Source: Actinomycetota bacterium (GTDB lineage Bacteria; Actinomycetota; Thermoleophilia; Gaiellales; Gaiellaceae). From it: a DNA stretch of 64,000 bases. The stretch spans positions 1 through 64,000 of the forward strand of contig VAWW01000023.1 in assembly GCA_005884575.1 (NCBI GenBank). The letters run 5' to 3'. Position 1 is the first letter of the stretch. Every line of letters starts with the position of its first letter. The notes beneath the pieces are model-generated. The model searched no databases. It saw nothing but the letters and a program-made list of their open reading frames with translations, and was not told where the DNA came from. Shown one piece after another: positions 1-64,000 of the stretch. Both the position numbers and the translations under genes were made by a program.

Positions 1-905
1 AACAGCATGCCGGCCATCGCGATCAGCACGGTCGCGCCCGAGATCAGCACGGCCTGACCCGAGGTCGCTGCTGCGCGGTGGAGCGCATCCTCGCCGTGTC
101 CGGCGCGGCGCTCCTCCCGCTCGCGCTTGAGGTAGAAGAGCGAGTAGTCGACCCCGACCGCCATGCCCATCAGCAGCATCACGGAGTTGGTCGCGTCGGA
201 CGCGTGCGAGACGTGGCTGATCAGTTCCGCGAGCCCGATCGAGCCCAGCACCGCGGAGAACGCGAGCAGAACCGGCACGCCGGCGGCGACGAACGCGCCG
301 AAGGCGAAGAGCAGGATCACGAACGTGATCGGGACGGAGAGCTTCTCCGCTTTCTGAAAATCCTTGCCGATCGTGTCGTTGAGCTGGTGGTTCGCGCTCG
401 CGAAGCCGAACTCGGCGACGGTGTAGCCGGGGCTCTGCCTCTGGAGGCCCGACACCGCGTCCATGATCGGCTGGATCTTCTTTTCGGCCTTCGACGACTT
501 GCCCGCGACGTTGAACTGCACGAGCGCCGAGTGGCGGTCCTTGGAGATCTGGCCGTTCGCACCGGGGGCGAGCGGCGACCGGACATCGTCGACGTTCTTC
601 AACGTGTGCAGGCGCGCTACCACCTCGTTGATCTTGGCGCGGAACGCCGCATTGCTCGCGGTCTGCTGCTTCGACTGCACGAGCACGCTCTCGGCGGCGG
701 GCTGTGCGAAGCCCGCGTCCGACAGCATCCCCTGTGCTCTCGCGGTCTCGCCCGTGCCCTGCTCGGCGTCGGTCAGCTTGACGGTGCCGACGGCCATGCC
801 GGCGACGATCGCGACGACGACGAACGCAAGCCACCCGAAGGTGGCGGTCTTCCAATGAGCTGCGCTCCACCTTCCGGCTCGCGCGGCGAAGTTCTCCCTC
901 TGCAC
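1..905 (-). CDS. MMPL/RND-family transporter, N-terminal part (runs off left edge)
   Basis: This gene reads leftward and about 301 N-terminal residues are visible. The rest lies before base 1. The start is the GTG at 905, preceded by a GGGAG ribosome site. The protein opens with a short amphipathic stretch (RAGRWSAAHWKTATFGWLAF) and one membrane helix, followed by a large extracytoplasmic loop, then further helices near the window edge. It resembles the complete MMPL protein just upstream in the same orientation, so the two look like tandem duplicates. MMPL proteins use the proton gradient to export lipids or small molecules. The substrate cannot be told here. Confidence 0.85.
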   Translation of the reverse strand, partial: MQRENFAARAGRWSAAHWKTATFGWLAFVVVAIVAGMAVGTVKLTDAEQGTGETARAQGMLSDAGFAQPAAESVLVQSKQQTASNAAFRAKINEVVARLHTLKNVDDVRSPLAPGANGQISKDRHSALVQFNVAGKSSKAEKKIQPIMDAVSGLQRQSPGYTVAEFGFASANHQLNDTIGKDFQKAEKLSVPITFVILLFAFGAFVAAGVPVLLAFSAVLGSIGLAELISHVSHASDATNSVMLLMGMAVGVDYSLFYLKREREERRAGHGEDALHRAAATSGQAVLISGATVLIAMAGML

Positions 906-981
906 GACGTGATCTCCCTTGCGTTGCTTGCCGTTTCAGGGTGCCAGCGGACACCGGGCTACGTAAGTGGGAGAGACCCGA

Positions 982-1015
982 GAGCCGGAGGTGCGGTTAT
1001 CCGCACCTCCGGCTC
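982..1015 (-). terminator. Perfect 15-bp hairpin between the two MMPL genes
   Basis: Arms 982-996 and 1001-1015 are perfectly complementary with a TTAT loop. The hairpin starts 10 bases after the stop codon of the 743-residue MMPL gene. No U-run follows on the minus strand, so it may act as an attenuator or RNA-stabilising hairpin instead of a classical intrinsic terminator. Confidence 0.55.
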
Positions 1016-1025
1016 CAGCAGCGAG

Positions 1026-3257
1026 TTACGCGGCCTGCGCCAGGTCAGGCTCGTCGGCCGACCGGACGGGCGCCTCGTGCTCGAGGCGGGGCAGCCACTC
1101 GAGCCACTTCGGCAGGTACCAGTTCCAGTCGCCGAGCAGCTTCATCGTGGCCGGGAGGAGCACGGCGCGGACGATCGTCGCGTCGATCAGGACGGCGGCT
1201 GCGAGGCCGATGCCCAGCTCCTTCATGTCGATGATCGGCATGAGTGCGAAGACGCCGAACGCTCCGACCATGACGACCGCGGCGCTGGTGACGACGCCGG
1301 CCGTAGTGACGATTCCGTGCTCGACGGCGTCCCCGGTCTTCAGGCCGCGGTCGAACGCTTCGCGAATCCGGCTGAGGATGAACACGTGGTAGTCCATCGA
1401 CAGCCCGAACAGGATCACGAAGAGGAAGATCGGCAGCCACGAGGTGATGGCTCCGTTGGACTGGAAGTCGAGCAGGTTCGAGCCGTGGCCCTTCTGGAAG
1501 ACCTCGACGAGCACGCCGTAGGCGGCACCGACCGAGAGCAGGTTCAGGAGGATCGCCTTGATCGGGATGACGATCGACCGGAACGCGACCATCAGCAGCA
1601 GGAATGCGAACAGCAGGACGAAGCCGAACACGTACGGAGCGTGCGACTTCATCAGGCTGTTGTAGTCGGCCGTCGCGGCGGTCATGCCTGTCGTCGCGTA
1701 CTTCACGCCGGCGACCTTGCCGACCGTGTTCGGGAGCACGTCGTTCCGCAGCGTCGAGAGCACCTTGTTCGACGTCGCGTCCGTACCCTCGCCGTTCAGC
1801 TGGACGGTCACCTCAGCGACGGTGCGGTCCTTGCTGATCTGGAGGACCTGGGCGTTGTGCATGCCCGGAGTCGCATTGGCGCGGGCGACGAGCTCGTTGA
1901 CAGAGCGGGCGACGGCCGGGGAGTCGACGCTCTTCGCCTTGATCGCCACGATCGCCGGCTGCGGCCCGCCGGGGAACAGCTCCTGAACGCGGTTGAGGGT
2001 CTGCACCTCGGAGACGCTCTTCGGCAGTGCGTCGAGCCCGGAGATCGAGGTGTGCAGGCCGAAGGCAGGGATCGTCAGCGCGACGAGGACGCCTGCCGAC
2101 GCGACCGCTGCGATCAGCGGGTGCTTGAGGACCGGCCGTAGCAGCGCCTTCCAGACGCGCGGCTCGCTGTTACGGGTCTTCCACTTGTGCAGATAGGGCA
2201 GGCGGCCCTTCTCGACCCGATCGCCGAGCTTGGCGAGCAGAGCGGGAAGGACGGTGAGCGAGCCGATCATCGCGGTCAGCACGACCAGCATCGTCCCGAT
2301 CCCGAACGAGAAGAACGTCTTGTCGCCGGAGAAGAACAGGCCAGCCATCGCGATGATGACGGTGAAGCCGGAGATCAGGACCGCGCGGCCGGAGGTTGCG
2401 GCGGCGGCTTCGAGAGCGGCCCGGGAGCCGCGTCCGGCGGCTTTCTCCTCGCGCTCGCGCTTGACGTAGAAGAGCGAGTAGTCAACGCCGACGGCGAGCC
2501 CGACGAGCAGGATCACCTCCGAGACCGACTGATCCATCGGAATCAGGTGGCTGACGAGCGCGACCAGGCCGGTCGTGCCCAGGACGGCAGAGAAGGCGAG
2601 AACGAGCGGGACGCCGGCGGCGATGACGGCGCCGAAGACGAGCAGCAGGATCCCGAGGGTCAGCGGCAACGAGATCGCCGACGCCTTGGCGAACTGCGAG
2701 CCGAAGAGCTTGTCGAGCGCCTTGCCGGCACTTGCGTCGCCCGATTCGCGGATGGTGAAGCCGGGGTGGCTCTTCGCGAGCTCCTTGACCTTCGCCATCG
2801 GCCCGTCGACGGTCTTCTGCGCGTCGGCGGACTCGCCGTTCAGGTTGAACGAGACGTATGCGGCGTGACCGCCCTTTGCGATCTGCGCCTTGTAGCTCGG
2901 CGAGTACGGTGAGTGGACGTCACTCGTCGTCGGAGTCGTGTAGGCGACGGCGGTGGCTGCGGCGACTGCCGACTTGAACTGCGGGTCGCTCGTCGTGTAC
3001 TTCGACGACTCGATCAGGATGAACTCGCCGAACTTCTTGTCCTCCTGGAAGCCGGCGTCGTTGAGGATGTGGTCGCCGGTGCGCGCCTGGCCCACATTCT
3101 GATCGCTGTCGGCGAGGTGCTTGGTGCCCACAATGCTGCCGAGTGCAAAGGCGACGACGACGAACGCGAGCCAGCCGAAGACCGCGGTCTTCCAGTGGTC
3201 CGCGCTCCAGCGGCCCATGCGGGCTGCCAGATTGTTCGAGCGCTTGAGCGGTGACAT
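1026..3257 (-). CDS. MMPL/RND-family transporter
   Basis: The product is 743 residues from the ATG at 3257, which follows a strong AAGGAG site. A longer reading upstream overlaps the next gene and is not credible. It has the usual MMPL layout: one N-terminal helix, a ~130-residue outer loop, a helix bundle, then the same pattern repeated. The proton-relay motif of the family is visible in both halves as GVDYSLFYVKRERE and GLSMDYHVFILSRIREA. The protein should be an inner-membrane exporter driven by proton flux. It lies downstream of a cyclase-receiver gene and upstream of a second MMPL gene, which suggests co-expression. The substrate is unknown. Confidence 0.9.
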   Translation of the reverse strand: MSPLKRSNNLAARMGRWSADHWKTAVFGWLAFVVVAFALGSIVGTKHLADSDQNVGQARTGDHILNDAGFQEDKKFGEFILIESSKYTTSDPQFKSAVAAATAVAYTTPTTSDVHSPYSPSYKAQIAKGGHAAYVSFNLNGESADAQKTVDGPMAKVKELAKSHPGFTIRESGDASAGKALDKLFGSQFAKASAISLPLTLGILLLVFGAVIAAGVPLVLAFSAVLGTTGLVALVSHLIPMDQSVSEVILLVGLAVGVDYSLFYVKREREEKAAGRGSRAALEAAAATSGRAVLISGFTVIIAMAGLFFSGDKTFFSFGIGTMLVVLTAMIGSLTVLPALLAKLGDRVEKGRLPYLHKWKTRNSEPRVWKALLRPVLKHPLIAAVASAGVLVALTIPAFGLHTSISGLDALPKSVSEVQTLNRVQELFPGGPQPAIVAIKAKSVDSPAVARSVNELVARANATPGMHNAQVLQISKDRTVAEVTVQLNGEGTDATSNKVLSTLRNDVLPNTVGKVAGVKYATTGMTAATADYNSLMKSHAPYVFGFVLLFAFLLLMVAFRSIVIPIKAILLNLLSVGAAYGVLVEVFQKGHGSNLLDFQSNGAITSWLPIFLFVILFGLSMDYHVFILSRIREAFDRGLKTGDAVEHGIVTTAGVVTSAAVVMVGAFGVFALMPIIDMKELGIGLAAAVLIDATIVRAVLLPATMKLLGDWNWYLPKWLEWLPRLEHEAPVRSADEPDLAQAA

Positions 3258-3337
3258 CAGGGATCTCCTTGCCGTGGGGTGGTGGCAGGAGAATCGCGCC
3301 GGGCCGGGACCGCGGCGATGCGGCGGCCAGGTGTCCA

Positions 3338-3359
3338 CGGGTGCGGCAGGCCGCACCCG
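3338..3359 (-). terminator. Hairpin after the cyclase-receiver gene
   Basis: Nine-base arms (3338-3346 and 3351-3359) enclose a four-base loop 10 bases after the stop at 3370. The GTGCGG/CCGCAC core is shared with the hairpin at 982-1015, which occupies the same place after the next gene. There is no U-run. Confidence 0.45.
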
Positions 3360-3369
3360 CAGGAGGCGG

Positions 3370-4359
3370 TCAGTCCCCGAGGAAGGGCAGCTCGGGATCG
3401 AGCGCGAAGCCGCCTGCCGCGACCGAACGGACGGCAGCGGCGAACTCGGCGACGTCGGCGACCCTGTCCTTGAGCAGGTAGCCGACGCCTTCGGGGCTCC
3501 CATCCAGGAGCTCGCGCGCGTAGGCCGGCTCGACGTACTGCGAGAGGACGAGGACGCCGACGCCCGGATGCCGGCGGCGGATCTCCTTCGCGGCGCGCAG
3601 GCCCTCGTCCGTGTGGGTCGGCGGCATGCGGACGTCGACGATCGCGACGTCGGGGGAGTGGAGGGCCACGTCGCGCAACAGGTCGTCGGCCGTGCCCGAC
3701 TGCGCTGCAACCTCGAAGCCCGCGTCCTCGAGCAGGCGGCCGATGCCCTCGCGAAGCAGGACGGAGTCGTCGGCAAGGACGACGCGGGTCCGTGGGCCGC
3801 TCGGCGTGGGCTCGGCGTTCGGAGGCGGAAAGTCCGCGGGGACCCCGGGCAGGACGAGCTGGCAGAGCGGCTCCGGGTGAGGGAGGCCGCGCAGCGCGTG
3901 GCTGCCGAGCTCGCGGATCTCGCGTGGCACGGTCAGCGCATCGCGCGTGGCGGTCGACAGCAGCACCTGGCCGCCGTGCGCCGCCGAGCAGATCCGGGCG
4001 GCGCGGTGGACGTCCAGGCCGACGTAGCCGTGCCTCGCGAGTGCCGGGCGGCCGGTGTGGATGCCCATCCGGACGCGGAGCGTGCAATCTGGCGGCCACG
4101 TGCAGGCGGCGAGCCCGCGCTGGGCGGCCTCGGCGGCGGCGAGTGCCGCGTCGGCGTCGGGGAAGACCGCGAAGAGTTCGTCGCCGCGGCAATCGATCTC
4201 CGTCCCGCCCGCGTCCGCGAGGGCGGACCGGACGATGCGCCGGTGCTGCTCGAGCACCGGCTCCCAGTCCTCCTCGCCGAGCGCGTGGACGAGCCGGGTC
4301 GACCCCTCGATGTCGGTGAAGAGGAGCGTGACGGTGCCGGTCGGCAGCGCGGCGGCCAC
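3370..4359 (-). CDS. Class III nucleotide cyclase domain fused to a receiver domain
   Basis: Residues 5-175 form a class III cyclase domain with both metal-binding aspartates (D16 in TDIEGST and D60 in CRGDELFAVF). The position usually held by the adenine-selecting lysine appears to be Asp (EIDCRGDE), so the product nucleotide is uncertain. Residues ~191-310 form a receiver domain with the acidic pocket (LADDS), phospho-acceptor Asp (AIVDVRMPP) and switch lysine (LLKDR). The receiver is strikingly similar to that of the NarL regulator at 4572-5222 but ends just after ALDP, where that protein continues into its HTH. The protein therefore lacks a DNA-binding domain. Phosphorylation may control cyclase activity; this is inferred. 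Confidence 0.85.
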   Translation of the reverse strand: MAAALPTGTVTLLFTDIEGSTRLVHALGEEDWEPVLEQHRRIVRSALADAGGTEIDCRGDELFAVFPDADAALAAAEAAQRGLAACTWPPDCTLRVRMGIHTGRPALARHGYVGLDVHRAARICSAAHGGQVLLSTATRDALTVPREIRELGSHALRGLPHPEPLCQLVLPGVPADFPPPNAEPTPSGPRTRVVLADDSVLLREGIGRLLEDAGFEVAAQSGTADDLLRDVALHSPDVAIVDVRMPPTHTDEGLRAAKEIRRRHPGVGVLVLSQYVEPAYARELLDGSPEGVGYLLKDRVADVAEFAAAVRSVAAGGFALDPELPFLGD

Positions 4360-4465
4360 GCGAGGAGGTTACGCCCAGGACGCGCCCGGGCGGTAGGGGT
4401 CGAAGCGGGCGGAGCGCGCGAAGCCGCTGACTTGTCGGCACCTTCTAGTTACACGCGCGCGCGAC

Positions 4466-4489
4466 CCCCACCCATCTAGAAGGGTGGGG
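4466..4489. terminator. Strong GC hairpin between regulator genes
   Basis: Arms CCCCACCC (4466-4473) and GGGTGGGG (4482-4489) enclose an eight-base loop that is itself partly self-complementary. A short T-run follows on the plus strand only. It lies about 80 bases after the stop of the NarL-type gene at 4572 and is a plausible transcript end or barrier. Direction is unclear. Confidence 0.4.
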
Positions 4490-4571
4490 TTTCACCCGCC
4501 TCCCTCGCCGTCGACGATACCCGCGACAGGCGCACGTGTCTGTGCCGGATCAGTGCCGATTTCGCGCGGCG

Positions 4572-5222
4572 CTATTCGAGCGAGCGCAGGTACTGCAGCA
4601 CCGCGAGCACTCGCCGGTGGTTCTCATCGCTCGTCGGCAGCCGCAGCTTCTGGAAGATGCTCGTCACGTGCTTCTCGACCGCGCGCTCGGTCACGAACAG
4701 TCGGCCCGCGATCGCGGCGTTCGACCGCCCCTCGGCCATCGCCTCCAGCACCTCACGCTCGCGCGGCGTCAGGCCCTCGAGCGGATCCTCGCGGCGACGC
4801 CTCCCGACGAGCTCGGACACGACCGTCGGATCGAGCGCCGACCCGCCCTCTCCGACGCGCCGGACCGCGCCGGCGAACTCCTCCAGGTCGGACACTCGGT
4901 CCTTCAGCAGGTAGCCGACGCCTTCGGCATTGTCCGCGAGCAACTCCATCGCATACCCGGGCTCGACGTGGGCCGAGAGGACGACGACGCCGACGTCCGG
5001 ATGCTTCTCGCGGATCGTCTGCGCAGCGCGCAGGCCCTCATCGGTGTGCGTCGGCGGTATCCGGATGTCCACGATCGCGACGTCCGGCTTGTGCATCGCC
5101 ACGTGACGGAGCAGATCGTCGGCCGTGCCCGACTGTGCGACGACGTCGAACCCCGCCTCCTCGAGCAGGCGGACGAGCCCCTCGCGCAGGAGCATCGAGT
5201 CGTCGGCGAGCACGATCCGCAC
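4572..5222 (-). CDS. NarL/FixJ-family response regulator
   Basis: The product is 216 residues from the GTG at 5222 (starting VRIVLADDSMLLREG), a normal NarL length. The receiver domain has the phospho-acceptor Asp in AIVDIRIPP and the conserved LLKDR lysine. The C-terminal ~65 residues are a LuxR-type HTH (LTPREREVLEAMAEG, then VEKHVTSIFQKL). It begins 22 bases after the stop of the histidine kinase at 5245, so the two probably form a kinase-regulator pair. Its receiver is the nearest visible relative of the receiver in the adjacent cyclase fusion. Target genes are unknown; the downstream MMPL exporters are candidates by position only. Confidence 0.92.
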   Translation of the reverse strand: MRIVLADDSMLLREGLVRLLEEAGFDVVAQSGTADDLLRHVAMHKPDVAIVDIRIPPTHTDEGLRAAQTIREKHPDVGVVVLSAHVEPGYAMELLADNAEGVGYLLKDRVSDLEEFAGAVRRVGEGGSALDPTVVSELVGRRRREDPLEGLTPREREVLEAMAEGRSNAAIAGRLFVTERAVEKHVTSIFQKLRLPTSDENHRRVLAVLQYLRSLE

Positions 5223-5244
5223 GTGGGAGAGCGTACTCGCTGCG

Positions 5245-7683
5245 TCAGCCGACCGGCATCTGCGCCCAGAGGCGCGTGCCGCCGGTCGCCGGACTCTCGA
5301 CCTCGAGTCGTCCGCCCAGCGCCTCGATCCGGTCCGCGAGCCCGCGGAGCCCGGTGCCGGCGCGCGGATCCGCGCCGCCGATGCCGTCGTCGGCAACCTC
5401 TACCGACGCGACGCCGTTCCGTCGCTCGACGGTGACGCGCACGTACGAGGCATCCGCGTACTTCGCCACGTTGGTCAGCCCTTCCGCGACGACGTAGTAC
5501 GCCGCCGCCTCCACCGCATCGGGCAGCCGCTCGTCCGGCATGGCGGCGACCTCGACAGGTAACGGGGCGCGCGCGGCCAGCGCCTCGACGGCGGCAGCGA
5601 GGCCGCGGTCGGTGAGGATCGCCGGATGGATGCCGCGCGCGAGCTCGCGCAGCTCCGCGAGCGCCTGCGCGAGCTCCTGCTGCGCCTCCGTGAGGATCTG
5701 CTTCGCTCCCTCCAGACGGTCGGGAATCCGCGCCTCCGCGAGCCGCAGGGCGAGCGAGAGGGAGACGAGCCGCTGCTGCGCGCCGTCGTGGAGGTTGCGC
5801 TCGAGCCGGCGGCGTTCCGCGTCCGCCGCCTGGACGATGCGCGCGCGCGACTTGCGGACCTCATGCTCCTGCTCCTTGCGGTCGGTGATCTCGCGGACGA
5901 TCGAGACGACCTCGTCCGCGGCGCTCGCGACCACGCGCGCCTCGTACTGGCGCTCGACGCCGCGCACTTCGAGGCTGTACTCGTGTGTCTGCACGCCGCC
6001 CTCGTCGAGCGCGCGCCGTGCAGCCGCCAGCGCCTGCTCGGCGACCGGACGCGGGAGCCGGTCGTAGACGGACCGGCCGATCACTTCGCTCGAGACGAGC
6101 TCGACCTCGTCGTGCGCGTGATAGTCGACGTAGACGCCCTCGCGGGTCATCCGGAACATCAGGTCCGGCATTGCGTCGAGCAGCGCGCGGGTGCGCGCCT
6201 CCTGGCGTCGCCGCTCCGTCACGTCGACGCCGGAGATCAGCCGACGCGGACGACCCTGCGCGTCGACGATCGGCATCACGGACCAGGCGACGATCCGGCG
6301 TCCACCGCCCGCTCCGAGCCACTCGCTCTCGAACTCCTCGCCGTCGGCGGCGGCCAGTGCGAGGTGGAAGCTTGCGGCGTCCTCGGACGGCAGGAAGAGC
6401 TTCGTGAAGGGCTCGCCCCGCCCCGAGTCGTCGTCCGGCAGGCCGGACAGACGCGACAGGGTGGCGTTGAAGCGCATCACGTTCCCTTCCGTGTCGACGA
6501 CGCAGAAGAGCGCGGGTGCGGTGTCGACGACGGTGCGGACGAAGTCCTGCTCGCGCTCGAGCTCGATCAGCCGCGCGCGCAGCTCGGCCTGCAAGCGATC
6601 CTTCTCGAGGCCGATGCGCGCGCTCGCCACCGCCGCCTCGAGCAGTTCGGGCTCCTCGAGGAGCGACGGATCGTGGATCAGGGCGCCGACGCGCCGCCCC
6701 TCGTACTCGACCGGCGTCAGCGTCCGTCCTGCCTCCACCTCGTCGAACGGCCAGCCCTCGAGGTCGACGTACAGGCGCCGCTCGGGCAGCCAGTGCGCAA
6801 GGCGTATGGTCGGATCGTGGAGCGCGCGGCGGAAAGCGGCGTGCAGCTCCTCCGGACTCGGGTTCTCGGGGACGTCGACGAAGAGCCGACCGACTCCCGC
6901 CCGCGCGAGGCGCGCTCGCATGAGCCCGGCGAGGAAGAAGTAGGGGACGGAGATGAACGCGAGCGAAGCGAGCAGCTTGAGCAAGCCCGCGAACCCTCCG
7001 GCCCAGGGATCGACGGCAAACGCGATCCCGAGCAGGATCATCGTCGCGCCGCCCGAGAGGTAGATCGGGCTGAGCACCCGCCTTCCGGCCGGGGTCGCTC
7101 GGCGCCAGCGGCGGACCAGGAGCGTGACGACGGCGGCCGCGATCGCGATTCCGCAGACGTCCGCTGCGACCTGGACGGCAGTCGCGGCTGCGTCGCTGGG
7201 TGCGAGGAGGAAGGCATTGGGCGGGCAGCCTTTGCAGTCCGGGATCGGCGTCGGGTCCACGAGCACGGAGAGCGCGTTCGCGAACACTGCGACCCCGTAC
7301 GCGCCGAAGACGATCGTCCGCTCGAGACGCGAAGAGAGCCGGCCCGTCGGGAACGAGACCACGAGATGGATGAAGACGGCGAGGAAGATCGCCTCGACCG
7401 CAAGGCCGGTCGAGTAGATCCACTTGTCGTTCGCCTCGGTCAGTGCGGTCAGCGCCCAGGCGAAGCCGAGCGCGACCATCAGGCGGCCCGTGTGGTTCGC
7501 CGGGCGGCGCGACCATGCGACGAGGCCGGCGGCGATGAACGACCAGCCGACCAAGGGACCGAGCACGGCGGTCACCACCCGCTGGTCGTCGTGGTTGCTC
7601 TGGAGGATGATCAGCACCGTCAATGCGCCGACGGCGAGCGCGGCCGGCCAGAAGCTCAGCCACAGACGGCGGGTGTAGCTCAT
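5245..7683 (-). CDS. Membrane PAS-containing sensor histidine kinase, HisKA_3 type
   Basis: The 812-residue protein begins with about 280 residues rich in membrane helices. A cytoplasmic linker follows, then two PAS domains (around 380-490 and 500-610), a coiled segment, a HisKA_3 dimerisation domain with phospho-His near residue 632 (RNLHDGAQQRL), and a C-terminal ATPase domain ending in a GTGLRGLADRIEALGG box. The start ATG overlaps the stop of the upstream single-receiver gene (ATGA). The likely partner is the NarL regulator 22 bases downstream. The CKGC pair in the membrane region could bind metal or form a disulfide; this is speculative. Confidence 0.92.
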   Translation of the reverse strand: MSYTRRLWLSFWPAALAVGALTVLIILQSNHDDQRVVTAVLGPLVGWSFIAAGLVAWSRRPANHTGRLMVALGFAWALTALTEANDKWIYSTGLAVEAIFLAVFIHLVVSFPTGRLSSRLERTIVFGAYGVAVFANALSVLVDPTPIPDCKGCPPNAFLLAPSDAAATAVQVAADVCGIAIAAAVVTLLVRRWRRATPAGRRVLSPIYLSGGATMILLGIAFAVDPWAGGFAGLLKLLASLAFISVPYFFLAGLMRARLARAGVGRLFVDVPENPSPEELHAAFRRALHDPTIRLAHWLPERRLYVDLEGWPFDEVEAGRTLTPVEYEGRRVGALIHDPSLLEEPELLEAAVASARIGLEKDRLQAELRARLIELEREQDFVRTVVDTAPALFCVVDTEGNVMRFNATLSRLSGLPDDDSGRGEPFTKLFLPSEDAASFHLALAAADGEEFESEWLGAGGGRRIVAWSVMPIVDAQGRPRRLISGVDVTERRRQEARTRALLDAMPDLMFRMTREGVYVDYHAHDEVELVSSEVIGRSVYDRLPRPVAEQALAAARRALDEGGVQTHEYSLEVRGVERQYEARVVASAADEVVSIVREITDRKEQEHEVRKSRARIVQAADAERRRLERNLHDGAQQRLVSLSLALRLAEARIPDRLEGAKQILTEAQQELAQALAELRELARGIHPAILTDRGLAAAVEALAARAPLPVEVAAMPDERLPDAVEAAAYYVVAEGLTNVAKYADASYVRVTVERRNGVASVEVADDGIGGADPRAGTGLRGLADRIEALGGRLEVESPATGGTRLWAQMPVG

Positions 7684-8030
7684 CCCAGGAGCGCAGAGAG
7701 CGCCGAGCCGGAAAGCTCGGCCTTCGGCACGAAGCCGCGGGCGCCGGACTCGGCGACCAGCGGGCCGAAGTCGGATCCGTCCCGGCTCGAGGTCAGGACG
7801 ATCGCGGGCGTCGCGCCGTTGAGCGACCGAAGCCTCGCCGCGACCTCGAACCCGTCGAAGTCGGGCAGCTGCACGTCGAGGAGCACCAGCTCCGGATGCA
7901 GGGCCTCCGCGGCCGCGATCGCGGAGGCGCCGTCGTCGGCCTCGCCGACCACGTCATAGCCCTCGGCCTCCAGCAGCGCCCGTGCGGTGGCGCGGAAGCT
8001 CGGGTGGTCGTCGACGATCAGCACAGTCAT
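7680..8030 (-). CDS. Single-domain response regulator
   Basis: A stand-alone receiver of 116 residues (MTVLIVDDHPSFRATARALL) with phospho-acceptor Asp in LVLLDVQLPDFDG and no output domain. In-frame starts also exist at 8036 and 8054; 8030 gives the usual receiver beginning. Its stop overlaps the ATG of the PAS kinase by four bases, so translation is probably coupled. It may act as a phosphate sink, a relay, or a modulator of that kinase. The switch-lysine region reads FVPKAELS. Confidence 0.85.
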   Translation of the reverse strand: MTVLIVDDHPSFRATARALLEAEGYDVVGEADDGASAIAAAEALHPELVLLDVQLPDFDGFEVAARLRSLNGATPAIVLTSSRDGSDFGPLVAESGARGFVPKAELSGSALSALLG

Positions 8031-8096
8031 CGGCATCGAACCACATCGTGGCACGACATTGGCTGGACGGACGTACGGCTAGCCACACCTTCCCGC

Positions 8097-8118
8097 GGGG
8101 GAACCGCCTGGTTCCCCC
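8097..8118. repeat. REP-like 22-bp palindrome, copy 1
   Basis: A nine-base stem GGGGGAACC/GGTTCCCCC encloses the loop GCCT. The identical stem with a different loop recurs at 11404-11425, and both are next to a GCGGGA motif. Repeated palindromes in intergenic DNA are typical of REP elements. Confidence 0.55.
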
Positions 8119-8293
8119 GTGAGCCCCCTCCTCCTCCGTTCGGCTCGGCCGGCGCTCGTGGCTCCGGCGCGAGCGCGGTGGCGCCTGCGCCGCGAGCTAC
8201 TCGTCGTAGCCGGCACGCGGGTCGAAGCTCGTCGTTGCGCGGGTCGGGGTGCAAAGGGCGTTCATCCCGCCCCGCGTGTGCTCGCGGCGCCGT

Positions 8294-8325
8294 CTAAAAA
8301 CAGAGGGCGCTTTTCGCCGTCGCCC
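8294..8325 (-). terminator. Rho-independent terminator of the signalling operon
   Basis: Read on the minus strand, a GGGCG/CGCCC hairpin (8305-8325) is followed by TCTGTTTTTA. It lies about 45 bases after the stop of the REC-PAS-GAF kinase at 8370, with another hairpin just before it. This is one of the few hairpins in the window with a true U-run. Confidence 0.7.
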
Positions 8326-8369
8326 AAGAGCGTGGTGGTTTTGGGCCACGCGCTCAAGCGCGGGCGGAC

Positions 8370-10780
<2,411 letters not shown>

Positions 10781-10784
<4 letters not shown>

Positions 10785-11359
10785 GCGCGTGCGACCTCGC
10801 AGCAGAGCCCGTAGAGGAAGGGCCCCATCTCCTCGATCCGCAGGATCGCGTCGGCGTCGACGGCGGCGATTGCCGCATCGGGCATCCGCCGCCGCTCGGA
10901 CGAGTCCGGATCCTGAACGATCGCGACGCCGCCGCTCCCCTTGATCCTCGCCAGGCCCGCCGCGCCGTCGTCGTTCGCGCCGGTGAGGACGATCCCGATC
11001 GCGCGCTCGCCGTACGCGTCCGCGGCCGTCTCGAACATCACGTCGATCGACGGGCGCGCGAACTGCACGGCGTCCTCGGTCGAGAGCGCGAGCGATCCGG
11101 CCTCGACGAGCAGGTGATAGTCCGGCGGAGCGAGATACACGTGTCGGGGCTCGAGCGTGTCCTTGTCCTCGGCGTCCCGGACGACCCGGTCGGTGTGCTG
11201 CTCCAGCAGGCGCGCGAGCGCGCCTTCCGGCGACTCGACCGCACGGTGCTGGGCGATCACGATCGGCTGGCCGATCTCGGCGGGCAGGTCGGAGAGCAGG
11301 CGCGACAACGCCTGCAGGCCGCCCCAGGAGGTCCCGATCGCGATCAGTTCGTAGTTCAC
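10781..11359 (-). CDS. cheB: CheB-type methylesterase without a receiver domain
   Basis: The 192-residue protein is only the catalytic domain of CheB, which hydrolyses methyl-glutamate esters (and deamidates glutamine) on receptors. The expected triad is visible: S11 in GTSWGG, H38 in IAQHRA, and Asp 130/131 in TGANDDGAAG. The usual N-terminal receiver is missing, so control by phosphorylation would have to come through a partner; the next gene encodes a receiver-led kinase. The GTG start lies inside a perfect hairpin (11355-11381). No chemoreceptor, CheA or CheW is encoded in the window, so the substrate is unclear. Confidence 0.92.
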
Positions 11360-11381
11360 GCGGCGGCCTCCGCCGCGTGAA
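11355..11381 (-). promoter_or_regulatory. Hairpin that encloses the cheB start codon
   Basis: A perfect 12-bp stem (11355-11366 with 11370-11381) and three-base loop surround the cheB start. On the minus strand the GGAGG ribosome site spans the loop edge and the GTG is in the 3' arm, so folding should hide the start. Part of the distal arm can also pair with CGTTCACGCG at 11451-11460 at the end of cheR, giving an alternative fold. Confidence 0.5.
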
Positions 11382-11403
11382 CGTGGGGAGGGGTTTCCCT
11401 TCC

Positions 11404-11425
11404 GGGGGAACCGGGAGGTTCCCCC
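11404..11425. repeat. REP-like 22-bp palindrome, copy 2
   Basis: The same GGGGGAACC/GGTTCCCCC stem as at 8097-8118, here with loop GGGA, lies in the 94-base gap between cheR and cheB. It could stall or stabilise the cheR-cheB transcript. Confidence 0.55.
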
Positions 11426-11453
11426 GCGGGAGCGAGCCGAACGCGAGCGACGT

Positions 11454-12317
11454 TCACGCGACCTTCCGGTAGATCCGTTCGTTCGAGTCGAGCTCCTCGT
11501 AGCGGTCCGCGAACGCCGTGAAGTTGATCGACTCCTTGTGCCCGAGGGCGAGCACGCCGAACGTCTCCAGGCTCTCGTAGAACAGCGCGTGGACGCGATC
11601 CTGCAGTGCCTTGTCGAAGTAGATCATCACGTTGCGGCAGAGGATCAGGTTGAACTCGTTGAAGCTGCGGTCCATCGCGAGGTTGTGCTGCGCGAAGACG
11701 ACGTTGTCGACGAGCGACCGCGAGAATTGCGCGCTGTCGTACGCGGCGACGTAGTATTCGGAGAACGAGCGCTGCCCGCCTGCGTTGATGTAGTTCTGCG
11801 TGTACTGCTGCATCTTGTCGAGCGGGAAGACGCCGGTCCGCGCCCGCTCCAGCACCGCCTCGTTGATGTCCGTCGCGTAGATCCGTGTCTTCTCGTAGAG
11901 GTCTTCCTCCTGCAGCACGATCGCGAGCGAGTAGACCTCTTCGCCGGTCGAGCAGCCCGCGGCCCAGATGCGCGTGAACGGATACGTCCGCAGCAGCGGC
12001 ACGACCTTCTCGCGCAGGGCGACATAGAAGCTCGGGTCGCGGAACATCGCGGTGACGTTGATGGAGAGGTCGAGCAGCAGCCGCTCCATGCAGCGCGGGT
12101 CGTGGAGCAGCCGGTCGAGGAGCTGCGCGATCGTCTCGAGGTGCTCGGCGTAGACGCGCCGCCAGAGGCGGCGCTTCAGCGATGCCTGCGCGTACTCGCG
12201 GAAGTCGAAGCCGTAGCGGCGGAAGACGCCTTCCAGGAGCAGCTCGATCTCGAGCCGCTCGAGATCCTCGGCCCGGCGAGGAAGTGCCGGCGGTTCGCTC
12301 ACGGCCGGCGCGGGCAC
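11454..12317 (-). CDS. cheR: CheR-type protein-glutamate methyltransferase
   Basis: The 287-residue protein has the CheR all-helical N-terminal domain followed by the SAM-binding domain with WAAGCSTGEEVYSLA and the CRNVMIYFDKALQ segment typical of the family. CheR uses S-adenosylmethionine to methylate glutamates on helical receptor domains. The GTG start lies one base after the TGA of the giant HAMP kinase, so the two are almost certainly translated from one message. With no chemoreceptor gene present, the HAMP-array kinase is the most obvious candidate substrate. That link is an inference from gene order. Confidence 0.93.
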   Translation of the reverse strand: MPAPAVSEPPALPRRAEDLERLEIELLLEGVFRRYGFDFREYAQASLKRRLWRRVYAEHLETIAQLLDRLLHDPRCMERLLLDLSINVTAMFRDPSFYVALREKVVPLLRTYPFTRIWAAGCSTGEEVYSLAIVLQEEDLYEKTRIYATDINEAVLERARTGVFPLDKMQQYTQNYINAGGQRSFSEYYVAAYDSAQFSRSLVDNVVFAQHNLAMDRSFNEFNLILCRNVMIYFDKALQDRVHALFYESLETFGVLALGHKESINFTAFADRYEELDSNERIYRKVA

Positions 12318-12318
12318 C

Positions 12319-19368
<7,050 letters not shown>

Positions 19369-19502
19369 TGGGAGCTCCTTCGCTTCAGACGCGTGCACGA
19401 CCCGGTGTGTCTCGGGCGTATGCCCGGACGGCTTGGCCGCAGAACCCCAGATCGCGATTAAACTTGTGTTTTCCTGCTTATGATCACCGCAGACTATGCG
19501 GG

Positions 19503-19524
19503 AAACTCATAATCCGACGAGTTT
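19503..19524. promoter_or_regulatory. Inverted repeat upstream of the giant kinase
   Basis: AAACTC and GAGTTT face each other across ten bases in an AT-richer stretch 135 bases upstream of the kinase start. A second palindrome, TAGGCC-AGAT-GGCCTA, lies at 19531-19546. They could be operator sites or part of the leader. No convincing -35/-10 pair could be assigned. Confidence 0.3.
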
Positions 19525-19587
19525 GAAGGATAGGCCAGATGGCCTAGCCTGTCTACCCTTCGGCCTACGACTTGGAGGACTTGAGTC

Positions 19588-20547
19588 CTATGTAGCCAGT
19601 GCGCGCTCGAGGTCGGCCCACAGCGCGTCCGGATCCTCCAGCCCGACCGAGAGCCGCAGCAGCCCGGACGGGACGCGGTCGCCCTCCCAGCGGGCGCGCG
19701 TCTCGATCACCGTCGTCGTCCCTCCGAGCGAGGTGGCATTGACGATCAGCTCGGTCGCGGTCTCGACGCGGCGGGCGGCCTCCCCATCGGCGACGTCGAA
19801 GGACATGAGGCCGCCGATCCCGGGATAACGCACGGTCTCGATCTTCGGATGCGCGCGCAGCCGGTCCGCGAGCTCGCGCGCCGTCGCCGTCTGCCGCTCG
19901 ACGCGGATGCGAAGCGTCTTCAGGCCGCGCAGCAGCAGCCACGCGACGTCGGGTGCAGCAACGATCCCGGCGACTCCGCGGAAGCGCTGCAGCCGCTCGG
20001 CCGTCTCCGGGTCCGCGCAGACGACGGCGCCGAGCAGCGCGTCGTCGTGGCCGGCGAGGTACTTCGTCGCGCTGTGCAGCACGAAGTCCGCTCCCTGCTC
20101 GAGCGGCTGCAGATGGATCGGCGTCGCGGCGGTCGCATCGACGACGACCGGCGCCGGATGCGCGACGGCCGCAGCGATGTCCGGCATCGTCAGGAACGGG
20201 TTCGACGGCGCCTCGAGCCAGACGAGTTGCACTCCGTCCGGCGGCGGTCCGGTCTGGTCGAACTCGACGTGGCGGAGGCCCCAGCGCTCGAGCTCCGTCA
20301 GCAGGACGCCGGTGCCGTAGTAGCAGCCTTCGGCGAGCGCGATCGTGTCATCGGGGTTCAGCAGTCCCAGGACGAGTGCACACGCCGCGCCTGCCCCGGA
20401 CGGAAAGAGCAGCGCCGTGCCGCCGTCGAGCTCGCCGACCTGCCGTTCCGCTTCCTCGACGGTCGGATTCGCATAGCGCGAGTAGTAGAAGCGGCCCGGC
20501 TCGCCGTCCTCGTACGGCCAGATCGTCGAACGGTCCAGGCTGCCCAC
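19588..20547 (-). CDS. Cys/Met-metabolism PLP-dependent enzyme, trans-sulfuration family
   Basis: The 319-residue protein matches the cystathionine gamma-synthase/gamma-lyase fold. YSRYANPTVEEAERQ lies near the start, SGAGAACALVLG follows, and the PLP lysine is in HSATKYLAGHDD. It is shorter than the usual ~380-390 residues, mainly at the N-terminus. These enzymes join or split cystathionine or remove sulfur from Cys/Met derivatives; which reaction applies cannot be decided. It is the last minus-strand gene before the giant kinase and starts 24 bases after the S53 peptidase stop. A six-base palindrome overlaps its stop codon. Confidence 0.85.
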   Translation of the reverse strand: MGSLDRSTIWPYEDGEPGRFYYSRYANPTVEEAERQVGELDGGTALLFPSGAGAACALVLGLLNPDDTIALAEGCYYGTGVLLTELERWGLRHVEFDQTGPPPDGVQLVWLEAPSNPFLTMPDIAAAVAHPAPVVVDATAATPIHLQPLEQGADFVLHSATKYLAGHDDALLGAVVCADPETAERLQRFRGVAGIVAAPDVAWLLLRGLKTLRIRVERQTATARELADRLRAHPKIETVRYPGIGGLMSFDVADGEAARRVETATELIVNATSLGGTTTVIETRARWEGDRVPSGLLRLSVGLEDPDALWADLERALAT

Positions 20548-20571
20548 CGCGCGACTCTATCCAGGCCGTGG

Positions 20572-22506
20572 CTACTGGCCGCGGCCGAGCAGGTGGCCCG
20601 CGATGGTATCCGCGCGCGGTGACCCGAGGCCGGAGGCGAGGTCGTACCCGCCGCGCGCCCGGCAGCACGGGACGGCGTCGTAGATCGCGTTGCTGCCAAG
20701 CGTGACGTCGACGAACGCAGTGGGGTATCTCGTCGCCATCGCGTACAGCAACGGTGGCGCGAAACCCACCCGCGGCAGACCCTGTTCCCGGGCCTTCTGG
20801 ATCCAGAGGGCGATCATCCCGGCCACGAGGGGCGCTGCGGCGCTCGTGCCCCCGACGAAGGCGACGGTCTTTCCCGGACCCTGCGCTGCGCCGCAGCCCT
20901 GGACGCCCGCCGAGCAGACGATCGCGTAGCCCGGCTTCGCATCGGCGAACGCGGACAGGTCGGGAACGAGCCGGGCGCCGGCACGCGCGAACGACCTGGC
21001 CGGCTGCCACCACGGGCGCGGCGCGAACAGACTCTCTCCTCCTCCGCCCGCCGCAACGGCCGTGTACGGAGCCGGAAAGGACGTGTCGTTCCAGACGCCG
21101 GTGGAAGCGATGCCGTTGTCGGGGTCGAGGGTGAGGTTCGTGCCCCCGACGGAAAGCACCCACTGGGAGCTCGCCGGCCAAGAGACTCGCGGCTTCTTGT
21201 CGGCGGCCGTCAGCTTCGCGGTCGGAACGCCGCGTGCGCAGGTCGAGGAGCCACTGTCTCCCGCCGCAACGACGACGGTGATGCCGAGGCTCGCGTAGGA
21301 GGCGAGCAGCCGCTCGACGAGCGTGCGCGCTGCGGTGTAAGGCGCCACCTGCGTCTCGCAGATCCCGTAGGAGACCGAGACGACATCGGGCAGCGACACG
21401 CCCCGCTTGGCGGCCTCGAGCGGACCGGCGAGCAACTGGAGGAAGCCGCCGACGTCTCCATCGTCCTGGTCGTCGACGAGTGGCCGCACCCAGAGGTCGA
21501 ACGCCGCAAGTCGGGGCGCAACGGCAGAGACCACCATCGCGTCGAGCGAGCTCTCCAGAATCGGTTGGACGCCCGCGCCTCCGTGGGTGCGCAACGGTGT
21601 CCCGGCGAACCCGAAGCAGTCGCGGAACAGTGCGACATCGGCGGGCGGCGTCGGTGCTTCGCCGACGATGGCCAGCTTCACACCCTGCCCTCGCAACCCC
21701 TGCCGGTGCAGAGAGGCGATGCCGTACGCAGTGAGAAGCTGGTTGGGAAAGAGGCCGACGGGTGAGGCGAGCACCGCCGGGTCGTCGAAGGTCAGGCAAC
21801 TCGTCCCCACGGTGCCGGTGCGCGTCGGCGTGCCGCCCGCATATGGTCCGCCGACCGGTGTCGGCGCCGCCGACCTCACCTCCACGCGCCCCGGCTGAGT
21901 CAGTCGCGGTCGGCGACTGAGGAAGGGGCTCGCGCCTGCCACAACGTCGACGTTTCCCCGCAGCCCCTTCGGGATCCGTGGCCGCCCCTCGGGCAGCGCG
22001 ACGAAGGCTCCGGCCGACCGCGTCGCGTACAGCGACCACCGTCTCGCGAACAGCCGCTCCAAATGGCCGATCGTCGTCGGCGCGGTGACGCGCAGCCCCG
22101 TCGCGTCGACGCTTCCACGGACGCCCACCGCACGCAGCGCCGCGAGGACCGCGCGCCGCCTCGCCGGGAGGGCACCCAGGCGACGCGCGAACTCCGACAG
22201 CGTCGGGTAGAGGCCGTACGTGGAAGACGACGGATCGCTGGCCGCGCGGGCGGCGCTCGCGATGCCTCTCTGGTCCGCGACGAGGCCGAGCTGCAGCGTG
22301 ACGGGGAAACCTCGGGGCGCGGCGCCGACCCGCTCGAGGCCGGCCCGCGAGGGCAGGCCGAAGTCGACCTCTGCCGGCTGGACAGCTCTCGTTGCGCCGG
22401 ACGTCTGGAGAGCAAGCAGCAGTCCGGCCAGCGCGACTCCGACTGCGAGCAGTCCGGCCAGGGCCGGGATGAGTCGGCGTCTGCGCTTTCCAACCTGAGT
22501 CTGCAT
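20572..22506 (-). CDS. Secreted S53-family (sedolisin/kumamolisin-like) peptidase
   Basis: From the ATG at 22506 the protein has a basic N-terminus (KRRRR) and one hydrophobic signal helix. A GTG at 22554 would add 16 residues. A pro-domain of about 170 residues precedes the catalytic domain. The sedolisin residues can be seen: Glu and Asp in ESSLDAMVVSAVAP, the oxyanion Asp in VVAAGDSGSS, and the nucleophile Ser in VGGTSAAAPLVAG. Near the C-terminus FVDVTLGSN fits the calcium-binding site. S53 enzymes are acid-active serine-carboxyl endopeptidases that self-process after secretion. It diverges from the acyl-CoA carboxylase gene. Confidence 0.92.
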   Translation of the reverse strand: MQTQVGKRRRRLIPALAGLLAVGVALAGLLLALQTSGATRAVQPAEVDFGLPSRAGLERVGAAPRGFPVTLQLGLVADQRGIASAARAASDPSSSTYGLYPTLSEFARRLGALPARRRAVLAALRAVGVRGSVDATGLRVTAPTTIGHLERLFARRWSLYATRSAGAFVALPEGRPRIPKGLRGNVDVVAGASPFLSRRPRLTQPGRVEVRSAAPTPVGGPYAGGTPTRTGTVGTSCLTFDDPAVLASPVGLFPNQLLTAYGIASLHRQGLRGQGVKLAIVGEAPTPPADVALFRDCFGFAGTPLRTHGGAGVQPILESSLDAMVVSAVAPRLAAFDLWVRPLVDDQDDGDVGGFLQLLAGPLEAAKRGVSLPDVVSVSYGICETQVAPYTAARTLVERLLASYASLGITVVVAAGDSGSSTCARGVPTAKLTAADKKPRVSWPASSQWVLSVGGTNLTLDPDNGIASTGVWNDTSFPAPYTAVAAGGGGESLFAPRPWWQPARSFARAGARLVPDLSAFADAKPGYAIVCSAGVQGCGAAQGPGKTVAFVGGTSAAAPLVAGMIALWIQKAREQGLPRVGFAPPLLYAMATRYPTAFVDVTLGSNAIYDAVPCCRARGGYDLASGLGSPRADTIAGHLLGRGQ

Positions 22507-22647
22507 GAACGGTGTGAGGTTCGCGTACGGGTGCGTCCGCGTCTGCACCGCCACCGTGGATCTGCCGGCTCACGTTGGCCGGAGGCTGCGGATTCCGGCT
22601 AGCTGGAGTCCGAGTGGCCCGGAAGGCCAAGGGAGTACGCTCTGGCC

Positions 22648-24219
22648 GTGGCCGCGACCGACGACCAGCAGTCCACCGAAGCGAAGCTCCGGCAGCTCGA
22701 GGAGCTGCGCGACGAGGCGCTCCACGCCGGCAGCGACGCCGCCGTCCAGCGGCGGCGCGACGAGGGACGCCTGCTGGCGCGGGAGCGCGCGGAGGGGCTC
22801 TGCGACCCTGGCTCCTTCGTCGAGCTCGACCGCTATGTGCGCCACCGTGAGGTCGAGTTCGGCATGAGCGAGAGGCGGCCGTACGGCGATGCCGTCGTCA
22901 CCGGCTACGGGACGATCTTCGGCCGCCGCGTCTTCGTCTTCTCCCAGGACTTCACCGTCTTCGGCGGGAGCCTCAGCGAGGTCTTCGCCGAGAAGATCTG
23001 CAAGGTCATGGACATGGCGCTGAAGTACGGCTGTCCCGTGATCGGGATCAACGACTCCGGCGGCGCGCGCATCCAGGAGGGCGTCGTCTCGCTCGCCGGG
23101 TACGCCGAGATCTTCTGGCGCAACGTGCAGGCGAGCGGAGTGATCCCACAGCTCAGCCTCGTCATGGGACCTTGCGCGGGCGGCGCAGTGTATTCCCCTG
23201 CGATGACCGACTTCGTCTTCATGGTCGAGGGCTCCTCGTACATGTTCATCACCGGTCCCGACGTCGTGAAGACGGTCACCGGAGAAGAGGTCACGTTCGA
23301 GGAGCTCGGCGGCGCGACGACGCATGCGTCGAAGTCCGGCGTCGCGCACTTCGTGTCGCCTGACGAGGCGTCGTGCCTCGAGGATGCGCGTTACCTGCTG
23401 TCTTTCCTGCCGCAGTCGAATGCCGATCGGCCCGCCTTCGCCGCGCCGACCGATCCGCCGACGCGCGAGGACGTGGAGCTCGACACGCTGATCCCCGACA
23501 ATCCGAACAAGCCGTACGACATGCACGACGTGATCCGCCGCGTGATCGACGACGGCGAGTTCCTCGAGGTGAACGAGCGCTTCGCCGAGAACATCGTCTG
23601 CGGCTTCGCCAGGCTCGGCGGACATTCGATCGGCGTCGTCGGCAACCAGCCGCGCTCGCTCGCCGGCGTGCTCGACATCGACGCCTCGGTGAAGGCCGCG
23701 CGCTTCGTTCGCACGTGCGACGCGTTCAACATCCCGCTCGTCACATTCGTCGACGTCCCCGGGTTTCTGCCGGGCACGGCCCAGGAGTGGGGCGGGATCA
23801 TCCGGCATGGCGCGAAGCTCCTCTATGCGTACGCGGAGGCGACCGTCCCGACGCTCACCGTGATCACGCGCAAGGCGTCCGGTGGCGCATACGACGTCAT
23901 GAGCTCGAAGCACATCCGCGCCGATTTCAACTTCGCGTGGCCGACCGCCGAGGTCGCCGTGATGGGCCCCGAGGGCGCCGTGAACATCGTCTTCCGCAAG
24001 GAGCTCGAGGAGGTGGCGGATCCGGAGGAGCGGCGCGCCGAGCTGATCGCCGACTACAAGGAGCGCTTCGCGAACCCATACACGGCGGCCGAGCGCGGCT
24101 ACGTCGACGACGTGATCGAGCCGCGCCGAACGCGTCCCGTGCTGATCGACGCGCTCGAGACCTCGCTGACGAAGCGGGAGCCCCGTCCCCGCCGAAAGCA
24201 CGGGAACATTCCGCTCTGA
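22648..24219 (+). CDS. Acyl-CoA carboxylase, carboxyltransferase (beta) subunit
   Basis: The 523-residue protein starts at GTG 22648 with GGGAG twelve bases upstream. It is a full-length carboxyltransferase subunit of the propionyl/acetyl-CoA carboxylase type. The N-half carries [13 protein letters not shown] and [13 protein letters not shown], forming the oxyanion and CoA site. The C-half carries [18 protein letters not shown] and [14 protein letters not shown]. It transfers CO2 from carboxybiotin to an acyl-CoA. The matching biotin carboxylase-carrier gene is about 7 kb away (31214-32974), and a small epsilon-like protein lies at 30164-30286. The next gene overlaps its stop codon. Confidence 0.95.
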
Positions 24220-25622
24220 TCCGACTCGCCGCCGCTCTCGTCGCTGCTCTCGCCCTCGCGGCCGCCGCGTCCGCCGCGACGCCACGACCGCTGCTCGTCG
24301 GCTTCGAGGACGAACCGAGCTTCCTCTGGGCGAACGACCGGTTGGCGATGCTCGATCGTGCGGCGACGGCACATACGAGCCTGATCCGCGTCATCGCCAA
24401 CTGGCACGACATCGCGCCGACCCGACCGCGCAATCCGTCCGACCCGGCCGATCCCGCCTACCACTTCGAGGGCTTTGACGATCTCGTCTGGCAGAGCGGG
24501 CTCCGCGGCATCCGCGTCCTGCTCACCGTCTGGGGAACGCCCCGCTGGGCGAGCGCGAGCCACAAGCTGAACGCGTCACCGCGGCCGTCCGACCTCGGCG
24601 GGTTCTGCACCGCACTCGCGACACGCTACTCAGGCCACTACCGCGGGCGGATGTTCGTCGGCTACTACAGCGTGTGGAACGAGCCGAACAAGGAGCAATT
24701 CCTGTCGCCCCAGTTCGACGCGCATCGCCGGGACGTCGCGCCGAAGGTGTATGCGGCGATGTTCCGCTCGTGCGCAGCCGGAATCAAGAAGGCGAGCCCG
24801 CAGGCGCTCGTCGCGATCGGCGAGACCTCCCCGCGCGGAAGCGACCGGCCGCGCGGCGTCGTTCAGGCGAGCCACTCGCCCGGTCGCTTCGCCCAGCTGC
24901 TCGCGCAAGCGCGACCGCAACTTCGCTTCGACGCGTGGGCGCACCATCCGTACCCGCAGGGCTACCGCGGCTCGCCGACGGCGTCGTTCTCCTGGCCGAA
25001 CGTCGGCGTCGGGAACCTGCCGCGCTTCGAGAGCCGGCTCACGGCGCTCTTCCATCGACGCGTACCGCTCTGGCTGACGGAGTTCGCCTACCAGACCGCA
25101 CCGGAGCAGCCCAGCGGGGTCACCTACGCGCAGCAGGCTGCATATCTGGGCCGCGCGTTCGACGCGTCCGTCAACGTCCCTTCGGTCGGGATGTTCGTCT
25201 GGTACATCTTCCGCGACACCGTCGGGCAGCGGTGGCAGAGCGGCGTGCTGCGGCGGAACAGCCAGCCGAACCCGTCGTATTTCACCTTCCGGAGCAAGGC
25301 GGCTCAGCACGACGTCGCGAACCCGACGATCGTCGTCCCGCCGCGGCCCGATCCGCGCGTTCCGCTGTCGGTCGTCGACTTCAAGGCGGATCAGGTTCCG
25401 GGCGACCCGCCGATCGGCATGACGTACCGCGTCTTCGACACGCGCGGGAACCTCGCGGTGATCGGGCAGGCGCGTGCGATCGTTCCCCTCCAGGGCACAA
25501 TCGACGTCGTCCTGCGCTTCCGGCCGCAGCCTGCGAGGACGTACGTCGCGCTCATCGACCTCAACGACATCCACGGCCACACCTCCCAGCGGCGTGCACG
25601 GCTGCTCGTGACGCGGCGCTAG
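24216..25622 (+). CDS. Secreted clan GH-A glycoside hydrolase, probable CTG start
   Basis: The coding frame opens at CTG 24216, which overlaps the upstream TGA as CTGA. From that codon the product is 468 residues and begins with a clean signal peptide ([20 protein letters not shown]). No ATG, GTG or TTG lies nearby in frame, and the next ATG would remove the signal peptide. The catalytic pair of a retaining clan GH-A enzyme is visible: E156 in VWNEPNK as acid/base and E289 in LWLTEFAYQ as nucleophile. A ~100-residue C-terminal domain may be a carbohydrate- or wall-binding module. The substrate is unknown. The 3' end overlaps the convergent gene by four bases. Confidence 0.85.
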
Positions 25623-26632
25623 GAGTGAAACGCGGCGAGCCGCTCGGCCTCGTCCTCGACCTCCCGCCGGGCAGAGGGCGCGAGTCGCTCGAACGGCTCG
25701 ACCCGCACGCTCCCGTCCTCGAACCTCCACGTCCCGGCGACCGCCCCCTCCACGAGGAACACGGGGAACGATTGCGGAGCCTTGTTGTCGAAGATCAGGG
25801 ACCGGTACCGCTCCGGGAGAACCCCGGCGCTTCGCGCGTGTACAAGGAGGGCAGCATCCCACGTCGGCAGAAACCGGACGGGCGCCGCGGTGTCGGCGTT
25901 CGGGAGGGCCGCGCGAGGCAGGTCGAGCAGTTCCTTCCCCTCCTCGTTGCGGAGGCGCCTCAGCGGCATGCGGTCGAGCGTGTCGGCAAGCCATGTCACG
26001 GGCATCCCCGACCAGCTCGCGATCTCGTTTCGCGTGGCGGGGCCGAAGGCGCCGAGGTAGCGGCGGACGAGGTGCTCCAGCCCTTCGTCCTCGGTCGCCG
26101 TGCACGGGCCGAGCCAGTCCTCGGCCAGTGCGAAGGCGTGCGCGCGACGCTTCTCCCAGGTTCCGGCCGGCGGCACGCGCACGAGCTCCGGGCCGGGAGC
26201 GGCTCCGCGCAGGCCCGTCTTGCGGTAGAGGTCGTTCAACTCGTCGAGCGTGCACGTCCGGCCGCGGAGGGCCTTCTCGACCGCGGCGATCGCGGAGTCG
26301 GCGCGCTTCGCCTCGTCCTTGTGGACGCGGTCCCACCACCGCCGGTAGGCGCGGCGGATGCCGGCGGCGAAGAGCCAGAAGTCCGCGGCCGAGACGATGT
26401 GGATCGTTCCTCGCATCAACGTCGCCTGCACGACGCTCCGACGCTCGAGCGCCCGCGTCAGCACGTCCCGCTCGAATCCCTGCAGGCACGACCAGAGCCT
26501 GATGTACCCGTTCGGCGCGTACTGGTTCTGGATGCCGCCGAGCCGTTCGACCGCGCGCGGGACCGGGACCTTCGCGCGCTCGAGCAGCAGCTGCCGCGCG
26601 AGCAGCGCGCGGTTCAGCTCTCGCGCGGTCAG
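25619..26632 (-). CDS. Winged-helix DNA-binding protein, YcaQ/AlkZ-like family
   Basis: About 337 residues that resemble the winged-helix family including the DNA glycosylase AlkZ/YcaQ. The N-terminus reads LTARELNRALLARQ and ERLGGIQNQYAPNGY, followed by LMRGTIHIVSAADFW. The frame is open from the TAG at 26657 but holds no ATG/GTG/TTG before 26464, and that GTG would delete the conserved N-terminal 56 residues. CTG at 26632 is the likely start. The TAG belongs to the upstream small gene, which is in the same frame. A role in DNA repair or regulation is possible; I cannot identify catalytic residues with certainty. Confidence 0.7.
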   Translation of the reverse strand: MTARELNRALLARQLLLERAKVPVPRAVERLGGIQNQYAPNGYIRLWSCLQGFERDVLTRALERRSVVQATLMRGTIHIVSAADFWLFAAGIRRAYRRWWDRVHKDEAKRADSAIAAVEKALRGRTCTLDELNDLYRKTGLRGAAPGPELVRVPPAGTWEKRRAHAFALAEDWLGPCTATEDEGLEHLVRRYLGAFGPATRNEIASWSGMPVTWLADTLDRMPLRRLRNEEGKELLDLPRAALPNADTAAPVRFLPTWDAALLVHARSAGVLPERYRSLIFDNKAPQSFPVFLVEGAVAGTWRFEDGSVRVEPFERLAPSARREVEDEAERLAAFHS

Positions 26633-26656
26633 CGTCGGGGAGCTATGCGACGTTCG

Positions 26657-26824
26657 CTACTGGTTCCACTTGTCGGCGGTCTTCTTGCCGTGCCCGGTGC
26701 TCTTCGCGCGCGGGTCCGCGTCGTCGGGCTGCCGCTCCTTGCGGAAGACCTCGGCTCCCTTCGGCGGCAAGCCGCCCGTGGCGGGATTCGGCTTCTGGCC
26801 GTCTGTGAGTCGCTTGTTTCCCAT
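26657..26824 (-). CDS. Small basic hydrophilic protein
   Basis: A 55-residue protein (MGNKRLTDGQKPNPATG...) from the ATG at 26824, with AGGA eleven bases upstream. It is rich in Lys, Pro and Asp, lacks hydrophobic segments and is probably disordered. It starts 35 bases after the stop of the GGDEF/HD-GYP gene. The downstream winged-helix gene continues in the same frame after its TAG stop, so suppression or readthrough would fuse the two. I do not recognise a family. Confidence 0.55.
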   Translation of the reverse strand: MGNKRLTDGQKPNPATGGLPPKGAEVFRKERQPDDADPRAKSTGHGKKTADKWNQ

Positions 26825-26859
26825 GCCGGGGTCCTGCGCGGGGGCGCTCCGGCTCAAAC

Positions 26860-28659
26860 CTACGACGCGAGGACGCCGGCCCTGACCCCGCCGACCTCCT
26901 CGGCGAAGGCCGAGACGATCTCCGGGTCGAACTGCGTGCCTGCGCAGTGCTCGAGCTCGGCGAGCGCATCGTCGGGCGACAGCCGCTGCCGGTAGACGCG
27001 GTCGGACGTCATGGCGTCGAACGCGTCGGCGACGAAGATGATCCGCGCGCCGAGCGGGATCTGCTCGCCGTGGAGGCCCTCGGGATAGCCGGTGCCGTCC
27101 CAGCGCTCGTGGTGGTGGAGCACCCAGTCCGCGACGGGGTCGACGCCGAGGCTCTCGAGCATGCGGAAGCCGATCTGCGGATGGCGCTCGAGCACGAGCC
27201 GCTCCGACTCGGTGAGCGAGCCCGGCTTGCGCAGGATCTCCTCAGGGATCGCGAGCTTGCCGAGGTCGTGCAGGCTGCCGGCGAGCCGCGTGAGCTCGAT
27301 CTGCTCGGCGTCGATGCCGAGCCGGATCGCGATTCGCGCGGCAAGGTCGCCGACGCGCTCGGAGTGGCTGCCGGTGTACGCGTCGCGCGCGTCGACGGCC
27401 TGGGCGAGCGACGCCGCGGCTCGGTAGCGTGCGGCACGGTCGGGACCGGCGGCGAGCCGCTTCAGCTCGGCGAGCTCGACGACGTCTGGGCGGTAGACGC
27501 GCACGCGGTTCTTGCCGTGCTCCTTCGCCCAGTAGAGCGCGCTGTCCGCCAGGCGGATCAGCTCGTCGCGGCCGGCGCCCTGCATCGGGAAGGTCGCGAC
27601 GCCCGCGCTCACGGTGATCGGGCCGACGACGTCGAGCTCGAGCGACGCGATCCGGTCGATCACCGACTCGGCGGCGGTCACGGCCGTGCGCTCGTCCAGG
27701 CCCGGAAGCAGCAGCGCGAACTCGTCACCGCCGAGCCGGAACGCCTCGCCGCCCTGGCGCAGCCGCCCGGCGACCTGCGACAGGACGCGGTCGCCGGCCG
27801 GATGGCCGAAGCTGTCGTTGATCCGCTTGAAGTTGTCGATGTCGATCAGGCAGAGCGATAGGGTTTTGGCGTCGTCGTCGGCGGCGACGAGCTCGCGCTG
27901 CAGCCGCTCGTGGAAGTGACGGTGATTTCCGAGCCCGGTCAGCGGATCGGTCAGCGCGAGGCGCATCGCGCGCAGCTCGCGGAACGTCGAGCGCTGATAG
28001 AGAGCGATCGCGATCAGCGGCCCCACGAGCGCGGCCGCGAGCGCGGGGGAGCGCTCCCACAGCACGACGAGCATCAGCGAGGCCGAGGCCATCAGCGTGA
28101 ACGGCAGCAACGTCGAGCGCGCGTTCGACTTGACGAGGCCGACGTAGCCGCTCTGGCCGCTCGCGACGAGTACCGCGGTCAGAAGGAGGACGTTGACCCA
28201 GTAGTCGACGAACGCGGCCACTGCCACCTTGGCGAGCACCGCGCCCGCGGAGTCGCCGTGGACGAGCGCGACGCCGGCGCCGGCCGCAGCCGCCGCGATG
28301 GCGAACATCGCCCCGTTGAACGCGACCCGGATCGGCGGGCGGTGCTCGAACATGTGCATGAGCACCGGTGCGGCGAAGCCGACGATCACGCCCGCCTCCC
28401 AGCCGAAGAGGACGATCGCGGCAACGGCGAAGACATAGCCGAGCGCGATGCCGCCTGCCTCGGTGCCATGCACCGGCACGGGGAACCGCTCAGCCACCGT
28501 CGAGGCGGCGAAGAGGGCCGCGACCGCGAGCAGCGCGGTCGTGGAGTGCGGCGTCGCCGCGTACGAGACAAACGCAGCCGCGACGACCGCCAACCCGGCG
28601 AGACACACCGGGAAGACGACTGCCGCGAGCTTTGTCGGGATTCGCGCCGACGCGCTCAC
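26860..28659 (-). CDS. Membrane GGDEF / HD-GYP protein (cyclic-di-GMP turnover)
   Basis: The 599-residue protein has about seven or eight N-terminal membrane helices (residues 10-222). A GGDEF domain with the intact motif at 310-314 (FRLGGDEFALL) follows, then an HD-GYP domain with HD at 464-465 (GSLHDLGKLAIP) and HHERWDGTGYP at 516-526. Both domains keep their signature residues, so it could make c-di-GMP and also hydrolyse it; one activity is probably dominant or regulated. The membrane part is the likely sensor. A 33-residue membrane peptide gene lies directly upstream. Confidence 0.93.
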   Translation of the reverse strand: MSASARIPTKLAAVVFPVCLAGLAVVAAAFVSYAATPHSTTALLAVAALFAASTVAERFPVPVHGTEAGGIALGYVFAVAAIVLFGWEAGVIVGFAAPVLMHMFEHRPPIRVAFNGAMFAIAAAAAGAGVALVHGDSAGAVLAKVAVAAFVDYWVNVLLLTAVLVASGQSGYVGLVKSNARSTLLPFTLMASASLMLVVLWERSPALAAALVGPLIAIALYQRSTFRELRAMRLALTDPLTGLGNHRHFHERLQRELVAADDDAKTLSLCLIDIDNFKRINDSFGHPAGDRVLSQVAGRLRQGGEAFRLGGDEFALLLPGLDERTAVTAAESVIDRIASLELDVVGPITVSAGVATFPMQGAGRDELIRLADSALYWAKEHGKNRVRVYRPDVVELAELKRLAAGPDRAARYRAAASLAQAVDARDAYTGSHSERVGDLAARIAIRLGIDAEQIELTRLAGSLHDLGKLAIPEEILRKPGSLTESERLVLERHPQIGFRMLESLGVDPVADWVLHHHERWDGTGYPEGLHGEQIPLGARIIFVADAFDAMTSDRVYRQRLSPDDALAELEHCAGTQFDPEIVSAFAEEVGGVRAGVLAS

Positions 28660-28790
28660 GACGTTCCGGCTACCGGGTGTGACCGATTGGCTGGAACGCC
28701 GCGGGCCGCGCGACTGACGACGCTTGAAGAAGCCGCAGAGCGCCGGAAATGCTCTGAACCACCATCATTCCCCTCTCCCCGGGCGTCGGG

Positions 28791-28892
28791 CTAAAAGGCG
28801 CTCCAGCCCCAGCCGCGGAGGTTTCCGAGGAGCGACGCGATTCCGACGGCGAAGGCGAGCAACGCGATGAGACGGGGGTGCCATTGCAACAT
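28791..28892 (-). CDS. 33-residue membrane peptide
   Basis: The ATG at 28892 follows AGGAAGGA with nine bases of spacing, one of the best ribosome sites in the window. The peptide begins MLQWHPRLIALLAF, has one membrane helix and ends in a tryptophan-rich tail GWGWSAF. It lies 131 bases upstream of the GGDEF/HD-GYP gene and downstream of the NlpC/P60 gene, all on the minus strand. Possible roles are a small regulator of a membrane protein or a leader peptide. No family is recognised. Confidence 0.6.
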   Translation of the reverse strand: MLQWHPRLIALLAFAVGIASLLGNLRGWGWSAF

Positions 28893-29015
28893 GAGATTCG
28901 ATCCTTCCTGAGGGACGCCAAACGGACAGGAGGATTCTGCGCAGAGGCCCCGACGGGTTGAATCACCCGAAGGGGGGATTGTGCGGGTTGGCGCGTTTAT
29001 CCCTTCAAAGGGGTA

Positions 29016-30113
29016 CTAGCCCAGCTTGGCTTCGGCAAGCGGGCGGCGCGCCCACGCGAACCGCTGCTTGTACCAGCCGTCGAGCTGGGCGATCGCGACA
29101 CCGTACTCCGAGGAGTGGATGAACCAGCCGCCGCCGAGGTAGATCCCCATGTGGTCGACCTCGGCCGGCTTGGAGCGCGGGCCCTTGGCGCCCCAGAACA
29201 GGACGTCCGCAGGCTTCAGCCCGGCGAGCGGGATCCGCTCCGTCTTCGGGACCTCGCCGCTCATCTGGTAGGTCGTCCGCCCGCGAAGCGTCGTCGCGAG
29301 GCCGCCGCTGCCCGGGTACCGCTGCAGCTTGTAGACGCGCCAGACGAAGCCGGAGCAGTCGAAGCCGCCGTGCGACTGGACCTCGAAGGCCGTCTGAGCC
29401 GTGTCGCTCTCGCCGCCCCAGATGTACGGGTACCCGATGAACCGGACCGCGGTGTCGAGGATGCGCTGCTGCCACGGGGTGTAGGCCGGCAGCGAGAACG
29501 TGAAGGCCGCATTGCGGAGCGAGTCGAGCTCCCAGCCGTTGAAGCCGAGGATCCGGGCGGCCGAGAAGGCCGCCTCGGCGCGGTTGGCAGGATCGTCCGG
29601 CAGGAGCTCGAGTGAGTCCTGGCTCGCCGGATGGTTCGTCCGCAGGCCGAGTAGCCGTGCGGCCGCCTCGGTGCCGAAACGGGCCGGGACGCGGAGGCGG
29701 GCGGCGCGGGCCGTGCGCGCGAGCTGCGATGCGACGTCGGAGGCCCCGACCGCCTGGACGAGCCGTGCGTCGAGCTGCGCCATCGTCACCGGCGCGCCGG
29801 CGTTCGCGACGGGGACCGGCGGCGGAGCCGGAGCCGTGGTCGTCGTGGTGGTGGTCGTCGTCTCGTCCGGATCCACGGCCGGCTCGAGCGGGGCGGGCGG
29901 GGGCGCGAGCCCGGCGACCAGGTTCTCGAGCGCGCCGCGCGTCAGCGTGTCTGCGGGCCGGAAGGCGGCCGGATCCGTGGCGCCCATCAGCCCGTGCGCC
30001 GTGACGACCTTGATCTGCGGCAGCGCCCAGGTCTGCGCAGGCTTCGCGGCCGCCGAGGCGGCCGCGGGACAGAGCGCGGCGAGGGCGGGCAGCGTGAGGA
30101 GGAGGCGGCGCAT
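29016..30113 (-). CDS. Secreted NlpC/P60 cell-wall hydrolase
   Basis: The 365-residue protein has a signal peptide (MRRLLLTLPALAALCPAAASA). An N-terminal region resembling S-layer-homology repeats is followed by a linker with nine consecutive threonines and Pro/Ala, a second helical region, and a C-terminal NlpC/P60 domain. The catalytic Cys is in GGFDCSGFVWRVY and the His in VDHMGIYLGGG; FIHSSEYGV may supply the third residue. Such enzymes cut peptide stems of peptidoglycan. It diverges from a small plus-strand gene with only 50 bases between starts. Confidence 0.92.
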   Translation of the reverse strand: MRRLLLTLPALAALCPAAASAAAKPAQTWALPQIKVVTAHGLMGATDPAAFRPADTLTRGALENLVAGLAPPPAPLEPAVDPDETTTTTTTTTAPAPPPVPVANAGAPVTMAQLDARLVQAVGASDVASQLARTARAARLRVPARFGTEAAARLLGLRTNHPASQDSLELLPDDPANRAEAAFSAARILGFNGWELDSLRNAAFTFSLPAYTPWQQRILDTAVRFIGYPYIWGGESDTAQTAFEVQSHGGFDCSGFVWRVYKLQRYPGSGGLATTLRGRTTYQMSGEVPKTERIPLAGLKPADVLFWGAKGPRSKPAEVDHMGIYLGGGWFIHSSEYGVAIAQLDGWYKQRFAWARRPLAEAKLG

Positions 30114-30163
30114 CCGGGACCCCTATCGTCCGGCGGCGCCGGGGCCTTTACGTTGTAAAAACC

Positions 30164-30286
30164 ATGGACGTCGAGATCAAGCCGGATCCGAGCGAGGCGG
30201 AGCGGACTGCGATCCTCGCGGCGCTCGAGCAGGAGGTTGCGGAAAAGCAAGTTTCGGTGAGGGAAATCGAAGATTACGAGGAGTAA
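30164..30286 (+). CDS. 40-residue protein, possibly acyl-CoA carboxylase epsilon-like
   Basis: The ATG at 30164 opens a short acidic protein with the helix PSEAERTAILAALEQEVAEK. That pattern recalls the small epsilon subunits of actinobacterial acyl-CoA carboxylases, which have a Pro-x-x-Glu-Glu helix of similar length. The nearby biotin carboxylase gene (31214) makes this attractive, but the similarity is weak. Ribosome site is poor. It is followed 30 bases later by a zinc-ribbon gene in the same direction. Confidence 0.5.
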   Translation: MDVEIKPDPSEAERTAILAALEQEVAEKQVSVREIEDYEE

Positions 30287-30316
30287 CCGGATCGCCCTCC
30301 CGGACGTTGAGGGGGC

Positions 30317-30499
30317 ATGTACGACGAGTGCATCAGATGTGGAGAGGCGCCCGCCGTCGACGAGCTCGGCTATTGCGGACACTGCCACTGGGCGGTGCGC
30401 GCCGAGATCGAGGAGGGCTTCTACCAGCTACGCGAGTACCTCCGTGCGTGGGCCCGGTTCAACGACTGGTGCCAGGCCCAGCAGCGCGCCGCTGCGTAG
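30317..30499 (+). CDS. 60-residue zinc-ribbon-like protein
   Basis: The ATG at 30317 has GAGGGGG upstream. Two cysteine pairs, CIRC and CGHC, are 14 residues apart (YDECIRCG, GYCGHCHW) and should bind one zinc ion. A helical, aromatic-rich tail follows. No further domain is seen. It is convergent with pgsA and ends three bases before that gene's stop. Function unknown. Confidence 0.65.
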   Translation: MYDECIRCGEAPAVDELGYCGHCHWAVRAEIEEGFYQLREYLRAWARFNDWCQAQQRAAA

Positions 30500-30502
30500 G
30501 GC

Positions 30503-31045
30503 TCAGGCAGCGACCCGGCCGCGGAAGAGCCGCGGTGCGCTGCGTGCGTAGTCGAGGCCCGAGACCCAGGTCAGGACGACCGCGACGAGTAGCGCCCACC
30601 ACGCGACCCGGTCGCTCCACGCACCTGCCGCCGCGAAGCCGCCGAGCCCCGCGGCGACGGCCTGGGCCCACGTCTTGAGCTTCCCGAGGTCCCTCGCGTG
30701 GAGGACGACGCCCCGCTCGATCGCGGCCTGGCGCAGACCCGTGATCAGCAGCTCGCGGACGACGATCGCGGCGACCATCCAGGCGGGGACGACGCGCTCC
30801 CCGATCAGCATCACGAGCGCCGCGAGGACGAGCACCTTGTCGGCGACGGGGTCGAGCAGCGAGCCGAGCGGCGACGTGCGGCCGCGGCGACGTGCGATCC
30901 GGCCGTCGAACCAATCCGTCGTCATCGCGACGCAGAAGAGCGCCGTCGCCCAGTAGTCGTGGCCGTCGAAGTCCCAGGCGAAGAGCGCGACGACGAAGGG
31001 AACGGAGAGCGCCCGCGCGACGGTCAGCTGGTCGGCAAGGCCCAT
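30503..31045 (-). CDS. pgsA: CDP-diacylglycerol-glycerol-3-phosphate phosphatidyltransferase-like enzyme
   Basis: The 180-residue membrane protein carries the CDP-alcohol phosphotransferase signature. Its D..DG..AR half is TDWFDGRIAR and its G...D...D half is GSLLDPVADK, with about five further hydrophobic helices. The family transfers a phosphatidyl group from CDP-diacylglycerol to an alcohol; with this length and the RELLITGLRQ segment, glycerol-3-phosphate (making phosphatidylglycerol-phosphate) is the best match. The gene diverges from the biotin carboxylase gene. Confidence 0.88.
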   Translation of the reverse strand: MGLADQLTVARALSVPFVVALFAWDFDGHDYWATALFCVAMTTDWFDGRIARRRGRTSPLGSLLDPVADKVLVLAALVMLIGERVVPAWMVAAIVVRELLITGLRQAAIERGVVLHARDLGKLKTWAQAVAAGLGGFAAAGAWSDRVAWWALLVAVVLTWVSGLDYARSAPRLFRGRVAA

Positions 31046-31213
31046 TTAGATGCTCGACCGCCGATCCCGCCACTCCCGGTTGGTGGCCCAGCCACGGCGC
31101 GAGAGCGGCTCGCCGAGCTGGCGCAGGCTACTCGCCTGCGCGGCGGCCGCCGATCCACTCTCGCTTGGGCTGGACCATCCCCGCGGGTACCGGAATCGAC
31201 GGCCGAACATCTA

Positions 31214-32974
31214 ATGGACAATACGCATGTGTTCCAAAAGGTGCTCGTTGCAAATCGGGGCGAGATCGCGATCCGGATCTTCCGGACGCTCCGCGAGCTC
31301 GGGGCTGGAGCGGTAGCGGTCTATGCGGATGCGGACCGAGCGTCGTTGCACGTCGCCTTCGCCGACGAGGCGTACCGGATCGAGAGCTACCTGAACGCGG
31401 ATGCGCTCGTCGAGGCCGCGCAGCGGGCTGGGGCGGAAGCCGTCCATCCGGGCTACGGATTCCTCGCGGAGAACGCCGCGTTCGCGCGCGCCGTCGAGGC
31501 CGCGGGGCTCGCGTGGATCGGTCCGCCGCCGGACGCGATCGAGCTGATGGGCTCGAAGACGCGCGCGCGAAGCGTCATGCAGGCGGCGGGCGTCCCGATC
31601 ATCCCGGGTACGACGGAGCCCGTCGGGTCGGTCGAGGAGCTGCGGCGCCTCGGTGAGGAGATCGGCTATCCGCTGCTGATCAAGGCGGCCGCCGGCGGCG
31701 GCGGGAAAGGGATGGAGGCGGTCGAGTCCCCGCAGGAGGCCGCGCGCGCCTTCGAGATCGCGCGCCGGCAGGGCGAGTCGTACTTCGCCGACTCGAGCGT
31801 CTATGTCGAGAAGCTGATCGTCGAGCCGCGCCACGTCGAGGTGCAGGTCCTCGCGGACGCACACGGCAACGTGATCCATCTCGGGGAGCGTGACTGCACG
31901 ATCCAGCGACGTCACCAGAAGCTCGTGGAGGAGACGCCCTCGCCGGCGGTTTCCCCGGAGCTGCGCGAACGGATCGGCGCGATCGGCATCGAGGCGGCGC
32001 GCGCCGCGGCCTACCGGTCGGCCGGGACGGTCGAGGGGCTGCTGACCGCGGACGGCGAGTACTTCTTCATGGAGATGAACACGCGCATCCAGGTCGAGCA
32101 CACGGTCACCGAGGAGGTGACGGGGATCGACCTCGTGCGCGAGCAGGTGTTGATCGCGCTCGGCGAGCCGCTGTCATTCGCGCAGGAGGACGTGCGCTTC
32201 ACCGGTCATGCGATCGAGTGCCGGATCAACGCCGAAGATGCGGCGCACAATTTCCTGCCGGCGCCGGGCCTCGTCACCGCCTATCGCGAGCCGGGAGGGC
32301 CGGGCGTGCGCGTCGATTCCGGCATCACGGCGGGGAGTGAGGTCTCCGGTGCGTACGACCCGCTGATCGCGAAGGTGATCGTCAACGGCGTCGACCGTGA
32401 GCACGCCCGGCGCCGAATGCTGCGTGCGCTCGACGAGTTCGTGATCGAAGGGCCGAAGACGCTCATCGGGTTCCACAAGGCGCTGCTCACCCATCCCTGC
32501 TTCGCCGCCGGCGAGACGTGCCACGGGATCGTCGAGTCCGAGCAGCTCGCTGCATGCGCGAGCGAGCTCGACGGCGGCGCGGCCGTCGGAGCGACCCCGG
32601 GCGCGGTGTCACCTGCTAGGAGCCGCGAACGCGTGCGCGAGGTCGAGGTCGACGGGCGGAGGTTCGAGGTGCGGCTGCTCGAACCTGAGCCGCCGTGGGC
32701 GGAGGTCGCCCGTCGGCGCCGCTTGCGGAGCCGCGTCGGCGCGGGTGGCGCCGGCCGCGACGCGCTCGTCAGCCCGATGCAGGGGACCGTGCTCGCCGTC
32801 GCGGTCGCGGAGGGCGACGAGGTCGAGGCCGGTCAGGTGATCTGCATCGTCGAGGCGATGAAGATGGAGAACGAGGTGCACGCGCACCGCTCGGGGACGG
32901 TGACCGAGCTCTCGGTCTCAGCCGGACAGGCCGTGACCACCGGCCAGGTCGTCTGCGTGGTGGCCGGCGGCTGA
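31214..32974 (+). CDS. Biotin carboxylase fused to biotin carboxyl carrier (acyl-CoA carboxylase alpha)
   Basis: The 586-residue protein has the biotin carboxylase domain (FQKVLVANRGEIAIRIFRT; ATP-grasp loop AAAGGGGKGME; catalytic region FFMEMNTRIQVEHTVTEEVTG) over residues 1-450. A linker and a biotinyl domain with the modified lysine in VEAMKMENEVH follow near residue 555. It charges biotin with bicarbonate and ATP and should work with the beta subunit encoded at 22648. A GTG at 31229 is an alternative start that matches the usual family N-terminus better. The 3' end overlaps the convergent receiver gene by 57 bases. Confidence 0.95.
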   Translation: MDNTHVFQKVLVANRGEIAIRIFRTLRELGAGAVAVYADADRASLHVAFADEAYRIESYLNADALVEAAQRAGAEAVHPGYGFLAENAAFARAVEAAGLAWIGPPPDAIELMGSKTRARSVMQAAGVPIIPGTTEPVGSVEELRRLGEEIGYPLLIKAAAGGGGKGMEAVESPQEAARAFEIARRQGESYFADSSVYVEKLIVEPRHVEVQVLADAHGNVIHLGERDCTIQRRHQKLVEETPSPAVSPELRERIGAIGIEAARAAAYRSAGTVEGLLTADGEYFFMEMNTRIQVEHTVTEEVTGIDLVREQVLIALGEPLSFAQEDVRFTGHAIECRINAEDAAHNFLPAPGLVTAYREPGGPGVRVDSGITAGSEVSGAYDPLIAKVIVNGVDREHARRRMLRALDEFVIEGPKTLIGFHKALLTHPCFAAGETCHGIVESEQLAACASELDGGAAVGATPGAVSPARSRERVREVEVDGRRFEVRLLEPEPPWAEVARRRRLRSRVGAGGAGRDALVSPMQGTVLAVAVAEGDEVEAGQVICIVEAMKMENEVHAHRSGTVTELSVSAGQAVTTGQVVCVVAGG

Positions 32975-33358
32975 GAGGATCGCCTCGACGACCTCGTCGT
33001 GGATGCGGCCCTTCGTCAGATAGTCGGCCGCGCCGGCGGCCCGCGCAGCGTCGGCGTAGTCCGCGGCGCCGCTGAGGATGATCACGGCGACGTCCGGCAT
33101 GAGCTCGCGCAGCCGGCGCGTCGCCTCGAGGCCGTCGATCCCCGGCATCGAGACGTCCATCACGACGACCTGCGCGTCATGCGCGACGGCGAGGTCGATC
33201 CCGTGTTCGGCGTTCGGAGCGGTGCCGACGATCGCGACCCTGTCGTCGCGCTCGAGGAGCAGCGTGAGCGCGTCGGCGAAGAGCCGATGATCGTCCACGA
33301 GGACGACGCGGATCGGAGACTCGCTGGGCAGGGCTTCGGCTCCCTGGCCCGGCAGCAT
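32918..33358 (-). CDS. Single-domain response regulator
   Basis: The 146-residue protein is one receiver domain (IRVVLVDDHRLFADALTLLL) with acceptor Asp in VVVMDVSMPGIDG and switch Lys in YLTKGRIHD. A 15-residue N-terminal extension and a His/Gly-rich tail flank it. It has no output domain. Its last 57 bases overlap the end of the biotin carboxylase gene on the other strand. It lies just after the NarL regulator at 33371 in the same direction and could be a third member of that two-component set. Confidence 0.85.
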   Translation of the reverse strand: MLPGQGAEALPSESPIRVVLVDDHRLFADALTLLLERDDRVAIVGTAPNAEHGIDLAVAHDAQVVVMDVSMPGIDGLEATRRLRELMPDVAVIILSGAADYADAARAAGAADYLTKGRIHDEVVEAILSAAGHHADDLAGGHGLSG

Positions 33359-33370
33359 AGGACACCGAGC

Positions 33371-34027
33371 CTACGGCGCGCCGGGCCGCACGAGTCCCGC
33401 GTCGTACGCGGCGATCACCGCCTGGACGCGGTCGCGGACGCCGAGCTTCCGGAAGATGCTCGAGACGTGCGTCTTCACGGTTGTCTCGCTGAGGAAGAGG
33501 TGCGTCGAGAGCTCGTGGTTCGAGAGCCCGGCGGCGAGCAGCTCGAGAATCTCGCGCTCGCGGCCGGTCAGCGTGTCGAGCGCCTTCGCGAGCTTCGGGT
33601 CTTCTGGCTGCGCTGTGAAGCGCTTCAGCAGGCGCTCGGTCGCGGTCGGCCCGAAGAGCGCGTTCCCGGCGGCGACCACGCGGATCGCGTCGGCGAGCTC
33701 CTCCGGCTGGACGTCCTTGAGCAGGAAGCCGCTCGCGCCCGCACGAATCGCCTCGTAGACGTACTCGTCCAGGTCGAAGGTCGTCAGGATCAGAATGCGC
33801 GCGCTCGTTGCCGCGGCGACGAGACGCCGTGTCGCCTCGACGCCGTCGAGGCCGGGCATGCGGACGTCCATGAGGACGACGTCGGGCTCGAGCTCGCGCG
33901 CGAGGCGGACGGCTTTGAGCCCGTTCTCCGCCTCGCCGACGACTTCGAAGTCGGGCCGCGCCTCGAGAATCATCCGGAAGCCGCTGCGCACGAGTGCCTG
34001 GTCGTCGGCGAGCAGGACCCGGATCAC
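33371..34027 (-). CDS. NarL-family response regulator
   Basis: The 218-residue protein has a receiver (MIRVLLADDQALVRSGFRMI, acceptor Asp in VVLMDVRMPGLDG, switch Lys in FLLKDVQ) and a LuxR HTH (LTGREREILELLAAG, TVKTHVSSIFRKLGVRDR). Its start overlaps the stop of the DesK-like kinase by four bases, so it is that kinase's partner. The ABC exporter further upstream in the same direction is the likely regulated target, as is common for this gene order. Confidence 0.94.
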   Translation of the reverse strand: MIRVLLADDQALVRSGFRMILEARPDFEVVGEAENGLKAVRLARELEPDVVLMDVRMPGLDGVEATRRLVAAATSARILILTTFDLDEYVYEAIRAGASGFLLKDVQPEELADAIRVVAAGNALFGPTATERLLKRFTAQPEDPKLAKALDTLTGREREILELLAAGLSNHELSTHLFLSETTVKTHVSSIFRKLGVRDRVQAVIAAYDAGLVRPGAP

Positions 34028-35145
34028 GAGGCGGCCTCGAGTGGGAAGCGCGCGGCGACGGCGAAGCCGCCGTCGCCGGCCGGCCCGGTGACGAGCTCAC
34101 CGCCGAACATGCCGACCCGCTCGCGCATCCCGATCAGTCCCTGGCCGCCGGCCTCGCCGTTCGCGGCCGCGCCGGAGCCGTCGTCGCGGATCTCGATTGC
34201 CAGCTCGCCTTCGGCGTAGCGAACGGCGACATCGGCGTGCGACGCGGCCGCGTGCTTGAGCGTGTTCGTCAGCGCCTCCTGAACCAGGCGGTAGGCGGAG
34301 AGGTCGACGGCCGCGGGGAGCGGCCGCGGCTCGCCCTCGACGCGAAGCGCAACGGCGAGCCCGGCGCCGCGCACGCGCTCGAGCAGGTCGCCGAGTCGGT
34401 CGAGACCGGGCTGCGGCTCGTACGGCTCGTCGTCGGGAGTCCGGACGATGCCGAGCAGTCGTCGCAGCTCGGTGAGGGCTGCGCGGCCGGTTGCCTCGAT
34501 CGAGCGGACAGCCTCTCTCGCGCGAGCGGGTTGAGCCTCGAAGACATCGTTCGCAGCGGCGGCCTGGACGACCATCACGCTGACGCTGTGCGCGATCACG
34601 TCGTGCAGCTCGCGCGCGATGCGTGCCTGCTCCGCGGCGGCGGCGCGGCGGACGTTCTCCTCCCGGTCGCGCTCCAGCCGCTCGGCCTTCGCCTCGAGCT
34701 CGGCCAGATATGCGCGGCGCGTGCGGAGGCTCTCGCCGAAGAACCACGGGACCGTCAGCACTCCGAGCTGGATCGCCACGTCGATCCAGCCGTGCTCGTG
34801 CCTGTGCGCGAGGGGCGCGGCGAGCAGCGCAATTGTCGCGACTCCCGCCGGGAGCGCGACGCGCCGCTCGCGGTGGGCCGCGACCGTGTAGAGGCCGAGC
34901 ACGACTGCGGTCGGGATGAATCCCTGGAAGAACGCGATCGCCGTCGTCGCCGCGACGGCGACGGCGAGAAATGCGAGCGGCCGGCGGCGGCGTACGAGCA
35001 CCGCGAGCGTCTCCGCGGCCGCGAGCGGGACGGCGACTGCGCGATGTACTCCGTTCAGCGCCCCGCCGATGGTCGTCGCGCCGACGACGAGCGCGAGACC
35101 GACGTCGACGAGGAGAGGATGCCGCCGGAGCCAGTTCCAGATCAT
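34024..35145 (-). CDS. DesK-like sensor histidine kinase (HisKA_3)
   Basis: The 373-residue protein has four to five membrane helices in residues 10-135, a coiled linker, HisKA_3 with phospho-H181 (RIARELHDVIAHSVSVMV), and an ATPase domain with NTLKHAAAS and GQGLIGMRERVGMFGGEL. No extracellular sensor domain is evident, so signal detection is probably within the membrane. It overlaps the NarL regulator by four bases and follows the ABC permease by 30 bases. Confidence 0.94.
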   Translation of the reverse strand: MIWNWLRRHPLLVDVGLALVVGATTIGGALNGVHRAVAVPLAAAETLAVLVRRRRPLAFLAVAVAATTAIAFFQGFIPTAVVLGLYTVAAHRERRVALPAGVATIALLAAPLAHRHEHGWIDVAIQLGVLTVPWFFGESLRTRRAYLAELEAKAERLERDREENVRRAAAAEQARIARELHDVIAHSVSVMVVQAAAANDVFEAQPARAREAVRSIEATGRAALTELRRLLGIVRTPDDEPYEPQPGLDRLGDLLERVRGAGLAVALRVEGEPRPLPAAVDLSAYRLVQEALTNTLKHAAASHADVAVRYAEGELAIEIRDDGSGAAANGEAGGQGLIGMRERVGMFGGELVTGPAGDGGFAVAARFPLEAAS

Positions 35146-35175
35146 GAGCGAACGGTACTCCGGCGGCAGTGCTGT

Positions 35176-36000
35176 TCAGGCGTCCCGTGTCATCGTCCGC
35201 CACACGCCGACGAGCACGGGGACGGCGATCCACGCCGCGATCACGGCGACCGCCGCTGCGGCCGACGTCGGAATGTCCGGACCCTGTGTCAGGAACCTCT
35301 GGACGGCCGCCGGTGCGAAGTGCAGCAGCGCCGTGTTCGGGAGTAGCTCCCGCCCGACGCCCAATGCGCCGATCGAGGCGAGGATCGGCGCGACCGCGAG
35401 GCGGAAAGCGAGCAGGATCCCGACCGTCTGCGTCCGCGAGCCGATCGCCGAGGCGACGCCGACCGCGAGGACGTAGAAGAGAGCCGCCGATCCGACCAGC
35501 CAGAGGCCCGACTCGACGAGCAGCGTCGTGGTCGGGACCGGCAGCGTTCCCGCGAAGACGACCGCGGCGACGGCGGCCAGTGCGTAGCCGGCCGCCACGA
35601 GCGGGAGCAGGAATGCGAGCCCGCCCGGGATCCGCGACGCGAACAGCGCCGCGCGCGAACGGCCGGTCACGACGAGCTCGCGGAAGACGCCCGCGCCGAG
35701 GTCGGATGCTCCGGCGGAAGCGCCGACGATCGTGGCCGCGACCGATCCGAGCAGGGTGAGCACGAACATCCCGTGACCGAGGTTCACCGTTCCGCCCGCC
35801 GGGCCGTGGTGCGCGGGATTGACGGCATGCAGGATCGCGAGCACGCCGTAGGTGACGATGCTCGCGCCGACGGTCATCGCGGTCACGGTCGCGACGAGCC
35901 CGCGGCGCTTGCGCAGCTTGAGCAGGTCGGCCGAGACGAGCGGCAGGAACGGGCGCGGCGCGCGCCGCGAGGCGGGCCGCTCGAGGGTGACGGCGCTCAT
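35176..36000 (-). CDS. ABC-2 type transporter permease
   Basis: From the ATG at 36000 the protein is 274 residues with about six membrane helices. It begins MSAVTLERPASRRAPRPFLP, continues with VSADLLKLRKRRG and holds hydrophobic stretches to the C-terminus. The start overlaps the ATPase stop by four bases. ATPase plus permease would form an exporter of the antibiotic- or lipid-efflux class, placed in an operon with the kinase-regulator pair. Confidence 0.9.
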   Translation of the reverse strand: MSAVTLERPASRRAPRPFLPLVSADLLKLRKRRGLVATVTAMTVGASIVTYGVLAILHAVNPAHHGPAGGTVNLGHGMFVLTLLGSVAATIVGASAGASDLGAGVFRELVVTGRSRAALFASRIPGGLAFLLPLVAAGYALAAVAAVVFAGTLPVPTTTLLVESGLWLVGSAALFYVLAVGVASAIGSRTQTVGILLAFRLAVAPILASIGALGVGRELLPNTALLHFAPAAVQRFLTQGPDIPTSAAAAVAVIAAWIAVPVLVGVWRTMTRDA

Positions 36001-36950
36001 GCTGCGTCCTCCAGTCGGGTGGTGATCTCCAGGAAGCGCTGCTCGAGGGACGCGTGCTGCGGCTCGAGCCGGTAGACGGGAATGCCGGCTTCGACGAGGC
36101 GGCGGTTGATGTCGGCGGCGGCTCGCGCGGCCTCGACGTCGCGGTGGAGGCGAATGTGCAGAGCGTCGTGTTCGAGTGTCACCGAGTCGACGGTGCGGTG
36201 GTTGCCGACGAAGATGGCCGCGCGGCCGTTGTCGGCGGAGGCGACGAGAAGCTCCGGCGCCCCCTCGGCGCGGAGCTCGTCGAGCGAGCCCTGGACGACG
36301 ACGCGACCGTGGTCGACGATCGCGATCGCGTCGCAGGTCCGTTCGACCTCTGCAAGGAGGTGCGACGAGATGACGATCGTCCGTCCCTCTGCGACGAAGC
36401 TGCCGATCAGCTCGCGGAATTCCTCGATCCCCGCCGGGTCGAGACCGTTCAGCGGCTCGTCGAGGACGAGCAGCTCGGGGTCGGCGAGCAGGCAGCGGGC
36501 GATGCCGAGGCGCTGCCGCATCCCCAGCGAGTAGGTGGCGACGCGGTCGTCGGCGCGGTTCGCCAGCCCCACGCGGGCGAGCGACGCGTCGATCCGCGTG
36601 AAGGCCTCGGAGCCCCGGGCCGCGGCGATGATCTTCAGGTTCTCGCGTCCCGTCAGGTGCCCGTGGAAGTGCGGCTCCTCGACGATGGCGCCGATGCGGC
36701 TGAGTGCCTCGCCGCGATGTTCCGGGACATCCAGTCCGCGGAGCTTGATCGTGCCGGCGGTGGCGGGGGTGAGCCCGAGCAGCACGCGGATCAGGGTCGT
36801 CTTGCCGGCGCCGTTCGGGCCGAGGTAGCCGAAGGCCGAGCCGCCCGGGATGCGGAGCTCGACGTTGTCGACGACCGTCCGGTCGCCGAACTTCTTCGTC
36901 AGTCCCGCCGTCTCGACGACGTACGGTGAGGTGGGTGTGTTGGTGTTCAT
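35997..36950 (-). CDS. ABC transporter ATPase
   Basis: From ATG 36950 the protein is 317 residues; an ATG at 36971 is also possible. Walker A is GPNGAGKTTLIRVLLG, the signature motif is TYSLGMRQRLGIAR and Walker B is LLVLDEPLNGLDPAG. A ~90-residue C-terminal extension follows the ATPase domain, as in DrrA/BcrA-type exporters. It energises the adjacent permease. The gene begins inside the open frame that extends from the upstream transposase. Confidence 0.94.
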   Translation of the reverse strand: MNTNTPTSPYVVETAGLTKKFGDRTVVDNVELRIPGGSAFGYLGPNGAGKTTLIRVLLGLTPATAGTIKLRGLDVPEHRGEALSRIGAIVEEPHFHGHLTGRENLKIIAAARGSEAFTRIDASLARVGLANRADDRVATYSLGMRQRLGIARCLLADPELLVLDEPLNGLDPAGIEEFRELIGSFVAEGRTIVISSHLLAEVERTCDAIAIVDHGRVVVQGSLDELRAEGAPELLVASADNGRAAIFVGNHRTVDSVTLEHDALHIRLHRDVEAARAAADINRRLVEAGIPVYRLEPQHASLEQRFLEITTRLEDAA

Positions 36951-37020
36951 GGCTCGAAGGTACGGGCGCATCGGTCGGGCGCTCGGACCGGTTCGATCCT
37001 CCGGGCAGTCGCACTTCCTC

Positions 37021-37467
37021 CTCCTTCTGGAGGAGGTGGTGGCGCGAGGCTGACCAGCGGTAGTCGTCGATGGTGGTGCAGATGCCGGCGCGGATGGGGT
37101 TGGTGAGGACGTAGGCGGTGGCGTTGGCGAGGTGTTCTTCGTCTTCGATGATCCAGGAGTGGAAGCGGCCGCCGAAGAGGTGGCCTTTGCGGCCGTGTTT
37201 CTGGTTGAAGGCGGCGGCGTGTTCGCCGTTGAGCAGTTCCATGCCGGCGGAGAGTTGCGGGACGGCCGTTTCGACGATCAGGTGGTAGTGGTTGCTCATC
37301 AGGCAGTAGGCGTGCACGGTCCAGCCGTGGCGGCGGACGCAGAGTGCGAGCATCGCTAGGAAGGCGAGCCGGTCGTCGTCGTCGCGGTAGATCGGGCAGC
37401 CGTCGACGCCGCGGGTGGTGACGTGGAAGCAGCCGTCGGGAAGCTGGGAGCGAAGCGGTCGTGGCAC
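37021..37467 (-). mobile_element. REP-associated tyrosine transposase (Y1/HUH), without its own stop
   Basis: From GTG 37467 (PRPLRSQLPDGCFHVTTRG) about 149 residues match the RAYT/IS200-like family. The HUH metal motif is SNHYHLIVET (residues 58-67) and the catalytic Tyr is probably Y119 in NATAYVLTNP. The frame does not stop after the domain; it stays open through the ABC ATPase in another frame and into the permease, so the native 3' end has probably been lost or replaced. Tandem 36-bp repeats lie 120 bases upstream. These transposases act on REP palindromes. Confidence 0.75.
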
Positions 37468-37587
37468 CAGGGCGACCGTAGCGGCGCGCAAGCCGGTTTC
37501 TGCCGCTGTGGAGAGATCGTCACAGTCTCGGCACAGCAGCCGAGCCCAGCAAGGCCCAGTCCCCTAGCGCCCAAACCGGACCCGACA

Positions 37588-37690
37588 GGGGCAGCCCCAG
37601 TCGCGGCTGTTTTGGAGAGGACTGGGGCAGCCCCAGTCGCGGCTGTTTCGGAGAGGACTGGGGCAGCGCCTGGCGTCACTGTTTCGGACT
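37588..37690. repeat. 36-bp tandem repeats beside the RAYT gene
   Basis: Two near-identical 36-base units (37588-37623 and 37624-37659, one mismatch) and a degenerate third (37660-37690) each contain GGGGCAGCCCCAGTCGCGG-like sequence. The GGGGC/GCCCC core is self-complementary. The third copy runs into the stop codon of the M23 peptidase gene. Confidence 0.85.
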
Positions 37691-38585
37691 AGGGGGTGCT
37701 GTTCGTCAGCGTCAGCCAGATGTGGGCGCGGGCGCTGTTGCCTTGCGTGTCGAAGACCGCGACGTCGAGGCGGTAGCGGCCGTCGGGAGTCGTCCGCGAA
37801 TCCCACGCGTGCGTGAGATAGAAGACGAGCGATCCGGGGCGGCCGGGCCGGTTCATCGTCGTCCACGGCGCGTAGACCTCGGTGAACCGCGTGCTCGCCG
37901 CGAGGAACGAGCGGAAGTCGAGGGCCGTCCGCCATGCGCCGGGGGGCGAGCCGTTGGCGACGAGGCGCCAGCGGACGTACGCCGGCGCGACCCGCACGCC
38001 ATCCCACGGCGGCGGCGGCAGCGGCGCCGGTGGCGTGTCGGATGTCTCGACGACGAGATCCACGACGCCCTGCACGGCTCCGGGATCGACGCGCCGCTTC
38101 CCCGCTACGACTCCGAGCGACGTCACGGTCGGCGACGTCGCGTCGACGTACGGTGCGATCCCGCCCGGCCGCAGCGGATTGACGTACTGATCGCCGTGCC
38201 TCTCGACGAAGTGCACGTGGCCGAACCCCTCCTTGATCGCCCCGATCCGGTCGCCGGGCTGCACGCGCGCACGGTCGGCGACCGTCGGGACGACGTGCCA
38301 GTACGAGAAGACACGGTCGCCGGTGTCCACGATGAGCGCCAGGCCGTCCGCCTGCACACGCACCTCTCCGGCCGCGACCGCGTACACCGGCGCACCGTCC
38401 GCGCCGCAGACGTCGATGCCGAAGTGGAACGAAGGCGGCTCGGTCCCCTGCTGGCGCGGATCGTCGAAGAAGCCGCGCACGGGATGCTGCCGGTTGACCG
38501 GCGCCAAAGGCCAGCCGTACGTCGCGCCCGCACCCGCCGGCGCCGCCAGTGCGATCGCGGCGAGGACGACGGCGGCCCGCGTCAC
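37689..38585 (-). CDS. Secreted M23-type metallopeptidase-like protein
   Basis: The GTG at 38585 is preferred because it overlaps the upstream stop as GTGA and gives a clean signal peptide (MTRAAVVLAAIALAAPAGA); an in-frame GTG at 38615 precedes it. The M23 zinc motifs are present: FHFGIDV (HxxxD) and GHVHFVE (HxH). The first half is the peptidase domain and the second ~150 residues look like a beta-sandwich domain. M23 enzymes cut cross-links in peptidoglycan. Translation is probably coupled to the short upstream frame. Confidence 0.85.
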   Translation of the reverse strand: MTRAAVVLAAIALAAPAGAGATYGWPLAPVNRQHPVRGFFDDPRQQGTEPPSFHFGIDVCGADGAPVYAVAAGEVRVQADGLALIVDTGDRVFSYWHVVPTVADRARVQPGDRIGAIKEGFGHVHFVERHGDQYVNPLRPGGIAPYVDATSPTVTSLGVVAGKRRVDPGAVQGVVDLVVETSDTPPAPLPPPPWDGVRVAPAYVRWRLVANGSPPGAWRTALDFRSFLAASTRFTEVYAPWTTMNRPGRPGSLVFYLTHAWDSRTTPDGRYRLDVAVFDTQGNSARAHIWLTLTNSTP

Positions 38586-38698
38586 AGCGAGCGCTGGTAC
38601 ACGCGGAAGGTCCACGTCGCGAACGTGACGCCCACCCCGTCGAGCGCCTGCACGGTCTTGTAGCGCTTGCGCAGCGCCTCCGCGACGATCGCGTCCAG
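38582..38698 (-). CDS. 38-residue protein, probable CTG start
   Basis: Every codon from CTG 38698 to the stop ends in G or C, a strong sign of coding in this genome. The product begins LDAIVAEALRKRYKTVQ and ends TWTFRVYQRSL. There is no ATG/GTG/TTG at its start; codons further upstream lose the coding bias. It starts one base after the TGA of the upstream gene, and its own stop overlaps the M23 start as GTGA. It may be a small partner or a translational coupler. No family is recognised. Confidence 0.5.
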   Translation of the reverse strand: MDAIVAEALRKRYKTVQALDGVGVTFATWTFRVYQRSL

Positions 38699-38699
38699 A

Positions 38700-39218
38700 T
38701 CAGGCCCCGAAGACGGAGCAGGAAGCCGAGCACCAGTGCTGGACGTGATCCGAGAGCCAGTTGAACCCGGAGCCGCCCACCGCCGGTCCGCTGAACCAGC
38801 CGAAGAGGACGCGCACATAGGACCCGTCCGGCGGTATGCCGACGCCGGCGAACGTCCCGCGCCACGTCTTGCCGGGGCCGAGCACCTTCGGCACCGGCGG
38901 GCTGAACGCCGCCGCGGGCATCAACGTCGCCCGGCGCGGGTCGAGCGTCTTCCCGTCCTTGAAGAGCGCGAGGCCGAACTGGGTTGTCTTGATCCGCAGC
39001 GGCTTCGACGTCTTGTTGGTCACCGACGCGACCACGGCCCAGCCGGACACCTTGCCGCTCGTCTTGCTGACGAGCGTCTGCACGTGGAACGAGATCACCG
39101 GCGTCCCGCTCAGCTTCGCCTGCTCGTTCCAGTTCACGTGGACGACGCCCGCGGAAACCGTGGCCGCGAGAACGAGCGCGAGCACGGCGACGACCGGCAG
39201 GGCGCGGATGAAGCGCAT
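38700..39218 (-). CDS. Secreted protein of unknown function
   Basis: The 172-residue protein has a signal peptide (MRFIRALPVVAVLALVLAATVSA). Its middle reads like an immunoglobulin-type beta-sandwich (VVASVTNKTSKPLRIKTTQF), as in FxLYD or DUF4352-like domains. Two cysteines near the end (WCSASCS) could pair. It begins 37 bases from the divergent sucC start and precedes the 38-residue frame and M23 gene, suggesting a wall-associated set. Confidence 0.75.
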   Translation of the reverse strand: MRFIRALPVVAVLALVLAATVSAGVVHVNWNEQAKLSGTPVISFHVQTLVSKTSGKVSGWAVVASVTNKTSKPLRIKTTQFGLALFKDGKTLDPRRATLMPAAAFSPPVPKVLGPGKTWRGTFAGVGIPPDGSYVRVLFGWFSGPAVGGSGFNWLSDHVQHWCSASCSVFGA

Positions 39219-39255
39219 CGACCCGCATGGTATCCCGGGTAGAGTGCGCCGCCGG

Positions 39256-40386
39256 ATGGATCTCTACGAGTACCAGGGCAAGGAGCTCTTCCGGCGCTTC
39301 GGGATCCCGGTCTCCGAGGGGCGACTCGCCGAGACGCCCGAGGAGGCGCTCGCCGCCGCCGACGAGCTCGGCGGCCCGGTCGTCGTCAAGGCCCAGGTGC
39401 TCACCGGCGGCCGCGGCAAGGCCGGCGGCGTCAAGCTCGCCGAGACGCCCGAGGACGCGGAAGCGAAGGCGAGCGACATCCTCGGCCTCGACATCAAGGG
39501 CCACGTCGTCCGCCGCCTCTGGATCGAGAAGGCGTCGGACATCGCCAAGGAGTACTACCTCTCGATCGCGTTCGACCGCGGGGCCAAGCAGCCGCTGTTC
39601 ATGTTCACGACGCAGGGCGGCGTCGAGATCGAGCAGGTCGCAGAGGAGAATCCGGACGCCCTCGTCCGGCTGCATGTCGATCCGCTCGAAGGCTTCCAGC
39701 CGTGGGTCGCGCGCCGTCTGATCTACGGCGCCGGCGTCGACGATCCGAACGAGCAGAAGCAGATCGCGTCGATCGTCGAGAAGCTCTACCGCGCGTTCGT
39801 CGAGAGCGACGCGATGCTCACGGAGATCAACCCGCTGATCGTCACGCCCGAGGGCGAGGTCAAGGCGCTCGACTCGAAGTTCACCGTGGACGACAACGCG
39901 CTCTTCCGCCACCCCGACATCGCGGAGATGCGCGACACCGAGGCGGCCGATCCGCTCGAGACCTTCGCGCGAGAGAAGCTCGACGGCGACGTCGGCATCT
40001 GCGGCAACGGCGCCGGGCTGTCGATGTCGACCGTGGACGTCGTCGCGCACGTCGGCGGGCGGCCTGCGAACTTCTGCGACCTCGGCGGCGGCGGCGACGC
40101 GGAGGGCGTGGTCGACGCGCTCGAGGTGATCACGCGCGACCCGCAGGTCAAGTCGATCTTCTTCAACATCTTCGGCGGGATCACACGCTGCGACGAGGTC
40201 GCGCGCGGAATCCTCGCGGCCCTCGATCGGCTCGACATGAGCGCGTACCCGATCGTCGTGCGCCTCGATGGGACGAACGCGGAGGCGGGACGCCGCATCC
40301 TCGCCGAGGCGGGCAAGCCCAACATCTACCCCGAGGCGACGATGCTGGAGGGCGCCCGCAAAGCCGTCGAGTTGGCGAAGAAGTGA
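39256..40386 (+). CDS. sucC: Succinyl-CoA synthetase, beta subunit
   Basis: The 376-residue protein starts MDLYEYQGKELFRRFG, the standard SucC N-terminus. It carries an ATP-grasp domain (VVKAQVLTGGRGKAGGVK, TEINPLIVT) and a C-terminal CoA-ligase domain (GNGAGLSMSTVDVVAHVGG, NIFGGITRCDEVARGI). Together with SucD it converts succinyl-CoA to succinate with nucleotide triphosphate formation. The stop overlaps the start of a methyltransferase gene that separates it from sucD. Confidence 0.96.
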   Translation: MDLYEYQGKELFRRFGIPVSEGRLAETPEEALAAADELGGPVVVKAQVLTGGRGKAGGVKLAETPEDAEAKASDILGLDIKGHVVRRLWIEKASDIAKEYYLSIAFDRGAKQPLFMFTTQGGVEIEQVAEENPDALVRLHVDPLEGFQPWVARRLIYGAGVDDPNEQKQIASIVEKLYRAFVESDAMLTEINPLIVTPEGEVKALDSKFTVDDNALFRHPDIAEMRDTEAADPLETFAREKLDGDVGICGNGAGLSMSTVDVVAHVGGRPANFCDLGGGGDAEGVVDALEVITRDPQVKSIFFNIFGGITRCDEVARGILAALDRLDMSAYPIVVRLDGTNAEAGRRILAEAGKPNIYPEATMLEGARKAVELAKK

Positions 40387-41030
40387 CCGATCTCTGGAGC
40401 GAGCGCGCGCAGGCGTACCGCGAGAGCGCGATTCACTCGCAGGGCGAGGACCTCGACCTCCTGGTGGAGTTGTGCGAGCCCGGCGAGAGCGTCACGGCGC
40501 TCGACGTCGCCACCGGCGGCGGCCACGTCGCGCGGCGCCTGCGCGAGGCCGGCTGCACCGTCTTCACGGTCGATCCGGCGCCGGGCATGCAGCCGGACGT
40601 CGTCGCCCGCGGCGAGGAGCTGCCCTTCGCCGACTCGAGCTTCGACGCCGTCGCGTGTCGCGTCGCCGCGCATCACTTCCACGACGTGCTCGCGGCCGTG
40701 AAGGAGATGGCGCGCGTCGCCAGAGGCCGCGTCGTGATCTGCGACAACACCTTCGTCAGCGAGTCGTCGGAGGAGGCCGACCGCGTTCGCGACCCGAGCC
40801 ATGTGCGGAACTACGGCGCGGCCGAGTGGCAGAGCTTCTTCGAGCTGGCGGGGCTCGAGGTCGCCGACATGCGCTTCATGGAGCGCCCGCTCGAGATCGA
40901 GCTGTGGCTCGCGCGGGCCGGCTGCGAGGGCGAGGATGCGCAGCGCGTGCGCGAGCTGCTCGGCGACCGGATCGTCGACGGCTGGATGCAGCTGCCGACG
41001 CTCGTCATCAAAGGCAGGAAGAAGGCGTAG
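40383..41030 (+). CDS. SAM-dependent methyltransferase (UbiE-like fold) inside the suc operon
   Basis: The 215-residue protein begins at GTG 40383, overlapping the sucC stop (GTGA), and ends one base into the sucD start (TAGTG). The SAM-binding motif is ALDVATGGGHVARRL, followed by FTVDPAPGMQP and LPFADSSFDAVACRVAAHH, typical of class I small-molecule methyltransferases. The overlap on both sides means all three genes share one message. Its substrate is unknown; nothing in SucCD function requires it. Confidence 0.9.
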   Translation: MTDLWSERAQAYRESAIHSQGEDLDLLVELCEPGESVTALDVATGGGHVARRLREAGCTVFTVDPAPGMQPDVVARGEELPFADSSFDAVACRVAAHHFHDVLAAVKEMARVARGRVVICDNTFVSESSEEADRVRDPSHVRNYGAAEWQSFFELAGLEVADMRFMERPLEIELWLARAGCEGEDAQRVRELLGDRIVDGWMQLPTLVIKGRKKA

Positions 41031-41908
41031 TGGCGATCATCGTCGACAACGACACGCGGCTCGTCGTCCAGGGGCTGACCGGCAGCGAGGGGCGCTTCCA
41101 TGGACTGCGCAACCGCGCGTACGGAACGAACGTCGTCGCCGGCGTCACGCCCGGCAAGGGCGGCCAGGACGTCGAGGGGATTCCGGTCTTCGACACCGTC
41201 GCCGAGGCCGTCTCGGAGGCGGGCGCGAACACGTCGCTCGTCTTTGTCCCCGCGCGCTTCGCCGTCGACGCGGTCTACGAGGCCGTCGACGCGGGCATCG
41301 GCACCGTGATCGCGATCACCGAGCACGTGCCGGCGCACGAGATGCTCAGGGCGTATCCGTACTTCCGCGGCAAGGGCGTGACGATGATCGGCCCGAACTG
41401 CCCGGGCGTGCTCTCGCCGGGCAAGGCAAACGTCGGGATCATCCCGGCGGAGATCTTCAGCGAGGGATCGATCGGCCTCGTCTCGCGCAGCGGCACGCTG
41501 ACCTACCAGATCGGCCACGAGCTGACGCAGCTCGGCCTCGGCAACTCGACGATCGTCGGCATCGGCGGCGATCCGGTCGTCGGCTCGTCGTTCATCGACG
41601 TGCTCGAGCGCTTCGAGGCCGACGACGAGACGGATCTCGTCGTGATGGTCGGCGAGATCGGCGGCGACGAGGAGGAAAAGGCGGCGGGCTTCGTGCAGGA
41701 GCGGATGTCGAAGCCGGTGCTCTCATACATCGCCGGGTTCTCGGCGCCGCCCGGGAAGACGATGGGCCACGCGGGCGCCATCATCTCGGGCTCGTCGGGC
41801 ACCGCGCAGGCGAAGAAGGAAGCGCTCGAGGCGTGCGGGATCGAGGTCGGCACGACACCGACGGAGGTCGCACAGATGGTCGCCGAGCGCGCCGGCGCGA
41901 GAGCCTAG
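41030..41908 (+). CDS. sucD: Succinyl-CoA synthetase, alpha subunit
   Basis: The 292-residue protein has the CoA-binding Rossmann half (VVQGLTGSEGRFHGLRNRAYG), the segment GVTMIGPNCPGVLSPGKANVG, and the phosphohistidine site in KTMGHAGAIISGSSGTA. It forms the active enzyme with SucC. The GTG start shares a base with the methyltransferase stop. The active-site residues all look intact. Confidence 0.96.
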   Translation: MAIIVDNDTRLVVQGLTGSEGRFHGLRNRAYGTNVVAGVTPGKGGQDVEGIPVFDTVAEAVSEAGANTSLVFVPARFAVDAVYEAVDAGIGTVIAITEHVPAHEMLRAYPYFRGKGVTMIGPNCPGVLSPGKANVGIIPAEIFSEGSIGLVSRSGTLTYQIGHELTQLGLGNSTIVGIGGDPVVGSSFIDVLERFEADDETDLVVMVGEIGGDEEEKAAGFVQERMSKPVLSYIAGFSAPPGKTMGHAGAIISGSSGTAQAKKEALEACGIEVGTTPTEVAQMVAERAGARA

Positions 41909-41910
41909 TC

Positions 41911-42081
41911 CTAGAGCTCGGCAGCGCGCCGCGCCGCCTCGACCGCCTCTCGCTCGAGCTCGAGCCGCTGCAGGTGGAGCCGGATCGCGCTGATCTCCCG
42001 CCGCATCGCGTCGGCCTGAACCGACGGCAGGTCGTCGTCGTGCATCGCCGCAAGCTGCCGCTTGAGAGCCTCGAGCTCCAT
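41911..42081 (-). CDS. 56-residue coiled-coil protein
   Basis: The ATG at 42081 follows GGAGGT with a short spacer, a near-perfect ribosome site. The product (MELEALKRQLAAMHDDDLPS...) is almost all charged helix with heptad-like Leu spacing, ending EAVEAARRAAEL. It probably forms a short coiled coil. It is convergent with sucD and diverges from an epimerase gene. No family or function is recognised. Confidence 0.6.
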   Translation of the reverse strand: MELEALKRQLAAMHDDDLPSVQADAMRREISAIRLHLQRLELEREAVEAARRAAEL

Positions 42082-42159
42082 GGGTACCTCCGGGGGAATC
42101 GGGCCGCTCGACACGCTTGTCGTCCCCTACCCGGTTCCCACCCGTTCTAGGCTCCCCGC

Positions 42160-43107
42160 GTGCGGACGTTCGTGACAGGCGCGACCGGCTTCCTCGGCGG
42201 GCGGCTCCTGCGGCGGCTCCGCGACCGCGGGGACGAGGTCGTCGCCCTCGTCCGCGACCCGTCCCGGGCGGCCCGCCTGGACGCCGACCTCGTGAAGGGC
42301 GACCTCTCGGACCGGGCGCGGCTGGCCGGCCAGATCCGCGGAGCCGACGCCGTGTTCCACCTTGCGGCCGTCTACAAGGTCGGCATCCCGCAGTCCGAGC
42401 GGGCGGCGATGTTCGAGGCGAACGTCGGCGGCACCGCGCGCGTCCTCGACGCGGCGGTCGACGCGGGCGTGCTGCGCATCGTCTACGTCTCGACCGTGAA
42501 CGTGTTCGGAAACACGCACGGTCGCGTCGTCGACGAGACGTACGAGCGGCCGGGCCGCGACTACGTCTCGACGTACGACGAGACGAAGCATCTCGCTCAC
42601 GTCGTCGCAAAGGAGCGCATCGCCCGCGGGGCGCCGATCGTGATCGTCCAGCCCGGGGCGATCTACGGGCCCGGCGACCACTCCGAGCTGGGCGAACAGC
42701 TCGAGCTCGCGCGCACGGGAAAGCTGAAGCTACTGGCCCTCGCCGGCGTCGGCGTCAACGCGGTGCACGTCGACGACGTCGTGAGCGGGATCCTGCTCGC
42801 GTACGACCGCGGCCGGATCGGCGAGTCGTACGTGCTCGGCGGCGAGATCACCACGCTGCGGCAGATGCTGCAGATCGTCTCCGAGCAGTCGGGCCACCGC
42901 CTGCCGCGGTTCGAACTGCCCGCGGCGCTCGTCAAGCTCGCCATCCCCTTCGGGCCACTGGTCGGCAAGGTGATGAACACCGGCCCGAACCTGCGCGAGT
43001 TGATCGCCGCCTCCGACGGCGTGACGTACTGGGCCACCGATGCGAAGGCGCGGGAGGAGCTGGGTTACGCGCCGCGCCCGGTCATCGAAGGCTTGGCCGA
43101 TGTCTAG
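42160..43107 (+). CDS. NAD-dependent epimerase/dehydratase (extended SDR)
   Basis: The 315-residue protein starts MRTFVTGATGFLGGRLLRRL, with the GxxGxxG nucleotide motif of extended short-chain dehydrogenases. The catalytic YxxxK is present as STYDETKHLAH, with an upstream serine in VYVSTVNVFG. The family modifies nucleotide sugars, steroids or flavonoid-like substrates. The C-terminal half has the variable substrate domain. It lies ten bases upstream of an aminotransferase gene. Confidence 0.9.
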   Translation: MRTFVTGATGFLGGRLLRRLRDRGDEVVALVRDPSRAARLDADLVKGDLSDRARLAGQIRGADAVFHLAAVYKVGIPQSERAAMFEANVGGTARVLDAAVDAGVLRIVYVSTVNVFGNTHGRVVDETYERPGRDYVSTYDETKHLAHVVAKERIARGAPIVIVQPGAIYGPGDHSELGEQLELARTGKLKLLALAGVGVNAVHVDDVVSGILLAYDRGRIGESYVLGGEITTLRQMLQIVSEQSGHRLPRFELPAALVKLAIPFGPLVGKVMNTGPNLRELIAASDGVTYWATDAKAREELGYAPRPVIEGLADV

Positions 43108-43116
43108 GATGGTCCC

Positions 43117-44220
43117 ATGATCTCCTTCGGACGCGGCGCGCCGGCGCCCGAATGCCTTCCGGTCGACGAGCTCGCCGACTGCGCGCGCGCCGCGGTCGAG
43201 CGCGACGGCGTCACCATCCTCTCCTACGGCCCCGGCGGCGGGTACGGCCCGCTGCGCGAGTGGATCGCGGAGCGTCACGGCGTCGAGCCGGCCCGCGTGA
43301 TCCTGACGAACGGCTCGCTGCAGGGCTTCGTCTTCCTCACGCAGCACCTCCTGCGGGACGGCGGCCGCGTCGTCGTGGAGGCCCCCACGTACGACCGCCC
43401 GCTGAAGATCCTGGCCGGGCTCGGCGCGGAGATCGTCACCGTGCCGATGGACGACGAGGGGCTCGACCCGGATGCGCTCGAGGCCGAGCTCGGCCGCGGC
43501 TCGAAGCCGGCGCTGCTCTACACGATCCCGACCTTCCAGAATCCGAGCGGCCGCACCCTCTCGACCGAGCGGCGCCGCCGGCTCGTCGAGCTCGCGCGCG
43601 CCCATGAGCTGCTCGTGCTCGAGGACGATCCGTACGGGCTCGTCCGCTTCGAGGGCGAAGCGCCGCCGACGCTCTATGAGCTCGAGGGCGGCGAGCGGGT
43701 CGCATACTCCTCGTCGTTCTCGAAGACCGTGGCGCCGGGCGTGCGCGTTGGCTACTTCGTGCTTCCGGCCGAGCTCGCAGCGGCGATCGAGGCGACCGCC
43801 GTGTCCACGTACATCAGCCCGCCGTTCCTGTCGCAGGCCACCGTGCACGAGTTCATCACCCGGGGCCGGTTCGAGCCGAACCTCGAGCGGGTGCGCGGGC
43901 TGCTGAAGGCGCGGCGCGACGCGATGCTCGAGGCGTTGGAGCGCGACTTCCCCGAGGGGGCGCGCTGGAGCCGGCCCGAGGGCGGCTACTTCCTCTGGCT
44001 CGACCTGCCGGCCGGCCTGCAGACGACCGACCTCGAAGGGCCGGCGCAGGAGGCGGGCGTCGCGTTCGTCAAGGGCGCGGACTTCTTCCCGGCCGGCGCC
44101 GGCGGGGAGACCTCGCTGCGGCTCGCGTACAGCTTCGTCTCGCCGAAGGAGATCGGCGAGGGGATCGCCCGGCTCGCGTCGCTAGTCGGCGCGCCGTCGC
44201 CGGCGGCGGCGACGCTCTAG
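43117..44220 (+). CDS. PLP-dependent aminotransferase, class I/II (LysN/MocR-like)
   Basis: The 367-residue protein has fold type I features: ILSYGPGGGYGPLREWI near the start, TIPTFQNPSGRTLS, LLVLEDDPYGLVRFEG, and the PLP lysine in SSSFSKTVAPGVRVGY. The pattern is that of 2-aminoadipate/MocR-like aminotransferases without the GntR DNA-binding part. The amino-group donor and acceptor are unknown. The 3' end overlaps the convergent LapA-like gene by 39 bases. Confidence 0.9.
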   Translation: MISFGRGAPAPECLPVDELADCARAAVERDGVTILSYGPGGGYGPLREWIAERHGVEPARVILTNGSLQGFVFLTQHLLRDGGRVVVEAPTYDRPLKILAGLGAEIVTVPMDDEGLDPDALEAELGRGSKPALLYTIPTFQNPSGRTLSTERRRRLVELARAHELLVLEDDPYGLVRFEGEAPPTLYELEGGERVAYSSSFSKTVAPGVRVGYFVLPAELAAAIEATAVSTYISPPFLSQATVHEFITRGRFEPNLERVRGLLKARRDAMLEALERDFPEGARWSRPEGGYFLWLDLPAGLQTTDLEGPAQEAGVAFVKGADFFPAGAGGETSLRLAYSFVSPKEIGEGIARLASLVGAPSPAAATL

Positions 44221-44466
44221 CTGCGCGAGCAGGATCCCACCGGCGAGACCGATCGCAAGGCTGAGCAGGATCAGCCAGATCAGCGAGACGCTCGCCGTCG
44301 CGAAGACGAAGTGGACGTGCACGCTCTTGCGGTTCTCGAGCACGGCCGCAATCACGTACGCGAGCAGGAGCACGAGCGCGAGCAGCCGCACCCAGAGCAG
44401 CGGCTGCCAGCGGTCTTGGACCTCGGCGATATTCTCTTGGCTGATCGGCCCGCGGCGAAGGCGCAC
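44182..44466 (-). CDS. LapA-domain small membrane protein
   Basis: The 94-residue protein has two membrane helices (residues ~24-43 and ~58-80) separated by LENRKSVHVHFVFATASV, the pattern of LapA/DUF1049 proteins, and an Arg-rich C-terminus. LapA-type proteins act in envelope assembly in some bacteria; the role here is unknown. It is convergent with, and overlaps, the aminotransferase. Confidence 0.8.
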   Translation of the reverse strand: MRLRRGPISQENIAEVQDRWQPLLWVRLLALVLLLAYVIAAVLENRKSVHVHFVFATASVSLIWLILLSLAIGLAGGILLAQLERRRRRRRRAD

Positions 44467-44475
44467 GCGGAGAGT

Positions 44476-44649
44476 CTACGCGGCCTGTGTCGAGAGCCCT
44501 GTCAACGGTCGCGGCACGAGTCGCGGCTGCCGCGGTGGAACGAGCGAGCCGCGGCTGTGCAGCCGGAACGTCGGGCAGGTGGTCTCGCCGGCTATCGCGC
44601 ACAGCCCGGCACGATTGAAGTAGCAGTCGCTACAGGTAGGTTTGCTCAT
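44476..44649 (-). CDS. 57-residue cysteine-rich protein
   Basis: From the ATG at 44649 the protein carries four cysteines in TCSDCYFNRAGLCAIAGE and TTCPTF, spaced C-x2-C-x8-C-x6-C, suited to a zinc or iron-sulfur site. The Arg/Pro-rich tail lacks structure. A good promoter with a palindromic spacer lies 75 bases upstream. Longer in-frame starts give Pro-rich sequence without ribosome sites. Function unknown. Confidence 0.65.
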   Translation of the reverse strand: MSKPTCSDCYFNRAGLCAIAGETTCPTFRLHSRGSLVPPRQPRLVPRPLTGLSTQAA

Positions 44650-44723
44650 CGGCGGTGGAGGCGACGGGGGTCGAGGGTCGAGACTGCCGCAGCGAACCGG
44701 AATTACCACGGCCGCACGGCGGG

Positions 44724-44751
44724 ACTATAGGGTCGCGCGCGACCGAATCAA
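44724..44751 (-). promoter_or_regulatory. Sigma-70-like promoter with a palindromic spacer
   Basis: On the minus strand TTGATT (44746-44751) and TATAGT (44724-44729) are 16 bases apart. The spacer contains the perfect 14-bp palindrome GGTCGCGCGCGACC (44731-44744). This looks like an operator placed between the -35 and -10 boxes of the cysteine-rich gene. Confidence 0.55.
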
Positions 44752-44777
44752 CGGTTGTCCGGGACGAAAACTATGCA

Positions 44778-44806
44778 TTTTCCGGCAGTTTCAAAAGTGC
44801 CGAAAA
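44778..44806 (-). terminator. Hairpin after the PDZ-Lon pseudogene
   Basis: TTTTCCGGCA (44778-44787) pairs with TGCCGAAAA (44798-44806) with one bulge, seven bases beyond the stop at 44813. There is no U-run after it on the minus strand, so terminator function is uncertain. Confidence 0.35.
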
Positions 44807-44812
44807 GTCCTG

Positions 44813-45785
44813 CTAACTGACCTTTCGCGGCAACGTTGCCAATGCCCGCAACGCCTGTTGAAAGTTGCGCACAGCGATGATCCGAAGAGGCCCTGCATAG
44901 CGCCGTGCATCGCGTGCGTTATCCCCAGCGGGGACGAGGAAGACATCCATCTTCGCGTCGCGCGCGCCGTACGTCTTCTGTTTGACGCCGCCGATCGGAA
45001 TCACCCGTCCGTCGGGCGCGAGCTGGCCCGTTGCCGCGACGCGGTAGCCGCGCGCGACGTCGCGGCCGAGCTCCTCCATCACCTCGAGCGCGAACGGGAG
45101 GCCGGCGGAGGGACCGCCGACGTTGCCCGCGTCGATCGTCACCTGGAGAGGCAGCCTGACGTCCGTCGCCTGCTCCGGGAAGATCCCGATCGCCGGGAAG
45201 TTCGAGTGCGGTCGCAGGCGCGTCAGCTTGACGTGCACCGCGGTCAGCCGGTCGCCGCTGCGGACGCCGACGGTGACGACCTCGCCGATCCGGTGGCGGC
45301 CGAGCTCACGGTGCAGGTCGGCGAACGTGCGCACAGCGTGTCCGTCGAGCGAGACGATCACGTCGGTCGGCTCGAGCTGCCCGACCGCCCCGCTGCCACC
45401 CGAGGGTGCGCAGCGCGACCGCCGCCGCGATCTTCTGCGACATCTGCATCATCCGCAGGTCGATCCTGCGGGCCGTCCTGTCGTTCGTTCCGGGCGGGAC
45501 GACCTGCGTGGCCGGGACGAGCGATGCGCCGTCGCCATGCAGCACCTTTGGAAAGAGCTCGTCGAGGATGCTCGCGCGCAGCTCGAGGACGTCGACGAAG
45601 TAGATCCCGCCCGGGCCCTTCGGATCGTGCCCGCCCTGCACCTCGACGAGCGGCGCGACCGGATGAGCCGGATCCGGAACGAGCAGGTAGCTGTCCGACC
45701 GGACCTGCCACAGGATCAGGACCGTCAGCGCTAGGAGCGCGAGACCCGTAAGTGCGAGTCGCAACGGGGTCAGCGCCCGGAGCAC
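44813..45785 (-). pseudogene. PDZ-Lon (S16) protease, split by a deletion and frameshift
   Basis: The 5' part from GTG 45785 encodes a membrane helix and the N-terminal domain of YlbL-like secreted Lon proteases, ending in the expected helix QKIAAAVALRTLG. At about 45380-45402 the frame shifts; the 3' part continues with the second half of a PDZ domain (DVIVSLDGHAVRTF) and the Lon domain with catalytic Ser in GGPSAGLPFA and Lys in GGVKQKTYGA. Roughly 15-20 PDZ residues are missing at the junction. A shorter product from the GTG at 45361 could still be made. An assembly error is possible. Confidence 0.75.
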
Positions 45786-45800
45786 CCTCGGAGGATAGTG

Positions 45801-46544
45801 CTAGAGCAGGAACCTCCCGAGCCCGCCGTCGACGGGCAGTGTGACGCCGCTGACATAGCGGGCGCGGTCCGACGCGAGGAAGCACACAACGTCCCCGAAC
45901 TCCTGCGGCGTGCCCCAGCGGCGGAGCGGGATGTCCGAGACCTCGTCCTCGGTCGGCCCGTCGGGATAGAGCTGCGCGAGCCGCGGCGTGTCGATCCGGC
46001 CCGGCGCGACGCAGTTGACAGTGATGCCCTTCGGGCCGAGCTCTCGCGAGAGCGTCTTCGCCCAGCCGGTCACACCCGGGCGGACAATGTTCGAGAGCAC
46101 GAGGTTCTCGTTCGGCTCCCGTACGGCGATCGACGTGATCGCGATCAGGCGGCCGGAGCCGCTCCGCTCGAGGTCCGGCAGCAGGAGCCGGAGCAGCAGA
46201 ACGGGCGGGAGCAGCAGCAGCTCGACGGCGTGCTCCACCGCCTCCACGGTCAGGTCCTCGGCGCGGCCCGGCGGTGGGCCGCCGCTGTTCCACACGAGGA
46301 TGTCGACGCCGTGGAACGCCGCGCGCGTCTGGTCGACGAGCCGCTCGAGATCGCGCGGGCTCGTGACGTCGCCGCGCACGGCCAGCCCGCCGATCCGCTC
46401 GGCCTCGCGCTCGAGCACGTCGCGCCGCCGCGCGAACATCGCGACGTTCGCTCCCTCGGCGGCGAGCGCCTCGGCGGACGCGAGCCCCATCCCGGAGGAG
46501 GCGCCGAGGACGATCGCCGTACGGCCTTTGAGACCGAGGTCCAT
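45801..46544 (-). CDS. Atypical short-chain dehydrogenase/reductase
   Basis: The 247-residue protein has the NAD(P) motif VLGASSGMGLASAEAL, the WNSGGPPPG variant of the NAG motif, and the C-terminal VDGGLGRFLL. The catalytic Tyr-x3-Lys is absent: the helix reads ENLVLSNIVRPGVTGWAK. Substitution on an otherwise intact protein suggests a natural subgroup rather than decay. The reaction is therefore unclear. It starts 35 bases from the divergent class III aminotransferase. Confidence 0.85.
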   Translation of the reverse strand: MDLGLKGRTAIVLGASSGMGLASAEALAAEGANVAMFARRRDVLEREAERIGGLAVRGDVTSPRDLERLVDQTRAAFHGVDILVWNSGGPPPGRAEDLTVEAVEHAVELLLLPPVLLLRLLLPDLERSGSGRLIAITSIAVREPNENLVLSNIVRPGVTGWAKTLSRELGPKGITVNCVAPGRIDTPRLAQLYPDGPTEDEVSDIPLRRWGTPQEFGDVVCFLASDRARYVSGVTLPVDGGLGRFLL

Positions 46545-46579
46545 GTGGCGCCGACCCTACAGCGTTTAGGCTTTTCGGC

Positions 46580-47851
46580 ATGACCGACACCAAGCTCTGG
46601 CATCCCTTCGCAGACATGGCCGCCGTGCGCGGCGACGAGTTCGTCCTTGTGCGCGGCGAGGGCGTCTATGTCTGGGACGACGCGGGCAACCGCTACCTCG
46701 ACGGCTGCGCGAGCCTCTGGTACTGCAACGTCGGGCACGGACGCGAGGAGATCGCCGAGGCGGCGGCGAAGCAGCTGCGGACCCTCGAGACGTGGTCGAT
46801 CTTCGGCGATGTCGCAAACCCGCCGGCCCTCGAGCTCGCGGCGAAGCTCTCTTCCGTCGCGCCGATGGACGACGCGAAGGTGTTCTTCACCACGGGCGGC
46901 GGCGACGCGATCGACACCGCGGCGAAGTTCGCGCGGCTCTACTGGCAGACGACCGGGCAGCCGGAACGGCTGCACGTCATCGCCCGCACAAACGGCTACC
47001 ACGGGACGATGGCCTTCGGGACGTCGATCGGCGGGATGCCCGCGGTGCGGCAGGGTTGGGGGCCGCTCGTGCCGGAGACGTCGCAGGTGCAGTGGGACTC
47101 CCCGCAGGCGCTGCGGGACGAGATCGAGCGGCTCGGAGCAGAGCGGGTTGCGGCGTTCTTCTGCGAGCCGGTGATGGGCGCCGGCGGCGTCTTCCCGCCT
47201 CCGGCCGGCTACATCGAGGAGGTCGCGGCGATCTGCGCGGAGACGGGCGTCCTGCTCGTGATCGACGCGGTGATCACGGGCTTCGGCCGGCTGGGGGGCT
47301 GGATCGGCTGCGAGCGCTTCGGCGTCCGCCCCGACATGGTCACGTTCGCGAAGGGCGTTACGAGCGGCTACCTGCCACTGGGCGGCGTGCTCGTCTCCGG
47401 CCGCGTTGCGGAGCCGTTCTGGTCCGAGCCGGGGAAGATCATGGTCCGGCACGGACAGACGTACTCGGGTCATGCGACGGTCTGCGCCGCAGCGCTCGCG
47501 AACATCGGGATCATCGAGCGCGAGAACCTGATCCCGCGCGGGCAGGAGCTCGAGGCCGATCTCTGGAACGCGCTCGCGCCGCTCCGCGACCATCCGCTCG
47601 TGGGCGACGTCCGCGGCGGCACCGGATTGATGGGTGCGGTGCAGCTGCGGGATGACATCCTCGAGGCCGATCAGGGCGCCGGCACGAAGCTCTACAAGGC
47701 GGTGCGCTCGCACGGCGTCCTCACGCGCGCGCATGGCGTTGGCGTCGCGCTCTCGCCGCCTCTGACCGTGACTGTCGACCAGATCCGAGAGATCGGCGAG
47801 GCGATCCGCGCCGGCCTGGACGACCTCGCTGCGGTGAGCGAAGCGGCCTGA
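46580..47851 (+). CDS. Class III (omega) aminotransferase
   Basis: The 423-residue protein has the N-terminal LWHPFADMAAVRG, the GGGDAIDTAAKFAR region, VIDAVITGFGRLG binding the PLP ring, and the PLP lysine in TFAKGVTSGYLPLGG. These match beta-alanine/putrescine/omega-amino-acid:pyruvate transaminases. The donor is unknown. It is divergent from the atypical SDR and convergent with mdh; a palindromic element follows the stop. Confidence 0.93.
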   Translation: MTDTKLWHPFADMAAVRGDEFVLVRGEGVYVWDDAGNRYLDGCASLWYCNVGHGREEIAEAAAKQLRTLETWSIFGDVANPPALELAAKLSSVAPMDDAKVFFTTGGGDAIDTAAKFARLYWQTTGQPERLHVIARTNGYHGTMAFGTSIGGMPAVRQGWGPLVPETSQVQWDSPQALRDEIERLGAERVAAFFCEPVMGAGGVFPPPAGYIEEVAAICAETGVLLVIDAVITGFGRLGGWIGCERFGVRPDMVTFAKGVTSGYLPLGGVLVSGRVAEPFWSEPGKIMVRHGQTYSGHATVCAAALANIGIIERENLIPRGQELEADLWNALAPLRDHPLVGDVRGGTGLMGAVQLRDDILEADQGAGTKLYKAVRSHGVLTRAHGVGVALSPPLTVTVDQIREIGEAIRAGLDDLAAVSEAA

Positions 47852-47869
47852 AGCCGCAGCCCCGTCCGA

Positions 47870-47924
47870 GCCAGCCATGCCGGGGCCAGGCCCCGACGCG
47901 TCCGGAACGGACATGACCGCTGGC
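47870..47924. repeat. Nested palindromic element between convergent genes
   Basis: GCCAGC (47870-47875) and GCTGGC (47919-47924) enclose two further palindromes, CGGGGCC-A-GGCCCCG (47881-47895) and GTCCG-GAA-CGGAC (47900-47912). The multi-hairpin layout resembles a REP/BIME-type element and could act as a two-way terminator. Confidence 0.55.
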
Positions 47925-47932
47925 CTGGTGGC

Positions 47933-48862
47933 TCAGGTGCTGAGAACGCCGACGACCTCGCGCACGGCGCCGGCCGAGGCCTGGAGCGCCTGCTGCTCGT
48001 CGTCGGAGAGGTCGAGCTCGACGATCCCCTCGATCCCGTTCGCGCCGAGCTTCACCGGCACGCCCATGTAGAGGCCGTCGATCCCGTACTCGCCCTCCAG
48101 GTACGCGGTGCACGGGAGGACGCGCTTCTCGTCGAGCATGATCGCGTCGACCATCTGCGCGGCGGCCGCGCCGGGCGCGTACCACGCGGACGTGCCGAGC
48201 AGCTCGACGAGCTCGCCGCCGCCCTTGGCCGTGCGCTGCACCATCGCCTGAATCCGGTCCTCGGGAACGAGCTTGCGCAGCGGGACGCCGCCGACCGAGG
48301 TGTGCGAGACGACCGGCACCATCTGGTCGCCGTGCCCGCCGAGCACCATCGCGGTCACGTCCTTCACCGACGAGCCGGTGTCCCAGGCGATGAAGCTGGA
48401 GAAGCGCGCGGTGTCGAGGATCCCGGCCATCCCGCAGACGCGCTCCTTCGGCCAGCCGGAGACGTTCTTCGCCACGTGGCACATCGCGTCCAGAGGGTTC
48501 GAGACGACGATCAGGATTGCGTCCGGCGACGCGCTCACGACCTCGTTCGTCACCGACCCGACGATCTTCTCGTTCGTCTGGACGAGGTCGTCGCGGCTCA
48601 TGCCCGGCGAGCGCGGCAGACCGGCGGTGATGACGACGACGTCGGAGCCGGCGCTCTCGCCGTAGCCGTTCGAGCCGGAGACGTTCGGCTCGTAGCCGAG
48701 CACCGCGCCCATCTGGTCGATGTCGAGCGCCTTGCCCTGCGGCAGGCCCTCCTTGATGTCGACGAGCACGACGTCGGCGTAGTCGCGCTGCGCGAGCACC
48801 TGCGCGCACGTCGCGCCGACGTTGCCGGCGCCGACGACGGTGATCCTGGGACGCTCGCTCAC
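47933..48862 (-). CDS. mdh: Malate dehydrogenase
   Basis: The 309-residue protein starts at GTG 48862 ([20 protein letters not shown]). It shows the NAD motif, the [16 protein letters not shown] acidic segment and the catalytic His in [11 protein letters not shown]. The substrate loop reads [13 protein letters not shown], with arginines where malate dehydrogenases of the lactate-dehydrogenase-like type have them. It interconverts malate and oxaloacetate. The start overlaps the icd stop by four bases, so the two TCA enzymes are co-translated. Confidence 0.95.
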
Positions 48863-49956
48863 GCCCGCACGCCTGCGCCAAGCTTCTCGATGATCGCGTC
48901 CGCAACTTCGCTCGTGCCGACCGCGGTCGGATCGTCGCGCGACGGCTTCATGTCGTACGTGACGGCCTTCCCTTCGCGGATGACCTCGGAGATCGCGGCC
49001 TCGAGCCGGTCGGCGGCCTCGTGCTCCTCGAGATGTCGCAGCATCAGCATCCCGGACAGCAGCTGCGCAATCGGGTTGACCTTGTTCTGGCCGGCGTACT
49101 TCGGCGCCGAGCCGTGCGTCGGCTCGAAGACGGCGACGCCCTCGCCGTAATTCGCACCGGGCGCGAGGCCGAGGCCGCCTATCATTCCCGCGCACAGGTC
49201 GGAGAGCACATCGCCGTACAGGTTCGGCAGCACGAGCACGTCGTACTCCTCGGGCCGCTGCACGAGCTGCATGCACATGTTGTCCACGATCCGGTCGTCG
49301 AACTCGAGGTCGGTGTTCTCCGCCGCGACCTCGCGCGCGACGCGCAGCCAGAGCCCGTCGGTGAACTTCATGATGTTCGCCTTGTGCACGCAGGTCACCT
49401 TGCGGCGTCCGTTCCTGCGCGCGTAGTCGAATGCGAACTCGAAGATCCGGCGCGTGCCGGTGACCGAGATCGGCTTGATCGAGATGCCGGCGTCGCGCCA
49501 GCGCAGCTTGCCGCCCTTCGACTCGATCCAGCGGATCAGCTCCTCGGCGTCGGGCGTGCCCTGCTCGAACTCGATCCCGGCGTAGAGGTCCTCGGTGTTC
49601 TCCCGAACGACGATCAGGTCGACGTCCTCGAAGCGGGTGCGGACGCCGGGATACGTCTTGCACGGCCGCACCTGCGCGTACATGTCGAGCTCCTTGCGCA
49701 GCGCGACGTTGACGGAGCGGAAGCCGCCCCCGACCGGCGTCGTGATCGGCCCCTTCAGCGCGACGCCCGCTTCGCGGATCGCGTCGAGCACCTCAGGCGG
49801 CAGCGGATTGCCGCCGTGTTTCTCCATCACGTCGGCGCCGGCCTCGCGCACGTCCCAGTCGAACTCGACACCCGTCGCTTCGAGGACGCGGCGGGTCGCC
49901 TCCGTCAGCTCGGGGCCGGTTCCGTCGCCGGGGATCAGAACGACACGGTGCGCCAC
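48859..49956 (-). CDS. icd: Isocitrate dehydrogenase (IDH/IPMDH family)
   Basis: The 365-residue protein reads [17 protein letters not shown] at the start, [16 protein letters not shown] and [16 protein letters not shown] in the middle, and the metal-binding [16 protein letters not shown]. The substrate-site sequence fits isocitrate better than 3-isopropylmalate, though homoisocitrate cannot be ruled out by eye. The gene is immediately upstream of mdh, supporting a TCA role. GTG start at 49956. Confidence 0.88.
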
Positions 49957-50013
49957 GGCGGCGATTGTATGCAGCAGGTTCCGCGCTTCGCGGCAATGGT
50001 TATCGTCCTCCTC

Positions 50014-50514
50014 GTGAATCTGGCGGAGGCCGCGGCGCGGGCGGACGAGCTGGCCGGAAACGGGGCCGAGCGGGAGCTCGCGGACCTACGGAAGGAGTGG
50101 GCGGACGAGCTGGAGGGCGCCGCGCGCAGCCAGGACTACCGCGAGCGCGCCGTCGCGTACCGCGCCGTGGGGCAGTTTCGGTGGCGGCAGAAGGAGGAGC
50201 TGCTGCGTCGCGGGCTGGACGACGAGAGCCCGGCCTGCCGCGGGTCCGCGCTGATCTCGCTCGAGCTTTTGTCACGCGACCATCCGAGCACGGTGAACGG
50301 CGTGCGGCCGCTGCTGCACACGATCGCGACCGCCGACGGGAACTCCGCGGTGCGGCGGCTCGCGATCCTCTGCCTCAAGAACGGGTCGCCGCAGCGGGAC
50401 ACGATCGTCCTGCTCCAGGGGCTCGCTGCGGACGACGAGCAGGACAAGGAGATCCGCCAGTCGGCCGACAAGGTCGCGGCGCTGCTGAAGAAGCGAGGCG
50501 GCTCTCGCGCCTAG
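50014..50514 (+). CDS. Helical HEAT-like repeat protein
   Basis: From GTG 50014 the product is 166 residues. ATG 49969 would add 15 less-biased codons and leave only 12 bases to the divergent icd start, so 50014 is preferred. The sequence consists of paired helices with regular Leu/Ala spacing ([36 protein letters not shown]), as in HEAT or PBS-lyase-type repeats. Such proteins usually bind other proteins. No catalytic motif is seen. Confidence 0.7.
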
Positions 50515-50518
50515 CGGA

Positions 50519-50695
50519 TCAGGCGCTGCCGCAGCTCGAACAGACGCGCGCTTCGATGTGGCGCCCGCAAGACGGGCAGGTGCGCTTGCGGCGACGCCAT
50601 TCGAGGGCGCTCTTCTGGATGCCGGCGACCGCCATCAGGTAGCCGACGACCAGAGTCGTCATTCCGAGGAGAGCGATGTGGGGATCGAGCGTCAT
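50519..50695 (-). CDS. 58-residue membrane-anchored zinc-ribbon protein
   Basis: From ATG 50695 (AAGGA nine bases upstream) the protein has one membrane helix (IALLGMTTLVVGYLMAVAGI) followed by a basic stretch and two cysteine pairs (CPSCGRHIEARVCSSCG), a compact zinc ribbon. The start overlaps the Xer recombinase stop as ATGA, indicating coupled translation. Its role is unknown. Confidence 0.7.
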   Translation of the reverse strand: MTLDPHIALLGMTTLVVGYLMAVAGIQKSALEWRRRKRTCPSCGRHIEARVCSSCGSA

Positions 50696-51633
50696 GTCGT
50701 GTCCTTCGTGTTCCGGCCGCCGCCTGCCTTGAAACGTGTCCGGCGCGCATGCGGATGCGCTCGAAAGTACAACTCCCGTCGCCGCCGATCGGTTACGTGG
50801 GTGTAGAGCTCGGTCGTGGAGAGGTCGGCGTGTCCGAGCATCTCCTGGACGGAGCGGAGGTCGGCGCCGCCCTCGAGCAGGTGGGTGGCGAAGGAGTGGC
50901 GGAGGAGGTGGGGGTGCACGCGCTCCGGCTCGAGTCCGGCGGCCGCCGCGAGCTTGCGGAGGATCAGGAAGGCCCCGGCGCGGGTGAGCGGTCCGCCCTG
51001 GGCGTTCAGGAACAGCTCGGGCCGGTGCCGGCGGTCCAGGTAGGGGCGGCCGCGCGCCAGGTAACGCCGAAGTGCCTCGGTTGCCTCGCGGCCGACCGGG
51101 ACGATCCGCTCCTTGTCGCCCTTGCCCGTGCAACGAACGAGGCGCCGGTCGAGGTCGATGCCGGCACCGTCGAGGCCGACGGCTTCGCTGACGCGGAGGC
51201 CGGCACCGTAGAGCAGCTCGACGAGCGCGCGGTCCCGGAGCGAGCGGGGCGTCGTCCCGCTTGCGGCTTCGATCAGGCGCTCGGCCTCGCCGGCGGAGAG
51301 CGTCCGCGGCAGCCTCCGGTGGCGGCGGGGCAGCGCGAGCTCGGCGGCGGGGTTGTCCCCGCGGGCGCCGACGAGGACCTGGTGCTTGTAGAAGGAACGC
51401 AGCGCCGCGGTGCGGCGCGCGATCGTGGCGCCGCTGAGCCCGTCGGCGCGGAGTTGGGCGAGGTAGCGTTCGAGCGTCTCGACGCCGGCCGCCGCCGGCG
51501 CCGTCGCCGGGCCGAGCCAGGCAGCGAAGTGAGCGAGGTCGCGCCGGTACGCCTCGACCGTGCGCGGCGCGAGCCGGGCCGCGGTTAGTGCGAGGAACGA
51601 GTCGACGGCGGGATCGGGAGCCTGCCCGTTCAC
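50692..51633 (-). CDS. Xer-family tyrosine recombinase
   Basis: The 313-residue protein has a SAM-like N-terminal DNA-binding domain and a C-terminal catalytic domain. The residues are present: Arg in GAGLRVSEAVG, Lys in CTGKGDKERIVP, HxxR in HLLRHSFATH, His in LGHADLSTTE and nucleophile Tyr in ELYTHV. XerC/XerD resolve chromosome dimers at dif; which of the two this is cannot be settled from sequence alone. A second Xer gene lies 150 bases upstream in the same direction. Confidence 0.92.
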   Translation of the reverse strand: MNGQAPDPAVDSFLALTAARLAPRTVEAYRRDLAHFAAWLGPATAPAAAGVETLERYLAQLRADGLSGATIARRTAALRSFYKHQVLVGARGDNPAAELALPRRHRRLPRTLSAGEAERLIEAASGTTPRSLRDRALVELLYGAGLRVSEAVGLDGAGIDLDRRLVRCTGKGDKERIVPVGREATEALRRYLARGRPYLDRRHRPELFLNAQGGPLTRAGAFLILRKLAAAAGLEPERVHPHLLRHSFATHLLEGGADLRSVQEMLGHADLSTTELYTHVTDRRRRELYFRAHPHARRTRFKAGGGRNTKDTT

Positions 51634-51783
51634 GGCGGCTCTCTCTTCGGGGCGACGCAGTCGACGCCTGCCGCCGAAGTCACACTTCCGGCACAGTCTC
51701 GTGTCCCATCCGTGCGTTTTTTCGCGATACGCTCGAAGTGGGTAAGGCGGGAGGGTCGGGACCCGGTGTACTCGCGCGTACGT

Positions 51784-52626
51784 TTAAGAGCGAGGGTGGG
51801 CCGCGTCGTACACCTTGCGGAGACGCCGAGCGTCGACGTGGCTGTAGACCTGCGTCGTCGAGAGCGAGCTGTGCCCGAGCAGCTCTTGGATCGTCCGCAG
51901 GTCGGCGCCGCCCTCGAGCAGATGCGTCGCAAATGCGTGGCGCAGCCGGTGGGGATGCGGGACGAGCCGCCGCAGCGTGCTCGTGTCGAGGCGGCGGCCG
52001 CGCGCCGACAGGAAGAGCGCATCCTCGGCGCCGACGGCAAGCTGCGGCCGCGCTTCTCGCAGGTACCGCGCGACCCAGTGTGCCGCCTCCTCGCCGAGCG
52101 GCACCACGCGCTCCTTGCCGCCCTTGCCGCGCACGTGCACCCCCTCCTGGTCGAAGTCGACGTCGCCGAGGTCGAGGTCGACCGCCTCGCGACTGCGAAG
52201 GCCGGCCGAGTAGACGAGCTCGATCAGTGCGCGGTTCCGGAGCCCGAGCGGACCCTCCGCTTCGAGCGCCTCGAGTACGCCCGCGATCTCGGGCTCCTTC
52301 GGCGCATCCGGCAGCCGGCGCCGGCGCCGCGGCGCGAGGGGCGCGTCCGGCACACGCGCGCGCCCGAGCGTGAACCGCAGGAATGCACGCACGGCTGCGA
52401 GCTTGCGCGAGACGGTCGTCGACGCGAGGCGCCGCGGGGTTCGACCCGGCCGGGACGCGGCGAGCTCGGAGACGTACGCCGCGAGCACGCCGACGTCGAC
52501 GTCGTCGAGCTTCATGCCGCGCCTCCGAAGCCAGCCGCAGAACTCCTCGACGTCGACGCGGTAGGCCTTCCGTGTCGCGGCGCTCAGCGCGGGGCTCGCG
52601 AGGAAACGTTCGGCGGCGGCGTCCAC
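51784..52626 (-). CDS. Xer-family tyrosine recombinase (second copy)
   Basis: The 280-residue protein has the same two-domain layout: Arg in SAGLRSREAVDL, Lys in GKGGKERVVPLG, HxxR in HRLRHAFATH, His in LGHSSLSTTQ and Tyr in QVYSHV. Both copies look active. A tandem pair with matching orientation fits a XerC/XerD set working as a heterotetramer. I found no convincing dif site in the window. It follows a GNAT gene by about 20 bases. Confidence 0.92.
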   Translation of the reverse strand: MDAAAERFLASPALSAATRKAYRVDVEEFCGWLRRRGMKLDDVDVGVLAAYVSELAASRPGRTPRRLASTTVSRKLAAVRAFLRFTLGRARVPDAPLAPRRRRRLPDAPKEPEIAGVLEALEAEGPLGLRNRALIELVYSAGLRSREAVDLDLGDVDFDQEGVHVRGKGGKERVVPLGEEAAHWVARYLREARPQLAVGAEDALFLSARGRRLDTSTLRRLVPHPHRLRHAFATHLLEGGADLRTIQELLGHSSLSTTQVYSHVDARRLRKVYDAAHPRS

Positions 52627-52645
52627 ATCGGGCGCTTCGCCGCCG

Positions 52646-53197
52646 TCAGGTCAGATCCTCCGGCAGCAGCGAGTACATCGCCCAGTCGTACCGCCGCTGC
52701 TGGCGGGGGCTCCAGTCGGCCGACCGGAGGATCCCCTCGAGCCGGAACCCGGCCTTCTCAGCCACGCGCCGGGACGCGGCGTTCCGCACCTCCGCCCGGA
52801 GCTGCACCCGTTCGACACCCTGTGCGCCGATCGCCCAGCGGGCGGCCAGCGCTGCTGCGCGACTCGTCAGGCCGCGGCCGCGCGCCTCGGCCCGGGCCCA
52901 GTAGCCGATCTCCGCGACGCCCGGCGCGTCAACGCGATGGACGCCGACGCCGCCGAGCACCGTCCCCGCGTTCGCGTCGGTAACGGCAAAGCGCGCGAAC
53001 GCGTCCGACCCACCGGCGAGGAAGGCACGCGCGTCCGCCTCGGTGTACGGCTGCGGGATCTGATCGATCCAACGCGCGATCTCAGGCTCGTTCAGGCACT
53101 CGACGAGCACGTCGACGTCGTCGGCCGTCCACGGACGGAGCGTCACGACGCCGTCGGTCAGCGGCGGATCGGCGGGAACCGCGGGACCACCGCTCAC
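52646..53197 (-). CDS. GNAT acetyltransferase, RimJ/RimL-like
   Basis: From GTG 53197 the product is 183 residues. The fold markers are TLRPWTADDVDVLVECLNEP near the N-terminus, IGYWARAEARGRGLTSRAA (acetyl-CoA pyrophosphate loop) and RNAASRRVAEKAGFRLEG. These match the RimJ/RimL type that acetylates N-termini or small molecules from acetyl-CoA. The target is unknown. It is divergent from pckA with 21 bases between starts. Confidence 0.88.
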   Translation of the reverse strand: MSGGPAVPADPPLTDGVVTLRPWTADDVDVLVECLNEPEIARWIDQIPQPYTEADARAFLAGGSDAFARFAVTDANAGTVLGGVGVHRVDAPGVAEIGYWARAEARGRGLTSRAAALAARWAIGAQGVERVQLRAEVRNAASRRVAEKAGFRLEGILRSADWSPRQQRRYDWAMYSLLPEDLT

Positions 53198-53218
53198 GGG
53201 GACTAGGATACGACCCCG

Positions 53219-54814
53219 ATGACCGCCACCGAGCTTCCCGGCCACGTGGACCTTACGGAGCACGGAATCCGGGCCGGCGGGCGGGTGTACCTGAATCCGA
53301 CGACGTCGATGCTCTACACGCACGCGCTCGCGCGGAACGAGGCCGTGCTCGCGGAGGGAGGTCCGCTCGTCGTCGACACGGGTCGCTACACGGGCCGTTC
53401 GCCCCAGGACAAGTTCGTCGTCCGCGAGCCCGGCTCGGAGGAGCGAATCTGGTGGGGTAGCGTCAACCAGCCCATTGCCGAGGAGAGCTTCGACCGGCTG
53501 CGCGAGAAGCTCGTGGCGCACCTCGAGCAGACGGTGATCTACGTCGTCGACGCGTTCGCCGGCGCCGATCCGGCGCATCGGATCGCGGTCCGGGTGATCA
53601 CGGACCATCCGTACCACGCGCTCTTCGCGCGGACGCTCTTCATCGAAGCCACGGAGGAGGAGCTCGCCGACTTCTCGCCACAGGCGCTCGTCCTGCACGC
53701 ACCGGAGGTCGAGGCCGATCCGGCCGAGGACGGCACCCGCACGGGCACGTTCATCGTCCTGCATCCGAGCCGCACCGAGGTGCTGATCGGCGGAACGTTC
53801 TACGGCGGCGAGATCAAGAAATCGATCTTCACCGTGATGAACGACCGGTTGCCGCTCGAGGGCATCCTGCCGATGCACTGCTCGGCGAACGTCGGCCACG
53901 ACGACCGCGTCGCCATCTTCTTCGGGCTCTCCGGGACCGGCAAGACGACCCTGTCGGCCGACCCCGCGCGCCTGCTGATCGGCGACGACGAGCACGGCTG
54001 GGGCGGCACGGGCATCTTCAACATCGAGGGCGGCTGCTACGCGAAGACGATCCGTCTCTCGGCGGAGGCGGAGCCCGAGATCTACCGGACGACGCGCACC
54101 TTCGGGACGATCCTCGAGAACGTCATCGTCGACGAGCGCGGGGTGCTGGACCTCGACGACGACTCGAAGACCGAGAACACGCGTGCGGCATACAAGCTGG
54201 AGCAGATCTCGAACGCGCTGCCGGAGAAGCGTGCCGGCCATCCGGAGTCGGTGATCTTCCTGACCGCGGACGCCTTCGGCATCCTGCCGCCGATCGCGCG
54301 TCTCGACCGCGACCAGGCGCTCTTCTACTTCCTCTCGGGCTTCACCGCGAAGCTCGCCGGCACCGAGATCGGCGTCACCGAGCCGCAGCCGACCTTCTCG
54401 ACGTGCTTCGGCGCCCCGTTCCTCCCCCAGCCGCCGGGGGTCTACGCGCGGATGCTCGGCGAGAAGCTCGACCGGCACGGCGCGACGGTCTGGCTCGTGA
54501 ACACCGGCTGGACGGGGGGTCCGTTCGGCGAGGGGCGGCGAATGCCGATCGCGGCGACCCGGGCGCTGCTCGACGCGGCATTGTCCGGCGCGCTCGAGGG
54601 CGTCGCGTACCGGACCGACGAGCTCTTCGGGTTCGAGGTGCCGGTCGAGGTGCCGGGCGTCGACTCGACGCTCCTCGACCCGCGCTCGACCTGGCGCGAC
54701 CCGGAGGCGTACGACCGGAAGGCGCGCGAGCTGGCCGCCATGTTCCGCGACAACTTCGGCAAGTTCGCCGCCGAGGCGGGCGCCGAGGTGGCCGCTGCGG
54801 GCCCGCACGTGTAG
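53219..54814 (+). CDS. pckA: ATP-dependent phosphoenolpyruvate carboxykinase
   Basis: The 531-residue protein has the ATP-type signature GLSGTGKTTLSADP (P-loop about residues 236-249), DTGRYTGRSPQDKFVV near the N-terminus and FYGGEIKKSIFTVMND carrying the metal/substrate Lys. The enzyme makes phosphoenolpyruvate and CO2 from oxaloacetate, the entry to gluconeogenesis. It precedes the succinate dehydrogenase genes by 34 bases and may share transcription with them. Confidence 0.96.
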   Translation: MTATELPGHVDLTEHGIRAGGRVYLNPTTSMLYTHALARNEAVLAEGGPLVVDTGRYTGRSPQDKFVVREPGSEERIWWGSVNQPIAEESFDRLREKLVAHLEQTVIYVVDAFAGADPAHRIAVRVITDHPYHALFARTLFIEATEEELADFSPQALVLHAPEVEADPAEDGTRTGTFIVLHPSRTEVLIGGTFYGGEIKKSIFTVMNDRLPLEGILPMHCSANVGHDDRVAIFFGLSGTGKTTLSADPARLLIGDDEHGWGGTGIFNIEGGCYAKTIRLSAEAEPEIYRTTRTFGTILENVIVDERGVLDLDDDSKTENTRAAYKLEQISNALPEKRAGHPESVIFLTADAFGILPPIARLDRDQALFYFLSGFTAKLAGTEIGVTEPQPTFSTCFGAPFLPQPPGVYARMLGEKLDRHGATVWLVNTGWTGGPFGEGRRMPIAATRALLDAALSGALEGVAYRTDELFGFEVPVEVPGVDSTLLDPRSTWRDPEAYDRKARELAAMFRDNFGKFAAEAGAEVAAAGPHV

Positions 54815-54848
54815 CCACGCGGCGGCGACTCGGGTTTCGATAGCTTCC

Positions 54849-56501
54849 GTGGCGGTGGAGGCGAAGCACGACGTAGTGGTGATCGGCGCCGGCTGCGCAG
54901 GAATGCGGGCGGCGATCGAGGCCCATGACGCGGGCGCCGACGTGGCACTCGTCTCGAAGATCCACCCGACGCGCAGCCACTCCGGCGCGGCGGAAGGCGG
55001 CATCAACGCCGCGCTGGGCAACGCCTCGGAGGACGACCCCGAGACGCACGCCTACGACACGGTCAAGGGCTCGGACTACCTCGGCGACCAGGAGGCGATC
55101 GAGATCCTCTGCCAGGAGGCGCCTGGCGACGTGTACCAGCTCGAGCACTGGGGCGCGGTCTTCTCTCGCACCGAGGACGGCCGGATCGCCCAGCGCCCGT
55201 TCGGCGCCGCCGGCGCGCCGCGCACGGCATATGCGGCCGACATCACCGGCCACGTCCTGGTGCAGGTTCTCTACGAACAGCTCTCGCGCAGGGAGCTCAA
55301 GGTCTACGACGAGTACTTCGCCTGGCGGCTCGTGGTCGACGAGGACCGCTGCCAGGGGGTCATCTGCTGGGACTTGCTCGACGGCGGGCTGAAGACGATC
55401 GGCGCGAAGACGGTCATCATCGCCACGGGCGGCGCGGGCCGGCTGTACGTCGGAACGACGAACGCGTACGCGTGCACCGGCGACGGGATGGCGATGGCGT
55501 TGCGCGTCGGAGTTGCGCTCGAGGACATGGAGATGATGCAGTTCCACCCGACGACCCTCGCACCCACGGGCGTCCTCATCACCGAGGGGACTCGCGGCGA
55601 GGGCGCCTACCTGCTCAACTCCGAGGGCGAGCGCTTCCTGAAGCGCTACGCGCCGAATGCGATGGAGCTCGCGTCGCGCGACGTGATCTCGCGCGCCGAG
55701 CAGACCGAGATCGATGAGGGGCGCGGCGTCGAGGGCAACGTCCTGCTCGACATGCGCCATCTCGGTGCGGAGCGCATTCTTGAGCGCCTGCACGGGACAC
55801 GCGAGCTCGCGATGACCTTCGCGGGCGTCGACCCGATCTACGAGCCGATTCCCGTCCGCCCGGGCGCCCACTACCACATGGGCGGCGTCGACACGGACGT
55901 CTGGGGGCGGACCGAGCTCGAAGGCCTCTACGCCGCCGGCGAGGCCGCGTGCGTCTCCGTCCACGGCGCGAACCGCCTGGGCGGCAACGCGCTGATGGAG
56001 ACGATCACGTACGGGAAGCGCGCGGGCGCGCACGCGGCCGAGTGGGCGCTCACGCACACGACGGTTGCGGTGCCGGAGTCGGTCGAGCGCGACGCCGAGC
56101 GCGAGCTGAAGCAGCTGCTGGCACGGACCGAGGGCGAGCGGCCCTGGCGGATTCGCGACGAGCTCGCCGCGACGATGCATGAGAACTTCGGCGTCTTCCG
56201 GCGAGAGGAGCAAATGGCGCGCCAGGGCGAGCTCATCGCCGGCCTGCGCGAGCGCTACGAGAACGTCGTCGTGCAGGCGCTCGAGCTCGGGTTCCTGCTC
56301 GAGCTCGCCACCTGCATGGTCGTCGCCGGGCGCGCACGCAAGGAGAGCCGCGGCGCGCACTCGCGTCCGTACGATTTTCCGGAGCGCGACGACGTGAACT
56401 TCCTCAAGCACACCCTCGTGCGCTGGCGCGACGGCGCGCCCGAGCTCGACTGGAAGCCCGTGACGATGACCAAGTGGCAGCCGCAGGAGAGGACGTACTA
56501 G
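54849..56501 (+). CDS. sdhA: Succinate dehydrogenase/fumarate reductase flavoprotein subunit
   Basis: The 550-residue protein has the FAD fingerprint VVVIGAGCAGMRAAIEA and the covalent-FAD His44 in SHSGAAEGGINAALG. MMQFHPTTLAPTG and the catalytic Arg region VHGANRLGGNALMETI are also intact. It oxidises succinate to fumarate (or the reverse) and passes electrons to the iron-sulfur subunit. The GTG start has GGCGG-type sequence upstream, without a strong ribosome site. Its stop shares one base with the next start (TAGTG). Confidence 0.96.
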   Translation: MAVEAKHDVVVIGAGCAGMRAAIEAHDAGADVALVSKIHPTRSHSGAAEGGINAALGNASEDDPETHAYDTVKGSDYLGDQEAIEILCQEAPGDVYQLEHWGAVFSRTEDGRIAQRPFGAAGAPRTAYAADITGHVLVQVLYEQLSRRELKVYDEYFAWRLVVDEDRCQGVICWDLLDGGLKTIGAKTVIIATGGAGRLYVGTTNAYACTGDGMAMALRVGVALEDMEMMQFHPTTLAPTGVLITEGTRGEGAYLLNSEGERFLKRYAPNAMELASRDVISRAEQTEIDEGRGVEGNVLLDMRHLGAERILERLHGTRELAMTFAGVDPIYEPIPVRPGAHYHMGGVDTDVWGRTELEGLYAAGEAACVSVHGANRLGGNALMETITYGKRAGAHAAEWALTHTTVAVPESVERDAERELKQLLARTEGERPWRIRDELAATMHENFGVFRREEQMARQGELIAGLRERYENVVVQALELGFLLELATCMVVAGRARKESRGAHSRPYDFPERDDVNFLKHTLVRWRDGAPELDWKPVTMTKWQPQERTY

Positions 56502-57613
56502 TGAGCGAAGCCATCCTCTACACCGACTCGCCGACCATGGACGTACGCCTGAAGATCTGGCGCTTCGACTCCACGACCGGGGACCGCGAGTTGAAGGAGT
56601 ACGAGGTCGAGGCGCCCGAGTGGGCGACGTTGCTCGACGTCCTCGACATCATCAAGGACCGCGTCGACGGTTCGCTGGCCTACCGCAAGAGCTGCCGGAT
56701 GATGATCTGCGGGTCGTGCGGGATGCGCATGGACGGAGGCGCCGTGCTCGCGTGCAAGACGCGCATGGCCGACATCGTGGCCTCGGGCCGCGTGCCGACG
56801 ATCTCGGCGATGGGCAACCTCCCGATCGTCAAGGACCTGGTCGTCGACATGACGCCGTTCTGGTCGAAGTTCCGCGCGATTGGGCCGTGGCTCCGGCCTG
56901 GCTACGACCGGCCGGATGACGGCAAGGAGTACCGGATCAGCCAGGAGCGGATGAACGTCATCCACAAGGAGTCGCTCTGCATCAACTGCGGGTGCTGCGT
57001 CTCGGAGTGCAACGCGATGGAGTCCGACCCGGAGTTCCTCGGCCCGCAGGCGCTCGCGAAGGGGATGCGCTTCGTCGGCGACCCGCGCGACGCAGGGACG
57101 GTCGAGCGGCTCGAGGACTACAACGACTCACACGGAATCTGGGACTGCACGCGCTGCTACTACTGCAACGAGCGTTGTCCGAAGGGCGTCGATCCGCGCG
57201 ACGCGATCGCGAAGCTCGGTGCGGAGTCGATCAAGCACGGCATCGACCGCGACATGGGCGCGAAGCATGCGAAGTGGTTCGTCAAGTCCGCGATGACGAC
57301 CGGTTGGCTGCGCGAGGCGGAGCTCGTTCCGAAGACGCAGGGCATCGTCTCGGCGATCAAGCAGACAGGCTTCGCCCTCGAGCTCGCGCGTCACGGCAAA
57401 GTGCCGCCGCCGTTCCCGCCGCACGTGGCCGAGCGCGTCAAGGAGGCGCGGCTGCTCTACGACCTCGTCAAGGAGCAGGGGCGCGACGGAGCGCTCGGGA
57501 TCGTCCAGGGCGAGCATGCGCTGGCCAGGATCGAGTTCCTGGAAGAGCACGGGGCGCGGCTGAATGCGCCGGAGATCCAACCCGGGGTCGAGCCGCCCCA
57601 CGCGGAGGGCTGA
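56501..57613 (+). CDS. sdhB: Succinate dehydrogenase iron-sulfur subunit with extended C-terminus
   Basis: The 370-residue protein holds cysteines for three clusters: C65/C70/C73/C85 (2Fe-2S), C160/C163/C166/C170 (4Fe-4S) and C216/C219/C222/C226, the last in DCTRCYYCNERCPKG. Ordinary SdhB proteins are about 250 residues; here ~140 further residues follow the last cluster, resembling the extra segment of SdhB in HdrB-linked (type E-like) enzymes. The gene abuts the HdrB-like subunit, so all three are one unit. Confidence 0.95.
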   Translation: MSEAILYTDSPTMDVRLKIWRFDSTTGDRELKEYEVEAPEWATLLDVLDIIKDRVDGSLAYRKSCRMMICGSCGMRMDGGAVLACKTRMADIVASGRVPTISAMGNLPIVKDLVVDMTPFWSKFRAIGPWLRPGYDRPDDGKEYRISQERMNVIHKESLCINCGCCVSECNAMESDPEFLGPQALAKGMRFVGDPRDAGTVERLEDYNDSHGIWDCTRCYYCNERCPKGVDPRDAIAKLGAESIKHGIDRDMGAKHAKWFVKSAMTTGWLREAELVPKTQGIVSAIKQTGFALELARHGKVPPPFPPHVAERVKEARLLYDLVKEQGRDGALGIVQGEHALARIEFLEEHGARLNAPEIQPGVEPPHAEG

Positions 57614-58497
57614 TGAAGCAGGTTGCGTACTACAAAGGCTGTCTCGCGTCGCTTTCGGCGAAGGAGCTGGACAGCTCGACCCAGGCGCTCGCGCCGAAGG
57701 TCGGGATCGAGCTGCTCGAGCTCGAGACGGTCACGTGCTGTGGGGCCGGCGACATCCACGAGGCGGAGCCCGACTACTACCTCCATCTCAACGCGCGGAT
57801 CCTCGCCTACGCCGAGGCGACCGGTGCGGAGACGCTGATGACCATCTGCAACGTCTGCACGCTCAACCTGCGACAGGCGAACTACCAGCTCAAGATCGAT
57901 GACGCGCTTCGCGCGCGCGTCAACAAGAACCTCGAGACGGTCGGCGTCCCGCCGTACTCCGGCAACGTCGAGGTGCGGCACTTCCTCTGGGAGATCGCCG
58001 AGGGCGAGGGCTACGAGCTGCTGAAGCAGGCGGCGCACCGCGGGCTCAAGGGCCTGAAGATCGCGCCGTTCTACGGGTGCCAGATCCTCCGTCCATCGAA
58101 GATCCTCGGGTTCGAGGATCCGGACAGGCCGTGGTCGCTCGAGCGGATCATCGAGGCGTGCGGCGGCCAGGCGATCGACTACCCGGCGAAGGTCAAGTGC
58201 TGCGGGTTCCCGATCATCCAGGCGCGCGAGGAGACGGCGCTCGGCGAGCTGATCCAGCCGATCGAGCAGGCGTACGAGGCGGGCGCCGACGCGATGGTCA
58301 CGCCGTGCCCGCTATGCCATCTCTCCTTGGACGCGTGGCAGTCGAAGCTGAAGAAGGCGACGGGGCGGGACTTCAAGATGCCGATCCTCCACCTCTCCCA
58401 GCTCGTCGGGGTCGCCGCCGGCCTGCACGACTCGGAGCTGAAGTTCAAGCGCCACGTGGTGTCGGTGGATCCGGTGCTCGAGAAGCTCGAGGTCTGA
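57613..58497 (+). CDS. HdrB/SdhE-like subunit with two CCG domains
   Basis: The 294-residue protein has two copies of the cysteine-rich CCG domain (VTCCGAGDI and VKCCGFPII) with matching CNVC and CPLC pairs. This is the signature of HdrB, GlpC-type and SdhE subunits. In type E succinate dehydrogenases such a protein replaces the usual membrane-spanning anchors and binds noncubane iron-sulfur clusters. No sdhC or sdhD gene is in the window. The ATG overlaps the sdhB stop (TGATG). Confidence 0.92.
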   Translation: MKQVAYYKGCLASLSAKELDSSTQALAPKVGIELLELETVTCCGAGDIHEAEPDYYLHLNARILAYAEATGAETLMTICNVCTLNLRQANYQLKIDDALRARVNKNLETVGVPPYSGNVEVRHFLWEIAEGEGYELLKQAAHRGLKGLKIAPFYGCQILRPSKILGFEDPDRPWSLERIIEACGGQAIDYPAKVKCCGFPIIQAREETALGELIQPIEQAYEAGADAMVTPCPLCHLSLDAWQSKLKKATGRDFKMPILHLSQLVGVAAGLHDSELKFKRHVVSVDPVLEKLEV

Positions 58498-58606
58498 GAC
58501 GCAAGAAATCGGGTCCGGCGGCGTCTAGTTGTCTGGAGGGGCGGAGTCCGGCGCGGTCACGACCGCGCCGGACCATTTAAAGACCCGCCGAGGCGGTGTA
58601 CGCGAC

Positions 58607-59446
58607 GTGGCTACGCTTCCGCGCGTGCGGGCGGCCCTGAGCGGACTCGGCGCGCTCGCCGCCGGCGGGCTCGCCTGGGGCTGGTTCGAGGCGGGGTGGG
58701 TGCGCCTCCGGACGCTCGAGGTGCCGCTGCCGGGGCTGCCGCCGGAGCTCGACGGGCTGCGCGTCGCCCACCTGTCGGACTTCCATCTCGGTCCGCCCTC
58801 GCGCGGCGCCGTCGCGGCCGGCCGCGCGGCGGCCTGGGTCCAAGAGCGACGGCCCGACCTGACCGCGCTGAGCGGCGACCTCCTGACCCGGCCGAGCGGG
58901 GAGCCGCTGCTCCGCGACCTCGTCGCGAGACTGCCCAACTGCTATGCGATCCTCGGAAACCACGACTTCGCCATCAGCCGCGACCCGGGCGCGCGGCGCT
59001 CGTATCTGAACGAGCTCGCGCCAGCGACTCTGCTGTCGGACAACGGCGTCTTCACCGAGCTCCGCGGCCGCCGGATCTACCTCGCGGGCTCCGATCCGCG
59101 CTCACGGTTCGTCCGCAGTCGGCCGCGCGCGCGAGAGCTCGCCGTCGGCCGCGACCAGGCCGAGCTGCGGATCCTGCTCTGCCACTACCCGTTGCAGGTC
59201 GACACGCTCCCGCCCGGCGCATTCGACCTCGTCTTGGCCGGTCACATGCACGACGGCCAGATCTGCATCCCGTTCCCGGGCGGCAAGCTGCGGCTCGCGC
59301 ACATGGCGGCGCCGTACAACGCGGGGGTCTACCGCACGCCAGGCGGCGTGCTCCACGTCTCGCCCGGGCTCGGGACGACCTTCGTCCCGTTCCGCTTCGC
59401 CGCCAGGCCTGAGGCGACGGAACTGACGCTACGATCGCTGCCGTGA
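58607..59446 (+). CDS. Calcineurin-like metallophosphoesterase, YkuE/YaeI-type
   Basis: From GTG 58607 the protein is 279 residues; an ATG at 58529 would add 26 low-quality codons. It has one N-terminal hydrophobic helix and the five metal motifs: HLSDFHLG, SGDLL, GNHD, CHYP and GHMHDGQ. Membrane-anchored enzymes of this kind hydrolyse phosphoesters including UDP-diacylglucosamine or phospholipid derivatives; the substrate is not determined. The GTG of the next gene overlaps its stop. Confidence 0.88.
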   Translation: MATLPRVRAALSGLGALAAGGLAWGWFEAGWVRLRTLEVPLPGLPPELDGLRVAHLSDFHLGPPSRGAVAAGRAAAWVQERRPDLTALSGDLLTRPSGEPLLRDLVARLPNCYAILGNHDFAISRDPGARRSYLNELAPATLLSDNGVFTELRGRRIYLAGSDPRSRFVRSRPRARELAVGRDQAELRILLCHYPLQVDTLPPGAFDLVLAGHMHDGQICIPFPGGKLRLAHMAAPYNAGVYRTPGGVLHVSPGLGTTFVPFRFAARPEATELTLRSLP

Positions 59447-59739
59447 ACGGCCAGGCGACGATCTCGGCCGACATCCTCGCGAGCTACGCGGCGGATGCCG
59501 CACGCGAAGTTCCGGGCGTCCGGGGCTTCGTCGAGAGTCCGCTCCCGGGCAGGCGTGGCGTCAGGATTAGCGAGGAGGACGGCCGATTCCGCGTGGAGCT
59601 GCACCTCGCCGTCGACTGGGGCGCGTCGATTCCCGAGCTCGGACGCTCCGTCCAGGAGCGGGTGCGCGAGTATCTCGGGCGGATGGCCGACGTGGATCCG
59701 ACCACTGTCGACGTCGTGGTGGAAGAGGTCGGCCGGTGA
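59443..59739 (+). CDS. Asp23/Gls24-family protein
   Basis: The 98-residue protein matches the small alkaline-shock/Gls24 fold (TISADILASYAADAAREVPG; VELHLAVDWGASIPELGRSV; ERVREYLGRM). Such proteins are cytosolic or membrane-associated and linked to envelope stress in Firmicutes and actinobacteria. It sits between the phosphoesterase and the next gene with four-base overlaps on both sides, so the three are translated together. Confidence 0.85.
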   Translation: MNGQATISADILASYAADAAREVPGVRGFVESPLPGRRGVRISEEDGRFRVELHLAVDWGASIPELGRSVQERVREYLGRMADVDPTTVDVVVEEVGR

Positions 59740-60350
59740 CGACCGTCGCCGGGCTGACCGGCGCGACGCTCCCGACCGCTCCCGTCGTCTGTCACGAATG
59801 CATCTGGTGGCAGACGCGGGGAAGCCGGCCGACCGACAAGCGCAAGTGGATCGAGAAGGCGGAGACGGAATGGGGCGCCTGGGGGACGGTCTACTACGAC
59901 GACGACGGGCGCGTCCTCGGCTCGATGCAGTACGGGCCGGCGCACCTCTTCCCGCGCGCGGCCGTACTGCCGGCGGGACCGGCGAGCGACGACGCGGTGC
60001 TCGTCACTTGCGCCTACCTGATCAATCCCGAGAAACCCTGGGTGATGCAGTCGCTCTTCCTCGCGGCGATCGGCGACGCGCGCGACAAAGGAGCCCGGGC
60101 CCTCGAAGCATTCGCCTACCGCTACAGCGAGGACGAATCGACGTTCGAGCGGTTCCACGTGCACAAGACGATCTTCCCCCGCGACTTCCTCGGCGACTTC
60201 GGCTTTCGGACCGTCCGGACGAGCGGCCGGGTCGAGCTCGCGCGCCTGGAGTTCGGCGGGCTGGTGCCCGTCGTCGAGGGGACGCGGGAAAAGGTGCTGC
60301 GCGTCGTGAAGGAAGCGTTCGCGCCGGCCCCGGTGCCGCAGCGGCCCTAG
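59736..60350 (+). CDS. GNAT-fold-like protein of unknown substrate
   Basis: The 204-residue protein has a Cys/Trp-rich opening (VCHECIWWQTRG), then a mixed alpha/beta region with GSMQYGPAHLFPRAA and LVTCAYLINPEKPW. It ends with the YRYSEDESTFERFHV and FLGDFGFRTVRTSG segments that fit the end of GNAT folds. The acetyl-CoA loop is not clear, so activity is uncertain. The start overlaps the Asp23 stop by four bases. Confidence 0.75.
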   Translation: MTTVAGLTGATLPTAPVVCHECIWWQTRGSRPTDKRKWIEKAETEWGAWGTVYYDDDGRVLGSMQYGPAHLFPRAAVLPAGPASDDAVLVTCAYLINPEKPWVMQSLFLAAIGDARDKGARALEAFAYRYSEDESTFERFHVHKTIFPRDFLGDFGFRTVRTSGRVELARLEFGGLVPVVEGTREKVLRVVKEAFAPAPVPQRP

Positions 60351-60468
60351 CGGACGATCCGTTCCTCCGTTCGGCTCATCCTCCCCAGACGGCTCGTTGT
60401 GCATTTCGCGGGTCAGCTCGATCATGGCCTTCTGATTTGAAAGCGCTAATGGCGGGCGGAGAGAGACC

Positions 60469-60835
60469 GTGTGCCGAGGGAGAGCCAGGCGGCGGATCTG
60501 CGGACGGACACAGCGTTGGAAACGGACGGCTGCCTTTTGTGCGGTCATTGCGATGGGCTTGGCGCGAACGAGCCCGTGGCCTTCACGGCCACCGATCCGA
60601 ACGGCCGGCTCGTCGACATGGGCACCGCGCAGAGCGACGCCTCCGGCAACGTCACCTACAGTTTCGTCCTCTCATCTGAGGTCCCGGGGATCGACACAGA
60701 GCAGGCGACGGGCCAGCTCAGCGGCATGTACGCGTTCACGACGTTCGATCCAGGGCCGCCGACGAATCTGAACTTCACCGACGCACGTGACGCAGGCGGC
60801 GGTCTCTCGCTCAGCTGGACGCAGCCCGCGCAGAC
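60469..60835 (+). pseudogene. Fragment of a secreted surface protein
   Basis: A signal-peptide-like opening (RTAAFCAVIAMGLA) begins in one frame from GTG 60469, and a beta-rich domain (EPVAFTATDPNGRLVD, ASGNVTYSFVLSSE, a FN3-like LSLSWTQP) continues in another. No single intact frame covers it. It joins directly to the sugar transferase remnant near 60835. Confidence 0.55.
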
Positions 60836-61815
60836 GAGCACGACAAGGAGCGGACCGACCACTCGACTGCGGACGAGCTCGCGGCCGTCTTCAACCTCGT
60901 CACGGTCGGCGCGTGGCTCTTCTTCGTCGACGTCTTGCTCACCGGGACGCGCGGCATCAGCCTTTCGCGGCTCGCCGCGCTCTGACGCTCGGCCGTGCGA
61001 TCGCGCGGGGGGTCTGCCGCCGCAGCCTGCTCTACCTCCAGAACACCGTGATCGTCGGCGCGGGCGAGATCGGCCAGCTCGTCGCACGAAAGCTGGTCCA
61101 GCATCCGGAGTACGGGCTCAACCTCGTCGGCTTCGTCGACGACCGCCCGCGCGAGCGGCGGACCGAGCTCGAGCATCTCGCCCTCGTCGGCGGTGTCGAC
61201 CGCCTGCCCGAGCTGATCGCGCTGCTCGACGTCGAGCGCGTCGTGGTCGCCTTCTCCAACTCCGCGGAATCGGATCTCGTCGAGCTCGTCCGCTCGCTGC
61301 GCGATCTCGACGTGCAGATCGACTTCGTCCCGCGCTTGTTCGACCTCGTCGGCCCGAAGGCGGCGATCCACACCATCGAAGGCCTGCCGCTCGTGGGCCT
61401 GCCGCCCGTACGGCTCGCCCGCTTGTCCGGCTGGTCAAGCGCGCAATCGACGTCGCCGGCCCGACGCTCGGTCTGCTGGTGACTGCGCCGCTCTTCGCAG
61501 TGGTCGCCGTGCGGATCCGGGTCGACTCGGAAGGGCCGGTCTTCTTCCGGCAGGTCACGCTCGGTCTCGAGATGCGCGAGTTCTCGGTGCTGAAGTTTCG
61601 GACGATGCGCGTAGACACGGATGCCGAGGCCCACCGGGCGTGCATCGAGCGCACGATGAGCGCGAAAGCGGCGCCGAACGCGAACGGCATCTACAAGCTC
61701 GACCGGAGCGATGCCGTGACGCGGGTCGGCCGCTGGCTGCGGAAGACGATCCTGGACAAGCTGCCGCAGCCCATCAACGTGGTGCGGGGCGAGATGTCGC
61801 TCGTCGGGCCCGCGG
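60836..61815 (+). pseudogene. Decayed polyprenyl-phosphate sugar-1-phosphate transferase (WcaJ/WbaP type)
   Basis: The parts of one enzyme are spread over three frames. A membrane segment (DELAAVFNLVTVGAWLFF) ends in a stop near 60985. A Rossmann-like part with LQNTVIVGAGEIGQLV spans about 60970-61430. The catalytic part (KRAIDVAGPTLGLL, GPVFFRQV) runs to about 61815. In the catalytic part the usual DELPQ reads DKLPQP and SLVGPRP reads SLVGPAV. Such enzymes load the first sugar onto a lipid carrier for exopolysaccharide. Two frameshifts and altered key residues mark it as dead. Confidence 0.82.
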
Positions 61816-62677
61816 TCGTGAAGATCGGCCGCCGCTACCCGGCGGTTGCGATCACGCGGACGTACGACACGCTGCTCGCCGACGGCGACCTCGACGCGGT
61901 CGTGATCGCGACGCCGGCAGCGACCCACCACAAGCTCGCGTCCGCCGCGCTCCGCGCCGGCAAGCACGTCTTCGTCGAAGAAGCCTCTCGCGTCGTTCGC
62001 GACGGACCTGATGCCGGGGCACACGTTCGTCTAAAGCCCGCCGGTGACCATGATCAAGGACCTGATCGACTCCGACGAGCTCGGCGAGATCTACTTCGTC
62101 TCGACGAGCCGAGTCAACCTCGGCCTCCACCAGCCCGACGTCAGCGTTGCCTGGGATCTCGGGCCGCACGACTTCTCGATCCTCCGCTTCTGGCTCGATG
62201 AGACGCCGAGTCACGTGAGCGCGATCAGCCGCGGCTGCATCATCCCGGGCGTCGCAGACGTCGCCTTCATCAACCTCGAGTTCGCCTCGGGCGCGATCGC
62301 GCACGTCGAGCTCGCGTGGCTCGCGCCGAGCAAGCTGCGGCGGACGGCGATCGTGGGCTCGCGCAAAATGGTCGTCTACGACGATACGAGCGGCGAGTCC
62401 GTGCGGATCTTCGACACCGGCGTGATCCCGCGTCGGTCGGCGAATACCGCTTGACCTACCGAACGGGCTCGATCGTCCCGCCGCACGGCGACGCCGCCGA
62501 GCCGCCTTCCTCGAGCTGTCGGACTTCTGCCCGGCGATCCGCTCCGGGGGCCAGCCCCGGTGGTCGGCCGAGCTCGGCGTCGAGGTCGTACGGATCATCG
62601 AAGCGGTCGACGCGTCGCTTGCTGCGGCCGGCGCCCGGACAGCCCTGACCCAGGAGTTTCGGAATGTCCTTGTGTGA
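61816..62677 (+). pseudogene. Decayed Gfo/Idh/MocA-family oxidoreductase
   Basis: The N-terminal GxGxxG segment is missing; the sequence enters at GRRYPAVAITRTYD, in frame with the sugar transferase remnant. After KHVFVEE the frame shifts at ~61980. The new frame shows a TAA at 62032-62034 where the family has a Tyr codon (HTFV-stop-SPPV). It continues through VAWDLGPHDFSILRFWL and is broken again near 62440 and 62510 before ending at 62677. These enzymes oxidise or dehydrate sugars, so it belongs with the neighbouring polysaccharide remnant. Confidence 0.82.
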
Positions 62678-62884
62678 AGGTAGACAGAGTAGGGAAGACC
62701 TGTTACAACCTATGCCAGAAGGCCAGTCAAGTCTGGCAATTCCTAGTCGAGAGGCTCGGCCCCTCCCGATGATTGCATCGAGAACAGCGAACCGCACAGA
62801 GGCGAGTCGCTGGGCGCAGATGCGCAACCTCCTGCCCGCGCCCGCGAAACCCCCGAGGCGGCGGCAGGCGGACGTTGGGGCGCC

Positions 62885-63289
62885 GTGGCCGTCACGCCTC
62901 CGCGTGGGACCGTTCGGATCCTGATCGCGGACGACGATCGGCTGTTCGCAGAGTCGCTGGCACGGTCGCTCGAGCTCGACCCGCGCATCGAGGTGGTCGG
63001 GCTCGCTCGCAACGGCGCCGAGGCGGTGCGCCTCCTCACCGAGGTAGCGCCGGACGTCCTGCTCATGGATATGCGGATGCCCCTTCTCGACGGAGACGAG
63101 GCGACCCGGCGGATCCGCGCGGCGGCCCCGAGGACGACCGTGTTCGTCCTGACCGAGTCCGACTGCGCGGCCGAGATCGGGCGGGCCCGTGCCGCCGGCG
63201 CGGCCGGCTACCTGACGAAGGACCGGACGACCGACGAACTGACGGACGCGCTCTTCGGCCCCGCGTCGCTCGTCGCCGCCTTCGGCTGA
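62885..63289 (+). CDS. Single-domain response regulator
   Basis: The 134-residue protein (VRILIADDDRLFAESLARSL) is one receiver domain with acceptor Asp in VLLMDMRMPLLDG and switch Lys in YLTKDRTTD. It has no output domain. It starts after a ~200-base AT-richer gap that follows the pseudogenes, and a perfect six-base hairpin (63306-63320) lies 16 bases after its stop. No kinase is adjacent. Confidence 0.85.
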   Translation: MAVTPPRGTVRILIADDDRLFAESLARSLELDPRIEVVGLARNGAEAVRLLTEVAPDVLLMDMRMPLLDGDEATRRIRAAAPRTTVFVLTESDCAAEIGRARAAGAAGYLTKDRTTDELTDALFGPASLVAAFG

Positions 63290-63467
63290 GTCGGCGGCGC
63301 CGATAGTGGCTTAGAGCCACAAAGTCGCGGGTTCCGGCCGTTTGAGGGCTGGAGCGTCGAAGGCTTCGGACTACAGCCCCCGAGTCTTTGCCGGCAGACT
63401 GGCGCTCATTCTTGACGCTGAGCTCCCGCGCCAACGGGACGTTTTCCGAAGACGTGCGGTCTGGGCG

Positions 63468-64000
63468 TCAGACGCTCACTCGATCGAGGAGCAGCTCCGC
63501 GATCTGGATCGCGTTCAGCGCCGCTCCCTTGCGCAGATTGTCACCCGCGATGAAGAGGGAGAGCCCATTTGGGTCTGTCGTGTCGCTGCGGATCCGGCCG
63601 ACGAGGACATCGTCGATCCCGGCCGCCTTGCCGGGCGACGGAAACTGCTCGACCCGGACGCTCGGAGACGCGGCGAGGATCTCCGTCGCCTCCTCGGGGG
63701 GAAGCGGCCGCTCGAACTCGGCCCAGACTGCCTCCGCGTGCCCGACCATCACGGGAACCCGCACGCAGGTGGCGCTGATCGGCAGCTCCGGCAGCTCCAT
63801 GATCTTGCGCGTCTCCTCGCGGAGCTTCGATTCCTCGTCGAACTCGACGCCGTCGAAGTCCCAGTCCATGCGGAGGTCATGGGACGCGGGCTCCTCGTTG
63901 CGCAGCCGCTCCATCGCCGAGGCGCCGGCGCCCGACACCGACTGGTAGGTGGCGATCCGCACGCGGCGCAGCCCGGCCGCCTCGTGCAGCGGCTTCAGGA
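63468..64000 (-). CDS. asd: Aspartate-semialdehyde dehydrogenase, C-terminal part (runs off right edge)
   Basis: The visible ~177 residues form the C-terminal domain: VRIATYQSVSGAGASAM, then CVRVPVMVGHAEAVWAEF with the catalytic-domain His, and the end GDNLRKGAALNAIQIAELL. The N-terminal NADP domain and catalytic Cys lie beyond base 64000. The enzyme makes aspartate semialdehyde for lysine, methionine, threonine and diaminopimelate synthesis. The 178 bases before the stop hold no gene. Confidence 0.92.
   Translation of the reverse strand, partial: LKPLHEAAGLRRVRIATYQSVSGAGASAMERLRNEEPASHDLRMDWDFDGVEFDEESKLREETRKIMELPELPISATCVRVPVMVGHAEAVWAEFERPLPPEEATEILAASPSVRVEQFPSPGKAAGIDDVLVGRIRSDTTDPNGLSLFIAGDNLRKGAALNAIQIAELLLDRVSV

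Follow-up and report, generated by a model that had tools for sequence, protein, structure and literature searches.

Published accounts of RAYT transposases, the closest described systems to the gene treated here, portray them for the most part as single, immobile genes. In the sections of these papers on which we draw, RAYTs are said always to be flanked by two inverted REPs, with neither multiple copies nor moves found (PMC2817692); they are called single-copy genes that appear incapable of self-mobilization (PMC3116915) and genes that do not copy themselves (PMC8049555), and tnpA-REP is described as mostly single copy, with no evidence of mobility (PMC8266576). The relevant section of PMC8266576 also states that the E. 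coli enzyme is impaired when 21 or 34 residues are removed from its C-terminus and that loss of 13 residues raises its activity. In the corresponding part of PMC6006769, subclass 2.1 of the TnpAY1 proteins has a mean of 1.9 copies at 49.2% identity, and subclass 2.3, which is without REPs, a mean of 3.9 copies at 74.8% identity with signs of recent active spreading. Finally, TIRYTs carry a GGGGWSAS motif, according to the section of PMC3733652 concerned.

The window, by which we mean the whole stretch of 64,000 nucleotides that was analysed (G000:C82:1-64000), belongs to a 4.16-Mb genome, assembled in 130 contigs, that is 91.1% complete with 2.7% contamination. We think it probable that it holds a complete, naturally tail-less RAYT (TnpA-REP) with its own REP array, and that this unit was recently copied within the genome. 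A tail-less RAYT with REPs is a variation on a system already known; the interesting part is its identical twin with the same border.

The RAYT gene and its open reading frame

The gene lies on the minus strand and extends from a GTG at 37467 to about 37048. We place its start at this GTG from the alignment of relatives and from a -10-like site, TACGGT, which may be the -10 element of a leaderless start. Its features are as follows.

37048 to 37467, minus strand: RAYT coding part common to both genomic copies, from the GTG to the last shared base (...DDYRWSA; 140 codons)
37282 to 37293, minus strand: HUH motif NHYH (N59, H60, Y61 and H62 invariant in a 29-row alignment)
37111 to 37113, minus strand: catalytic tyrosine Y119 of YVLTNP (Y119, N123 and P124 invariant in the same alignment)
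37475 to 37480, minus strand: TACGGT, possible -10 element, 7 nt before the GTG, with similar sites before the starts of relatives as judged by eye
35176 to 37047, minus strand: continuation of the RAYT frame, which reads across an ABC ATPase gene in another frame and then enters a permease gene in that gene's own frame

The first-pass annotation had recognised a RAYT that keeps its HUH and tyrosine residues, and this identification stands, as both NHYH and the Y---NP signature given for class 2 in the relevant text of PMC6006769 are present, the latter as YVLTNP. The Y1_Tnp profile (PF01797) matches the beginning of the open frame above its cut-off (E 5.2e-7), and the NCBIfam RAYT model NF047646 matches with an E of 5.9e-21 over profile positions 4-146 of 146, reaching the last position, at a score of 74.9 bits that lies below the curated cut-off of 80. 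An AlphaFold (AF2) model of 37467-37042 (142 residues, 29 aligned sequences) has a pLDDT of 92.5, and its best fold match in the PDB is 4er8, the structure of a RAYT in complex with a REP hairpin (TMq 0.76 at 16% identity); a sequence search of the PDB gave no convincing relative (best E 0.52). The genome contains five RAYT-like places, that of the window included, and a search of plasmids gave no match. The stretch 36951-37047, which the first-pass annotation had included in the locus, is probably not RAYT DNA.

The same annotation had reported that the gene lacks a stop codon and that its frame runs on into ABC transporter genes, and so it does: the open frame extends from 37491 to 35176 without an in-frame stop (771 amino acids, or 763 counted from the GTG at 37467), and the run-on from 37047 alone comprises 623 codons. 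A stop-free run-on of such length is not rare in this window, which has 70% G+C; in 20,000 trials with random entry frames the median distance to a stop was 73 codons, with 43% reaching 100 codons and 6.2% reaching 600. Since random frames are often long in such DNA, gene ends that abut foreign DNA will often run on. It had further been considered that the locus could make a fused protein. This is conceivable as regards the open frame, which spans 763 residues and from residue 490 (MSAVTLERP) is the same as that of the permease, but nothing speaks for a function of such a protein. A functional RAYT-permease fusion strikes us as having next to no chance of being real: most of the about 350 codons between the two parts, and hence most of the extension before the permease, are ATPase gene read out of frame, frames as long as this one are common among random entries into this G+C-rich window, and the second copy of the gene, on contig C73, runs into unrelated DNA antisense to etfA.

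Repeats upstream of the gene and across the genome

Three tandem 36-bp palindromes stand in register upstream of the RAYT at 37584-37691, where the tandem repeat call gives 2.9 copies of 36 bp with 88% matches. The repeats of the window that concern us are these.

37580 to 37697, minus strand: array of three REP units of 36-bp period, GGGGCTGCCCC-type palindromes (R1 model and tandem repeats)
37504 to 37546, minus strand: leader box GTGACN6TCCACAG, a dispersed repeat (R2 match, E 1.9e-7, the box itself being in the model)
47856 to 47901, plus strand: solo REP-like unit (R1 match, E 2.3e-5)

The R1 model, built from six units with those of the window array among them, matches the array at 37580-37619 (E 1e-7), 37616-37661 (E 1e-12) and 37652-37697 (E 6e-10). 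The 19-mer palindrome has five matches in the window at up to 3 mismatches as against 0.05 expected from shuffles, and in the whole genome, on both strands and at up to 2 mismatches, ten matches at six sites as against none for the reversed control. Outside the two arrays, R1 finds nine solo sites in this genome at E <=1e-3 compared with three in 30 other genomes, where two of the nine were in the model and at most 150 candidates were scored per genome. By eye, at least four solos (L230, L232, L233 and L234) stand at or a few bases from a stop codon. The first-pass annotation had suggested that the tandem palindromes may be the RAYT's own REP substrates, had proposed a search of the genome for the repeat unit and had regarded its absence elsewhere as counting against the suggestion; the unit is present elsewhere, and the nine solo sites provide the dispersed cognate repeats that are expected of a RAYT. 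Judged from their occurrence at both RAYT copies and at about nine solo relatives, the palindromes beside the gene behave as its REPs. A divergent RAYT on contig C29 (L240) has a different type of upstream palindrome, with a similar solo at C67:99715 (L241), which fits the idea that every RAYT goes with a repeat of its own.

In other respects the array departs from what is described for REPs. The flanking by inverted REPs on both sides that the section of PMC2817692 concerned gives for RAYTs is not found here, where the array lies upstream only. The palindrome has no match downstream of either copy (up to 3 mismatches in the window, up to 2 in the genome), the 25 longest inverted repeats listed between 35500 and 39000 include no inverted partner across the gene, and a palindrome search of the window gave none either. 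No GT(A/G)G head was seen by eye at the hairpin foot of the array or solo units, and GGGGWSAS is absent from the window repeats, whose core is GGGGCAGC / GGGGCTGC.

The leader box occurs at 30 sites in the genome at up to 2 mismatches as against 2 for the reversed control. Examples of the form AGTGTGACN6TCCACA are found at G000 C10:67548, C79:14952 and C130:57157, and many solos are immediately preceded by one or another palindrome or motif (GGTACCAGGTAC, CCAGATGTCC, GCGCACACGTGTGTGAC), which gives the impression of a single tail serving several hairpin modules. We also considered whether the box is commoner in genomes with tail-less RAYTs. A one-sided rank test over both batches of genomes, 11 versus 25 of the family with our own left out, gave a p of 0.003; the second batch alone (5 versus 13 genomes) gave 0.25, genome size and completeness were uncontrolled, and G022 and G024, which are without a tail-less match, have 15 leader-box matches each. 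The association is not established. At 15371-18858 the window has a separate tandem array, in which a 276-bp unit is repeated 12.6 times with 81% matches.

The second copy, its border and the tail-less relatives

The RAYT unit on contig C73 is identical to that of the window in 603 of 610 alignment columns (99%), palindromic units included, of which the C73 array has two and the window array three. In the coding part, from the GTG to ...CGCTGGTCAGCC, the window copy is identical to L002 1525-1944 at 420 of 420 bases and the next bases differ; both copies lose identity at the same base, ...TGGTCAGCC, with unrelated DNA beyond. The two units have four different flanks and lie on contigs of 59.7 and 151.7 kb. 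With two copies, the gene departs from the single-copy, non-mobile state described for RAYTs. Outside this genome, in 129 genomes of the order and with four candidates scored per genome, the best match is 72% over 346 of 649 bases, and anything more similar is confined to fragments no longer than 219 bases; among 74 loci, no second case turned up of two copies in one genome that are more than 80% identical over the RAYT. Two near-identical units at unrelated places show that the REP-RAYT unit was recently copied within its own genome.

The case for twin units comes from one fragmented assembly, and no empty site was found. That the second copy is an artefact of binning or assembly nevertheless seems very improbable to us. 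While 130 contigs and 2.7% contamination leave room for such errors, the copies differ at 7 of 610 columns and have different flanks throughout, and the etfA next to the C73 copy is, outside its own genome, closest to that of a genome of the same family (69%; 41 genomes searched). The comparison for empty sites used orthologues of the ABC ATPase and of etfA; the adjacency of etfA and ettA, the right and left neighbours of the C73 copy, was not seen by eye in ten etfA relatives, one of which (L192) ends soon after etfA.

On the right side of the window copy an 11-base spacer is followed by a further palindrome, the ABC genes, and then genes for a histidine kinase and a LuxR-type response regulator. 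Two features are relevant to the border.

37017 to 37036, no strand assigned: palindrome CCTCCTCC-TTCT-GGAGGAGG, possible operator of the downstream ABC operon
37037 to 37048, minus strand: right border interval of the RAYT unit if the palindrome is host DNA, 37048 being the last shared base

The palindrome stretch shares 20 of 25 positions with the region upstream of the ABC orthologue of G040, a value that 1.7% of 3000 random segments reach; the upstream regions of the other five orthologues are weaker, with 4%, 7%, 15%, 24% and 36% of random segments as good. If the palindrome is the operator of the ABC operon or otherwise host DNA, this would hint, weakly, at a right border within 37037-37048.

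The first-pass annotation had considered it probable that an insertion or deletion cut off the end of the gene, and had named other copies ending at the same place as the observation that would speak against it. Exactly this is seen in the C73 copy, which loses identity at the very same base. Removal of a longer C-terminal tail at the window locus might be suspected because other RAYTs carry tails, of 26-162 codons in 49 of 50 long-tail rows (the 50th runs off its contig). We consider it quite improbable, given this common end, the completeness of the family profile and the closest relatives, in which a stop comes no more than about 15 codons (mostly 8-10) from the conserved W or none is near.

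But is the short end peculiar to this locus? In a tree of 70 RAYTs labelled as short (7), run-on (13, labelled by hand) or long (50), the labels change 8 times as compared with a mean of 18.7 in shuffles, and none of 200 shuffles gave a value as low. The clade of the window copy, of modest support (85/82), contains six run-on, six short and one long form, so that 12 of its 13 members are short or run-on. Run-on forms are found elsewhere in the tree too, and the tail was therefore lost or gained more than once. A change from FQ to FG near the W was tried as a mark of tail-less RAYTs and rejected, as 7 long-tail rows also have the G and 21 rows misfit.

Several tail-less RAYTs, moreover, look as if inherited in position. 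In seven genomes of the family, our own included, such a gene adjoins uvrA (L003, L013, L026, L014, L015, L243 and L245; the neighbour was confirmed as UvrA for L003 and identified by eye for the rest), with no stop before uvrA in five and a stop 9-10 codons after the W in two. Others abut a gene that may be WYL/PafB-like (L150, L156, L159, L254 and L260; the piece from L150 gave no Pfam match) or, as judged by eye, convergent genes (L018, L021, L248, L256, L259, L025 and L031). These conserved positions indicate that a short end characterises lineages and is not confined to the window locus. The uvrA-side genes lie directly upstream of uvrA, and their ends meet its promoter region and a GAAC..GTTC palindrome that resembles a LexA box. 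At L018 and L021 (G005:C57 and G035:C25) the RAYT and its convergent neighbour appear by eye to share one CTAG as the stops of both.

Then again, a common end by itself is no proof of the end of an element. The C73 copy is followed by the convergent etfA, and because the TGA stop of etfA lies inside the shared DNA it may have fixed the C73 end. An older unit could have been copied by recombination with an arbitrary end, or one copy could have been trimmed to the end of the neighbouring gene, both copies perhaps being inactive. The coincidence of the C73 boundary with the etfA stop codon agrees with such an accident, as does the packing of the relatives' RAYT ends against the stops and promoters of their neighbours, which deletion pressure would give, and one pair only was found. 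Yet there are no differences in 420 coding bases and hence no decay since copying, and in the window copy, with other flanking DNA, nothing recognisable follows the same base. On balance we judge an accidental end unlikely, if far from negligible.

We therefore return to the complete, tail-less RAYT as the reading that we favour. The unit would be compact, about 610-650 bp, and consist of the REP array, the leader box, a possible leaderless promoter and the RAYT coding region, with a right border that falls in, or directly behind, the final conserved codons YRWSA. A unit bordered in this way would be without a stop codon, and the neighbouring DNA would supply the stop and set the end of translation. 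The short RAYT is most likely functional as an HUH nuclease with its REP hairpins as substrate, and we infer that the unit was most likely copied when the RAYT, by its HUH activity, cut these hairpins as single strands and joined them again. Several points speak against this explanation: one such pair only is seen, in a fragmented genome and with no empty site; the etfA stop may have set the C73 end, and the alignments in favour of a host origin of the window flank are weak; no REP was found at the right end; the NF047646 score lies below its cut-off; and where no stop is near, translation would give a long hybrid protein or one that is broken down. A search of the literature for transposases without a stop codon of their own found nothing on RAYTs, which does not prove the absence of such reports.

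A further step would be that units of the tail-less clade are still mobile, as one-ended REP-RAYT elements that copy themselves, with hairpins at the left end only and the right border inside the coding sequence. We put this forward tentatively, as a possibility that we ourselves rather doubt. If it were true, each landing site would supply C-terminus and stop, and we would be dealing with a transposable unit that creates new C-termini as a matter of course and with a self-copying, REP-bearing RAYT, contrary to a purely domesticated view of these proteins. The common border yields a defined prediction of the cut site for the RAYT or another mechanism, and with the tail-less clade nature offers a way to find out if RAYTs can do without the C-terminal tail, which matters in the E. 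coli enzyme according to the passage of PMC8266576 concerned.

Comparison with described systems

The TnpA-REP/RAYT proteins of the REPtrons of E. coli, Stenotrophomonas and Pseudomonas share with the window RAYT the HUH and Y---NP motifs and the fold of 4er8, and likewise have REP-like palindromes next to the gene and dispersed over the genome. Different from these, the window RAYT has REPs upstream only, with no GT(A/G)G head seen, lacks a C-terminal tail and exists in two near-identical gene copies; its about nine solos also compare with usually more than 100 REP copies in the relevant passage of PMC2817692.

NHYH and Y---NP are equally found in the TIRYTs of TIRtrons (PMC3733652), which fall largely into TnpAY1 subclass 2.1 in the part of PMC6006769 that treats them, and by eye the upstream palindromes of some relatives carry GGGGTCAG, GGGACAG or close GGGGWSAS forms. 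The window unit itself, however, is unlike a TIRYT, as its core GGGGCWGC misfits GGGGWSAS, no inverted copy was found downstream and the long terminal inverted repeats at both ends are lacking. The window RAYT leaves no room for the 53-residue tail domain that the same part of PMC6006769 lists for subclass 2.1, whose within-genome copies are 49.2% identical on average as against 100% over the shared coding part of our pair. With IS200 of the IS200/IS605 family the unit has in common the HUH/Y1 fold, a small size with hairpins and near-identical copies at different sites; it differs from IS200 (subclass 1.1) in having Y---NP in place of Y---Q, no right-end hairpin common to the copies, and a fit to the RAYT profile.

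As regards copying, the nearest parallel is subclass 2.3, which the section of PMC6006769 on it describes as RAYT-like, with several copies per genome and signs of recent active spreading. These proteins differ in being long (median 325 residues), without flanking REP-like structures, found in Chromatiales and Alteromonadales, and on average 74.8% identical between copies. So far as this section goes, the spreading of subclass 2.3 counts against the novelty of mobile RAYT-like genes; it is the reported exception to RAYT immobility, and it is without REPs. The pair described here bears REPs and has identical coding sequence at unrelated sites, and so provides a concrete test case against the picture of mostly single-copy, immobile RAYTs drawn in the cited portions of PMC3116915, PMC8049555, PMC6006769, PMC8266576 and PMC2817692.
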